Source: Polyangiaceae bacterium (GTDB lineage Bacteria > Myxococcota_A > Polyangia > Polyangiales > Polyangiaceae). Taken from it: 42,378 nt of DNA. Under the pieces are notes generated by a model. The model was not told where the DNA came from and did no database searches. It worked only from the letters and a program-made list of their open reading frames with translations. The translations under genes were made by a program, and so were the position numbers. This document shows, in pieces, positions 1 to 42,378 of this stretch. Position 1 is the first letter of the stretch; every line of letters starts with the position of its first letter. The stretch is taken from positions 1 through 42,378 of the forward strand of contig JAKLKA010000054.1 of NCBI GenBank assembly GCA_023150915.1, in the 5' to 3' direction.

Positions 1-248
1 GCCGACTGCGCCGCCACTGCCCGCGGCCCCACCGGTCGCCGCGCCGCCGCTGCCGCCCGCGCCGCCCGTGGTGCTGCCGCCCACGCTGGCGTCACCCGCG
101 CTGCCGGCGGCGCCGCCTGCGACGCCCGAGCCGCCCAGGTCTTCCGACTGGGCGCACGCCTCGAACCCAGCAATCGCACCCGCGAGCGCCATCGCCGCCC
201 ACACTGACGCCGCACGGCGCTGCCCAACGCTCACGCGCGGAACCATAG
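1..248 (-). CDS. Partial Gly-rich secreted lipoprotein (N-terminal part only)
   Basis: The reading frame starts at an ATG at 248 and is still open at the window edge, so only the first 82 codons are visible. It begins with a positively charged start, then a hydrophobic stretch ending in FEAC, which could be a relaxed lipobox. A low-complexity Gly/Ala/Ser/Thr linker follows (AGGSGGAATGG-type), the same style as other exported lipoproteins in this window. No functional domain is reached. It lies 38 bases downstream of the co-directional secreted protein at 287-1219 and may be co-transcribed with it. Lipoprotein status is inference, because the residues before the Cys are not canonical. Confidence 0.6.
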
Positions 249-286
249 CGGCCGTGGCGCCCCCGCGCCACTCGGGGCATCTACGG

Positions 287-1219
287 TCAACCCAGCGGCT
301 TCTGCGCACCGATGCCCCAGGCCTTCGGCATCGCCGGCGAGAAGTAGACCTCGGCCAGCGGCGCGGGCACCGACTTGTGCCAGCGAGTATAGGCTTTGAC
401 CACGCGCTTGCGGATGCTCCAGCCGGTTTCGTTCTTGGCCAGGCCCTGCAGCACCGCATCGAGCACGTAGCCCTCGGACGCCACTGGCCCACGGGGGAGC
501 AAGATCTCGCGCGAGCCGGCGCGCCGGACGTACGAGCCCAGCGTCTCGCGCGCGTGCGCCATGGTGGTGAAGACCGGAATACCGGTGCCGCTGGGCGCCG
601 CGGGAAGGGCCAGCTTGCTGGGCACGCGCCCGTTCACCAGAAGCGGGTTTCGCCCCATGAAGCCCACCGCGTGAACGTCCTGCGTGGTCCCGTCGCCCAG
701 CTTCACGCTGCCGCCGCGTCCCGCGACGTCCAGGAAGCGCTCGAGGGCGGCTTGCCCGGAATCACCGTCGATGGCGTGCAGCACCACGAACACGTCGACG
801 CTGCCACTGGTCCCCCAACCCGCACCCGAGACGCTGCGCTTGAAGGTGACCCGCTCGAGCTCGAAGCTCTCGGCCGGCCCCGACTCGACGCGAGCCCAGC
901 CGGTGTCGCGTCGGCCCAGGTAGCGGCTCGCACCGAACACCGCGCCCCAGTACAGGTTGTCCTCGAGGTTCTTCGCCTCGCCTGCCCCCGGGTGCTTGCC
1001 ACAGGGCCCGCCCTTGTCGTCCGAGCAGAGCGGCACGAACACCTCGATGACCAGCGGCTTGCCGGCGCGCACGTCGTCCGCGGCGCGACTGCTCCAGCCT
1101 GCGGCGCTGGTCTGGGTGGTGCCGAGCGGCTTGGGCGCCTCGGCACGCGCGGGCGAAGCCAAGGCCAAGGAAGCCAAGAACACGGCGCCGAGCGCCGACA
1201 GACGGGTTGACGACGCCAC
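287..1219 (-). CDS. Secreted protein of unknown function with NLYWGAVFG motif
   Basis: A 310-residue protein with a clear Sec signal peptide ending SPARA at about residue 26. I chose the GTG at 1219 because a perfect GGAGG lies 8 bases upstream and the signal peptide begins right there; the frame stays open further upstream but gives an implausible N-terminus. Early in the mature protein is a VFVPLCSDDKGGPCGKH segment, then the distinctive NLYWGAVFGASRYL motif. Later there are VVLHAIDGDSG, HAVGFMGRNPLL and a RAGSREILLP/APEGYV-like region, suggesting a compact alpha/beta domain. I do not assign an activity. Conserved Cys and His residues near the N-terminus could be catalytic or metal-binding, but this is only a suggestion. 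Confidence 0.85.
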   Translation of the reverse strand: MASSTRLSALGAVFLASLALASPARAEAPKPLGTTQTSAAGWSSRAADDVRAGKPLVIEVFVPLCSDDKGGPCGKHPGAGEAKNLEDNLYWGAVFGASRYLGRRDTGWARVESGPAESFELERVTFKRSVSGAGWGTSGSVDVFVVLHAIDGDSGQAALERFLDVAGRGGSVKLGDGTTQDVHAVGFMGRNPLLVNGRVPSKLALPAAPSGTGIPVFTTMAHARETLGSYVRRAGSREILLPRGPVASEGYVLDAVLQGLAKNETGWSIRKRVVKAYTRWHKSVPAPLAEVYFSPAMPKAWGIGAQKPLG

Positions 1220-1227
1220 CGGATCCA

Positions 1228-1232
1228 CCTCC
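1228..1232 (-). promoter_or_regulatory. Shine-Dalgarno deciding the GTG start at 1219
   Basis: GGAGG on the minus strand, 8 bases before GTG. It supports the shorter start of the secreted protein at 287-1219. Confidence 0.7.
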
Positions 1233-1322
1233 AAGCCTCCCCCTCTACGCAAGCAGCCTGGCCCACCTTCCCCGACAGCTGGCAATTGCGGAGCAGGGTC
1301 GGTTTGAGCGACACTTCGCCCC

Positions 1323-2660
1323 ATGCGTCAGCGCTTCCTCTCCGCCGCCCTCTTCAGCCTGCTCGCCGCGGGCGCCGCCTTCGCGTGCGCCGACGGAGAC
1401 GACGCCGATGACAAACCGAAGAGCACCGGCGGCGCCGGCGGCGGGGGCGGCAGCGGGGGCGGCGTCGGCGGGTTCGGTGGGGTCGGCGGCTCGTCCGGGG
1501 GCTCTGGGGGCAGCGGCGGCGCGACCGGTGGCACGGGCGGCGCGACGGGGGGCAGCGGCGGGCAGAGTGGCAGCGGCGGCAGCGGCGGCGCCGACGCCTC
1601 GCTCGATGCCCCGAGCGACGTGAGCCTCGACTCGCCGGCCGAAGCAGAGGCCGGCCTCGACGCCGGCAACTGCGTGCCCGCCGCCGATGCGGGTCCGGCG
1701 CCCGACGCGGGATGCGCGGCCGGGCAGTACTACAACCCCTGCAAGCAGAGCTGCGTCCCGTGCAGCGACCTGTCGTGGCTCGACTTCCACGATCCGGTCG
1801 GCAAGGTCGCCGGCCTGAGCGGCGGCAAAGACGCGCTCTTCCCCCGCGTCACCACCCTGACCAGCACCGATCGCGTCGTCTTGCGCCAGACGGCCTCGAA
1901 CGAGCTCGATCTGTACACGGCCACGGCCCAGGGCGCGGGGTGGACGGCGCTCACGAACAACCTGGGGAACCTGGTCAACTACCCGAACGCGGAAGACTCG
2001 GGCCCGCTGATCATCCCCACCGGCGCCAAGGACCCATCCAACGGCACGGTCACCACCGAACCGTTCATCTTGTTCGACAGCAAGCGCGACAGCGGCAAGC
2101 ACCAGATCTATCTGAGCACGCTGTTCAAGTCGTCGCTCTCGCCTACCCCGCTGGCCTCGCTGAACCAGGGCACTTCGGGCAAGCACGACTACAACCCGGC
2201 GTACGCCTATCTGGGCTCGAGCCCGCGGCTCTATTGGAGCAGCGATCGCGACAACAAGCCGGGGCTCTACACCCGCGCGATCAGCGGGGGCGCTGTGAGC
2301 CAGGTGGCGCTCACGCTCGAGGGGGGCTGCCCGGTCACCGCCGAAGACGTCGAGCCCTGGGTCACGCCCGACGGCACGGTGCTGCTGTTCAGCTCTCCGC
2401 GCCACGAGCAGCCGAACTGTGCGCTGCCGATCGACAGCGGCAATCGCGCGCTCTTCTACAGCTACATGGATCCGGCGACCGGCACGCAGATCGGCACCGC
2501 GAAAGAGATCAAGAGCGTGCGCACCTCGCTGGCCACGACCTACTCCAAGACCAGCTTCGCCCTGCGCACGCCGTCGCTCGGTCCGAGCTCGTGCACGCTC
2601 TACTTCTCGAGCAACGCCGATGCCACGGCGGACTACGACGTGTTCAGCGCGCCCCGCTGA
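1323..2660 (+). CDS. Gly-rich lipoprotein with TolB/PD40-like beta-propeller repeats
   Basis: A 445-residue exported protein. The N-terminus is a signal peptide ending AAFAC (relaxed lipobox), followed by an acidic patch and about 60 residues of Gly/Ser-rich linker, then an Asp/Ala-rich segment and a Cys-containing stretch (CKQSCVPC). The C-terminal half has repeats of the PD40/TolB type: RLYWSSDRDNKPGLYTR, TVLLFSSPRHEQPNC and TLYFSSNADATADYDVF, each a beta strand plus an S-x-R/N-D-like turn. Such propellers usually bind proteins or glycans at the surface, so a binding role is inferred. It is divergent from the gene at 287-1219 and ends 3 bases from the convergent gene at 2664. Confidence 0.85.
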   Translation: MRQRFLSAALFSLLAAGAAFACADGDDADDKPKSTGGAGGGGGSGGGVGGFGGVGGSSGGSGGSGGATGGTGGATGGSGGQSGSGGSGGADASLDAPSDVSLDSPAEAEAGLDAGNCVPAADAGPAPDAGCAAGQYYNPCKQSCVPCSDLSWLDFHDPVGKVAGLSGGKDALFPRVTTLTSTDRVVLRQTASNELDLYTATAQGAGWTALTNNLGNLVNYPNAEDSGPLIIPTGAKDPSNGTVTTEPFILFDSKRDSGKHQIYLSTLFKSSLSPTPLASLNQGTSGKHDYNPAYAYLGSSPRLYWSSDRDNKPGLYTRAISGGAVSQVALTLEGGCPVTAEDVEPWVTPDGTVLLFSSPRHEQPNCALPIDSGNRALFYSYMDPATGTQIGTAKEIKSVRTSLATTYSKTSFALRTPSLGPSSCTLYFSSNADATADYDVFSAPR

Positions 2661-2663
2661 GCG

Positions 2664-3887
2664 TCAGAGCGGCACCACCACGAACGCCTTGAGCCCCCAG
2701 AGCAGGTCCCAGTTCAGCGCGGGCGTGCTGCGATCTTCTTCGGCGGTGGTCAGCGGCTTGAAGTAGAAGAACGTCGCGCCCCCCACCGAAGCGGCGAGCC
2801 CGCCGAGCAGCGTGGGGCGCGTGCGGGTCAGCGGGTGCAGGTAGCCGCCCGTGACCTCGCCCTGCGCATAGCCGATCTTCCAGCCGTCGGGCAGGGTCTC
2901 GTTGACGGTGAAGTCGTGCGTCAGGCGCACCTCGCCGATCCCGACCTGGGTCGAGACATCGAGGAAGAAGCTCTCGGGTCGCTGGCCCGTCTCGAGGCCC
3001 AAGGCCAGACCGGCGCCGCGAAGGCGGGCGTCGAACAGCAGATCCGAGAGCACCTGGTCGCCGACCCGCACCTGATACGGCTTGCTGTACTGGGTCAGCC
3101 CCACGCCGAAGTAGATCTTGGGGAACGAGCCGCCGTCGCTGGCGATGATGCCCGACGGGTCGTTGTCGTGGTGATAGCGCAGGCCCACCACGAAGGTCTC
3201 GAAGGCGCTGGTCAGGGTCAGCTCGGAGGTGGTCGTGGGGAAGGTCGTCAGGTCGTCGTTCTTGCTCGCCGACTGCGGAATGATTCGCACCGGTGCCTCG
3301 GGCTTGAGCGTGCTCTGGAAGGCGCGCGCCTCGTAGCGAATGATCGGCTCGAGCACCCAGTCGAAGGGGAAGCCGATGGCGCCGAGGAACCAGGCCGCCA
3401 CCGGTGTGGCCGAAGCAGCCCGGGTGGCAATGCTGGCGCCCGAGCGACGCGGCGACCCGATGCCATTCGATTCGTAGTGCGCGTGGTTGATGGCGATGAA
3501 GTAGAGCTTGGCACGCACCCCCACGTGCCAGGTCAGGGCGTTCTCCGTCGAGACGTCCATCTTCTCGAACTCTTGGGGGCGCCAGCCGCGGTACGCGAGG
3601 CCGGTGGTCGGATCGAGCTGGAAGCGCTTGCCGAACACGCGATGCGGCAGGTCGGTTTCCTTCTTCTTCGGGCGCGGCCCTGGCGGCGGCCCCGGGCTTT
3701 GCGCCGAATGCTGAGGCGCGTGGTGCTCGCGGCGCTGCTTCTTGGGCTTCGGACGTTTCTTCCCGCCCCCGCTCGGCAGGTGGTCGTCCACGTGCTGATC
3801 GACCTTGCCCCCGAGGGTCTCGGCCTGGGCCGGGCAAGCCAGCAAAAGCGCGCAGCCCAGAAGGCCGACAGTGCTGCACCGTGTCAC
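2664..3887 (-). CDS. Secreted, probably outer-membrane-associated protein of unknown function
   Basis: 407 residues with a Sec signal peptide (LLLACPAQA, cleavage near residue 22). A His/Lys-rich hydrophilic segment follows at about residues 28-75 (KKRPKPKKQRREHH), then a domain with alternating hydrophobic residues and many aromatic-ended strands (VGVRAKLYFIAI, FVVGLRYHHD, KIYFGVGLTQYS, FFLDVSTQVGIGEV), which looks like a small beta-barrel. I recognise no family. It starts 25 bases after speH ends on the same strand and is the last gene of the long minus-strand series. Co-transcription is likely but unproven. Confidence 0.75.
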   Translation of the reverse strand: MTRCSTVGLLGCALLLACPAQAETLGGKVDQHVDDHLPSGGGKKRPKPKKQRREHHAPQHSAQSPGPPPGPRPKKKETDLPHRVFGKRFQLDPTTGLAYRGWRPQEFEKMDVSTENALTWHVGVRAKLYFIAINHAHYESNGIGSPRRSGASIATRAASATPVAAWFLGAIGFPFDWVLEPIIRYEARAFQSTLKPEAPVRIIPQSASKNDDLTTFPTTTSELTLTSAFETFVVGLRYHHDNDPSGIIASDGGSFPKIYFGVGLTQYSKPYQVRVGDQVLSDLLFDARLRGAGLALGLETGQRPESFFLDVSTQVGIGEVRLTHDFTVNETLPDGWKIGYAQGEVTGGYLHPLTRTRPTLLGGLAASVGGATFFYFKPLTTAEEDRSTPALNWDLLWGLKAFVVVPL

Positions 3888-3912
3888 CGCGCCCCGCGCC
3901 CCCCGCGCACGG

Positions 3913-4326
3913 TCAACTCTCGGCTCCTCGGGGCAGCACCTCGCCCCGCCGCAGGGCCAGCCGCATCGAGCCGCTCGCGAGCCGCAGCCCGCGCTCGACC
4001 AGGGCCACCTCGGCGTGCGTGGCCGAGAGCCCCTGCCGCAGCAGCTGATCGGCCAGCTCGGGACGACACTGGCCGCAGGTGTAGAAGTCGACGGCGGCGT
4101 ACCCGTGCTCGGGCCAGGTGTGGACCGAGAAGTGCGACTCTTCGATCACCAGGAGCCCGGTGACCCCCTGGGGCCGGTAGCGGTGGAAGGCCTCGGCCAC
4201 CACCGTGGCGCCTGCGGCCTCGGCCGCAGCCCGCATCAGGCTCCGGACCTGATCGAGGTCGTCCAGGACCACCGGGTCGCAGCCCTCGTACTCCACCAGC
4301 AGGTGCTTGGCATGGGTCCCGACCAT
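3913..4326 (-). CDS. speH: S-adenosylmethionine decarboxylase proenzyme (class 1B)
   Basis: 137 residues, a normal length for the short bacterial/archaeal AdoMetDC. The hallmark segment ESHFSVHTWPEHGYAAVD is intact. Self-cleavage is expected between Glu63 and Ser64, with Ser64 becoming the pyruvoyl cofactor; His69 and Cys84 (FYTCG) match the conserved processing and catalytic residues. The enzyme makes decarboxylated AdoMet, the aminopropyl donor for spermidine synthesis, in the cytoplasm. No spermidine synthase is next to it. It lies 10 bases after the Bax1 gene and 25 bases before the gene at 2664-3887, so it appears to be part of the repair/outer-membrane operon rather than a polyamine operon. 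Confidence 0.97.
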   Translation of the reverse strand: MVGTHAKHLLVEYEGCDPVVLDDLDQVRSLMRAAAEAAGATVVAEAFHRYRPQGVTGLLVIEESHFSVHTWPEHGYAAVDFYTCGQCRPELADQLLRQGLSATHAEVALVERGLRLASGSMRLALRRGEVLPRGAES

Positions 4327-4336
4327 GAGCGAAGTA

Positions 4337-5566
4337 CTACACGAGGCCCTGGCCAGCGCAAAGGCGTGCGTGGACCGCGTCCAGGCGGCGCTCGACGGCG
4401 CGCGGGCTCATCACGCCTTTGTATACGTACAGAGCGCTCGCAGTCTTCTCGTCCAAGATCTCTTCGCTGACTCGCAGCCGGCTCGAGACCGCGAACACCA
4501 CCGGCTCGGGCAGCCCCCCGGTCGCCAGCTCGGCCCGCCGGAACGCGGCCTCGCGGCTCCAGAACCCCAGCACCTCGAGGTGCACGTCGCGCCCGCTCTT
4601 CTGGTGGGTGAAGGTCAGATCGGGCACGCACACGCCCAGGCCCGGCACGTCCAAGATCCGCGCGGCGGGCGTGACCTTCCACGAGGTCTCGAGCTCCGAG
4701 AACGCCTGAAGCAGGGCGCTCACGTCGTCGTTCATCGCCGGGCCGGCGGCGTCGCCGGCGCCGCGGGTCTCGTAGCGGAAGGTGAGCCGCTCGCGCCGGC
4801 GTCCCCAGCGCAGGTCCGCCGCGAGCCGCAGCTCGTCCGCCGCCTCGAGCGCGGGCAGCACCAGCGCCAGGCTGAGCCCATACTTGGTCACCGAGTCGAA
4901 CAGGCTGTGGGGCCCGTCGATCACGATCCGATAGCCGCGCTCGGTGCGCTCGATGCGGTGCAGCAGGCGCCGGAACTTCAGCTTGCCGAACAGCGCGCGA
5001 TAGGCACCGGGCGAGCGGCAGACCACGTCGGCGGTGACGCGCGTGGCCTTGAGCAAGATGGCCTGGCGCGCGCTCCGCTCGTACTCGTCGGCCAGCGCCT
5101 CGGGGGGGATCTCGGGCACGCGGACCACCCGGGCCTCGCTCGGCAAGTCCGAGTAAAGCGCCTCGTCCACGGCCTGGGGCTCGAGCCCGAAGGCGGCGCC
5201 GACCGCCCCGAGCACGGCCTGCTTGTCCAGGGGCACGCCGTCGGCCAGCGTGCGACGCTCGTTCGCCGCCCGCTCGAACACGGCGCGCCGCAGCGCTGCC
5301 ACGTCCACCGCCTGGGGCGACTCGATCTCGCACCGGTCGAGCAGCAGCTTGCCCAGGCCCTCGACCATGCGGCGCTCGCTGGGGCGACACTCGATGGCGG
5401 CAAGGGCTTCCTCCAGCGCGCGGCGCCGCGCCCCCTGGCACTCGCGACCGGCCAGGATCACCTCCGTGGCCAGCGCCACCGCGGCCGCCCGCCGCTTCTT
5501 GTCGAAGGCCGGCAAGATCAGCTCGTCGCCCTTGCGCCGCACGCGCACGTGGTCGGAGCTCAGCAT
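4337..5566 (-). CDS. Bax1-like DUF790 nuclease, partner of XPB
   Basis: 409 residues, starting at an ATG whose A is also the last base of the XPB stop codon (TGATG), so translation is probably coupled. Sequence style and context match DUF790/Bax1: an N-terminal MLSSDHVRVRRKGDELILP, a central GPHSLFDSVTKYGLSLA segment, and a C-terminal nuclease-like region with VCVPDLTF and VHLEVLGFWS, resembling the D...E-x-hydrophobic pattern of PD-(D/E)xK enzymes. In archaea Bax1 binds XPB and cuts bubble DNA in a nucleotide-excision-repair-like reaction. The same role here is inference from the pair. The frame continues open upstream through XPB, but that is only a shadow. Confidence 0.9.
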   Translation of the reverse strand: MLSSDHVRVRRKGDELILPAFDKKRRAAAVALATEVILAGRECQGARRRALEEALAAIECRPSERRMVEGLGKLLLDRCEIESPQAVDVAALRRAVFERAANERRTLADGVPLDKQAVLGAVGAAFGLEPQAVDEALYSDLPSEARVVRVPEIPPEALADEYERSARQAILLKATRVTADVVCRSPGAYRALFGKLKFRRLLHRIERTERGYRIVIDGPHSLFDSVTKYGLSLALVLPALEAADELRLAADLRWGRRRERLTFRYETRGAGDAAGPAMNDDVSALLQAFSELETSWKVTPAARILDVPGLGVCVPDLTFTHQKSGRDVHLEVLGFWSREAAFRRAELATGGLPEPVVFAVSSRLRVSEEILDEKTASALYVYKGVMSPRAVERRLDAVHARLCAGQGLV

Positions 5567-6927
5567 CAGCGATAGGCCTCGTGATCGCGCCGGCGCTCGC
5601 TGGTATGGGTCTCGGCCGTGCCGCCGCTGACCAGCTCGTAGAGCGTGGCCTGCTTGCCCTCGCGTTTCCGCAAGATCCGCCCCAGCCGCTGCACGTGCTC
5701 GCGCACCGAGCCCGAACCGCTGATCACGATGGCCACGTTGGCATCGGGCACGTCCACGCCCTCGTTCAACACCTTGCTGGTCGCCACCGCGCCGTAGGTA
5801 CCGTCGGCGAAGCGCTGCAAGATCTCGCTCCGCTCGCGCACCTTGGTCTGGTGGGTGATGACAGGCACCAGGCAGCGCCGCGAGACGGCATAGGCGGTGG
5901 CGTTGTCTTGAGTGAACACCAGCGCGCGGTCGGCGCGGTGCTGCTCGAGCAGGTGCTCGACCAGCTCGAGCTTGGCGGCCGAAGCAAAGGCGATCTCGCG
6001 CTGACGCCGGTAGGCGCGCATCGCGCGGCGGCCGTCGGTGCGCTGCGCTGCCCGCATCACGAACTCGCTCCAGCCCTGGGGGCCGTTCATGCGAACGCCA
6101 TTGGCACGCAAGAAGCCCAGATAGGTGGCGCGCTCGGCCTCGTATTCCGCGCGCTCGTCGGCGGTCAGCTCCACGGCCAGCCGCACGGTCTCGTACTCGG
6201 CCAGGAAGCTGCCGGCGATCTCGCCGATCTCGACCCGGCACACGATCGGCCCGATCAGCTCGTCCAGGCTGGCTTCTCGGCCGTCGGTGCGCTCGGGCGT
6301 CGCGGTCAGGCCCAGGCGATACGGCGCCAGGCACTGCTCGGCCGCCAGCTGATAGGTCGCCCCCGGCAGGTGGTGACACTCGTCGAAGATCACCAGCCCG
6401 AAGCGCGCGCCGAAGTGCTCCATGTGCAGGTGCGCGCTGTCGTAGGTGGTGACGGTGAGCGGCAGCACCTGGTGCTCGCCGCCGCCCACGATGCCGACCT
6501 CGGTGCCGAAGCTGGTTCGCAAGAGGTCGTACCACTGGCGGACCAGATCGAGGGTCGGCGCCACCACCAGCGCACTGCGCTGCCGGTCGGCGATCGCCAA
6601 GATGGCCACGTGACTCTTGCCGGCCCCGGTGGGCAAGACCACCACCCCGCGCCCCTGGGCCTTGCGCCAGGCCACCAGCGCCCGCTCCTGGAAGGGACGC
6701 GGTTCGCGCCGCACGCGCAGCCCGTGGGTCAGCGCCTCATAGCGGCGCGCCTGGTCCTCGAACGGGACCTGGTCGCGGCCCAGCCCGAGCACGATCGGCG
6801 CATACGCGCTGGCGGGGGCTCGGTGGCAGGCGGCGCGCGCGTCCCAGCGCACGCCCGGCGGCAGCGGCAGCTCGGCGGGCCAGCCGTGGAGCTCGAGCGT
6901 GCCGTAAGAGAAGCGCAGGCTGAGCAT
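5566..6927 (-). CDS. XPB/Rad25-family DNA repair helicase
   Basis: 453 residues, an SF2 helicase. Motif I LPTGAGKS is at 98-105, the DECH box at 182-185, then LGLTATPER and the C-terminal motif VI QRLGRILRKR. An N-terminal damage-recognition-like segment (LRFSYGTLELHGWP) and a central basic/aromatic insertion (AYRRQREIAFASAAKLELV) are as in archaeal and bacterial XPB. The RED motif of XPB is changed to R-T-D just after TATPE. The C-terminus ends HTSERRRDHEAYR, typical of the family. The start overlaps the upstream lipoprotein stop as TGATG, and the stop overlaps the Bax1 start in the same way. XPB unwinds or torques DNA and would feed Bax1 its substrate. Confidence 0.93.
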   Translation of the reverse strand: MLSLRFSYGTLELHGWPAELPLPPGVRWDARAACHRAPASAYAPIVLGLGRDQVPFEDQARRYEALTHGLRVRREPRPFQERALVAWRKAQGRGVVVLPTGAGKSHVAILAIADRQRSALVVAPTLDLVRQWYDLLRTSFGTEVGIVGGGEHQVLPLTVTTYDSAHLHMEHFGARFGLVIFDECHHLPGATYQLAAEQCLAPYRLGLTATPERTDGREASLDELIGPIVCRVEIGEIAGSFLAEYETVRLAVELTADERAEYEAERATYLGFLRANGVRMNGPQGWSEFVMRAAQRTDGRRAMRAYRRQREIAFASAAKLELVEHLLEQHRADRALVFTQDNATAYAVSRRCLVPVITHQTKVRERSEILQRFADGTYGAVATSKVLNEGVDVPDANVAIVISGSGSVREHVQRLGRILRKREGKQATLYELVSGGTAETHTSERRRDHEAYR

Positions 6928-7850
6928 CACGGGCCCCAGAAGTCGCCGAACAGTGCGCCGCCATGGACCACGATCTCGGGGCACGAGACGTTTCCGTTGT
7001 CGTCCACGTCTTGAGCGTCGCCCACCCTCACGGCGCGGAACGGGCTGCCCGGCTCGACCACGATGTTGATCTGAGCCGCCGTGGTCAGGCAGTCGTCCGA
7101 GAAGCCGATCACCGACTGGTCCAGATCGACCTCGGCCTTGCCCTCGATGCGATCGGGGGTGATGACCTTGCCCTTCAGCGTGACCCCGGTTCGGAGCGCC
7201 ACGAAGAGCTTCTCGAGCTTGCCTTCTCCGCAGGTGACCACGCTGGCCAAGAGGGTCACCCCCGGGCTGCCGTCCTGATCCTCGTCGAAGGCAGTGCCAG
7301 GCGCTTCCTTGGTGGGCAGCGGATCCTCGACCGGATCCGACAGCTGGGCCCCGACCACCAAGAGCGAGGGCGGCGGCAGATAGGCCGCGCCGATCAGCTC
7401 CTGGCTCGAGAGCAGGTCCCCCTCCGCCTCGACGTGCTTCTGCGCCATCAGCGCCTGGAGCGCCGGCGGAATGATCAGCGTGGCGAGCCCTTCGACCTTC
7501 GGCAGCTTGAACGCGCACAGCGTGGTCTTCTGCTGGATCTTCCGGCCGCGCTGCACCAGCCGCAGACGGAACAGCTGCCGCGTCTCGACCGGGATCCCCA
7601 CCTTGGCGTTGATCGTGGTCTCGACGGCGAAGATGCCGCTGAGCGGGCCCTGGCCGGCGGTGTCCCACGGTTCCAGCGGATCGGGGGGAATGACCACCGG
7701 GCCCGAGTCCACGCTGGTCGAGGCGTCGGTGCAGCCGCCGACCGGGCAGTGGTCGTGGCGCAGCACCGGCACGTCGTCCTTCGGGCCGCAGCTGGGCGCC
7801 AGGGCAGCGAGCGCCCCGAGCGTGATGCAGACCGCCAGGGCTCGGCTCAA
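6927..7850 (-). CDS. Lipoprotein of unknown function, TTG start
   Basis: 307 residues. The start is a TTG with GGAGG 7 bases upstream, overlapping the TGA of the FadL-like gene as TTGA. The signal peptide has a good lipobox (LAPSC, Cys about residue 22). The mature protein carries CPVGGCTDAS, then a predicted beta-rich domain with TTINAKVGIPVETRQLF, LATLIIPPALQALMAQ and a DEDQDGSPG turn, which could bind Ca2+. No family recognised. Its placement between a barrel gene and XPB, with overlapping stops and starts, says it belongs to this operon. A role as periplasmic or outer-membrane partner of the barrels is inferred only. Confidence 0.85.
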   Translation of the reverse strand: MSRALAVCITLGALAALAPSCGPKDDVPVLRHDHCPVGGCTDASTSVDSGPVVIPPDPLEPWDTAGQGPLSGIFAVETTINAKVGIPVETRQLFRLRLVQRGRKIQQKTTLCAFKLPKVEGLATLIIPPALQALMAQKHVEAEGDLLSSQELIGAAYLPPPSLLVVGAQLSDPVEDPLPTKEAPGTAFDEDQDGSPGVTLLASVVTCGEGKLEKLFVALRTGVTLKGKVITPDRIEGKAEVDLDQSVIGFSDDCLTTAAQINIVVEPGSPFRAVRVGDAQDVDDNGNVSCPEIVVHGGALFGDFWGP

Positions 7851-9151
7851 AAGCGTGCCTCCACTCCCAGCGAGATCGCGAGCAGCCGGCCGCCGTACAC
7901 GTAGGAAGGGTAGCCCGGGTTGTCGGCCAGCGCCGCGTCGCTCTCGAAGCGGCGATAGTCCTTGGTCTCGCTGCGCTCGACCAAGAGCACGTGCTCGACG
8001 GCCAGGTTCAGCTTCGCGTCGAAGCCCGGCGTGAGCCAGCCCTCGAGCGCGCTCTCGAGCCCCATCGACAGGGCGTGGCGATCGGTGTCGAGCAGGTTCG
8101 ACGGGCCGCCGTAGTTGCCGAGCGGCGATTTCTGGAAGCGGTATCCGCCGAGCACGCCGAGGGCGCGGTGCGCCGCCCACCGGGCGCCCACCGCGGGCGT
8201 CCAGGTGTCGCCCCAGACCGGCGAGAACTGCGCGTTGTGGTTGGTCGAGAGCGCCCGCGACCAGCGAGAGAAGGTCAGATCGGCCGACACGTCCAGGGTG
8301 GGCGTCAGATCGGCCGACACCGCGGCGGTGACCTGCGTGGGCTCGAAATAGTGGGCAAAGCGGTGGGTGTAGCCCATGTGCCGAAGGATTGGCACGTCCG
8401 TGATGCGGGTGTCGCCCCAGTCGTCGACGTAGCTCTCGTGGCGATACGTGAGCCCGAGCCGCAGATCGTCCCGCGGGGTCACCAGCACGCCGGCCAGCGG
8501 CGCAACGCGACCGAACACCCGCGCGTCCGTCCCCAGCACGGTGTGCGTGCGGACCTTTCCGGTCTCGGGGTCGTACGCCACGTCGGTCACCCGACCGCGC
8601 GTCAGCGTCTCGACGTCGAACATCACGCGCAACCCCGCGCCCACCGACAGCCACGGCGCCAGGCGAAGCCCGACCGACGCATTCGCCGTGACCACCTGCG
8701 TGCGGTCGGTGAGCAGTGCCCACTGCACGTCGTCGTCGGGGCGGATCGACCAGCGAAACAGGTGCTCGGGCACGTACACCGACAGGCCCATGTTCAGCCC
8801 GTCGAGATCGAACGGCTGCCCCAGGCTGAAGCGCGAGCCCACCAGCACCCCGGTGGTGGTCGGCTCGCCCGGGGTCTCGAGCTCCGAGCCGTCGGACCGC
8901 GTCACATACAGCCGGGGCGCGGCGAACAGGTGTGCCGCCGACAGCTCGAAGAAGCCGCCGTGCTCACCCTGCGACCCGCCCCGGGCCAGGCCCGCCGGGT
9001 TGTAATAGGCGGCGGCGAAATCCCCGGGACGCGCGGCGTACGAGCCCCCCAGCGCCATGGCCCGCGGCCCGAGCCCGAAGGTGTCTTCCACCCCGGCATG
9101 CGCGGGCGCGCTCGCAAGCACCACCAGCGAAAGGCACGCCAGGCGCCTCAT
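7847..9151 (-). CDS. FadL/OmpP1-like outer-membrane beta-barrel protein (second of pair)
   Basis: 434 residues with signal peptide (VVLASAPAHA). Right after it comes the FadL-type hatch signature: GPRAMALGGSYAARPGDF then AAYYNPAGLA. The rest alternates amphipathic strands and turns, and the protein ends with a strand closing in Phe (LAISLGVEARF), as expected for Bam-dependent insertion. FadL-family channels take up hydrophobic compounds through the outer membrane; the substrate cannot be read. It overlaps its upstream barrel paralogue by 4 bases (ATGA) and the downstream lipoprotein by TTGA. Length is close to FadL (about 420-450). Confidence 0.88.
   Translation of the reverse strand: MRRLACLSLVVLASAPAHAGVEDTFGLGPRAMALGGSYAARPGDFAAAYYNPAGLARGGSQGEHGGFFELSAAHLFAAPRLYVTRSDGSELETPGEPTTTGVLVGSRFSLGQPFDLDGLNMGLSVYVPEHLFRWSIRPDDDVQWALLTDRTQVVTANASVGLRLAPWLSVGAGLRVMFDVETLTRGRVTDVAYDPETGKVRTHTVLGTDARVFGRVAPLAGVLVTPRDDLRLGLTYRHESYVDDWGDTRITDVPILRHMGYTHRFAHYFEPTQVTAAVSADLTPTLDVSADLTFSRWSRALSTNHNAQFSPVWGDTWTPAVGARWAAHRALGVLGGYRFQKSPLGNYGGPSNLLDTDRHALSMGLESALEGWLTPGFDAKLNLAVEHVLLVERSETKDYRRFESDAALADNPGYPSYVYGGRLLAISLGVEARF
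7858..7862 (-). promoter_or_regulatory. Shine-Dalgarno deciding the TTG start at 7850
   Basis: GGAGG on the minus strand, 7 bases before TTG. It justifies an unusual start codon that overlaps the preceding stop. Confidence 0.7.
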
Positions 9152-10443
9152 CGGGGCCTCTCGCGTCCGACGTACAGCGTCAGGCTGAGCCCGGCCTGCC
9201 AGAAGAACGCCGACGACCGGAAGCCGGGATGTCCGAGGTTGTCGATCTGCTTCTCCGGCAGCTCGGGCGTGGCGTCGCTGAGCCGATTCGGATCCTTGTC
9301 GACCTGCTGGCTGCCGCCGAAGCGCACGCGGGTGAAGACGTCCACCCCGATCGGGACGCGCCGCCAGAGCTTGCGCAGATCGGAGCCGGCGCCCAGCGCC
9401 AGCATGTGGGTGTCGGCGCCGAGGTAGTTCTCGTCGCCCACCTGCTCGGGCACGGGGGTGGGCTCGAAGGCATAGCCGCCACGCACGGTCAGCCAGGGCC
9501 GCAGCAAGTGGGCCACGCCGACGCGCGGATTGAGCGTGTCTTCGAAGGGCACGTCGAGCGAACGGTTCAGCCCGCTGCGAAACGAGCTCCAGCGGGCGTA
9601 GCCCAGATCGGCAGTGAGGGTCGTTCCGGAGAAGCTGCCGGCCGAGACCCCGAGCACCACCTCGCTCGGATCCCAGAACTGGTGATAGTCGATGGGGTCG
9701 TCGGCCAAGATGCCGCCCGCCACCGTCCGCTGGCCACCGCCGGCCCGGCTGATCGACGCGGCTCGAGCCACGAGCCCGATCCCGAGCTCGGGCAGCGGCT
9801 GAGCACGAATCCCGGCAAACGGCGAGACGTCCATCTCGAGATCGCGGTCCAGCCGCACCACCACGTCTCGCTCCACGCCGTCGGCGCGCTCGGCCACGTA
9901 GGTGACCTCGGTGGGCGTGGCCAGGGTCGGCGCCATCACCACGCCCGCGCCGATGCGCAGCGCCGGCACCACCTCGTAGGCCAGCGCGCCCAGCGCGCTC
10001 ATCCGATCCGGTCGACCGTCGTAGATGGGGCTCTGGGGCTGGTCGGTCCGCGCGTCGACGCTGACCCGCAGCACGTGCTCGGCCGGCAGGTAGAGTGCCA
10101 GCCCCACGCGCAGCCGCCGCAGCCAGTCCGGCCCCGGCAGGGGCGTCGCCGCCGCGAGCCCATAGCCACCGAGCCAACGCTGCCGCGGCGCATCGGCCTC
10201 GCCGTGACGCGTGAAATCGATGGCCACGTGGCCCACGCTGGCGCCCAGCATCACCTGCGGCTCGGTCACGTCGGCCAGCCCGGCAGGGTTCTCGCGGATC
10301 GAGCCGGCGTCACCAGGTGCGCCGACCACGGCGTTGCCCTGCGCGGCCACCCGCGCGCTCTCGCCGAAGGCGGTGCCACTCGTGGCACTGGCGACGCGCG
10401 GCACCGCCGCGAGCACCAGCCCGAACCACGCCGTTCGCCGCAT
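9148..10443 (-). CDS. FadL/OmpP1-like outer-membrane beta-barrel protein (first of pair)
   Basis: 431 residues with signal peptide ending around RVASA. The FadL-like N-terminal signature is present in divergent form: SARVAAQGNAVVGAPGDAGS then IRENPAGLAD. A barrel-like alternation follows, with segments such as VGLALYLPAEHVLRVSV. It also has PEVTYVAERADG-like and GGYAFEPTPVPEQ segments shared in style with the adjacent barrel, so the two look like an old tandem duplication. The last residues (SLTLYVGRERPR) lack a terminal aromatic, unlike its neighbour. Start and stop overlap neighbours (TGATG and ATGA), indicating one operon. Confidence 0.86.
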   Translation of the reverse strand: MRRTAWFGLVLAAVPRVASATSGTAFGESARVAAQGNAVVGAPGDAGSIRENPAGLADVTEPQVMLGASVGHVAIDFTRHGEADAPRQRWLGGYGLAAATPLPGPDWLRRLRVGLALYLPAEHVLRVSVDARTDQPQSPIYDGRPDRMSALGALAYEVVPALRIGAGVVMAPTLATPTEVTYVAERADGVERDVVVRLDRDLEMDVSPFAGIRAQPLPELGIGLVARAASISRAGGGQRTVAGGILADDPIDYHQFWDPSEVVLGVSAGSFSGTTLTADLGYARWSSFRSGLNRSLDVPFEDTLNPRVGVAHLLRPWLTVRGGYAFEPTPVPEQVGDENYLGADTHMLALGAGSDLRKLWRRVPIGVDVFTRVRFGGSQQVDKDPNRLSDATPELPEKQIDNLGHPGFRSSAFFWQAGLSLTLYVGRERPR

Positions 10444-10928
10444 CACAGCCCCGCCGGACCGATCGACAGGCAGTCGTCGGTGGTGTCTTCGACGGGCGCC
10501 GGCAGCGGGCACTGGCCCGCCTCGTCCAGCGGCGTCACCGAGATGGACTTCAAGGCCTGAGCCACGCCGCCGGCCGCGTTCTCGACCACCAGCGTGACGT
10601 GCAGCGGGCGATCGGCGGCCATGCTGACCAACACGTCGGGCTGATCGGCCGTGCCGTCCTCGTCGAACAGCCAGTCCGAGCCGGCGAACGACCAGCGGAT
10701 CTTCAGCGGCGGCTCGTCGGGATCGGGCGGCGCCTCGACCAGCGTCAGCCGGGGCGCGCTGCGGGTCGCGTCCAGGTGGATGCTGGTGGCGAAGTCGTCG
10801 CCTTCGCACAGGCTCCACGGGCAGGCGCGGATCACCGCCGACGGCGCCGGAGGCGGCGGCTCACTGCAGCCGACGAGGCAGAGCGCCGAGAGACACGCGC
10901 TGACGGTCGACCAGCCCCAAGCACTCAC
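10443..10928 (-). CDS. Small lipoprotein with PKD-like domain, head of barrel/XPB block
   Basis: 161 residues. Signal peptide with canonical lipobox LVGC (Cys at about residue 21), then a Pro-rich linker (SEPPPPAPS). The remainder resembles an Ig/PKD fold: LDATRSAPRLTLVEAPPD, LKIRWSFAGSDWLFDEDG and LHVTLVVENAAGGVAQA are typical of PKD repeats in surface proteins. It is the first of a tightly overlapping set (TGATG to the next gene) leading through two barrels and a lipoprotein into XPB and Bax1. There are 43 bases between it and the selenoprotein gene upstream, so the operon may extend further. Confidence 0.85.
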   Translation of the reverse strand: MSAWGWSTVSACLSALCLVGCSEPPPPAPSAVIRACPWSLCEGDDFATSIHLDATRSAPRLTLVEAPPDPDEPPLKIRWSFAGSDWLFDEDGTADQPDVLVSMAADRPLHVTLVVENAAGGVAQALKSISVTPLDEAGQCPLPAPVEDTTDDCLSIGPAGL

Positions 10929-10971
10929 GGCAGCGATGAATGCCCGGAATTTCAGCGCGGCACAAGTCGGG

Positions 10972-11700
10972 TCACTTCCCGAGCAGGGTCATCAGCTGAG
11001 TCAGGCCCTCTTCCACGCTCGACGGCTTGCTGCCGTCGTAGCTGCCGAAGCCCTTCCACACCACCTTCATGGTCTTCAGATCGATGACGTAGGTCCACTC
11101 GCGACTCACCAGCTGATCCAGCGTCTGGTCGTCTTTGGGTTTGACCACGGACACGTGCAAGTCTTCGGCCTTGATCCACGAGAGCAGATCGCCCGAGTGC
11201 AGGATCTCGACCACCAGGCCGCCGGCCGCGATGGCTGCCTTGCCCTTCTGCTGACTCCCGCCCAAGACCTGGGCGGCCTTCTTGCAGCCGGGTCAACCCT
11301 GTAAGGCTATGTGGATCAGGCCGTACGACTTGCCGCTCTTGCGCATGTCGTTGCTCGAGTAATCGATGTACGGCAGCGTGTCCGACGACGCGGCCGCGTC
11401 CAGGTTCACGTAGCCTTCCCACGCCAGGTTGGCGAGGGTGTCCCCCACCGCGTTGCCGTAGGGGCCGGCTGGGTACGGACCGAAATCCACCGGGCCATCC
11501 GAGCCCGCATCGATCGCGCCGCCGGCACCGCCGGTGGCCGCACCGCCGGCTGCCGTGCCGCCCGCGCTGGTGCCGCCAGTCTGCGCGATGCCGCCGCTCC
11601 CGCCCGCTGCCCCGCCCGAGCTGTCGTCCGAGCCGCAGGCCGCGAGCCCGACAGCAAGCATCAGGGTGAGCGAGACGCCGCGCAAAGTCCGAGCGGTCAT
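10972..11700 (-). CDS. Predicted selenoprotein: thioredoxin-like lipoprotein with U-P-G-C motif
   Basis: Read through one in-frame TGA at 11293-11295, this is a 242-residue protein. The ATG at 11700 overlaps the preceding stop (ATGA). Residues 1-22 are a lipoprotein signal (VGLAAC), 23-70 a Gly/Ala/Ser linker, and then PYGNAVGDTLANLAWEGYV, the lead-in of redoxin/TlpA-like proteins. The first core strand SYGLIHIA is followed by LQG-Sec136-PGC139-KKAA, exactly where thioredoxin-fold proteins carry C-x-x-C. After the TGA the fold continues (GGLVVEIL, EDLHVSVV, WTYVIDLKTMKVVWKGFG). A SECIS-like hairpin lies 17-35 bases downstream. Seen: the TGA, frame continuity, hairpin. Inferred: Sec insertion and thiol/selenol redox activity outside the inner membrane. 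Alternative: a nonsense mutation. Confidence 0.85.
11258..11276 (-). promoter_or_regulatory. Predicted bacterial SECIS element for Sec136
   Basis: On the minus strand, CCGCCC pairs perfectly with GGGCGG around the loop AGGUCUU. An extra A-U pair would leave GGUCU. The loop starts 23 bases after the UGA, with G at its second position, inside the known range for bacterial SECIS (loop about 16-37 bases from UGA). The E. coli fdhF SECIS has a nearly identical AGGUCU loop, which is contacted by SelB. The hairpin lies inside the coding region, as bacterial SECIS elements do. Confidence 0.85.
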
Positions 11701-12599
11701 GGCTTCTTTCGCACTCCGATCCAGGTCAAATAGCGAGTCCCCTCGCCGGCGTTCATCTCGATGCGTAGCCCGTCGGGGCTGACTTGGCCAGTGGCCACCA
11801 CGCCGAACGTTGCCGGGGCCACCCAATCCGAGAACAGGTAGCTGCCGAGGGCCAGCCACTCGACCGGGGTGCCGGGAGCGAGCCCCAGCACGTCGGCCGA
11901 GCTGATCCGCGCGAGCGCGCTGGCCCCGCCGGCCTCGAGGATGATGGCCGCCTCGAACGGACCAAGGGCCCAGAGCGCGAGCAGCCCGAGGGCGGGTGGC
12001 GCGAAGCGGGCTTGGAGGGCCGCCGGGATCGGCGTCACCCGGAACTGCTTGCCCGCGTTGCCGAGCGCGACGTCTTCCACGTCCAGCTTGATCTGGGTGC
12101 CGGCGGTGAGCTCGAGCGTCAGACCGCCGCTGGTCACGGTCTGGGCGGGCGCCCCCTGCTTGTCCGACCAGACCACCAGCTCGGGCCCGCTCGGCGGCAG
12201 CGCCAAGAGCGTGAGCTCGCCCATGTCCACGCTGGGCGCCGGGCTCTCGGGCAGTGGGAAATAGAAGCTGGTGTGGCTCGGGCGACCGTGGGTCAGGACC
12301 GAGAACTGGCTGGGCACGATGCGCTCGCCAATGCTCACGCTGAATGCGCCCGTGGCGTCGGACTCACCGAACCAGCACACGCTGCCGCACACGCTGGTCG
12401 AGAGCTTGGCCAGCGCCTGACCCGAGGCATCGACGGTGCGGCCGGTGACCTGCTGCACGCACACCGAGCCCGGCCCCGCGTCGTTGCTGCACGCCGCGCT
12501 GCCGCCGGCCGCGCCGCCGGCGCCCGCCGCGTCCCCCGCCGCGCCACCGTCACAGCCCAGGGCCAGAAGGCACAGCCCAAGAAGCGCGCGGCCCAGCAT
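11697..12599 (-). CDS. Lipoprotein with carboxypeptidase-regulatory-like domain
   Basis: 300 residues. Signal peptide with lipobox LALGC (Cys16), then an Ala/Gly linker and a Cys-containing segment. GRTVDASGQALAKLSTSVC followed by GESDATGAFSVSIGE resembles the beta-sandwich CarboxypepD_reg/Cna-B-type fold (a new property, then D-x-x-G-x-F). C-terminal beta-rich sequence includes FEAAIILEAGG and YLTWIGVRKKP. It lies directly upstream of the selenoprotein with an ATGA overlap, so the two are almost certainly co-translated. This suggests, but does not show, that it is a partner or scaffold of the selenoprotein. Confidence 0.85.
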   Translation of the reverse strand: MLGRALLGLCLLALGCDGGAAGDAAGAGGAAGGSAACSNDAGPGSVCVQQVTGRTVDASGQALAKLSTSVCGSVCWFGESDATGAFSVSIGERIVPSQFSVLTHGRPSHTSFYFPLPESPAPSVDMGELTLLALPPSGPELVVWSDKQGAPAQTVTSGGLTLELTAGTQIKLDVEDVALGNAGKQFRVTPIPAALQARFAPPALGLLALWALGPFEAAIILEAGGASALARISSADVLGLAPGTPVEWLALGSYLFSDWVAPATFGVVATGQVSPDGLRIEMNAGEGTRYLTWIGVRKKP

Positions 12600-12644
12600 G
12601 CAGGTCAGAGCCTAGGGCCCAGCCACGCAATCGGCAACCCGCCC

Positions 12645-13310
12645 TCAGCGGAACAAGACGCCGGTGTCCGCCGACGTGACCTGGCCCATCATCTCGACCG
12701 GCAGGTGGAAGACCAGCTCACCCATGAACGTTCCGCGCCGTTCGCGCAGCTTCACCTGGGTCACGCTGCAGTTGCCCATGCGCACGATGCACACCCGCGG
12801 CACCGGCGCGCAGATCAGCTTCTTCAAGATCTGGAAGTTCACCCCGCCGTGGGCCACCACCAGCACCCGCGGCGCGCTGGCGCGGAAGGCGCCGATCCAG
12901 CGATCGAGCAGGGCCGACACCCGGGCCTGCACCTGGTCGTAGCTCTCGCCGCCGAACTGAGAGAAGTCGCCGAGCTCGGTCACACCGCGCTGCATCCACT
13001 CCGGGTGCTTCTCGGCCATGTCGTCCCGGGTCAGGCCTTCCAGGGCGCCGGCGCGGATCTCTGCCAGATCGGGCTCGACGGACGCCGCCGGCTGACCGGT
13101 GTCGGCAGACAGGATCTCGGCCGTCTCGCGCGCGCGCCTGAGCGGCGAGCTGAACGCGAAGTCCCAGCTGGTGCCGGTGCTCTTCAGCCAGGCGGCCAGC
13201 TGCCGTGCCTGGGCGCGGCCCCGCTCCGAAAGCGGATAGTCGAGCCAGCCTTGCAGACGCCCCTCGGCGTTGGCCTCGCTCTCGCCGTGGCGAACGATCA
13301 GCAAGTCCAT
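12645..13310 (-). CDS. Histidine phosphatase (phosphoglycerate mutase-like) family protein
   Basis: 221 residues. The catalytic RHGES is at 7-11 (phospho-His8), with a second arginine region SSPLRRARETAEIL, the acidic EIRAGALEGLT and the second catalytic His in VVAHGGVNF. All four features of the branch are intact. The C-terminal segment, about 40 residues after VRMGNCSV, is longer than in minimal members. Substrates of this family range from sugar phosphates to cobalamin precursors, and nothing in the sequence picks one. It starts 6 bases after the gene at 13317 ends and precedes the lipoprotein at 11697-12599 by 45 bases. Confidence 0.92.
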   Translation of the reverse strand: MDLLIVRHGESEANAEGRLQGWLDYPLSERGRAQARQLAAWLKSTGTSWDFAFSSPLRRARETAEILSADTGQPAASVEPDLAEIRAGALEGLTRDDMAEKHPEWMQRGVTELGDFSQFGGESYDQVQARVSALLDRWIGAFRASAPRVLVVAHGGVNFQILKKLICAPVPRVCIVRMGNCSVTQVKLRERRGTFMGELVFHLPVEMMGQVTSADTGVLFR

Positions 13311-13316
13311 CGAGGG

Positions 13317-13820
13317 TCAGCAGGCCCCGGCCGAAGGCGTCGCGCTGCAGTCCGGCATCTTCGGGCTGGGCGCGGTGCCGCAGCTCAGCACATACTCGTG
13401 ATCCCCACCGTTGCAGCTGAACTTGGTGACCACGCCGCCGGCCTTGAGTGTGGCGAAGTCCGCGGCGGTGAGCGTCACCTGGTGACAGTGCTGGCTCGAG
13501 CCGGTGGCGTCGTAGGTCTTCTCGACCCCGGCATCGATGTCGGCCTGCGGCACCGTGAGCGCATGGCCATGGTTGTTCGAGATCTCGGCGACCGCGCCGG
13601 CCGAGCAGGTGGTGCCGCCGCCGCCGCTGCCGCCGCCCCCGGACACACCGCCGGTGCCACCGCCGCCGCCGCCCGGCGTGCCACCGCCGCCCGACGTGCC
13701 GCCGCCGCCCGACGAACCGCCGCCGCCCGACGAGCCGCCACCGTCGTCGTCGCCGCCGCAGCCCCAGAGCGCCACGAGCCCCACCACGCTCGCCAAGAAC
13801 TCGGTGCGTGTGAGCTTCAT
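13317..13820 (-). CDS. Small Gly-rich lipoprotein with His/Cys-rich C-terminal domain
   Basis: 167 residues. Start ATG at 13820 gives MKLTRTEFLASVVGLVALWGCGG, a lipoprotein signal (LWGC). A run of acidic residues and about 50 residues of Gly/Ser/Thr/Pro linker follow. The C-terminal domain has NNHGHALTVPQADIDAG, QHCHQVTLTAADFATL and GGDHEYVLSC: paired HGH, HCH and DHE motifs with spaced Cys. That pattern could bind a metal or resemble a cupredoxin-like beta-sandwich, but I recognise no named family. The longer upstream reading in this frame lacks a signal peptide and is rejected. Confidence 0.82.
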   Translation of the reverse strand: MKLTRTEFLASVVGLVALWGCGGDDDGGGSSGGGGSSGGGGTSGGGGTPGGGGGGTGGVSGGGGSGGGGTTCSAGAVAEISNNHGHALTVPQADIDAGVEKTYDATGSSQHCHQVTLTAADFATLKAGGVVTKFSCNGGDHEYVLSCGTAPSPKMPDCSATPSAGAC

Positions 13821-13851
13821 CGCGCCGAACTCTAGCACGCGCGTGCGCGGC

Positions 13852-14625
13852 TCAGCGAGCGCGCGGCTCGAGCTCGGGATCGGCCTCGGGGGCGGTCGCC
13901 GTCGCGGTGCACAGGTAGCCGCGCCCCTTGGCGACACACCGAACGTCCACGACATCGGATGCACCGAGCCGCCCCGCCGCGGCCATCAGGCCCAGGCGCG
14001 CGCCGTCTTTGGTGCACCCTTCTTTGCAGCGGGTGACCAGATCGCCCAGCCGCAGGTTCGCCCCCGGCATGTGCGGCACCTCGCGCACCCGATCCGCGCG
14101 ACGCGGAGGCCTCAGGGCCACGCCCTGGGCCGGCGAGAAGTGCACCCGGATGTGCCAGGCCTCGTCCGCTCGCGGCGCGTCGTCGTCCGCCATCACCCCC
14201 GAGACGAGTGGGCGCCGCACCAGGGCTTCGCCCGTGGGCCGAGCGACCTCGGCGTCGCACGAGATGTCCAGCTCGGTCGAGGTGTCGCCCTCGGAAGCAA
14301 TGCGCGAGCGGCAGCGCCGGCCCACCAGCACCTCGGCGCCCACCTCGGCGGCACGCTCGCGCAGCGCCGCCATCAGCCGGCTCTCGGTGCAGTCGACGTC
14401 GATCAACCGCGCGCCGTCGTCGGGCCGGGCGCCTTCGACCAGGGTGCAGCGCGCGCGCAGCCGCCCGATGCGCTCGTAGCCCTCGGGCAGCGTCTCGACC
14501 TCGCTGAGCTCGCCCGGCCGGACCATGCGGGGCTCGGCATGCCCTTCGAACAAGACCCCAGTGGTGGCACACCCCGGAAGACCAGCGACCAGGGCAGTGA
14601 CGACGGCGAAGCGAACGGCGCGCAT
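13852..14625 (-). CDS. Lipoprotein of unknown function, two related Cys-rich modules
   Basis: 257 residues. Signal peptide with lipobox LPGC (Cys19). The mature region contains PEGYERIGRLRARCTL and ARLIDVDCTESRLMAALRERAAEVGAEVLVGRRC. Later comes GARLGLMAAAGRLGASDVVDVRCVAKGRGYLC. The two pieces look like a repeated A-x(5)-GA-x-x-V-x-x-RC module. These resemble the YbjQ/DUF4156-like periplasmic folds in which a helix is followed by a Cys-ended strand, but I do not assign a family firmly. Lies between dinB (45 bases upstream) and the small lipoprotein (31 bases downstream), all on the minus strand. Confidence 0.8.
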   Translation of the reverse strand: MRAVRFAVVTALVAGLPGCATTGVLFEGHAEPRMVRPGELSEVETLPEGYERIGRLRARCTLVEGARPDDGARLIDVDCTESRLMAALRERAAEVGAEVLVGRRCRSRIASEGDTSTELDISCDAEVARPTGEALVRRPLVSGVMADDDAPRADEAWHIRVHFSPAQGVALRPPRRADRVREVPHMPGANLRLGDLVTRCKEGCTKDGARLGLMAAAGRLGASDVVDVRCVAKGRGYLCTATATAPEADPELEPRAR

Positions 14626-14670
14626 TTCGGCGCGAGCATAGCGATATTTTCCGGCGGATGCGAAGCCTGC

Positions 14671-15912
14671 TCACTCCCCGCGCTTCTTGCGCATCCCCGG
14701 CGTGATCTTGCCCGGATCGTCCACCGCCCGGTGGATCGCCCCGCGGCCGAACCGCTCGTGAATCGCGTCCAGCGCGGGCCCCAGCCGATCCGGCGGCCGC
14801 CGCGGCGCGAACAGCTCCAGCTGCTCGCGATCGCGCGATTCCATCCCCGACAGCGAGACCCCCAGCAGGCGCACGGGCTCGGTCAGCCCCAGCTGATCCC
14901 ACAGCTCGAGCACCGTGCGGCGGATCAGCGCGCCGTCGTCGGTCGGCTCGCGCAGGGTCTTCTGCCGGGTGAGCAGCGGGTAGATGGGCTCGGCGTCTTC
15001 GCCGGCCAGGCGCGGCTCGCGCTGCCCGCGCCGCGTGGCCAGCTTGACCTTGAGCGTCACCACCCGGCCGCGAAAGCCGTCGTGCCGCACGCGCCGAGCA
15101 ACCGTTTCGGAGTGCGCGGTGAGCGCCGCGCTGATCTGCTCCCGGTCGATCACGTCGCGCTCGAAGGTGCTCTCTTCGCCGTAGCTCTTGGGGTCGCGAT
15201 CGCTGACCACCGGCCGGGGATCGTCGCCGCGGGCCAGCGCCAAGAGCTCGTGCGCCCGCTCGCCCAGCTCACGCTCCAGGGTGCGCGGGTCGAAGGCCCT
15301 GAGCTCGGCGATGGTGCGGATGCCGAAGCGCGCCAGCTTGTCCCCCAGCACCGGCCCCACGCCCCAGATCCGGCGCACCGGCAGCGGGTCGAGCATCCAC
15401 CGCACCGCCTCGCGGGGCACGAGCAAGAGGCCGTCGGGCTTGCCCAGCGTGCAGGCGATCTTTGCCACCTGCTTGGTCGGCCCGACCCCCACGCTGATGG
15501 TGAGCGCCGTCTCTTCGCGCACGCGGCGCTTCAGCCGACGGGCCAGTGCCAGCGGGCCACCGAACAGGCCCACCGAGCCGGTGATGTCCAGGAACGCCTC
15601 GTCCAGAGCCACGGGCTCGATCTCGGGCGTGAGCTCGGCGAAGACCGCGTGGACCTGGGCGCTCACCCGCGCGTACTTCTCCATGTCGCTCTGCACGAAC
15701 GCCGCCTCGGGGCACAGCTCGCGCGCGCGAAACCCGGGCATGGCAGAGCGCACACCGAAGGCCCGGGCCTCGTACGACGCCGCCGCGACCACGCCGCGGG
15801 CGCTGGTGGCCCCCACGATCACCGGGCGGCCGCGGAGCTCGGGGTGGTCCCGCTGCTCGATGGACGCGTAGAAGGCGTCCATGTCGGCATGCAAGATCCA
15901 GCGCTCGGACAC
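14671..15912 (-). CDS. dinB: DNA polymerase IV (Y-family translesion polymerase)
   Basis: 413 residues from the GTG at 15912; a TTG at 15951 would add 13 residues. The first metal-binding segment LHADMDAFYASIEQRD and the second VALDEAFLDIT are intact, and AASYEARAFGVRSAMP is the family finger motif. KIACTLGKPDGL and the helix-hairpin-helix RRIWGVGPVLGDKLARFGI follow, then the little-finger region. It ends QLELFAPRRPPDRLGPALD and a basic tail (GMRKKRGE), which may be degenerate for beta-clamp contact. Pol IV copies past damaged or mismatched ends at low fidelity. It is divergent from the gene at 16009; no LexA box is evident in the 96-base gap. Confidence 0.95.
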   Translation of the reverse strand: MSERWILHADMDAFYASIEQRDHPELRGRPVIVGATSARGVVAAASYEARAFGVRSAMPGFRARELCPEAAFVQSDMEKYARVSAQVHAVFAELTPEIEPVALDEAFLDITGSVGLFGGPLALARRLKRRVREETALTISVGVGPTKQVAKIACTLGKPDGLLLVPREAVRWMLDPLPVRRIWGVGPVLGDKLARFGIRTIAELRAFDPRTLERELGERAHELLALARGDDPRPVVSDRDPKSYGEESTFERDVIDREQISAALTAHSETVARRVRHDGFRGRVVTLKVKLATRRGQREPRLAGEDAEPIYPLLTRQKTLREPTDDGALIRRTVLELWDQLGLTEPVRLLGVSLSGMESRDREQLELFAPRRPPDRLGPALDAIHERFGRGAIHRAVDDPGKITPGMRKKRGE

Positions 15913-16008
15913 GACGCGCCGGAAGGTACCGGGCCCCGAGGCCGCGGACAATCGCGATGCCAGCCGCGCGGGACCTGCCTATGCTGTGACCTCCGGAGCG
16001 TGCACCTC

Positions 16009-16791
16009 ATGACCCACATCGAGTCCATCGGCTTCATCGGCGGCGGGCGCGTGACGCGCATCCTGCTTGCCGGGTGGGTCCACGCCGGCGTGCGCCTGCC
16101 GCGCGTGGTGGTCTGCGAACCCAGCGCCGAAGCCCGCGGCGCCCTCGCGCGGCTGCTGCCCGATCGGGTGGTGGAGGCGGGCGACGCTGCACGTGCGGCG
16201 GAGCAAGATCTGGTGCTGCTCGCGGTTCCGGCCGCGGCCCTGCCCGACGTCCTTCCGAGCGTGAAGCCGTCGCTCGGGGCCGGCGCCCTGCTGGTCTCGC
16301 TGGCGCCGACCGTCACGCTGGCCCAGCTCAGCACGCTGCTCGGTGGGTTCTCGCGTCTCGCCCGCTGCGTGCCCAACGCGCCGTCGATGATCGGCGCGGG
16401 CTACAACCCCCTCGCCTTCGGCCCGGGGCTGGGCCCCGCCGAGCGACGGGCGCTGACAGCGTTGTTCGAGCCGCTGGGTCCGTGCCCCGAGGTCCCAGAG
16501 CCCACGCTCGAGGGCTTCACCCTCCTCACCGGCATGGGACCCACGTACCTGTGGTTCCAGCTCCAGGCGCTCCGCGAGCTCGCGGGCCGCTTCGGGCTGA
16601 GCGACGCTCAGGCGGCGCCCGCGCTGGCCAGCATGGCGACCGGCGCCGCGCGGCTGCTGCTCGAAAGCGGCCTCTCGCCCGCCGAGGTGATGGACCTGGT
16701 GGTGGTCAAGCCGCTCGCCGAAGACGAAGCGGCGATCCAGGGCGCGTACCAGGCGCGGCTGCCGGCGGTGTATTCACGGATCAAGCCCTGA
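16009..16791 (+). CDS. Divergent pyrroline-5-carboxylate reductase-like oxidoreductase
   Basis: 260 residues. The Rossmann motif GFIGGGRVTRILL is at residues 8-20. CVPNAPSMIGAGYNPLAFG matches the ProC RxxPNxPxxxGxG segment, and GMGPTYLWFQLQAL the ProC dimerisation region. The SPGGTT motif that binds the substrate in true P5C reductases reads VKPLAED here (about residues 238-244), so proline synthesis is doubtful. More likely an NAD(P)H-dependent paralogue with a different imine or keto substrate. ATG at 16009 preferred; a GTG at 16000 is possible. An 89-base gap precedes the protease gene. Confidence 0.85.
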   Translation: MTHIESIGFIGGGRVTRILLAGWVHAGVRLPRVVVCEPSAEARGALARLLPDRVVEAGDAARAAEQDLVLLAVPAAALPDVLPSVKPSLGAGALLVSLAPTVTLAQLSTLLGGFSRLARCVPNAPSMIGAGYNPLAFGPGLGPAERRALTALFEPLGPCPEVPEPTLEGFTLLTGMGPTYLWFQLQALRELAGRFGLSDAQAAPALASMATGAARLLLESGLSPAEVMDLVVVKPLAEDEAAIQGAYQARLPAVYSRIKP

Positions 16792-16880
16792 GCACCCCGG
16801 GGGCGCGTGCCGCGACGCGGCGCGACGTGACGTCGACAACGCTCGCGCCGAAGGCCTTGCCGGCATATACAGCCCGGGCC

Positions 16881-19800
16881 ATGCGCGGACTTCGGACGGC
16901 TTCGGCCCTCGGCATCGGACTTCTGGCTTGGGGGTGCGCCGGCGAGGCGCCGACGGCGCCGATCGCGAAGCACGGCGCGGCGCTGACCCAGGCCCAGGCG
17001 GCGTACTTCGTGGTGTTGGCCGGTGATCCGGCAGTTGCCGCCATCCCCGAGGGCGTCGACCCGCGCTCGGACCAGGCCGCGGTCGCCTCCCAGACCCGCC
17101 TGCGCGAGCTCGAGACCGACCACGCGCGTCTCCGGCCGCAGATCGAAGCGCAGGGCGCGGTGGTCATCGCCGAGCTCAGCCGCCTCGCCAACGTGATCCA
17201 GGTCGTCGCGACCGCGTCGCAGATCGAGCGCATGCGTCCCCTGCCCGGCGTGGCGCGCATCGAGCTGGTGCCGGTGCTCCACCCCACCCTGGCTTCGCTG
17301 TTGCCCGTGATCGGCGCGCCCCAGGCCTGGGCGAACACCACGCCCCTGGACGGCGACGGTGTCACCATCGGGGTGATCGACTCGGGCCTCGACTACACCC
17401 ACGCGCACTTCGGCGGCCCCGGCACGGTCGCCGCGTACACCGGCAACAACGGAAAGATCATCGAACCGGGCACGTTTCCCACCGCGCGCGTGGTCGGCGG
17501 GTGGGACTTCGTCGGCGACGACTACAACCCCACTGCCAACATCAACACGCCCAGCCCGGACCCCGATCCGCTCGACTGCGTGAAACCCGAGAACATGTCG
17601 GTGGCCGGCGGGCACGGCACCCACGTGGCGGGCATCGCCGGCGGCAACGGCGTCAAGCAGGACGGGAAAGCGTACCTCGGCCCGTACAACGTGAGCTTCA
17701 ACCCCACGGCGTACCGCATCGCTCCGGGCGTGGCCCCCAAGGCCAAGCTCTGGCCGCTGCGGGTGTTCGGCTGCGACGGCTCGACCACCATGCTGGTCAG
17801 CGCCCTGGAACGCGCCGCCGATCCAAACCAAGACGGCAAATTCGACGACCGCCTGGACGTGGTCAACGGCTCGCTCGGAACCGGCTACGCGCTGGGCTCG
17901 CCCACCACCACCGCCGCGGTCGCCAACCTGACCAAGGTGGGCACGCTGCTGGTCACGGCCGCCGGCAACGACGGGCAGACCTTCTTCGTGGCGGCCTCAC
18001 CCGGCTCGTCGCCGCAAGCGCTGGCCGTGGCGGCCAGCGCCGACAACGAGTTCCTGAGCCTCGGCGTCACCACCGCCGCGGGCACCCAGAAGTACGCCTC
18101 GGCCGAGGGCGGCTTCAGCAAGCGCCTGGTCGACACTGGCGCGATCAGCGCCCCGTTGATCCAGGCCCAGCCGGCCAACGGCTGCTCGGCGCTCTCGAAC
18201 GCCGCAGCGGTGAAGGGCAACATCGCGCTGATCGATCGCGGAGTGTGCTCGTTCATCCAGAAGTTCAACAGCGCGGTCAGCGCCGGCGCCCTGGCGGTGG
18301 TCATCATCGACGACGAGGACGACCCGCTGCCCTTCGCCATGGGCGGCGGCGATCCCGGTTCCGTGCCCATTCCCGGCGTGATGATCCGCATGGCGGACGG
18401 CGCCAAGGTGAAGCAATCGCTGGCGCAAGGCCCCGCCAGCGCCAAGCTCGATCCGGCGGACCCCTACACCGGCGTCGGCGCCGAGCTGCTCGCGGGCTTC
18501 AGCTCGCGCGGGCCCAGCGCGGTCGACGGCCGCGTGAAGCCCGAGATCGCCGCCCCCGGGTTCTCCATCGACTCCGCGCGGGTCGGCTCGGGCAGCGAAC
18601 CCCGGCGCTCGCAAGGCACCAGCCAGGCCTCGCCGGTGGTGGCCGGCGCCGCGGCCCTGGTGCGTCAGGCGCGGCCCGCGTTCTCCCCCATGGAGGTGAA
18701 GGCCGCGCTGATGAACAGCACCGAGCCGCTCGCCGATCTGGCGTCGCAGCTCTACCAGACCTCGATCGTGGGCAGTGGCCGCGTCGCCGTCGAGCGCGCC
18801 GTGGCTCAGCAGATCACCGCCGGCGCTAACGTCGAGGCGGGCGAGGTCGGCGTGGCCTTCGGGGCGGTGACCAGCGACGTGCCCACCCAGGCGGAGCGCA
18901 GCGTGACGCTGAAGAACCACGGCACCGCCGAGGTCACGCTCGACGCCAGCGTGATCGCGACCCACGTGCTGCCCGGGGTCAGCGTGACCGTCGAACCCAA
19001 GAGCGTGAAGCTTCCGGCCGGCCAGAGCGCCACGGTGAAGGCCGTGCTCAGCCTCGACCCCACGGCCCTGGGCAGCCCGGGCCCGGATCCGGGCACCGCG
19101 CCCATGGCCAGCCAGCAGGCGCGCCACTACCTGAACGAGGCCAGCGGCAACCTGCGCTTCGCGCACCCGGCCGGCGGCGCCCAAGACGTGCTCGTGCCGT
19201 ACCACGGCAGCGTGCGCGCCGCGGCCAAGCGCCACGGGGTGGCCGCCCGCAAGTGCGGCTCGGGGGTCGACGCCACCGTCAGCGTGACGCTCGAGGGCGC
19301 CTCGGCGCACCCCGAGCCGGTGGTCAGCGTGTTCCAGCTCGGCCTGCTCGACGAAGAAGATCCGAACGCTGCCACCGATCCGAACGCTGCCGCGCTCGAC
19401 ATTCGGGCCATCGGCGCCGCCACCGATCTGGCCACTGCACCCTCGTTCGACGAGGCGCAGGTGTTCTTCGCCGTGGCCGTCACCGGGCAGTGGACCACGC
19501 CGGCGCGCGGGCCCCTGAGCGTGGTGACGATCGACGTCGACCCGGGCAACGACGGCAGCGCCGACTTCGAGATCCGCGCCGAGCCGCGCAACAAGCAGTT
19601 CTTCTTCCGAGACGCGCTGGCATCGTCCACCTATCCCAAGGGCAGCGAGCAGCGCCTCCGGCGCCTGCCGCTCAACCTGGTGACACCCGACGTCGCCGAA
19701 ACCCACCCGTTCAACAACTCGGTCTTGGTCTTCACCGCGCTGCTCAAAGACCTGGGCGTATCGGAAGAGAACCCGGTCTTCGCGTATTACGCCTCGACCG

Positions 19801-20537
19801 AAGATCCGGTCAGCCTCACCTTCGGGCAGTCGACGAACTGGGTGACCTTCGACGCCGCCAAGCCGGTGGTCAGCGCGGTGAAGCACGGCAAAGACGGCCT
19901 GCCGCTGTTCGTGGGGCCGGGCCCGGTGAAGGTCGACGTCTCGGAAGACGGGCGCGCCGGCAAGGCCGCGCTCGACGTGCTCTTGCTGCACCACACCAAC
20001 GTCGCCGGCTCTCGCTATGAGACGGTGACCCTGGCGCCGCTGGCGCCCGGCGATCTGGCGCTCTCGGCCGCGGCAGAGGGCAGCGTGCTGGCCGGTGAAA
20101 CCACCACGCTGACGTTCACCGTGGTCAACGGCGGGCAAGAGGCCGTGCAAGGGGTGAAGCTCGAGCTCTTGCCCGAGCACGGCAGCCTGATGTCGGCCAC
20201 CGCCAGCTCGGGCGCGTGCAATGCCGCGCTCTGCGCGCTGGGCGAGCTCGCGGCCGGCGCCAGCGCCACGGTGACGGCCTCGGTGCGCGCCGATCGCGAC
20301 GCCGAGTCGCTGACGGTGAACGCGACCCTCGAGAGCGAGCTCGAGTGCGAGTCCACCACCGCCAACAACAGCACGCTGTCCAAGCTCACGATCACCCCGC
20401 CGCCCAGCGCCCCCCGGCTGCACCCGGCGGGGGGCTGCGACTGCCGCGCGGTGCCCTCGCACGGCGCGCCGCCCGCGGCATGGCTCGCGGCTCTGCTGGC
20501 CGGCGCGGCCCTCGTGCGCCGCCGGGCCCGCCGCTGA
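16881..20537 (+). CDS. Surface subtilisin-like serine protease with PA insert and MYXO-CTERM-type end
   Basis: 1218 residues. Signal peptide with a lipobox-like LAWGC (Cys19). An I9-like propeptide (AYFVVL, ELSRLANVIQVVA) covers about 40-135. The S8 domain has Asp167 (IGVIDSGLD), His245 (GGHGTHVAG) and Ser581 (QGTSQASPVVAG, Gln for the usual Met). Between them sits a PA domain (GNIALIDRGVCSFIQKF... PIPGVMI). A Fn3-like and CARDB/DUF11-like beta region follows. The last 35 residues are a GGCDCR motif, a hydrophobic helix and RRRARR, the MYXO-CTERM tripartite pattern recognised by myxosortase-type proteases. Predicted to be displayed on the cell surface. Having both a lipobox-like N-terminus and a sorting C-terminus is unusual; the N-terminus may simply be a Sec signal. 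Confidence 0.93.
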   Translation: MRGLRTASALGIGLLAWGCAGEAPTAPIAKHGAALTQAQAAYFVVLAGDPAVAAIPEGVDPRSDQAAVASQTRLRELETDHARLRPQIEAQGAVVIAELSRLANVIQVVATASQIERMRPLPGVARIELVPVLHPTLASLLPVIGAPQAWANTTPLDGDGVTIGVIDSGLDYTHAHFGGPGTVAAYTGNNGKIIEPGTFPTARVVGGWDFVGDDYNPTANINTPSPDPDPLDCVKPENMSVAGGHGTHVAGIAGGNGVKQDGKAYLGPYNVSFNPTAYRIAPGVAPKAKLWPLRVFGCDGSTTMLVSALERAADPNQDGKFDDRLDVVNGSLGTGYALGSPTTTAAVANLTKVGTLLVTAAGNDGQTFFVAASPGSSPQALAVAASADNEFLSLGVTTAAGTQKYASAEGGFSKRLVDTGAISAPLIQAQPANGCSALSNAAAVKGNIALIDRGVCSFIQKFNSAVSAGALAVVIIDDEDDPLPFAMGGGDPGSVPIPGVMIRMADGAKVKQSLAQGPASAKLDPADPYTGVGAELLAGFSSRGPSAVDGRVKPEIAAPGFSIDSARVGSGSEPRRSQGTSQASPVVAGAAALVRQARPAFSPMEVKAALMNSTEPLADLASQLYQTSIVGSGRVAVERAVAQQITAGANVEAGEVGVAFGAVTSDVPTQAERSVTLKNHGTAEVTLDASVIATHVLPGVSVTVEPKSVKLPAGQSATVKAVLSLDPTALGSPGPDPGTAPMASQQARHYLNEASGNLRFAHPAGGAQDVLVPYHGSVRAAAKRHGVAARKCGSGVDATVSVTLEGASAHPEPVVSVFQLGLLDEEDPNAATDPNAAALDIRAIGAATDLATAPSFDEAQVFFAVAVTGQWTTPARGPLSVVTIDVDPGNDGSADFEIRAEPRNKQFFFRDALASSTYPKGSEQRLRRLPLNLVTPDVAETHPFNNSVLVFTALLKDLGVSEENPVFAYYASTEDPVSLTFGQSTNWVTFDAAKPVVSAVKHGKDGLPLFVGPGPVKVDVSEDGRAGKAALDVLLLHHTNVAGSRYETVTLAPLAPGDLALSAAAEGSVLAGETTTLTFTVVNGGQEAVQGVKLELLPEHGSLMSATASSGACNAALCALGELAAGASATVTASVRADRDAESLTVNATLESELECESTTANNSTLSKLTITPPPSAPRLHPAGGCDCRAVPSHGAPPAAWLAALLAGAALVRRRARR

Positions 20538-20549
20538 GCGCACCCGGCG

Positions 20550-20969
20550 TCACAACCGCTCGAGCTCGGCCCGCCGCGCGGTGACCTCGCGCGTGGCCAG
20601 CGCCAGGGCGTCCACGGCTTGCCCCAGGTCGCCCCGCGCCGCCTCGATGCGCTTCTCGGACTCCGCGATCTGCTGGCCGGTGGCGTCCATCTGGGCCTGG
20701 GCGCCGGCAATCAGCGACGCTGCCTGACCCGAGTCGGCCGCGCCGCGCCCCGCCAGCGCCGAGGCGCTGAGCACCGCCGACAGGTGTCGCACGGTGCTGG
20801 CGTGCATCCCGTGCTTCGCCAGCAGCACCTCGTGCTCGTGCTCGCAGCGCTGCAGCGCTGCCTCGGCGGCGTGCTTCGCTTTCAGCGCCTGAGTCTGCCG
20901 GTCCATCGCCTCGGTGTACAGCTCGACGGCGATCTCGTGGGGGTCGCGCCGCTGGCGATACCCGCTCAC
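20550..20969 (-). CDS. Small alpha-helical coiled-coil protein
   Basis: 139 residues from a GTG that overlaps the stop of the vWA gene as GTGA; an ATG at 20987 would overlap by 22 bases. No signal peptide or membrane helix. Almost the whole sequence is heptad-like helix with Ala/Glu/Gln/Arg (ALKAKHAAEAALQRCEHEHEVLLAKHG, then QQIAESEKRIEAARGDLGQA), so a coiled-coil dimer or scaffold is likely. No family recognised. Co-translation with the vWA lipoprotein suggests a linked function, although one is predicted cytoplasmic and the other exported. Confidence 0.7.
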   Translation of the reverse strand: MSGYRQRRDPHEIAVELYTEAMDRQTQALKAKHAAEAALQRCEHEHEVLLAKHGMHASTVRHLSAVLSASALAGRGAADSGQAASLIAGAQAQMDATGQQIAESEKRIEAARGDLGQAVDALALATREVTARRAELERL

Positions 20970-22102
20970 TTGATGACCGTGTCGCAACCCAGCTGGATCT
21001 CGATCTTCGCGCCGTAGTCCTTCTTCACGGCCGCGCAGGTGTTCGGGCAGAACACGATCTTTTTCGGGCTGGTGGCGCTGTAGTACCAGTCGCCGCCCTT
21101 CGCGCAGTCCGCCGTCTGCTTCAAGAGCTGCAGGCTGCCGCCGTTCGGGGTCAGCCCCACGTTGACCTTGTTGAAGGCGATCTCACCCTTCTGCACCTTG
21201 TCGGGGATCTCGAACTCGCAGGGCAGCGCCTCGCCCCGCACCTTGGCCAGGGCCGTCTCGAACTCTTTTTGCACGTTGGTGTTCGAGACCAAGATGGCGC
21301 TGGTGGTGCCGCCCGCTTGGGCCACCGCGTTGGCGAACGCCTGGTCGACGCCCGGCAGACCGATCACGAAGGTGAGCACCGAATAGGCCAGACCCGACGC
21401 GGCGATCTTGGTGATCTCGCTGGTGAGCTCGGGGTTCACCCCGCCGCAATCGGTCGCCGGGCCCTGAGGCTGGCCGTCAGTGACCAGCAGCACGGCGGCG
21501 GTGTGGCCGGGGTTGTTCTTGGTGATCTCGATGCCCTTGAGCAGCGCGCCGCCCAGCGCTGGATAGACCGGCGTGCTCAGCCCGTCGGGTGCCGCCGCCT
21601 TGATGGCGGTCTCGATGGCGGTGGCGTTGCCCGGGAGCTGGGCAAACGGCGTGTCGGGGGTGGCATAGGGCTTCTGATCGCAGACCGGCGTGCCGTCGGG
21701 GGCCCGGGGGAAGAGCTTGAGCCCGACGTAGACCCCGGTCGAGCTGGGGGCGTTCACGAACGCGATCAGCCCAGCCTTGGCGGCATCCCATTTGAAGCCC
21801 GCCATGCTGGCCGACTTGTCGAGGGCGATGAACAGGTGCAGCGGCGTGTTCTTGCCCTCTTCCTTGTCGTAGAAGCAGCCGGCGTCTGGATCGATGGCGT
21901 CGTTCTTGCCGCTGTCGATCAGCACGCCGCCCGAGCCCGAGTTTCCGCCGCCGCCCAGGTTGAGGCCGCCCGTCCCGCCGGCGCCGCCGGCGCCGCTGCC
22001 GCCGGACCCCGGCGCCTCGTCCGCCTCGGAGCCGCAAGCAAAGAAGCCCGCGGCGGCTGCCGCGAGCGCAAGAACGGGCAGGGTGCGGCTCGAAGAGTTC
22101 AT
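20966..22102 (-). CDS. Lipoprotein with von Willebrand factor A domain
   Basis: 378 residues. Signal peptide ending GFFAC (lipobox-like), a Gly/Ser/Ala linker to about residue 60, then the vWA domain: HLFIALDKSASMAGF (MIDAS DxSxS), later TPVYPALGGAL (MIDAS Thr), and VLLVTDGQPQG (MIDAS Asp). The metal site is complete, so ligand binding through a divalent cation is expected. A C-terminal Cys-rich part (DWYYSATSPKKIVFCPNTC, IQLGCDTVIK) probably forms disulfides. Likely an outer-membrane-anchored adhesion or binding protein. Its stop overlaps the coiled-coil gene (GTGA). Confidence 0.9.
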   Translation of the reverse strand: MNSSSRTLPVLALAAAAAGFFACGSEADEAPGSGGSGAGGAGGTGGLNLGGGGNSGSGGVLIDSGKNDAIDPDAGCFYDKEEGKNTPLHLFIALDKSASMAGFKWDAAKAGLIAFVNAPSSTGVYVGLKLFPRAPDGTPVCDQKPYATPDTPFAQLPGNATAIETAIKAAAPDGLSTPVYPALGGALLKGIEITKNNPGHTAAVLLVTDGQPQGPATDCGGVNPELTSEITKIAASGLAYSVLTFVIGLPGVDQAFANAVAQAGGTTSAILVSNTNVQKEFETALAKVRGEALPCEFEIPDKVQKGEIAFNKVNVGLTPNGGSLQLLKQTADCAKGGDWYYSATSPKKIVFCPNTCAAVKKDYGAKIEIQLGCDTVIK

Positions 22103-22121
22103 GGCAGCTCGTCGCGTGAGT

Positions 22122-22616
22122 CTAGCCTCGAATGCCGCGCTCTCCCAGCCCCCGCACCCAGCCGGCCAGGGCGTCGCCCGCGAGCAGCGACGAAAGCCGG
22201 TGATCGTCGTCGACCTCGACCAGCTCCACAGAGGGGCTCAGCGCCAGCGCGCGGCTGTGCTCGATGGGGCACACGTCGTCGCGCGTCCCATGCACGATCC
22301 GCAGCGTGACGCCCGCTGGCACGGAGGATTCGAGCCCGAAGTGGCCGTGGGCCGGAGCCAAGAGCAGCGTGGGCCCACGCCACGACCCGCGCTGCACCAG
22401 CGCCAGCGCCACCGCGCCGCCGAACGACGAGCCGACCAGCACGTCGGGGCAGAACACGGCCAGCGCAGCGGCCTGGGTGCGGATCGCACCCTCGAAGTCG
22501 CTGGTGTCCATCGCCGGTGCGAGCAGCTCGAAGTGCCGCGCCAGGTACTGCGCCTTCGCCCCGGTGGGGCTGCCCTCCAGCCCGTGGATCAGCTGCACCC
22601 GCAGGCGCTGGCTCAC
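22122..22616 (-). CDS. Small alpha/beta hydrolase
   Basis: 164 residues from a GTG at 22616, overlapping the DnaB-like stop as GTGA. HGLEGSP near the N-terminus is the oxyanion-hole region, VLVGSSFGGAVALALV the nucleophile elbow (GxSxG), HGTRDDVCPIEHSRAL provides the Asp, and DDDHRLSS the His, so a full Ser-Asp-His triad is visible. The fold resembles short YqiA/esterase-like hydrolases. The cap domain is absent, so a small ester or thioester substrate is possible; none can be named. An upstream frame remains open but there is no better start. Confidence 0.87.
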   Translation of the reverse strand: MSQRLRVQLIHGLEGSPTGAKAQYLARHFELLAPAMDTSDFEGAIRTQAAALAVFCPDVLVGSSFGGAVALALVQRGSWRGPTLLLAPAHGHFGLESSVPAGVTLRIVHGTRDDVCPIEHSRALALSPSVELVEVDDDHRLSSLLAGDALAGWVRGLGERGIRG

Positions 22617-23518
22617 GGCGCGCGCTCTTCGAACGTCGCCGCCCCCGCAATGAAGCGCAGCGGTACGATGCCGGTCGGCCCGGTGTGGTTCTTGCGCACC
22701 ATCAGCTCGACCGGGCGCGCCCCCAGGGCGAGCTGGCGCTCGTTCAACGGCGACGCCGACCCCTCGACGTTGCGCAGATCGGCGCTCATGGTCGCCGCGG
22801 GGGCGACCAGATCTGCGTGGCGGGCCTGAGAGGTGACCAGCACCGCGCAGCCCCCTTCGGCGATCCGCCGCAGCTCGAACGCGACTTGAATCACGCGGCT
22901 CTCGAGGCTGGCGTTGGCAGCAGCAGCGCGCGCGGCGTCCCCCTCGACCGAAGCGCTCAACGCCTCGATGCCGTCGACCACCAGCACCACCCGATCGTGC
23001 CGGGCCCAGAGCTGCGACGCGGTGGCCGCGATGCTGGCCGTGGACTCGAACGGCTCGCACTTGTGCACGTGGAACATGCTGCCCACCTTCTTGACCACGG
23101 TCTCGACGGCGGCGCTCACCGGGCCGTGACTGGCCTCGTCTTGCCAGGCCTGCCCGGTCCAGAGCGCACCGTAGCTGACGCGGCTGTCGGGGTGATCGCG
23201 GTGCAGCGCGCGAGTGGCCAGGCGGGCCACCACCTCGGTCTCGTCGATCACCGGGCTGGCGAACACGGTGGCTGCGCGGGCGCGCGCCGCCATGTACCCC
23301 ACCAGCAGCGCAAAGGCGGTCTTGCCCACGCCGGGCGCGCCCGAGATCGAGAGCAAGGTTCCCCGGCGCAGCCCGCCGGCCAGCATGCGATCCAGGATCG
23401 GGAGCCCGGTGGCCGTGGCGGGGTGCAGCGCGCCCATCCGAGTCGTCACGTCCACCTGCATGCTGGCAAGCGACTGCAGAGCGCGGCGAGACGGCGGAAG
23501 GTCGGACGGGGTCGTCAC
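22613..23518 (-). CDS. DnaB-like RecA-fold ATPase without helicase N-terminal domain
   Basis: 301 residues. Walker A GAPGVGKT at 60-67, Walker B VVLVVDGIEAL, and a C-terminal LMVRKNHTGPTGIVPLRF followed by ATFEE, which is the DnaB C-terminal signature (KNR-GPTG-...-F-x-F). GLPILDRMLAGGLRRGTLLSISG matches the loader region of DnaB/RadA-type ATPases. The DnaB N-terminal domain and linker are missing (replicative DnaB is about 450 residues). It may act as a regulatory or recombination ATPase rather than the replicative helicase. It overlaps the small hydrolase and lies 15 bases after the DHH gene. Confidence 0.85.
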   Translation of the reverse strand: MTTPSDLPPSRRALQSLASMQVDVTTRMGALHPATATGLPILDRMLAGGLRRGTLLSISGAPGVGKTAFALLVGYMAARARAATVFASPVIDETEVVARLATRALHRDHPDSRVSYGALWTGQAWQDEASHGPVSAAVETVVKKVGSMFHVHKCEPFESTASIAATASQLWARHDRVVLVVDGIEALSASVEGDAARAAAANASLESRVIQVAFELRRIAEGGCAVLVTSQARHADLVAPAATMSADLRNVEGSASPLNERQLALGARPVELMVRKNHTGPTGIVPLRFIAGAATFEERAP

Positions 23519-23533
23519 GGCTGCAAGGATAGG

Positions 23534-24853
23534 TCAGCCCGGACCCGGCCGCGAGCCCTCTCCGTAGAGCATGCGGCGCAGGTCGGAACGCGTGACGATG
23601 CCCACCAGCCGCCCGCCTTGCAGCACGGGCAACCGCCCCACGTCGTGCTTTTGCATCAGCTCCAGGGCCCGCTCCGGCGCCTCGTCGGCGCCCACGCTGT
23701 GGACCTTGTGGGTCATGAACCCGCTCACCGGCAGCGCCAGGCGCCCGTCGCGCCCGGCCCGCTCCAGATCGCTGCGCGACACGATCCCGATCAGCTCGCC
23801 TTCCTTCACCACCGGCACGCCGGTGTGCCGCCAGGTCGCCAGCGATCGCGCAACCTCGCGCAGCGTGGTGTTGGGGGCCACGGTGCGCACCGGGCTCGAC
23901 ATCAGATCGGCCACGCGGCGGGCCAGCGGGGGGTGGGCGTGCAGGGCGGCGCGCAGCTCGGCCAGAACCACCGCCGAGTCGCCGCGGCGAAGCGCGCCCG
24001 ACGCCGCCCCCGCGTGGCCGCCCCCGCCCACGCTGGCCACCAGCGCCCCGGCGTCGATCAACGCCGAGCGCGAGCGCGCCACCACCTGCACGCGGTCCCC
24101 CCCGACGCCGAACACCGCGAACACCGCGGCGTGGCCGGTCAGATCCGCCAGCTCGGTGATCACCTCCGCGAAGCCATCCACCGCGTGCGACAGCTCACGA
24201 TGCACGAACGCGACCTGAAGGTGACCCACCCGCTCGACCGCGAGCGCCCCGAGCAGATCGGCCAAGAGCGCGCGTTGCGCCGCCGAGAACGGCGGTTCGA
24301 GATAGCGGCTCATCACCCGCAGGCTGGCGCCCTGATCCAAGAGCCAGCCCAGGGCCCGCGCGTCGCGCGCGCACGTACCGGCATAGGTGAGCGAGCCGGT
24401 GTCGGCGTGGATCCCCAGCGCCCAGAGCGTGGCCTCGACCTCGTCCACCGCGAGCCCGGCGGCGTCGATCCGCTCCACCAGCAGCGTGGTGGCCGACCCC
24501 ACCACCTCGACGAACAGCCGATCGGCCCGCAGATCATCGTCCGCGGCCGGATGGTGGTCATAGATCGTGACCTCCACTTCCCCGCGCTCGGCCCGCTCGA
24601 CCACCTGGCTGAAGTCCGCCAGGCGACCCTTGCGCCGCACGTCCACCACGATCAAGTGGCGCACGGCCTCGGGGTCGAGATCGCTGTAGAACGAGCTGGG
24701 GAATCGGTCCTTGTGCAGGCTGAGGTACTCGCGCACCTCCTTCCCCAGGCGGCGGCCGAGCACGATCACGGCCCCCGGGTGGAGCTTCTGCGCGGCCACG
24801 GCGGCGGCCAGCGCATCGAAGTCCGCCATGTCGTGGGTGACGATGATCTCCAT
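23534..24853 (-). CDS. DHH phosphoesterase with tandem CBS domains
   Basis: 439 residues. DHH motifs are intact: VTHDMADFDALAAA (5-18), VVDVRR (69-74), IYDHHPAADD (97-106) and IHADTGSLTY (148-157). The DHHA1 domain has SVGGGGHAGAASG (274-286). Two CBS domains follow at about 315-368 and 377-430, each with hydrophobic strands and S/T-R-S-D. This is the N-terminal half of the bacterial DHH-CBS-poly(A)/CCA polymerase found in Deltaproteobacteria, but the nucleotidyltransferase is absent and the protein ends after CBS2. CBS pairs bind adenine nucleotides, so a nucleotide-regulated phosphodiesterase or exonuclease is the best inference. It is divergent from the radical SAM gene (86-base gap). Confidence 0.9.
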   Translation of the reverse strand: MEIIVTHDMADFDALAAAVAAQKLHPGAVIVLGRRLGKEVREYLSLHKDRFPSSFYSDLDPEAVRHLIVVDVRRKGRLADFSQVVERAERGEVEVTIYDHHPAADDDLRADRLFVEVVGSATTLLVERIDAAGLAVDEVEATLWALGIHADTGSLTYAGTCARDARALGWLLDQGASLRVMSRYLEPPFSAAQRALLADLLGALAVERVGHLQVAFVHRELSHAVDGFAEVITELADLTGHAAVFAVFGVGGDRVQVVARSRSALIDAGALVASVGGGGHAGAASGALRRGDSAVVLAELRAALHAHPPLARRVADLMSSPVRTVAPNTTLREVARSLATWRHTGVPVVKEGELIGIVSRSDLERAGRDGRLALPVSGFMTHKVHSVGADEAPERALELMQKHDVGRLPVLQGGRLVGIVTRSDLRRMLYGEGSRPGPG

Positions 24854-24928
24854 CCGAGACCCACAGCGTACCCGACGGCCTGATCCCCGTCATGTCCGGG
24901 GCGCGCGAATCCGCTCAGCATCGTGCGC

Positions 24929-24933
24929 GGAGG
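24929..24933 (+). promoter_or_regulatory. Shine-Dalgarno deciding the ATG start at 24940
   Basis: GGAGG 6 bases before ATG. It favours MRVVLIGADF as the true N-terminus over a start 48 bases upstream. Confidence 0.7.
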
Positions 24934-24939
24934 TGGTCC

Positions 24940-27156
24940 ATGCGCGTGGTGCTGATCGGGGCAGATTTCGAGGAGAACCTGGGGCTCGGAATGATCGCGG
25001 CGGTGGCCGAGAAGGCTGGCCACGACGTGCGCGTGGTGCCGTTCAACGACGCCGGCACGCGCAAGCGCATCGCCGACCAGATCGCGAAGACCCAGCCCGA
25101 CGTGGTCGGGCTCAGCATGCAGTTCCAGCACCGCTCGCACGAGTTCCTGTCACTGGCGCGCATGCTGCGGCAGCGCGGCTACACCGGCCACATCACGGCC
25201 GGCGGCCAGTTCCCTACCCTGGCCTTCAACGAGGTCCTGGGCCGCGGGCACGGCGTCGACAGCGTGGTGCTCCACGACGGTGAAGAGACGTTCGTCGAGC
25301 TGCTCGCGGCGCTCGAACATGGCACCTCGCTCCAGACGGTGCGCGGGCTGGCGTTCGCCGCCCAGGGCGGCGTGCAGAAGACGGCGGGCCGCGGCCTGGG
25401 AACCCCCCTCGACGCCCACCCGTTCCCGATCCGCTACCGCCGGCCTGCGCGCCACGCCGGCGTGCCCTTCGTGCCGATCATGGCGTCGCGCGGCTGCTGG
25501 GGCAGCTGCTCGTACTGCTCGATCACCTCGTTTTATCGCGACGCGAAGCGCGAGGGGGGCGGCGCGCTGTTGCGCTTCCGCAGCCCCGAGAACGTCGCCG
25601 AAGAGATGGCCCGCCTGACCCACGCCCTGGGCGAGGCCTGCGTGTTCTGCTTCCACGACGACAACTTCCTCTTGCCCAAGCCGGAAGATTCGCTGGCGCG
25701 GGTCAGCGCCATCGTGGACGGGCTGCGGGCGCGGGGCGTCGAAAACGCGGGGTTCATCGGCAAATGTCGACCCGAAACCCTCAGCGCCGAGCTGGCAGTG
25801 AAGCTCCGCGCGCTGGGCGTGGTGCGGCTGTACGTCGGGGTCGAGAACGTGGCGCGCGCCGGGTCAGAGCACCTGAACCGCGGCGTGCAGCACCAGGCGG
25901 TGTCCCGCGCGCTGGCGGCCTGCGACCAGGCCGGCATCTTCGCCTGCTACAACCTCTTGGTCTTCGAGCCCGAGGCCACGCTGGCGCACGTGCGCGAGAA
26001 CATCGCCTTCATGCGTGCGCACCCCGGCCAGCCGGTGAACTTCTGCCGCGCCGAGCCCTATTACGGCACGCCGCTGCAGCTGGGCCTGGCAGAGTCGGGC
26101 AAGATCGGCGGCAGCTACCTGGGCTGGAACTACCGCATCGACGACGCGCGCACCGAGCTCTGCTTCCGGATCGCCTCGGCGGCGTTCCGCGAGCGGAACT
26201 ATCGCTGCGACGGCGTCGCCAATCGCTACATGGGGGTGGGCTACGCAGCGAAGCTGGTCGAGCACTTCCACCCCGATCGGGGCGGCGCTCACCGGCGCCT
26301 GCTCGAGCGCGCCGAGTCTCTGACTCGGGCCATCACCCTGGACACCGCGGGCTTGCTCGAGAAGGCCGTCGACCTGGCCGAATCGGCCCACCTCGACGAC
26401 TTCGACGCCATCGAGCGCAAGACCGCGCTCCTGGCGCTCGAGGTGGCCGCCTCGGATCGCGTCTGGCAGCACGAGCTCGACGAGTTCTACGCCGAGATCG
26501 ACGGATTCATCCGCCGGCTCGGCGAGCCCCGGGCGGCACGGCGCGCACCGAACAAGTCGCGGCCCAACGTGGCCCTCACCGCCTCGCTGGCGCTTTGGGC
26601 CCTGGGCGCGTCGGCGTGCGGCGGCGACACCGGCAGCGATCCGCCGAAAGACGGCGGCAAGGACCAGTTCGTCGCCGATCCCCCGCCGCCCGACGGCGGC
26701 TACGACGCCGAGCCCGACCAGATGGTGGTCGACGCGCTGCCCGACGACGGCGGCAAAGACGCCAGTGACGACGGCGACTCGATGGTGGCCGATCCGCCGC
26801 CTGCCGACGGCGGCATGTCGCTGAACGACGCCGACGTGCGCCGCCTGGACGTGATCGATCAGTGGGTGGACACCGGCGCCCGGCGCGCCGCCAAGAGCCG
26901 CGATCTGCCGCTCTACGAGCCGCCCGAGATCGAAATCGCCGCGGTGCGCGTCGGCGACGCGATCGAGGCCACGTTGCGCGGCGCGCCCGACGGCGCCGCC
27001 TTCCGCTGGGAAGCCGAGGGCCCGGTCGACGGCACCGAGCGCACGGTCCGCTGGACCCCGGCCGCGGGCGCCGACGACGCGCTGCGCGTGGCGGTGCGAA
27101 CCCGGGGCGGCATCAGCGTGGCATCGCTACGCGCCAAGGCCGTCAAGACCGGCTGA
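24940..27156 (+). CDS. B12-binding-type radical SAM protein fused to a lipoprotein-like tail with Asp/Pro repeats
   Basis: 738 residues. Residues 1-130 are a Rossmann-like cobalamin-binding domain (MRVVLIGADF... DVVGLSMQF... AGGQFP) without the usual DxHxxG His (ND-AG instead). The radical SAM cluster motif is C186-x3-C190-x2-C193 (CWGSCSYC). The core runs to about 520. The tail then has a basic linker, a hydrophobic helix with a lipobox-like LGASAC (Cys560), and three repeats at 571-587, 588-605 and 606-625 of the form DQ-V-D-PP-DGG. A beta-rich domain ends the protein. The tail resembles a small lipoprotein joined in frame to the enzyme. The known core says methyl transfer or radical chemistry; that the tail is a substrate is inference only. 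Confidence 0.88.
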   Translation: MRVVLIGADFEENLGLGMIAAVAEKAGHDVRVVPFNDAGTRKRIADQIAKTQPDVVGLSMQFQHRSHEFLSLARMLRQRGYTGHITAGGQFPTLAFNEVLGRGHGVDSVVLHDGEETFVELLAALEHGTSLQTVRGLAFAAQGGVQKTAGRGLGTPLDAHPFPIRYRRPARHAGVPFVPIMASRGCWGSCSYCSITSFYRDAKREGGGALLRFRSPENVAEEMARLTHALGEACVFCFHDDNFLLPKPEDSLARVSAIVDGLRARGVENAGFIGKCRPETLSAELAVKLRALGVVRLYVGVENVARAGSEHLNRGVQHQAVSRALAACDQAGIFACYNLLVFEPEATLAHVRENIAFMRAHPGQPVNFCRAEPYYGTPLQLGLAESGKIGGSYLGWNYRIDDARTELCFRIASAAFRERNYRCDGVANRYMGVGYAAKLVEHFHPDRGGAHRRLLERAESLTRAITLDTAGLLEKAVDLAESAHLDDFDAIERKTALLALEVAASDRVWQHELDEFYAEIDGFIRRLGEPRAARRAPNKSRPNVALTASLALWALGASACGGDTGSDPPKDGGKDQFVADPPPPDGGYDAEPDQMVVDALPDDGGKDASDDGDSMVADPPPADGGMSLNDADVRRLDVIDQWVDTGARRAAKSRDLPLYEPPEIEIAAVRVGDAIEATLRGAPDGAAFRWEAEGPVDGTERTVRWTPAAGADDALRVAVRTRGGISVASLRAKAVKTG
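26650..26814 (+). repeat. Three imperfect Asp/Pro/Gly repeats in radical SAM tail
   Basis: Protein-level repeat units of 17, 18 and 20 residues. Units 1 and 3 share VADPPP(P/A)DGG; unit 2 reads MVVDALPDDGG. The conserved core is Q/S-hydrophobic-V-x-D followed by Pro and DGG. Diverged at DNA level, so not recent slippage. Confidence 0.75.
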
Positions 27157-27157
27157 G

Positions 27158-28447
27158 TCACTTGGTCTTCTGGTAATACGCGGTGATCTCTGCGGGCGAC
27201 AGCGCGCGCCGGTAGAGCGCCACCTCGTCGATCACCCCCACGAACCACGAGCCGGCGGCGGCAACGCTGCCGTCGGCGGCGACGCCGCGGCAGCCAATGC
27301 CCAGCCCCGACGCCTGATCGATGAGCGCGCCCGAGAGCGCCCGCGTGAACACCTCTGCCCCGTCCACCCAGTGGCGCACCGTCGCGCCGTCGAAGGTCAC
27401 CGCCACGTGGTGCCACGCCCCGGCCCCCACCGCCCCCGTGCCGGACCACTCCCAGCTGCCGGTCGCGTTGATCGCCTCCTGAAACAGCTGGGTCGCGCAC
27501 TGAATGCCCAGCTCGTACGAGCCCTCTTTGTTCAAGATGATGCCGCGATCGGCGGGCGCGCAGTCGCCCTGGGTCATGACCCACGCCATCACCGAGAGGC
27601 TCGTGCCGCCAACCATGTCGAGCGTGGCGCCGTCGGGCACGGTCAGACACTTGCTGGCTTCGACCTTCAGCCCCTGGCCCACCTTGCCCGCGACCAGGGT
27701 CGCGCCGTTCAGCGCGCCATGGTGCCCGTTGCCGCTCGAGTCCTTGCCGTTGCCCTCGAAGCGCCAGCTGCCCACCAGATCTTGGTCTTTGGTGCCGCAC
27801 CACCCCATCACGCAGGCGAGCCCACTCTTGCAGTCGGCCGCCGCCTGGCAGGCCTTGCCGGCCGCGCACCCGACGCACGCGCCGCCGCAGTCCACGTCGG
27901 TCTCGCTCCCGTCTTTCGCCGCGTTCTCGCAGTGGCACTTGCCGCCCAGGCACGCGCCCAGCACGCATCCAGCGCCGCACGCCCCGCAGTGCTTGGGGCT
28001 GGTCTGCGTATCCACACAGCTGCCGGCGCACACCGTCTGGCCCGCGGCACAGCCGGCGGCGCACGCGCCCGCCGAGCACACCTGCCCCGACGCGCAGGCG
28101 TGGTCGCAGGCCCCGCAGTGCTGCGCGTCGACGTTCAGATCCACGCACGCGCCGCTGCACGCGCTTTCGCCCCCGCCGCAGGCCGCCGCGCACTTGCCCA
28201 GCGAGCACACCTCGGCCGCGGGACACGCCTGGTTGCAGCCGCCGCAGTGCTTCGGGCTCGAGCCCACGTCGACGCACTCTCCACCGCACACCGCGCCCCA
28301 GCAGCTCGAGCCGTCGATCCCCGTGGCGGCGTCGCCGCCACTGCCGCCGCTGCCGCCGCTGCCGCTCGGGCCGCCGCCCTCGTCGCCGCCGCACCCGACC
28401 CCGAGCGCAAGCGCAGAGAGCACGCCGACCGCCGCACGCAGGATCAC
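27158..28447 (-). CDS. Lipoprotein with Cys-rich repeats and LamG domain
   Basis: 429 residues. Lipoprotein signal (LGVGC, Cys19) and a short Gly/Ser linker. Residues about 48-190 hold three to four copies of C-x(3)-CVD-x(5-7)-HCG-x-C-x(3)-C-x(4)-C-x(2)-GxC, a Cys-rich repeat common in myxobacterial surface proteins. The C-terminal half is a concanavalin-like LamG fold: LVGSWRFEGNGKDSSGNGHHG, LSVMAWVM, AWHHVAVTFDGATVRHWVDG and FVGVIDEVALYRRALSPAEI. This predicts glycan or protein binding at the surface. It converges on the radical SAM gene with one base between stops. Confidence 0.9.
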   Translation of the reverse strand: MILRAAVGVLSALALGVGCGGDEGGGPSGSGGSGGSGGDAATGIDGSSCWGAVCGGECVDVGSSPKHCGGCNQACPAAEVCSLGKCAAACGGGESACSGACVDLNVDAQHCGACDHACASGQVCSAGACAAGCAAGQTVCAGSCVDTQTSPKHCGACGAGCVLGACLGGKCHCENAAKDGSETDVDCGGACVGCAAGKACQAAADCKSGLACVMGWCGTKDQDLVGSWRFEGNGKDSSGNGHHGALNGATLVAGKVGQGLKVEASKCLTVPDGATLDMVGGTSLSVMAWVMTQGDCAPADRGIILNKEGSYELGIQCATQLFQEAINATGSWEWSGTGAVGAGAWHHVAVTFDGATVRHWVDGAEVFTRALSGALIDQASGLGIGCRGVAADGSVAAAGSWFVGVIDEVALYRRALSPAEITAYYQKTK

Positions 28448-28602
28448 GCTTCCAAGCGTGCGGCGACTGCGCCAAGGGTGTCAAGCCGGCGCTCGCGGCT
28501 CGGCTCACGGCAGCCCCCTCCCTTTCGTGAGATCACCCGGCGCGATGTTTCCCGAAGAGTCCGCGCCAGGCAAGCCACTCCGGCAGCGTGCGCCCAGCGG
28601 CT

Positions 28603-29244
28603 TCAGTAGAACCCTTCGCGGCGCGCGTAACGCGCGCTCCGCTCCGCGTCGTAGCTCGCGGGGTCGACCGCCTCGCCGACGATGGCCCGCAAGATCTCGC
28701 CGCCGGTCGGCAACTCTGCGCGATCGACGAAGCGCGCCGGGTTCCAGAAGTCCGAGCGGATGAAGGCCTTGCTGCACTGGGTGTACGCGCTCTCGATGTC
28801 GACCAAGATCCCGAGCTTCGGAGGCTTTCCCTCCACCGCAGAGGGCGCCAGCAGCGCCGCGTCGGTGGTGAGCGTCGCACGCCCGTGCACCCGAAAGGCG
28901 TCGCCGACCCCCGGCACGACGAACAGCAGGCCCACGTGGGGGTTTGCCACGATGTTGCGCAGCGAGTCGGCGATGCGATTGCCGGGCCGCTCGGGCAAGA
29001 GCAGCGTGCGCTCGTCCAGGATGCGCACGAACCCCGGCGGATCGCCCCGCGGGCTCACGTCGCAGCCGCCCTGCCCGTCGCTGGTGGCCAGGATCACCAT
29101 CGGCGCGCGCTCGATGAACTGCCGGGTGAGCGCGTTGAGCCGATCGGCGACCTTGGCCGCGACCAGCGGCAGCGGCTCGCCGATCAGCGCGCGGAGCGCG
29201 GCTTCGTCGTCGATGGTCTGGGCCGTGAGGCGGTGGGGCGGCAT
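28603..29244 (-). CDS. Pyridoxamine 5'-phosphate oxidase-like FMN enzyme (DR_2398-type)
   Basis: 213 residues. The core is MVILATSDGQGGCDVSPRGDPPGFV, then LLLPERPGNRIADSLRNI and ANPHVGLLFVVPGVGDAFRVHGRATL: the split-barrel FMN-binding fold with an Arg/Ser phosphate contact. CSKAFIRSDFW and a C-terminal ARREGFY follow. This matches the FMN-dependent PPOX class, DR_2398 family; it is not a vitamin B6 enzyme by sequence, and the substrate is unknown. It lies 21 bases after the sigma factor gene on the same strand, so it may be in the regulon or operon of that sigma. Confidence 0.88.
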   Translation of the reverse strand: MPPHRLTAQTIDDEAALRALIGEPLPLVAAKVADRLNALTRQFIERAPMVILATSDGQGGCDVSPRGDPPGFVRILDERTLLLPERPGNRIADSLRNIVANPHVGLLFVVPGVGDAFRVHGRATLTTDAALLAPSAVEGKPPKLGILVDIESAYTQCSKAFIRSDFWNPARFVDRAELPTGGEILRAIVGEAVDPASYDAERSARYARREGFY

Positions 29245-29265
29245 GCGCCGCGTGCTAGCCCCGGC

Positions 29266-30279
29266 TCAGCGCCCCGGCAACGTGCGGAGCAGCGCGGCCA
29301 GCTTTGCGGTGAACGCTTCGCCGGGCTCGACCTCGCGGGCGGACAGCGCCTGTGCGAAGGGCGTGGCGGGCGGCGGCTCGGCCGGCACCAGCTCTTCGGG
29401 CGCGCCGCTGAAGAACGCGCGCAGTCGCTCGAGCCAGCCTCCCCCACCCTTGGCCTTGGCCAGGCCGGCCGCGCTGGCCCGCGCGGGGGCCGGCGACGGG
29501 GGCGGCGGGGGCGCTCCACCGCCGGAGCCGAAGGCGGGCATGGCGGCAGAGGGCGGCGGGGGCGCAGCGAGCGGTGAGGGTGCAGCGAGCGGCGGGGGCG
29601 CTCCGGGCGGCGGCGGCGCGCCGACAGCCCTCGAGCGGGCAGCGGCCGGCGGCGGGATCGGCGCCGCGCACGACTCGGCCATCACGGCCGCCTCGAGCGC
29701 GTCGCGCTGTTCGAGCCGCGCCCGCATCTTGCCGAGCGCGCGGCTGAGCCGCATGCGCACCGTGCCCTCCTTGAGGCCGAACACGCTGGCCAGCTCGGGG
29801 TATTCCATGCCGTGGCGGAAGCGCAGCACGATCAGCGCGCGCTCGTTCTCTTCCAGCTGGTCGAAGGCGTGGTCGACGTCGCCGCGTCGCAGAAGCAGCT
29901 CTGGCGGCAGCGGGGCGTCGTCGGCGAAGCCGTCCACGTCATCGTCGCCGTCATCCCACGGCTCGCGCTCGCTGCGCCGCAGGTGATCGATGCAGCGGTT
30001 GCGTGCGATGGCAAACAGCCAGGTGCGGGGCGCGGCCTCGGCGCGGTAGCCGCCCAGGTGCGAGAACGCCTGGGCAAACACGTCTTGCGCCAGATCTTCC
30101 GCCAGCGCGCGCTCGCGCACCATGCTGCGGCAGAGCGCGATCACCTCTCGCGCGTGGCGGGCCACCAGCCACTCGCCGGCGCGCCGGAGGTCCCCCTGCG
30201 CCACCAGGGCCTCGAGCTCGCGGGAGGGCGACAGGGCGTCCACGCGGGCAATAGACGACGGAGCCCCCTCGGCTGTCAC
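29266..30279 (-). CDS. ECF RNA polymerase sigma factor with long Pro/Ala-rich C-terminal extension
   Basis: 337 residues from a GTG. Region 2: VIALCRSMVRERALAEDLAQDVFAQAF, then GYRAEAAPRTWLFAIARNRCIDHLRR. Region 4: LEENERALIVLRFRHGMEYPELASVFGLKEGTVRMRLSRAL. Both are complete by about residue 190. A 140-residue extension follows: Pro/Ala/Gly-rich (about 200-265), a hydrophobic-basic helix (WLERLRAFFSG) and a short C-terminal helix (FTAKLAALLRTLPGR). Usual ECF sigmas end soon after region 4. The extension may bind an anti-sigma or sense a signal; no anti-sigma gene is adjacent. Confidence 0.93.
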   Translation of the reverse strand: MTAEGAPSSIARVDALSPSRELEALVAQGDLRRAGEWLVARHAREVIALCRSMVRERALAEDLAQDVFAQAFSHLGGYRAEAAPRTWLFAIARNRCIDHLRRSEREPWDDGDDDVDGFADDAPLPPELLLRRGDVDHAFDQLEENERALIVLRFRHGMEYPELASVFGLKEGTVRMRLSRALGKMRARLEQRDALEAAVMAESCAAPIPPPAAARSRAVGAPPPPGAPPPLAAPSPLAAPPPPSAAMPAFGSGGGAPPPPPSPAPARASAAGLAKAKGGGGWLERLRAFFSGAPEELVPAEPPPATPFAQALSAREVEPGEAFTAKLAALLRTLPGR

Positions 30280-30403
30280 CGCGCCCCGCGCACTTTCTCG
30301 ATCCGAGCTGTGATTTCAGGCAGTTCCAGCGTCACCTGGCGTGCCCGGTGACACCGCGCCCCGGCCCTCCGTCGGTGCCTTCGAGGGCGACGAAGCCCGA
30401 GAG

Positions 30404-30409
30404 AAGGAG
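30404..30409 (+). promoter_or_regulatory. Shine-Dalgarno deciding the ATG start at 30416
   Basis: AAGGAG 6 bases before ATG. It sets the start of the conserved hypothetical gene 75 bases inside the longest open frame. Confidence 0.75.
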
Positions 30410-30415
30410 AACCCG

Positions 30416-31450
30416 ATGAAGCTCGACGTACAGGTGAGGAACGACTGCGTGTCGTTCGGTGACGACTTCAGCATCCGCTTCCAGCGCACGCTGCGCATCC
30501 CGGACGACGGGCGCACATACCCGCTGCCGCCCGGGCTGGGCGCGTTTCCGGTGCGGCGCGTGGACGACTATGCCGATCGCGTGCCGGCCGAGTGGGTGGG
30601 CCGCGGCGGTGTGTTTCTGCCGATGTACCAGCGCGAGGCGATGTGGCTCTCGTTCGGCAGCACCAGCCCGCACGCGGTGAAGATCGCGGTGGGCAAGGTG
30701 TGCGCGCTCACCGGCAAGCCCTGGTCCGAGCGCCTGCACGCCGAGCCGCAGGACTATCTGGTGGCGCCCCCGCAGCCCTGGCTCGACGGCATCGCCGTCG
30801 GCAAGGGCCGCATCCGGCAGTTCGTCGCGATGCCGCTGGGCATGGGCTACACCGTCGAGGGACAGATCACCGGCGAAGAGCGCTTCGGCGGGATCCAGAT
30901 CAAGGTGATCGCGCCCAAGCCCGGGCGCTTCCCGGTGCGCGCTCGAATGATGGAGTCCGAGGCGTTCGGCTGCATCCCACCGCCCTGCTGCGCCGCCCCC
31001 GCGCCCGCGGGCGGCCCCCATCGCGCCTCGAGCGCCGCCGCCAAATCCAAGGGCGCCGGCAGCATGGGTCTGGGGGCCGGCGGCAGCATGCAGCAGAAGA
31101 TCTACCCCGACCCCCACGGCATCGACACGTGGGACCTGCATCGCGACGCACGGCTGTTCGTGCACATCGTGAACAGCGAGCTGTGGCGCGAGATCACCGG
31201 CGAGCACGCGCCCGAGACGCCCGTGACCGCCAAGGAGTACCGCCGCCACGGCCTGCCCTGGTTCGAGCTGTACGACGAGCACTGCCCCGCTCTGGCCGGC
31301 CAAAGCGCCCTGCAGCAGGTCAAGAGCATCAAGCAGATGGACACAGACCAGAGCGACTGGCCGCTGCAAGACGACGACAGCGTGACGCCCGGCGTGGTCA
31401 AGAAGCTCTACACCATGGCCAAGCACCTGGTCCGCGACGGAAACTGGTGA
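30416..31450 (+). CDS. Conserved hypothetical protein, MKLDVQVRNDCVSF family
   Basis: 344 residues, no signal peptide. Highly ordered sequence with several rigid stretches: RTLRIPDDGRTYPLPPGLG, FPVRRVDDYADRVP, GGVFLPMYQREAMWLSF, QPWLDGIAVGKGRIRQFVAM, PLGMGYTVEGQITGEERFGG and a Gly-rich segment containing MGLGAGGSMQQKIYPD. The last third (WFELYDEHCPALAGQSAL... KSIKQMD) ends AKHLVRDGNW. I recall highly similar uncharacterised proteins in Streptomyces and myxobacteria, but know no function. The PPPCC motif (about 189-193) could be metal-binding. Its stop abuts the lhr stop (TGATCA). Confidence 0.88.
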   Translation: MKLDVQVRNDCVSFGDDFSIRFQRTLRIPDDGRTYPLPPGLGAFPVRRVDDYADRVPAEWVGRGGVFLPMYQREAMWLSFGSTSPHAVKIAVGKVCALTGKPWSERLHAEPQDYLVAPPQPWLDGIAVGKGRIRQFVAMPLGMGYTVEGQITGEERFGGIQIKVIAPKPGRFPVRARMMESEAFGCIPPPCCAAPAPAGGPHRASSAAAKSKGAGSMGLGAGGSMQQKIYPDPHGIDTWDLHRDARLFVHIVNSELWREITGEHAPETPVTAKEYRRHGLPWFELYDEHCPALAGQSALQQVKSIKQMDTDQSDWPLQDDDSVTPGVVKKLYTMAKHLVRDGNW

Positions 31451-34400
31451 TCACGGCGCGGAGAGCGACGCGGCCTCGAGCCTGGCGCGCGCGAGCAGCC
31501 CCTGCGACGACCGGCTGAACCCGGCGTCGCACAGGGCCGCCGCCATTTCGGACGAGGTCGCAGCGCCGCCGTCGATCTCTTCGAGCAGCACCGCCCGACG
31601 CCCGCGGCTGAACAGCCCGCACAGCGCCCGCGCGATCAGCCGCTGGCGCTCTGCATCGCGAACGAAGGTGGTCAGGCGCGCGTCGCCCTTGGCCAGATAG
31701 GCGGCCAGCGCGCCGTCGATCAACACCACGCTCGCCCCGGCGGCCCGGGCCAGCCGCAGCGGCTCCGCGCTCTCGGGCCAGGGCACGACCGCGCCGTAGG
31801 GGCAGGCGGGGTCGGTGGCCGCGAGCAGCACCACCCGCGGGCGATCGGGCCGCGCCTTCGATCCGCGCAGCCGATCGACGGCGCCAGGCAGGGCGAACTG
31901 CGTCCCGCCGAGCCCCGCCACGAAGTATCCGCGCCGCACGCGGCCCCGCTCTTCCAGCTGCTTGAGCACGTCGTACACCGCCGAGAACCCGCCCGGGATC
32001 CCCTCGGAGTGCACGGCCTCGCGCGTGAGCACGCCGTGCCGATCGAGCAGCACCTCGGCCAGCGCCAGGCGCCGCTCGGCCTCTGTGCGCGCCCCGATGG
32101 CGGGCAAGAGCGACCAGCGGCCCTCGCTGCCGGGCAGGCCCGAGCGCGCGCCGCGCAGGCGCTGTCGCCGGCTGGGCGCGGCCTCGCCGGCCAGGCGCGA
32201 ACGCAGGGGCGCCAGCGTGTCGTTGCCGACTTCGCCGGCCCAGACCATGTCCCACAGGGCGCACAGCACCTCGCGCGCGAAGGCGCCGGTGCCCGCGACG
32301 ATGTCTTGAAAGAACGACGCCCCGCGCGCCGTCAAGAGCTCGCGGATCGCCGCCGGCAGCGCGCCCGGGGCCGGCGTGGGGGGCGGCGCCAAGAGCGCGT
32401 ACCGATCGGCAAAGTAAAGCGCGATGCGCCCGTCCCGATCGCCCAGGGGCTCGAGCCCTCGCCACAAGAGCTCACCACGCGCGCAGGCCAGATCCAGCTC
32501 GACGCTGGCGAAGCGCGGCAGCCGCGCCGGCAAGAGATCGCTCTCGATCACCGAGGCCACCAGCGGCGCGCCCTCGAGCCGCTCGACCACCGACAGCACG
32601 CCGTCCGGTCCGACCCCGCCGAGGCCCAGATCGTGCCAGTCGCACGCGAAGCGCGCGAAGCTCTCGGCGTCCACCGGTTCGATCTGGTGGCGCAGCTTGG
32701 CCAGCGAGCGGCGCTTGAGGGTGCGCAGCACGCCGGCGTCGCACAGCTCGCTGCCGCGGCCCCCAGGCAAGAGCTCGCCCTCGACGACCCGACCCTGGGC
32801 GATCAACCGCGCGAACGCCGGCCGCACGTCCACGCCGAAGCGACGGCTGGCCAGCTCGAGGGTGAAGGGGCCGTGGGTGCGGGCAAAACGCGAGCAGAGA
32901 TCCCCCAGCGCGTCGGCCACCGGCTCGAGCAGCGCGGCCGGCACGCCCGGCGGAACGGCCACGCCCAGCGCTTCGCAGAGGCGCCCCACGTCCTCCACCG
33001 CGGCAAGCCGCAGCGTCCCGGCCATCACCACCCGGAAGGCTCGCCCCTCGCCCTCGAGGGCGCCGACGAGCGGCGCGGGATCGCCCGCGCAGCGCGCGCC
33101 GATCTCGTCCAGCGACAGCGGCCCGAGCGCCAGCAAGAGATCGTGGAGACCGTCGGCGTGGCCGACGCAGGGCTCGGTCAAGCGCTGAAGCGATCGCTCG
33201 GTCTCTTCGATCGCCTCGGCGTCCAAGAGCTCGCGCAGCTCGGCCTCGCCCAAGAGCTCGGCCAGCTCGCCCTGATCGATGGTCAGGGCGCGCGCTCGGC
33301 GCTCGGCCAGCGGCGCGTCGCCGTCGTACATGAAGTTGCCGACATACGAGAACAGCAGTGCCGCAGCGAAGGGCGACGCGCGGCGGGTGTCCACCGTGAC
33401 CAGCGCGATCGCGCGGGACTCGATGCGCCGGAGCACCTCGGTCAGGGCAGGCACGTCGAACACGTCGCGCAGGCACTCGCGATAGGTCTCGAGCAGGATC
33501 GGAAAGCTGCCGTAGCGCGCCGCGACCCGCAGCAGATCGGCCGAGCGCTTGCGCTGCGCCCAGAGCGGGCTGCGCTTGCCCGGGTAACGCCGGGGCAAGA
33601 GCAACGCCCGAGCGGCGTTCTCGCGAAAGCGCGCCGCGAACAGCGAGCTCTGCCCCAGGCTCTCGATCAGCAGATCTTCCAGCTCGGCCGCGCCGGGGAT
33701 GAAGGCCGCCAGATCCGGCGGCTCGTCGCTCTCGGGGAAGCGAAACACGAGGCCATCGTCGGACCACACGCACTCGATCTCGGCCGAGCTCACGCGCCGC
33801 AGCTTGGCCTGGATGGCCAGGGCCAGCGGCGCGAGCACCCGCGCGCCGAGCGCCGACAAGAGGCACACGCGGAAGTCCCCCACCTCGTCCACGAAGCGCT
33901 CGATCACCCAGCACCGATCGCTGGGCACGCGCCCGGTGGCCTCGCGCTCGGCCCGCACGTAGGCGACCAGGTTCTCTGCGGCGCGGGCGTCGAGCGCGTG
34001 ATCGTGCACCAGCCGCTCGCTGGCCCCGGCCTCGAGCCCGGCGATCTCGCGCGCCAGGGCGCCCATCGCCTCGCCCAGCTCCGGCGCGCGCCCCGGCCGA
34101 TCGCCGTGCCAGAACGGCATGCGCCCCGGCTCGCCCGGCGCCGGCGTGACCAGCACGCGGTCGTGGCTGATGTCGTCGATCCGCCAGCTCGAAGCGCCGA
34201 GCACGAAGACGTCGCCCGTGCGGCACTCGAACACCATCTCTTCGTCGAGCTCACCCACCCGCACGGGGCGATCTTCCGTGCCCGCCAGGAACACGCCGTA
34301 CAGCCCGCGGTCGGGGATGGTCCCGGCGTTGACCACGGCCAGCCGCTTGGCGCCGCGGCGTGCGCGCACCACCCGCGCGGCGCGGTCCCAGGTCAGGCGC

Positions 34401-35845
34401 GGACGCAGCTCGGCGAACTCGTCGGAGGGGTAGCGCCCCGAGAGCATGTCGAGCACGCCCTCGAACGAGCTGCGCTGAAGCTCGGCAAAGGGCGCCGCCC
34501 CGCGCACTCGATCGAAGAGCTCGTCTTCGCCCACGGCATCCATGGCGGCGATGGCCACGATCTGCTGAGCCAGCACGTCGAGCGGGTTCCGAAGATAGCG
34601 CGTGGCCTCGACCTGGCCCGCCACCATGCGCGGCACCGCCGCGGCGCAGGCCAGAAGATCGCCGCGAAACTTGGGGACGATCACGCCCTTCGACGGGGCG
34701 CCCACCTGGTGGCCGGCGCGCCCGATGCGCTGGATCCCCGAGGCCACCGAGGGCGGCGCCTCGATCTGGATCACCAGATCGACCGCGCCCATGTCGATCC
34801 CCAGCTCGAGGGAGCTGGTCGCCACGATCGCGGGCAGGCGCCCGGCCTTGAGCTGATCCTCGATCTCTTTCCGCCGCTCTTTGGCCACCGACCCGTGATG
34901 GGCCAGCGCCAGCGTCTCACCGGCGGTCTCGTTCAGCGCGCCAGCCAGGCGCTCGGCCAGGCGGCGGTTGTTCACGAAGATCATGGTCGAGCGATGCGCG
35001 CGCACCAGCTCGACCAGGCGCGGGTGGATCGACGGCCAGATCGAGGGCTCGCCGTCCCCCGCCGCGCCGCGCAGCCGGGCCATGTCCTCGATCGGCACCT
35101 CGACCGAAAGCTCGAGTTGCTTGCCCGCCGAGGCGTCCACCACCTCGACGGGGCGCGGCTCCCAGCGATCGCCCAGGGCCGAGCCCCCGCCGAGCAGGCG
35201 CGCGATCTCGTCCAGCGGCCGCTGGGTGGCCGAGAGCCCGATGCGCTGCAGCGGCGGGCGCCCCGCACGCAGCGCCTCGAGCCGCTCGAGCGACAGGAAC
35301 AGGTGGGCGCCGCGCTTGGTGGCCGCCAGCGAGTGGATCTCGTCCACGATCACGGTGTCCACGCTGGCCAGCCGCGCGCGCGCCTCGCTGGTGAGCAGCA
35401 AGAACAGCGACTCGGGCGTGGTGATCAAGATGTCGGCCGGCGCCCGCGAGAACGCGCTGCGCTCCTTCGCCGGCGTGTCCCCGGTACGGACTGCCACCTG
35501 CACGTCGCGGCAGGGCACGCCCAGCTGCTCGCTCACCGCGCGGATCCCCGCGATGGGCTGCGAGAGGTTCTTCTCCACGTCCGCGGCCAGAGCCTTCAGC
35601 GGCGAGACGTAGAGCACCGAGAGGCGCGCTTTCTTCGGCGGCTCGGCGCGAAACGCCAGAGTGTTCAGCGCCGCCAGGAACGCCGCCAGGGTCTTGCCCG
35701 AGCCGGTGGGCGCCAGCATCAGCGCCGATCGACCGGCGGCGATCGCGCTCCAGCCGCGCGCCTGCACGGCGGTGGGCACGCCAAGCGCGCGCTGGAACCA
35801 TTCCCGCACCGGCGGGTGAAAGTGTGCGAGCGCTGCCTGTGTCAC
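31451..35845 (-). CDS. lhr: Lhr-type large ATP-dependent helicase
   Basis: 1464 residues from a GTG at 35845. Helicase core: Walker A APTGSGKT (45-52), DEIH (168-171), LSATQRPLDEIARLL, and motif VI QRIGRAGH. The Lhr-core winged-helix and beta-barrel region follows (GIYGVFLAGTEDRPVRVGELDEEMVFE type, then FVLGASSWRIDDISHDRVLVTPAPG). The C-terminal 500 residues hold the Lhr-CTD with tandem winged-helix-like units (VLKQLEERGRVRRGYFVAGLGGTQFALPGAVDRLR). Full length for the Lhr family (about 1500). Lhr translocates 3' to 5' and unwinds DNA-RNA hybrids in repair. An open frame extends upstream to 36571 but lacks coding character. Confidence 0.96.
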   Translation of the reverse strand: MTQAALAHFHPPVREWFQRALGVPTAVQARGWSAIAAGRSALMLAPTGSGKTLAAFLAALNTLAFRAEPPKKARLSVLYVSPLKALAADVEKNLSQPIAGIRAVSEQLGVPCRDVQVAVRTGDTPAKERSAFSRAPADILITTPESLFLLLTSEARARLASVDTVIVDEIHSLAATKRGAHLFLSLERLEALRAGRPPLQRIGLSATQRPLDEIARLLGGGSALGDRWEPRPVEVVDASAGKQLELSVEVPIEDMARLRGAAGDGEPSIWPSIHPRLVELVRAHRSTMIFVNNRRLAERLAGALNETAGETLALAHHGSVAKERRKEIEDQLKAGRLPAIVATSSLELGIDMGAVDLVIQIEAPPSVASGIQRIGRAGHQVGAPSKGVIVPKFRGDLLACAAAVPRMVAGQVEATRYLRNPLDVLAQQIVAIAAMDAVGEDELFDRVRGAAPFAELQRSSFEGVLDMLSGRYPSDEFAELRPRLTWDRAARVVRARRGAKRLAVVNAGTIPDRGLYGVFLAGTEDRPVRVGELDEEMVFECRTGDVFVLGASSWRIDDISHDRVLVTPAPGEPGRMPFWHGDRPGRAPELGEAMGALAREIAGLEAGASERLVHDHALDARAAENLVAYVRAEREATGRVPSDRCWVIERFVDEVGDFRVCLLSALGARVLAPLALAIQAKLRRVSSAEIECVWSDDGLVFRFPESDEPPDLAAFIPGAAELEDLLIESLGQSSLFAARFRENAARALLLPRRYPGKRSPLWAQRKRSADLLRVAARYGSFPILLETYRECLRDVFDVPALTEVLRRIESRAIALVTVDTRRASPFAAALLFSYVGNFMYDGDAPLAERRARALTIDQGELAELLGEAELRELLDAEAIEETERSLQRLTEPCVGHADGLHDLLLALGPLSLDEIGARCAGDPAPLVGALEGEGRAFRVVMAGTLRLAAVEDVGRLCEALGVAVPPGVPAALLEPVADALGDLCSRFARTHGPFTLELASRRFGVDVRPAFARLIAQGRVVEGELLPGGRGSELCDAGVLRTLKRRSLAKLRHQIEPVDAESFARFACDWHDLGLGGVGPDGVLSVVERLEGAPLVASVIESDLLPARLPRFASVELDLACARGELLWRGLEPLGDRDGRIALYFADRYALLAPPPTPAPGALPAAIRELLTARGASFFQDIVAGTGAFAREVLCALWDMVWAGEVGNDTLAPLRSRLAGEAAPSRRQRLRGARSGLPGSEGRWSLLPAIGARTEAERRLALAEVLLDRHGVLTREAVHSEGIPGGFSAVYDVLKQLEERGRVRRGYFVAGLGGTQFALPGAVDRLRGSKARPDRPRVVLLAATDPACPYGAVVPWPESAEPLRLARAAGASVVLIDGALAAYLAKGDARLTTFVRDAERQRLIARALCGLFSRGRRAVLLEEIDGGAATSSEMAAALCDAGFSRSSQGLLARARLEAASLSAP

Positions 35846-36149
35846 CGCGCAGGCCAGGGTAGCACTTCCCCTGATTGGTAGTCGGGCCCGGCGGAGCGCT
35901 CGCTCACCGGGGCCGTTTGGTCGCACGCGTTGCCACGTCGTCTCTCGTTTCACGCGCGCGACGCCGCGCTTGCTCCTCGAGACGGTTCGAGCACACCCCG
36001 ACCGTTGACGCGCTTCCCGAAATCCGGACGCGCCAGCGCGGCCGACGCTCCAGGCCCTGCGACGGGGCTCGCCTTCGAGACAACGGCTCGAGAGCGAGGC
36101 CAGCACCTCGCCCGTTGCGTGCCCCTCCGACCTGGACGATGCTCTGGCC
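35846..36149 (+). other. Gene-free spacer between lhr and a lipoprotein gene
   Basis: 304 bases between divergent genes. I see no ORF with a credible start, RNA gene or clear hairpin. It must hold the promoters for both genes, but no sigma-70 box stands out. Confidence 0.5.
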
Positions 36150-37331
36150 ATGCGGGGCACGACGGCGATGGCTTGGGTGGCGCTTCTCTCTTCGGCCTGC
36201 GGCGGCTCGACCAGCGGCGGCGCACCCACGGACGGCGGAGCGGGCAGCGGCGCGATGGGCGGCAGCGGCGCGATGGGCGGCAGCGGCGCGATGGGCGGCA
36301 GCGGCGCGATGGGCGGCAGCGGCGCGATGGGCGGCAGCGGCGCGATGGGCGGCAGCGGCGCGATGGGCGGCAGCGGCGGTGATTCAACCGCGGGCCAGCC
36401 TCCGCCCCCCGATCCCAACGCGCCCCCGGCCAGCGGCGCGACGCCGACCACGCTGGTGGTTCGAAAGGTCTTCTTGGGCGACACCAACCTGCAGGGGCAA
36501 CAAGATGCGCAGGCTTGGCGGAAGTACGGGCTCAACGTCGACGGGCTGCTCTCGACCAAGAGCTCGACCAATCACTGCATGCCCCAGAAGGGCGCCAACA
36601 AGTCATCGATTCAGACCGACGGCGACAACGGCATCGACAACTCGTTCGGCTCGAACCTGCTCAAGATCATCGCGTCGCTCACCCCGAACCCAACCGACGA
36701 GCTCAACGCGACCATCGCCGCTGGAGCCGGGACCTGGCTGATCCACCTGCAGAACCTGGGCACCGGCGCGGCGCAGAACGGCGTGAAGGCCGCGCTGTTC
36801 GGTGCCGCTCCTTTGGGCTCCGCGCCCAGCTGGTCGCCGGCCGAGGTGCGCACCGTGACCTTCGAGTCGGTGTCCGGCGGCAGCATCACGTCCCCGCTGG
36901 TCACCTACCCGCAGAGCTACGTCGTCGGGGGAACCTGGGTCGGCGCCCCGGCAACGACCGGGAAGCTCATGCTGGCCATCGGCCTGGGGTCGGCCACGAT
37001 TCGCCACGTTCGCGCAGTCGCCAACATCACGGGCACCGGCCCCAGCGCCAAGGCGACCGGCGTCATTTCGGGGGTCATCGACACGGAAGAGTACATCTCC
37101 GAAGTCGCCAAGGTGGCGGGGCAGATCGCGATGGAGTTGTGCGAGGGCTCCACGTTCGAGACCATCGCGCAGGCGATCCGCTCCGGCAGCGACATCATGA
37201 AGGACGGGAGCAACGGCGATCCGAGCAAGACCTGCGACGGCACCTCGATCGGCGTCGGGTTCGAAGCCACGGCGGCCATGCTGGGCTCGGTCGCCCCGGC
37301 CGTGCCGCCCGTGCCCGACCCCTGCAAGTAA
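36150..37331 (+). CDS. Lipoprotein with perfect GGSGAM tandem repeats
   Basis: 393 residues. Signal peptide with lipobox LSSAC (Cys17), a Gly/Ser/Thr linker, then seven identical hexapeptides GSGAMG (18-base DNA repeat) before the globular part. The domain from about residue 95 contains LVVRKVFLGDTNLQGQQDAQ, WRKYGLNVDGLLSTKSSTNHC and DGDNGIDNSFGSNLLKII; the D-x-D-x-x-x-I-D-N-S-F-G segment is acidic and may bind Ca2+. C-terminal CEGSTFETIAQAIRSGSDIM and a short Pro tail. No family recognised. Predicted outer-membrane lipoprotein. Confidence 0.85.
   Translation: MRGTTAMAWVALLSSACGGSTSGGAPTDGGAGSGAMGGSGAMGGSGAMGGSGAMGGSGAMGGSGAMGGSGAMGGSGGDSTAGQPPPPDPNAPPASGATPTTLVVRKVFLGDTNLQGQQDAQAWRKYGLNVDGLLSTKSSTNHCMPQKGANKSSIQTDGDNGIDNSFGSNLLKIIASLTPNPTDELNATIAAGAGTWLIHLQNLGTGAAQNGVKAALFGAAPLGSAPSWSPAEVRTVTFESVSGGSITSPLVTYPQSYVVGGTWVGAPATTGKLMLAIGLGSATIRHVRAVANITGTGPSAKATGVISGVIDTEEYISEVAKVAGQIAMELCEGSTFETIAQAIRSGSDIMKDGSNGDPSKTCDGTSIGVGFEATAAMLGSVAPAVPPVPDPCK
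36243..36368 (+). repeat. 18-base tandem repeat, seven identical copies
   Basis: Unit GGCAGCGGCGCGATGGGC repeated seven times without a change, encoding a Gly/Ser/Ala/Met linker. Perfect identity suggests recent slippage or homogenisation, so copy number may vary between strains. Confidence 0.95.
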
Positions 37332-37348
37332 GGCTCAGGGATCGGCGC

Positions 37349-38905
37349 TCAGTGCCGGTGCGGCTCGGGCTTGTCGAGCAGCTTCCCGAGCTCGCGCTCC
37401 AGCGCCTCGAGGCTGGTGGCCGTCGCGTGCCGCTTGCCCGTGCGATCGAAGATCCAGAGCTGCGGCAGGCTGCTCACGCCCTTCAGGTGTTGCTCTGCCA
37501 CGGGTGAGTCGAAGTCTGGCACCTCGACCCGGCGCACGGCCAGATCGGCGTGCTGGACCGCCAGCTGCTTCAGCCGCGCATCGATGTGCTTGCACGAGTG
37601 ACACCAGTCCGCCCAGAAGTCGATCACCGTCACCTTGCGCGCCGCCAGCACCCGGCCGAGATCGAAGCTCTCGCCCCCCCGGGCAGCGTCCGCAACGTCG
37701 CCCTTGCCGGGCTTTTTGGCCGAATCGTGGGCATCGCCGTGCTCGCCGTGGTCGCCGTGCTCGCCGTGCTCGCCGTGCTCGCCGTGCTCGCCGTGCTCGC
37801 CGTGCTCGCCGTGCTCGCCGTGCTTGCCGGGCTTGCCGTGCTCGCCGTGCTTGCCGTGGTCGTGGTCGTCCTCGCCGCCAGCACCGTGATCGTGGTCGTC
37901 CTCGCCGCCAGCACCGTGATCGTGGTCTTCGTCCTCGCCGTCGCCGCCGCCGAACGACACGCTCAGCGTTCCGTAGACCGAGTAGGTCTCGCTCAGCTGC
38001 TGGCCGTTCACGTCGGTGTAGAGCGGCACACGCCCACCGATGCCGAACGCCACTTTCTCGCTCGCCCGCACGCTGGCCGAGCCGGTCGCAAACACCACGC
38101 GGCCGCCCGAGTTGACCACGCGCCCCTCCTCTTGCTCGTCGGACTGGGTGCGCACCTGAAGCAGCCCACCGGCGCCGAGCACCAGCCACGACGTGGGCAC
38201 CACCAGCGCATCGAGCCCGGCCAGGTACGTTCCGCCCATGGTCACGCCGGACTCGCTTGCGCCGAACGGCTCGCGCACCGACGCGCTGGGTGACACGCCG
38301 AAGTGGCGCGATGCGAACTGCGTGAGCCGCAGCTCGGCGCTGCCGCTGTACGCGCCGAAGCCGATGGCCAGGATGTTGGGCGGCACGCTGCCGCCTTCGT
38401 GGCCCAGCGTGCCTTGCCGCCCGGTGGGAAGCCCGAGCCCAGCCCGCAGGGTCAGGCTGGGCTGGTACCCGCCTGCCCCCCACAGCGCCGCAAAATCGTA
38501 GCTTGCGCCCAGCTCCAGATCGCCGAAACCCGAGAGCCGCCGGGCGGGCTCACCCTGCCCCGGCTCGACCGTGATGGTGCCGGCGGGCAGCGCCAGATCC
38601 GCCGCGAGACCCGCGCCGAAATAGTGGCGCAGCGAGAGCTGCGTGACGAACGCATCCAGCTCGGCGGTGTCGCCGTCCACCACGGCGCTGCCGCGGTACT
38701 CGTCCAGGAACCGCGAGTACGCCAGCGACAGCGCGAGCTGCGTCAGGCCCGAGGGCAGCGCCTGCCGCGCGCCGAGCTGCAAGTTGAGAGCGGACCCCCC
38801 GACCGGGAGGTTCGGATTCACTCAAGCAGTTCAGGTCGCGAACGCCGGCGACCACACCCCGAGGGACGCGATCCCCGCTGCGAAAGCCAACAAGCGCCGT
38901 TTCAC
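37349..38905 (-). CDS. Predicted double-Sec (U-T-A-U) beta-barrel/His-rich/thioredoxin fusion selenoprotein
   Basis: Read from the GTG at 38905 through two in-frame TGAs (38831-38833, 38822-38824), this is 518 residues. Residues 1-23 are a textbook signal peptide ([20 protein letters not shown] then AFA). Mature: T-Sec25-T-A-Sec28-VNPNLPVGG, where related exported proteins would be expected to have C-x-x-C. Then a beta-barrel-like domain ([41 protein letters not shown]), an Asp/His-rich linker with HGEHGEHG repeats (about 320-390) and a C-terminal thioredoxin fold with [10 protein letters not shown] (Cys435, Cys438), resembling DsbD-gamma. Starting after the second TGA (GTG at 38821) would leave a barrel protein without a signal peptide. 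A hairpin in SECIS position follows. Alternatives: two nonsense mutations or a misassembled start. Confidence 0.8.
37739..37855 (-). repeat. 9-base degenerate tandem repeat coding Gly-Glu-His runs
   Basis: Thirteen 9-base units; on the plus strand the main form is GTGCTCGCC, with GTGGTCGCC, GTGCTTGCC and GGGCTTGCC variants. They encode the HGEHGEHGD-type linker, a likely divalent-metal-binding region (Zn, Ni or Cu) between the barrel and thioredoxin domains. Confidence 0.9.
38794..38811 (-). promoter_or_regulatory. Predicted bacterial SECIS shared by two UGA codons
   Basis: Minus strand ACCUCCC pairs with GGGGGGU (one U-G pair) around the tetraloop GGUC. The loop begins 18 bases after the second UGA and 27 after the first, so both lie within the accepted distance. 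A G is in each of the first two loop positions. Two more pairs are possible outside after one mismatch. Confidence 0.75.
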
Positions 38906-38987
38906 GAGGCCCGCCGTTTAGGCGCGATCCGCGCCCCGTGCAAGGCCGGATTGCGATCCGCCTCGGGCTGTGGGATGGCTCCGGGCG

Positions 38988-39437
38988 ATGGGGCTCTCGA
39001 TTCGCGCGCTGATCGCCTGGATGACGCTGACGGCGTCTGCGCTGGCCCAAGCCGCGCCGCCCATCGATGCCTCGATGGCAGCGCCCGAACCCGAGCCCGA
39101 CCCCAAGGCCGACCCCAAGGCCGACCCCGCGCCTTCACCGAAGCACCACGCGGGCGGGCACAAGGGGAAGACCAAGGCCGCCGGCAATGCCAAGCCGACG
39201 AAGACCGCGACCAAGCCCAAGAAGGCGAAACCGCCGAAGCCGTCGAAGCCGACCCCGGCCGTGGCCAAAGCCAAGCCCAAGCCGAAGGCCAAGCCCAAGC
39301 CCAAGCCGAAGGCCAAGGCGGTCGCCAAGCCTGCCCCCGCGGCCAAGCCGAAGCCCCACGCCACGGCCGCGGTGAAGCCGATCCCGATGACCAAGCCCAA
39401 GAAACCCGCGGGCACGGCCAAGCCCGCCGGGACCTGA
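38988..39437 (+). CDS. Secreted Lys/Pro/Ala-rich protein
   Basis: 149 residues. A signal peptide is visible (LIAWMTLTASALAQA, cleavage near residue 22). The rest is low-complexity: acidic-Pro (PEPEPDPKADPKADPAP), then Lys/Pro/Ala repeats (KPKPKAKPKPKPKAKA) like histone H1 or AlgP-type tails. It could bind nucleic acid, acidic polysaccharide or peptidoglycan. No domain. Because such sequence arises easily in GC-rich DNA I rely on the signal peptide and on the open frame running nearly to the tRNA promoter; an ATG at 38970 is possible. Confidence 0.6.
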   Translation: MGLSIRALIAWMTLTASALAQAAPPIDASMAAPEPEPDPKADPKADPAPSPKHHAGGHKGKTKAAGNAKPTKTATKPKKAKPPKPSKPTPAVAKAKPKPKAKPKPKPKAKAVAKPAPAAKPKPHATAAVKPIPMTKPKKPAGTAKPAGT

Positions 39438-39447
39438 AACTCCCTGC

Positions 39448-39477
39448 TTGCGCGGCGGCCCTTCGGTGCGCTAGATC
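39448..39477 (+). promoter_or_regulatory. Possible sigma-70-type promoter for tRNA-Leu
   Basis: TTGCGC and TAGATC with an 18-base spacer; the tRNA begins 11 bases after the second element. Fair match to the -35/-10 boxes, but the leader is very short. Confidence 0.35.
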
Positions 39478-39488
39478 CGCGGCCCCTC

Positions 39489-39575
39489 GCGAAGGTGGCG
39501 GAACTGGCAGACGCGCTGGATTCAGGTTCCAGTCCTAGAAATAGGGTGGAGGTTCAAGTCCTCTCCTTCGCACCA
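39489..39575 (+). tRNA. tRNA-Leu (anticodon CAG)
   Basis: 87 bases with encoded CCA. Acceptor GCGAAGG pairs with CCTTCGC. The anticodon stem CTGGA/TCCAG encloses the loop TTCAGGT, giving CAG, which reads CUG. A long variable arm (CCTAGAAATAGG) and the T-arm GGAGGTTCAAGTCCTCT identify a class II leucine tRNA. Confidence 0.97.
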
Positions 39576-39864
39576 AGAGATCTCGGGTAGTTGAGCGACG
39601 CGGGGGGCGTGGTTCCGGCGCGACCCTTTGTTGGGGGTCGCGCTGGGGGCGTTTCACGGACCGCCGACCGGTGGGTGCCGTGGTCGCACGCCGCCCGCGC
39701 AACCGCTCGCGCCCTATCTCGGTCGTGCGGTACTGCTGGTTCGAGCTCCGGGGCTCGTCCGGAATGCTCGTCTCGAGCACGCGCGCCTCGAGGACGCGTG
39801 GAACGATCGCGGTTGCCGGCGAGCGACCTTGCACACGAGTTCGCAAGGGAGGACAATCTTCCGC
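39576..39864 (+). other. Spacer after tRNA-Leu, no gene recognised
   Basis: 289 bases to the start of the MopE-type lipoprotein. Open frames here have no credible start or family signal. Base use looks less GC-biased from here to the window end. No direct repeat of the tRNA 3' end is seen inside the window. Confidence 0.45.
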
Positions 39865-41538
39865 GTGCGGTTCGTCGCCACAGCCGTAGTTGTTGCTGGT
39901 TGTCTTGGTGCGGCGTGCGGAGACGATGGCACCGGTAGCGTCGGTGCGGTCGGCGACGCGGGGCTGGACGGACAAGCCGGGAGCGGCGGGGTTTCGGGCG
40001 CTGATTCATCCTTGGCCTGCATCCCTGGACAATCCGTTGCCTGCGCCGGTCCTGGGCAGTGTTCGGGGTTCCAGGTCTGCGCGAGCAACGGCAGTGGGTT
40101 CGGCCCTTGCGACTGCCCGGATTCAGGAATGGACGGCGCCAGCGATGCGCCGGTCGATTCGGCTGATGCGTTTGCAGACGGGTGTGCGTGTGCTCCGGGC
40201 GTGAAGCTGGCCTGTGTCACGACGTGCGGGAGTACGGGGAACGTGACGTGCACCCCGCAATGCGAAATCCCCAGTGGGTGCGCACCACCACCCGAGATCT
40301 GCAACGGCCTCGATGACGACTGCGTGAACGGCGCCGATGACACCTTCGCGTGCAAGCAGTTCGATGTGGTCTCGTGCGCGACTTCCTGCGGATCAGCTGG
40401 AACGAGAAAATGCACGGCGACGTGTAGCCTGCCGTCCACGTGCGATGCTCCGGCCGAGGTCTGCAATTCGCTCGACGAAGACTGCGACGGCTTGGCAGAC
40501 AACGGGCTGAACCTTTTCGGTGGACCGCTGGCGAAGCCGCAGGGGTCGGACATTCGCTCCATCCGCGTCGCATACAACGGCGCGATCTACGCCGCCGCCT
40601 ACCTTGACCTCGCGGCGAGCAACCTGGCTGTTCGCGTTCAAAGATATAACTCGGCCGGCGCGGCGGTGGGTGCTCCGATCGACATTGCCACAACGGGCGG
40701 TGGGCTTCCCAGCATTGCTTGGAACGGAAGCGCATTCGGCATCGTCTGGGGCACAGACGGAGGCGGCATCTACTTCAGGGCGGTCGATGCGACTGGGACT
40801 GTGCAGGGGCCGGCAGCCAAGGTCCACAACGCGAACGCGCAGTCCTGGGTCGGGATCACACCAGTTGGGATCTCCGACTTTCTGTTGGTGTTCGGTCACT
40901 ACGCGCCTCCTGCCGGGAACAAGTTCTACTCCGCTCGGGTCACGTCGAGCGGGTCGGTCGCCGGCACGGTGAACGACATCACGACCTCGACCGGCCGAAT
41001 CACCCAGCCAGCGCTCGTGCCGTCAACCAGCGACTTCAGGGCATTCTGGAGCGATGACAGGTCCGGGAAGTACGCCATCTATTCGCGCCCGCTTGATTCG
41101 CTGGGCAAGGCCCTCGGCGTGGAGGTCGGCATCCCGAACAACCAGAAAGATGCCAGCTTCTGGTCCGCGGCGGCGATGCCCGGTGGGTTCGTCGTCGGGT
41201 ATTCGAGTTTCGATGTAGGCGGAGGCGCCTTCATCGTGAAGACCGATGCTGGCGGGGCCCAAACCGGGCAGCCGTCCATCGTGAGTGCCGGTGGCCAAGG
41301 CCTCCCGGAGGTGGCCTGGGACGGAACGAGAATCGCCGTGCTGACTGGGGACGAGTTCCAGCTCCGCAACACCCAGCTAGCGCTAACGTCGAAATTCGCG
41401 TTCTGGTCGCCAACGACCAGCAACCTGCGCTACCCATCGTTGCGGTTGAGCGCGGGGCGGGTCTTTGGCGCGGCGAGCGCCGCGACGACATCTGCGCAAG
41501 TACGACTTTTTGGGGCGCTAGGGTGCAATGCACCCTGA
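39865..41538 (+). CDS. Lipoprotein with two MopE-like metal-binding motifs and beta-propeller-like repeats
   Basis: 557 residues from a GTG with GGGAGG 12 bases upstream. Lipobox LGAAC (Cys18). An Asp/Gly/Ala segment and a Cys-rich part (CIPGQSVACAGPGQC, CACAPGVKLACVTTC) precede two copies of the MopE-type putative metal-binding motif: EICNGLDDDCVNGADD (144-159) and EVCNSLDEDCDGLADN (198-213). The rest has repeats such as PSIAWNGSAFGIVWGT and PEVAWDGTRIAVLTGD, like beta-propeller lipoproteins. A surface adhesin or metal/glycan-binding role is inferred. Codon use is more relaxed than in upstream genes (AAAGATATAACTCG in the coding strand), compatible with transfer. Confidence 0.87.
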   Translation: MRFVATAVVVAGCLGAACGDDGTGSVGAVGDAGLDGQAGSGGVSGADSSLACIPGQSVACAGPGQCSGFQVCASNGSGFGPCDCPDSGMDGASDAPVDSADAFADGCACAPGVKLACVTTCGSTGNVTCTPQCEIPSGCAPPPEICNGLDDDCVNGADDTFACKQFDVVSCATSCGSAGTRKCTATCSLPSTCDAPAEVCNSLDEDCDGLADNGLNLFGGPLAKPQGSDIRSIRVAYNGAIYAAAYLDLAASNLAVRVQRYNSAGAAVGAPIDIATTGGGLPSIAWNGSAFGIVWGTDGGGIYFRAVDATGTVQGPAAKVHNANAQSWVGITPVGISDFLLVFGHYAPPAGNKFYSARVTSSGSVAGTVNDITTSTGRITQPALVPSTSDFRAFWSDDRSGKYAIYSRPLDSLGKALGVEVGIPNNQKDASFWSAAAMPGGFVVGYSSFDVGGGAFIVKTDAGGAQTGQPSIVSAGGQGLPEVAWDGTRIAVLTGDEFQLRNTQLALTSKFAFWSPTTSNLRYPSLRLSAGRVFGAASAATTSAQVRLFGALGCNAP

Positions 41539-41563
41539 TGGGCGGTGCGATGCAAGGCCGCCC
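41521..41563 (+). terminator. Two adjacent GC hairpins between convergent genes
   Basis: GGGTGC-AAT-GCACCC at 41521-41535 overlaps the end of the lipoprotein gene, and GGGCGG...CCGCCC at 41540-41563 follows. There is no T-tract, so an intrinsic terminator is only possible. Confidence 0.35.
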
Positions 41564-41594
41564 CGTGTTGCGGTGCGGTGTCCGAGCAGGGGCA

Positions 41595-42378
41595 TCAAGT
41601 CACGGGCTCCATGAGGTCATCGAGCACGAGTTGCGTACTCGCGCAAAGCATCGCGTAGAACGCGTGCCGGCGCCCGGCCGCCTGGGGTGAAGCCGGTGAA
41701 GCGCCAGCGCTGCCACTGCGGATCTGACGAAGCCTTGACTTCGCCCGCCCGTTGGCGGCTCTCACGGCGGCTTTCAGGGTCGAACCGGAAAAACCCGCCA
41801 ATGCTGCTTTCGGGATCTCGATCATGGAGAGGCGTTCGTGGGAACTGAGCGACTGAACCTTCGTCGTCTCGCCGAAGAGTATGCGCACTTCCCTTAGGTC
41901 GAGGACGATCGCACCGTGCAAGGTTGGCAATTCGCCGATCGGCGGCTCTTGATCCTCCATCACGACAAGCACGCCGTCGTCAGTAAGCACCCGCGCCACT
42001 TCCGCGAAGTGATTCCCCCACTGCTGCGGCTCAATCTCGTGCAAGAAGTTGGACATCAGAACGACGTTCACCTGGTTCGCGCCGTAGAACGCGCTCGTGT
42101 CGTGGACTTCGCGGTGGATCTCTCCGGGATGCAGTCGGCAAACGTTCTCGACGCACTCCCTGTGGTAGTCGTCGTGCGACGAGTCGTTGAACGCATAGTA
42201 ATCAACCCTTTCGCGTTTCTCGCGTGGCAACTCGACAAGCGCCGAAGCGAAGCGCGCCTTGCCCGCTCCGTAGTCAAGAATGCGAAGCTTGGACTCTGAC
42301 CCTCCCCCGATTTCTTGGACAGGAAGGATGAGGCAAAATGGCCCGACCGAGAATGTCCAAAGACCCGACGAAGAAGCG
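41595..42378 (-). CDS. Partial class I SAM-dependent methyltransferase
   Basis: Open at the window end, so the N-terminus is missing; at least 260 residues are visible. Motif I LRILDYGAGKARFASAL is close to the visible start, and the post-I acidic region is YYAFNDSS. LMSNFLHEIEPQQWGNHF resembles motif IV/V of small-molecule methyltransferases, and GVLVVMEDQEPP the motif after it. The tail turns basic and Ala/Gly-rich before LCASTQLVLDDLMEPVT. Substrate unknown. A TTG at 42230 opens a shorter frame, but the methyltransferase core clearly starts upstream. Confidence 0.85.
   Translation of the reverse strand, partial: ASSSGLWTFSVGPFCLILPVQEIGGGSESKLRILDYGAGKARFASALVELPREKRERVDYYAFNDSSHDDYHRECVENVCRLHPGEIHREVHDTSAFYGANQVNVVLMSNFLHEIEPQQWGNHFAEVARVLTDDGVLVVMEDQEPPIGELPTLHGAIVLDLREVRILFGETTKVQSLSSHERLSMIEIPKAALAGFSGSTLKAAVRAANGRAKSRLRQIRSGSAGASPASPQAAGRRHAFYAMLCASTQLVLDDLMEPVT

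Follow-up and report, generated by a model that had tools for sequence, protein, structure and literature searches.

A predicted lipid-anchored redoxin with an in-frame selenocysteine codon, and its co-encoded cysteine-rich lipoprotein, in a Polyangiaceae bacterium

Here, we describe a gene interrupted by an in-frame UGA, together with its upstream neighbour, in a window of 42,378 nucleotides (the whole stretch of DNA analysed) from a Polyangiaceae bacterium (GenBank assembly GCA_023150915.1, contig JAKLKA010000054.1, positions 1 to 42,378 of the forward strand). The following features were located in it by computational analysis.

10972..11700, minus strand: very probable selenoprotein gene, encoding a predicted lipoprotein of 242 aa with a thioredoxin/redoxin-like domain, Sec136 and the motif U-P-G-C (from homologue comparison and translation)
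11635..11700, minus strand: predicted signal peptide of a lipoprotein, its lipobox being LAAC (Cys22), and then a linker rich in Gly, Ala and Ser (by eye from the translation)
10975..11481, minus strand: conserved redoxin-like domain, from a YPxGPYG motif to the C terminus (from the family alignment, weak AhpC-TSA matches and ResA as best PDB match)
11293..11295, minus strand: very probable Sec-encoding UGA (TGA or a Cys codon in the same homologue column)
11258..11276, minus strand: SECIS hairpin of six G-C pairs and an A-U pair, with loop AGGUCUU at a spacing of 22 nt from the UGA (from fit to the bSECIS model and covariation of the helix in homologues)
11697..12599, minus strand: operon partner, a predicted lipoprotein of 300 aa with an HGRP motif and, apart from the lipobox Cys, four conserved Cys, of which the last two form C-G-x-x-C

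The selenoprotein frame runs on the minus strand from an ATG at 11700 to a stop TGA at 10974-10972, and its sole interruption is the TGA at 11295-11293, so that two open pieces share one frame, as a preliminary description of this DNA had stated. Translated with Sec at that codon, the product has 242 residues and the motif U136-P-G-C139; Sec136 lies three residues before Cys139, and not four as first described. Inspected by eye, the translation opens with a signal peptide and a lipobox Cys (LAAC), and a lipobox ending in Cys is also present at the N-termini of several homologues. We predict that the product is an exported lipoprotein.

Homologues were collected from 97 related genomes (the window genome is G000), giving 22 further loci. 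Exactly one TGA falls inside the match in the window gene and in 18 of the 22, and none in the remaining 4. Read in frame, every TGA-form locus of this set has its internal TGA at the identical active-site column (UPGC, UPAC, UGSC or UGNC), where the non-TGA loci have CPGC, CTSC, CQTC or CANS; CPGC, the form that the preliminary description had named as strong support, stands opposite the TGA in L019, L064 and L073. A profile search of 183 genomes across the order returned 28 TGA and 6 Cys loci among its best 34 matches, and all 27 of the 28 TGA loci that were read in frame have the TGA at the Sec column. Deeper paralogues carry USAC, USSC, UTAC, UGGC, UGIC, UPVC and USLC, and three loci without a clean motif (L077, L082 and L091) were left out of the support for the column. 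In no homologue is TAA or TAG found there: the column holds TGA or a Cys codon only, and the real stop or non-Cys residue once named as grounds for refutation did not appear. All three stop codons, TGA, TAG and TAA, are used freely as the terminal stop, which keeps the same end point. Internal TAA codons in matches from G225 and G415 were considered as UAA-encoded Sec and rejected, since TAA is there the ordinary C-terminal stop.

The hairpin first described at 11258-11276, with six G-C pairs, loop AGGUCUU and a spacing of 22 nt from the UGA, was recovered with an additional A-U pair and with its loop at 11270-11264. The SECIS of E. coli fdhF has the loop AGGUCU(U). Like it, the window hairpin comes directly after the UGA and carries this loop; unlike it, the window hairpin has a spacing of 22 nt, and most homologues have a different loop, of the CGUGAUCU type. 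The energy of the window hairpin is ordinary for GC-rich DNA (z -1.16; 26 of 200 shuffles fold equally well), so folding energy alone was dropped as evidence, being not significant, and comparison among homologues had to decide. The bSECIS model specifies a loop of 3-9 nt with G in the first two positions, a spacing of 16-37 nt, a stem of 4-16 bp and an MFE of at most -7.5 kcal/mol (PMC13188914). All of these limits accommodate the window hairpin (loop AGGUCUU, spacing 22 nt, stem 6-7 bp, 50-nt fold of -20.7 kcal/mol), in keeping with the earlier remark that the spacing fits the bacterial rule. In 14 homologues, a set that omits the window's clade, whose helix register is one base away, 99% of the cells of a seven-pair helix are paired, and three of its pairs have changed on both sides in a compensatory manner. 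None of 500 shuffles was as good, and sliding the pairing partner by one to three bases gave 27-43% pairing. The window's clade keeps seven pairs in its own register, complete in three members. In the register of the 14-homologue set, 114 of 133 cells are paired across all Sec forms versus 14 of 28 in Cys forms; by this count the Cys homologues are without such a helix. Synonymous codons in the hairpin are skewed, with GAT for Asp in 7 of 7 cases (39 of 143 elsewhere in the genes) and CGT for Arg in 10 of 14 (9 of 142 elsewhere), counts drawn from related sequences that are not independent.

SelA, SelB and tRNA-Sec (TCA anticodon) are encoded together on one contig of the window genome. SelD is encoded at L044 (G000:C224:56788-57111), where the gene has its own TGA at the Sec site (GGGUARKL) and an N terminus, MSELRLTRLVQGGG-TGA-ARKLPAEDL, that requires Sec at this TGA; all four of selA, selB, selC and selD, whose absence would have counted against the preliminary description, are thus in the genome. 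Two marks of a bacterial selenoprotein, an in-frame UGA that has Cys or UGA opposite it in homologues and a genome with SelA, SelB, SelD and tRNA-Sec, are found together here. At least three predicted selenoprotein genes are present in the window genome. Another paralogue of Sec type, L086 (G000:C237:60820-61242), lies elsewhere in this genome; it reads HVSGFT-U-SAC-KAAARDMALD and is also kept in G001. In the first homologue set, 13 of the 14 genomes with the TGA form have SelA, compared with 1 of the 4 with a Cys form; where the family is absent, 19 of 79 genomes have it. With the later set included, the counts are 22 of 24 for genomes with the TGA form versus 1 of 6 for those in which the close homologue is of the Cys form only. 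Both TGA-form genomes in which SelA was not detected, G073 and G097, are draft MAGs, and assembly gaps probably explain the missing gene; G073, the one exception of the first set, has a tRNA-Sec above the cut-off despite SelA not being found. No tRNA-Sec exceeded the cut-off in three Cys genomes in which SelA was not found (G035, G047 and G050), and G009 has a Cys form alongside Sec machinery.

Two other readings of the codon were weighed. The TGA could be a true stop or a sequencing error, leaving a truncated lipoprotein and a dead or separate fragment (a pseudogene, or a second protein from TTG 11265), and mechanical ORF calling does split the gene there, as had been expected of standard annotation. 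However, the same TGA occurs in independently assembled genomes across several families, TAA and TAG never occupy the internal codon, and Cys homologues read straight through it. The region downstream of the TGA is conserved at least as well as the region upstream, and against G002 it has dN 0.017 and dS 0.25 over 106 codons (dN/dS about 0.07); by these values it is under strong purifying selection and evolves as protein. A stop or an error is, on this evidence, highly improbable. Even less credible is a reading of the UGA as a residue other than Sec (by a suppressor, or as Trp under code 4), which has the open frame and nothing else in its favour, whereas TGA serves as the ordinary terminator of both the selenoprotein gene and its upstream neighbour, Cys and never Trp occupies the column in non-TGA homologues, and tRNA-Sec, SelA, SelB and SelD are present. 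The UGA at 11295-11293 is very probably a selenocysteine codon and the gene one for a selenoprotein, the interpretation originally put forward and now supported, as strongly as sequences can support it, by the homologue column, the sel genes, the bSECIS fit and helix covariation. Decoding by SelA, SelB, SelC and SelD would be directed by the hairpin 22 nt downstream.

In the family tree, a CPGC clade (G035, G139 and G163, with SelA not found) is nested among Sec forms. The topology calls for several Sec/Cys changes, of which at least two are forced by branches with good support. Outside this class of the phylum, in a different one, L109 in G311 reads UGKC and its close relatives G282 and G373 read CGKC, with SelA in all three, a difference that points to a recent Sec/Cys exchange. 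One Cys homologue, L026 (G047:C438:510-1007), reads C-A-N-S and has lost the resolving Cys; SelA was not found in its genome, G047.

The window protein alone has no Pfam match and only a sub-threshold NCBIfam match. Within the family, AhpC-TSA is matched at E 0.1 or better by 15 of 23 members (best 1.2e-6), the window protein itself not among them, and the top PDB chain for the family profile is ResA (E 0.01). These weak matches suggest a distant relationship of the product to the AhpC/TSA and ResA/TlpA redoxins; no curated family is devoted to it. In the family consensus, YALVHxSxFx(U/C)PGC, the first motif column is invariant and the second Cys is present in at least 90% of the alignment, so that a (U/C)xxC motif follows a hydrophobic core strand, as in redoxins. 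The peroxiredoxin motif PxxxTxxU/C does not describe the selenoprotein, which has UPGC and no T three residues before Sec. Because the U/C-x-x-C follows a hydrophobic strand, a thiol-disulfide oxidoreductase is favoured over a peroxiredoxin, for which TxxU is listed (PMC13188914). The earlier thioredoxin-type assignment has weak support from sequence, in the AhpC-TSA and ResA matches given above; the domain would adopt a thioredoxin fold.

The partner gene lies immediately upstream, its stop overlapping the selenoprotein start (ATGA), and stop and start overlap in many homologous pairs. CarboxypepD_reg is weakly matched by 10 of 22 partner members. In 23 of the best 34 loci (20 Sec, 3 Cys) the gene immediately upstream, in the same orientation, is the partner, as it is in 14 among the more distant Cys pairs. 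In the other 11 of the best 34 loci, among them every UGSC and UGNC member read, no partner was found within 2 kb; for this reason the lipoprotein cannot be the redoxin's sole client. A distant Cys-type redoxin adjoins a partner-lipoprotein homologue in the same genome (G000:C240:47162-48312), which suggests that the pairing arose before the Sec form did. This partner, the second Sec paralogue and the Sec-containing SelD are additions to the preliminary description.

From these elements we infer how the pair might work. An exported lipoprotein would present a thioredoxin-fold redoxin domain with the predicted active site U136-P-G-C139, whose selenolate would attack a substrate at a disulfide or an oxidised thiol and form a mixed selenenyl-sulfide, as in UxxC/CxxC thiol oxidoreductases. 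Cys139 would then release the substrate and leave an Se-S bond, to be re-reduced by a periplasmic thiol donor. The lipoprotein encoded upstream in the same transcript would be the most likely client, and its conserved Cys (the C-G-x-x-C pair and two more) would be reduced or isomerised. Because of the gene pair, the conserved Cys in both proteins and the precedent of TlpA, which reduces ScoI and CoxB (PMC6696091), we put the chance that this lipoprotein is a client of the redoxin at about even. A copper role of the partner is only a possibility, the parallel being one of Cys pattern and not of homology.

The product could instead be a selenoprotein that acts as a peroxidase-like scavenger or a general periplasmic reductase, the upstream lipoprotein being merely a co-regulated neighbour. 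That the best family matches are AhpC-TSA and Redoxin is in line with such a role, as are the 11 of the best 34 loci that lack a nearby partner. The active site, however, is U-x-x-C, of the thiol-disulfide type, and not the T-x-x-U of peroxiredoxin selenoproteins (PMC13188914); moreover, the pair is kept in both Sec and Cys forms, with stop and start overlapping in many, and the partner retains its four Cys beyond the lipobox. We regard a scavenger or general reductase as possible though rather doubtful. Tentatively, and at somewhat less than an even chance, we propose a selenoprotein family that is centred on Myxococcota and lies outside the catalogue published so far, in which a lipid-anchored seleno-redoxin would be dedicated to a co-encoded cysteine-rich lipoprotein (C-G-x-x-C and HGRP), possibly a metal-binding or assembly factor; the two lipoproteins would form a redox module whose Sec and Cys forms replace each other as Sec machinery is retained or lost by genomes.

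A catalogue published in 2026 lists 119 (sub)families of prokaryotic selenoproteins, includes broad UxxC classes in PF00578, PF08534 and cd02966, and mentions neither myxobacteria nor lipoproteins (PMC13188914). The groundwater MAG survey cited in PMC13188914 may contain family members. A literature search for selenoproteins with myxobacterial names returned almost nothing, and nothing relevant. Like the Prx-like thiol:disulfide oxidoreductase and redoxin selenoproteins of PF00578 or PF08534 (Table 1 of PMC13188914), the window protein has a redoxin-type domain and Sec first in UxxC; unlike them, it matches neither Pfam family, and it combines a predicted lipid anchor with a YPxGPYG motif of its own, N-terminal in position, and an operon partner. 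With the ResA, TlpA and CcmG reductases, it shares a predicted extracytoplasmic, anchored thioredoxin fold with a CxxC-type site, and ResA is its best PDB profile match (E 0.01); it differs in having Sec for Cys, the ResA match is too weak for membership, and no cytochrome c or oxidase assembly genes were recognised among the neighbours at 5566-15951. The TlpA-ScoI/CoxB system of Bradyrhizobium (PMC6696091) likewise joins a periplasmic thioredoxin-like reductase to a partner with Cys needing reduction, as the window pair may do, but the window partner weakly matches carboxypeptidase-regulatory-like domains and not Sco. The family is a probable addition to the thioredoxin-fold selenoproteins, as a new subfamily with a partner. 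It adds a well-supported selenoprotein family for myxobacteria, whose genes ORF calling cuts at the TGA, and its conserved partner is a concrete candidate client. Since many members show natural Sec/Cys exchanges, some of them in genomes without detected Sec machinery, the family offers a good system for the value of selenium in a periplasmic thiol oxidoreductase.

The block at 5566-15951 contains pol IV, lipoproteins, a histidine phosphatase, the selenoprotein pair, two FadL/OmpP1-like porins and a helicase. It is syntenic with G001 and G002; G022 and G133 share only the selenoprotein pair in the stretches compared.

Follow-up and report, generated by a model that had tools for sequence, protein, structure and literature searches.

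Outer-membrane channels of the COG4313/PF13557 type, represented by Pput2725 (4RL8) and FapF, are 12-stranded β-barrels in which a further segment precedes the first strand. In 4RL8 the N-terminal ~14 residues enter the lumen and nearly close the channel, and hydrophobic molecules have been proposed as the cargo of COG4313 channels (PMC4493636). Selenocysteine (Sec, U) has been recorded in other outer-membrane barrels, namely the GSU2204 MtrB/PioB type (NF041027) and a TonB-dependent receptor with the motif FCYXU (NF049945), with a single Sec in each. It is also known from heavy-metal transport, as UxxU or Sec forms of MerP-like metal-binding proteins (NF041115) and of MerT-like proteins (NF045683, MerT/CopZ) (PMC13188914), while a UxxU motif with two Sec residues is found in Prx-like selenoproteins (PMC13188914, PMC2398784). 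An inventory of 119 prokaryotic selenoprotein families, dated May 2026, holds three UxxU families, none of them an outer-membrane barrel (PMC13188914).

The gene described here lies in a window (the whole stretch of DNA analysed) of 42,378 nucleotides from a Polyangiaceae bacterium, and differs from each of these systems. It shares with the COG4313/PF13557 channels the 12-stranded barrel, a similar length and the segment before the first strand; but identity between them and the window family is only about 10%, a Sec or CxxC N-terminus is undescribed among them, and the C-terminal thioredoxin domain or adjacent HMA-thioredoxin gene of the window family is new. NF041115 and NF045683 resemble it in placing UxxU or Sec in heavy-metal transport, with related operon neighbours, but these are periplasmic HMA or inner-membrane proteins, whereas the window family is one of predicted outer-membrane barrels, in which NCBIfam and Pfam searches found no HMA match. 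The Prx-like proteins carry UxxU within a thioredoxin fold; in the window protein it precedes the barrel (residues 25-28), well outside a thioredoxin domain that has a plain CHSC. NF041027 and NF049945 are other families with other motifs, and their profiles do not match the window family. The family was not found in NCBIfam 20.0 (June 2026) and is missing from the 119-family inventory of May 2026 (PMC13188914), although there is a slight possibility of earlier mention in the Haft papers behind part of it, whose families the inventory includes; a search of the literature on myxobacterial selenoproteins and on the NPNLP motif gave nothing relevant. The UxxU barrel is a new selenoprotein family, phylum-wide, whose genes standard annotation would truncate at, or begin after, the first dozens of codons. 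Sec exceeds Cys in it by about ten to one, and the Sec pair would lie at the beginning of an outer-membrane channel protein.

The gene and its product

The first-pass annotation had proposed a GTG start at 38905 on the minus strand, a Sec-type signal peptide, and then T-TGA-T-A-TGA-V-N-P leading into an open frame, all of which are present in the sequence. Read from 38905, the frame runs GTG AAA CGG ... GCG ACC TGA ACT GCT TGA GTG AAT CCG AAC CTC CCG GTC GGG GGG TCC and, these two TGAs aside, is open through to the terminal TGA. With TGA taken as Sec, the product has 518 amino acids, comprising in order the signal peptide, U25-T-A-U28-V-NPNLPVGG, a 12-stranded β-barrel, a His/Gly-rich linker and a thioredoxin domain (Table 1). 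The Gly-Glu-His repeats of the linker (37706-37942, minus strand) give a weak collagen-like match; similar repeats are present in further ORFs from related genomes, many of them in non-homologues.

Table 1. Features of the UxxU barrel gene in the window
Feature	Position	Strand	Basis
Whole selenoprotein gene (predicted)	37349..38905	-	GTG 38905, TGA stop 37351-37349; sequence and homologues
Sec-type signal peptide, residues 1-24	38834..38905	-	Sequence; predicted, with a similar signal peptide before UxxU in homologues
First predicted Sec UGA codon, U25	38831..38833	-	TGA in 62/68 distinct members, Cys in 6
Second predicted Sec UGA codon, U28	38822..38824	-	TGA in 65/68 distinct members, Cys in 3
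NPNLPVGG motif, whose codons form the SECIS hairpin	38795..38818	-	VGG/GGG/AGG missing from every Cys-only form
Putative bSECIS hairpin for both UGAs, 7-bp stem, GGUC loop	38794..38811	-	Folding, published limits, covariation
Predicted 12-stranded outer-membrane β-barrel, about residues 53-320	37946..38749	-	AlphaFold; Foldseek/VIA: COG4313 channel 4RL8, FapF
His/Gly-rich linker, (GEH)n repeats	37706..37942	-	Sequence; disordered in AlphaFold model
C-terminal thioredoxin domain	37376..37699	-	PF00085 profile; high-pLDDT fold
Thioredoxin active site CHSC (WCHSC)	37592..37603	-	Sequence

Conservation of the UGA codons and exchange with Cys

In a protein search covering 59 related genomes the gene turned up, with both TGAs, in two congeners at identities of 89 and 78%, and more distantly in G058 (45%), G008 (43%) and G009 (35%). 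At the DNA level the pattern TGA-x-x-TGA-x-NPNLP gave 31 matches, spread over 30 of the phylum's 379 genomes, and the reversed pattern none, so the pattern is not a product of chance; one match (L079), only 12 codons long, was attributed to chance and rejected as a family member. With Cys at the second site the corresponding pattern gave three matches, all CxxC. A pattern allowing Sec or Cys located 59 loci in 84,980 species genomes, nearly all in Myxococcota, with rare occurrences in Planctomycetota, Acidobacteriota and Zixibacteria. The 68 distinct homologues comprise 62 UxxU, three CxxU and three CxxC forms, those with both TGAs reaching down to about 20% identity, and later searches added three further CxxC forms. 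The in-frame UGA is therefore retained across homologues and exchanged in some of them for Cys: the C-x-x-C-x-NPNLP homologues for which the first-pass annotation had suggested looking do exist, and the CAGC/CPGC and CAGU forms occupy exactly the UxxU columns. Cultured isolates are among the carriers (Polyangium and Paraliomyxa, with Pyxidicoccus and Myxococcus carrying CAGU), which rules out assembly error as the source of the TGAs.

Paralogous barrels from one family of the class (L183-L187) have a single Cys (ATCSNPGLPVGAAAS) at the UxxU site, and sometimes stand beside a UxxU copy in one genome. Class counts based on the barrel profile A3 are lower bounds, since this profile missed the divergent subfamily to which the window gene itself belongs. 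A record titled as a Klebsiella pneumoniae MAG (L096) holds a myxobacterial-type locus of barrel and partner; the title probably reflects a mistake in binning or naming.

A candidate SECIS hairpin shared by both UGA codons

The hairpin had been positioned exactly in the first-pass annotation: A38811-C38805 pairs with G38800-T38794 around the loop GGUC at 38804-38801. The spacing of 18 and 27 bases given there was one too many: measured to the unpaired run before the apical loop, the distance is 17 nt for the second TGA and 26 nt for the first. The predicted structure, with seven base pairs and an energy of -14.9 kcal/mol (computed over the 48 nt that follow the second TGA), lies within every published bSECIS limit, for loop, stem, spacing and energy, with respect to both UGAs (PMC13188914). 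SECIS prediction thus agrees with the hairpin for both codons, and the proposal that one element serves the two is further upheld by compensatory changes in its stem. No SECIS family of Rfam was matched in the window, which carries little weight given how divergent such elements are in bacteria.

A hairpin directly after NPNL can be folded in nearly all Sec forms. Among 45 aligned members of the PVG[GK] type, 95.9% of cells in the 7-bp stem are paired, against 41-58% when the partner strand is slid by 1-3 columns, and 30 stem cells show double changes, against 0-1 in the slid alignments. The central pair, which varies most, is formed by the third bases of the Leu codon and of a Gly codon, both synonymous positions; it is CG in 19, GC in 18 and UA in seven members, hence paired in 44 of 47, where shuffling gives a mean of 17. 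Codon choice within the hairpin is similarly narrow: Pro is CCG in 64 of 65 cases, against 176 of 341 elsewhere in the genes, and Val is GTC in 46 of 47, against 202 of 472 elsewhere. The CxxU forms, which have the second UGA only, keep the hairpin; it is lost in all Cys-only forms, where MVR, TAR, TSR, SAR or VTR replaces VGG. Given this synonymous covariation, codon bias and loss in Cys forms, the conservation of VGG looks like a constraint on the RNA rather than on the protein. The family is a natural setting in which to test double Sec insertion directed by a single SECIS.

Sec machinery and the origin of the Cys forms

The genome to which the window belongs encodes tRNA-Sec (70.3 bits) and SelB (281.6 bits), both on the same contig and no more than 1.2 kb apart. 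A clear SelB match was obtained in 44 of 48 genomes with Sec forms and in one of six with Cys-only forms (Fisher p 2e-4, on counts that are phylogenetically non-independent). The four Sec-form genomes lacking such a match are G391 and G480, which are incomplete assemblies, G394, which has a SelB fragment at a contig end, and G163. Downstream of the UxxU gene of G009, in the same orientation, are selA (420 bits) and selB (276 bits). A maximum-likelihood tree from which the motif was left out places the Cys forms within the Sec forms and implies at least two changes, as expected if Sec has been lost repeatedly.

The hidden double-TGA selenoprotein postulated by the first-pass annotation has thus gained the support of conservation, of Cys forms at the same site and of the SECIS element, and on this comparative evidence both TGAs are almost certainly read as Sec, making the gene that of a UxxU selenoprotein.

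Fold of the product

The AlphaFold model of the window protein has a mean pLDDT of 79, with barrel and thioredoxin domain confidently predicted, and a Polyangium member gives a better barrel (pLDDT 88.7). The nearest solved fold is the COG4313 channel 4RL8 (Z 25.1 over 249 residues, 2.5 A), in agreement with Foldseek, and the second is FapF (Z 23.0); the modelled architecture is that of the COG4313/PF13557 channels, a 12-stranded barrel plus an N-terminal segment. The PF13557 profile matched 12 of 50 family members at E<0.01 but not the window protein, and no family was found for the N-terminal part in NCBIfam or Pfam searches. The thioredoxin domain matches PF00085 over residues 419-492, which include WCHSC, with 39.6 bits against a cut-off of 23.5. 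From these models the product is very probably an outer-membrane barrel. The UxxU segment is of low confidence in the models and lies upstream of the region aligned to solved folds; by analogy with 4RL8, whose N-terminal segment enters the lumen from the periplasmic side, the selenol pair is probably situated in the channel pore or at its inner mouth.

Thioredoxin partners and metal context

In 30 of 62 loci a thioredoxin-domain gene lies directly upstream of the barrel gene on the same strand, often overlapping it. Its product, of about 150-250 residues, has a WCxxC thioredoxin domain preceded in most cases by an HMA domain with CxxC, or in Myxococcaceae/Archangiaceae by a Cys/His-rich domain; the profiles matched are thioredoxin and HMA (metal-binding domains of copper ATPases, MerP). 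At 17 of the 62 loci, the window included, thioredoxin is instead fused to the barrel, and fusion and neighbour never occur at one locus (0/62). This exclusivity argues strongly that thioredoxin and barrel cooperate, and thioredoxin is likely to be a functional partner of the barrel. The Cys/His-rich domain that substitutes for HMA in Myxococcaceae and Archangiaceae partners is unnamed, and reads CxHxVPxxxC...DWCxEHxVPESQCxxCHPDL in alignment A6 (L139:6508-7170, minus strand). In another partner (L095:4564-5271, minus strand) the HMA motif itself contains Sec, as SUNNCG, so that both proteins of this pair probably use selenium in these motifs.

A mer-type regulator together with a mer transporter is found at two loci only, and the window gene is not among them: in the L052 operon the barrel gene comes after MerR, a MerC-like protein and two HMA genes, and in that of L143 after MerR, a MerTP fusion and the HMA-Trx gene. 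A third locus (L126) has a MerR-family regulator of ambiguous metal. No metal gene was found among the genes adjacent to the window gene, and a plasmid search with a Polyangium member as query gave no match. HMA domains carry copper too, and a cupredoxin domain occurs in one family member, which leaves room for copper or another metal. Neighbours encoding an aldehyde dehydrogenase, kinase, MFS protein or helicase, each at a single locus or a few, were taken as unrelated.

Proposed function and alternative readings

The explanation that best accommodates these findings, a doubly Sec-containing barrel that acts as a soft-metal channel and is reduced by thioredoxin, appears probable as a whole, while for soft-metal handling by the barrel, considered separately, the balance is even. 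Selenols have a higher affinity than thiols for Hg(II) and Cu(I). SelB and Sec-tRNA would decode both UGAs via the one GGUC hairpin, and the exported barrel would have a mature N-terminus beginning Sec-x-x-Sec-x-Asn-Pro-Asn-Leu-Pro, with UxxU on the periplasmic side. There the selenol pair may bind a soft heavy metal, with Hg(II) favoured, on its way across or into the periplasm; thioredoxin, fused or as the HMA-thioredoxin neighbour, would maintain the selenols in reduced form, and the metal would pass to the HMA or His-rich part. That mercury is the specific metal is rather doubtful. Tentatively, the barrel might serve mercury or a comparable soft metal as a gate of its own in the outer membrane, in which a UxxU clamp in the lumen captures the ion and passes it to the HMA-thioredoxin partner. 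We know of no dedicated outer-membrane channel for mer-type systems; such a gate would supply their outer-membrane step, and in its synthesis a single SECIS would direct the insertion of two Sec residues whose codons are nine bases apart. The family offers a way into selenium-based metal handling at the myxobacterial cell surface.

The main rival to this metal-handling role is a purely redox one, in which UxxU would be a selenenyl/diselenide oxidoreductase centre at the outer membrane, reduced by thioredoxin, with peroxides, disulfides or oxidised envelope proteins rather than a metal as substrates. Most selenoproteins are considered to be redox proteins (PMC13188914), 47 of 62 loci have thioredoxin fused to the barrel or next to it, and one upstream gene (L113) is DsbD-like by sequence; but the usual partner also has an HMA metal-binding or Cys/His-rich domain, two members lie within mer operons, and a soluble redox reaction would be an unexpected task for a barrel channel, so that a redox-only centre, while possible, seems unlikely.

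Much weaker is the proposal that the TGAs are true stops and that translation starts at the internal GTG 38821, the upstream signal-peptide stretch being decayed or unrelated. The ORF 38821-37349 is open and is the one that a gene finder would call, but the signal peptide and both TGAs are conserved together in dozens of genomes, the hairpin shows synonymous covariation, the Cys forms read straight through, and the barrel would have no route of export if it lacked a signal peptide. Initiation at 38821, which the first-pass annotation had named as an outcome fatal to its reading, was therefore rejected as highly improbable on grounds of conservation, Cys equivalence and covariation. The same grounds dispose of a Trp or Gly code for TGA and of sequencing error, least credible of all, which the open frame alone would favour: TGA is also the stop codon of this gene, Cys and neither Trp nor Gly stands at both sites in homologues, the genome has tRNA-Sec and SelB, and dozens of independent assemblies carry the same codons.

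A second candidate selenoprotein in the window

A lipoprotein-like protein encoded at 10975-11700 on the minus strand contains an in-frame TGA at 11295-11293, within ...ALQG-U-PGC-KKA, and its product matched no Pfam or NCBIfam family. Matches in G009 and G019 are without the TGA; those in G001, G002, G022, G041, G043 and G050 (30-90% identity) each have one in-frame TGA, and the gene is likely to encode another selenoprotein.
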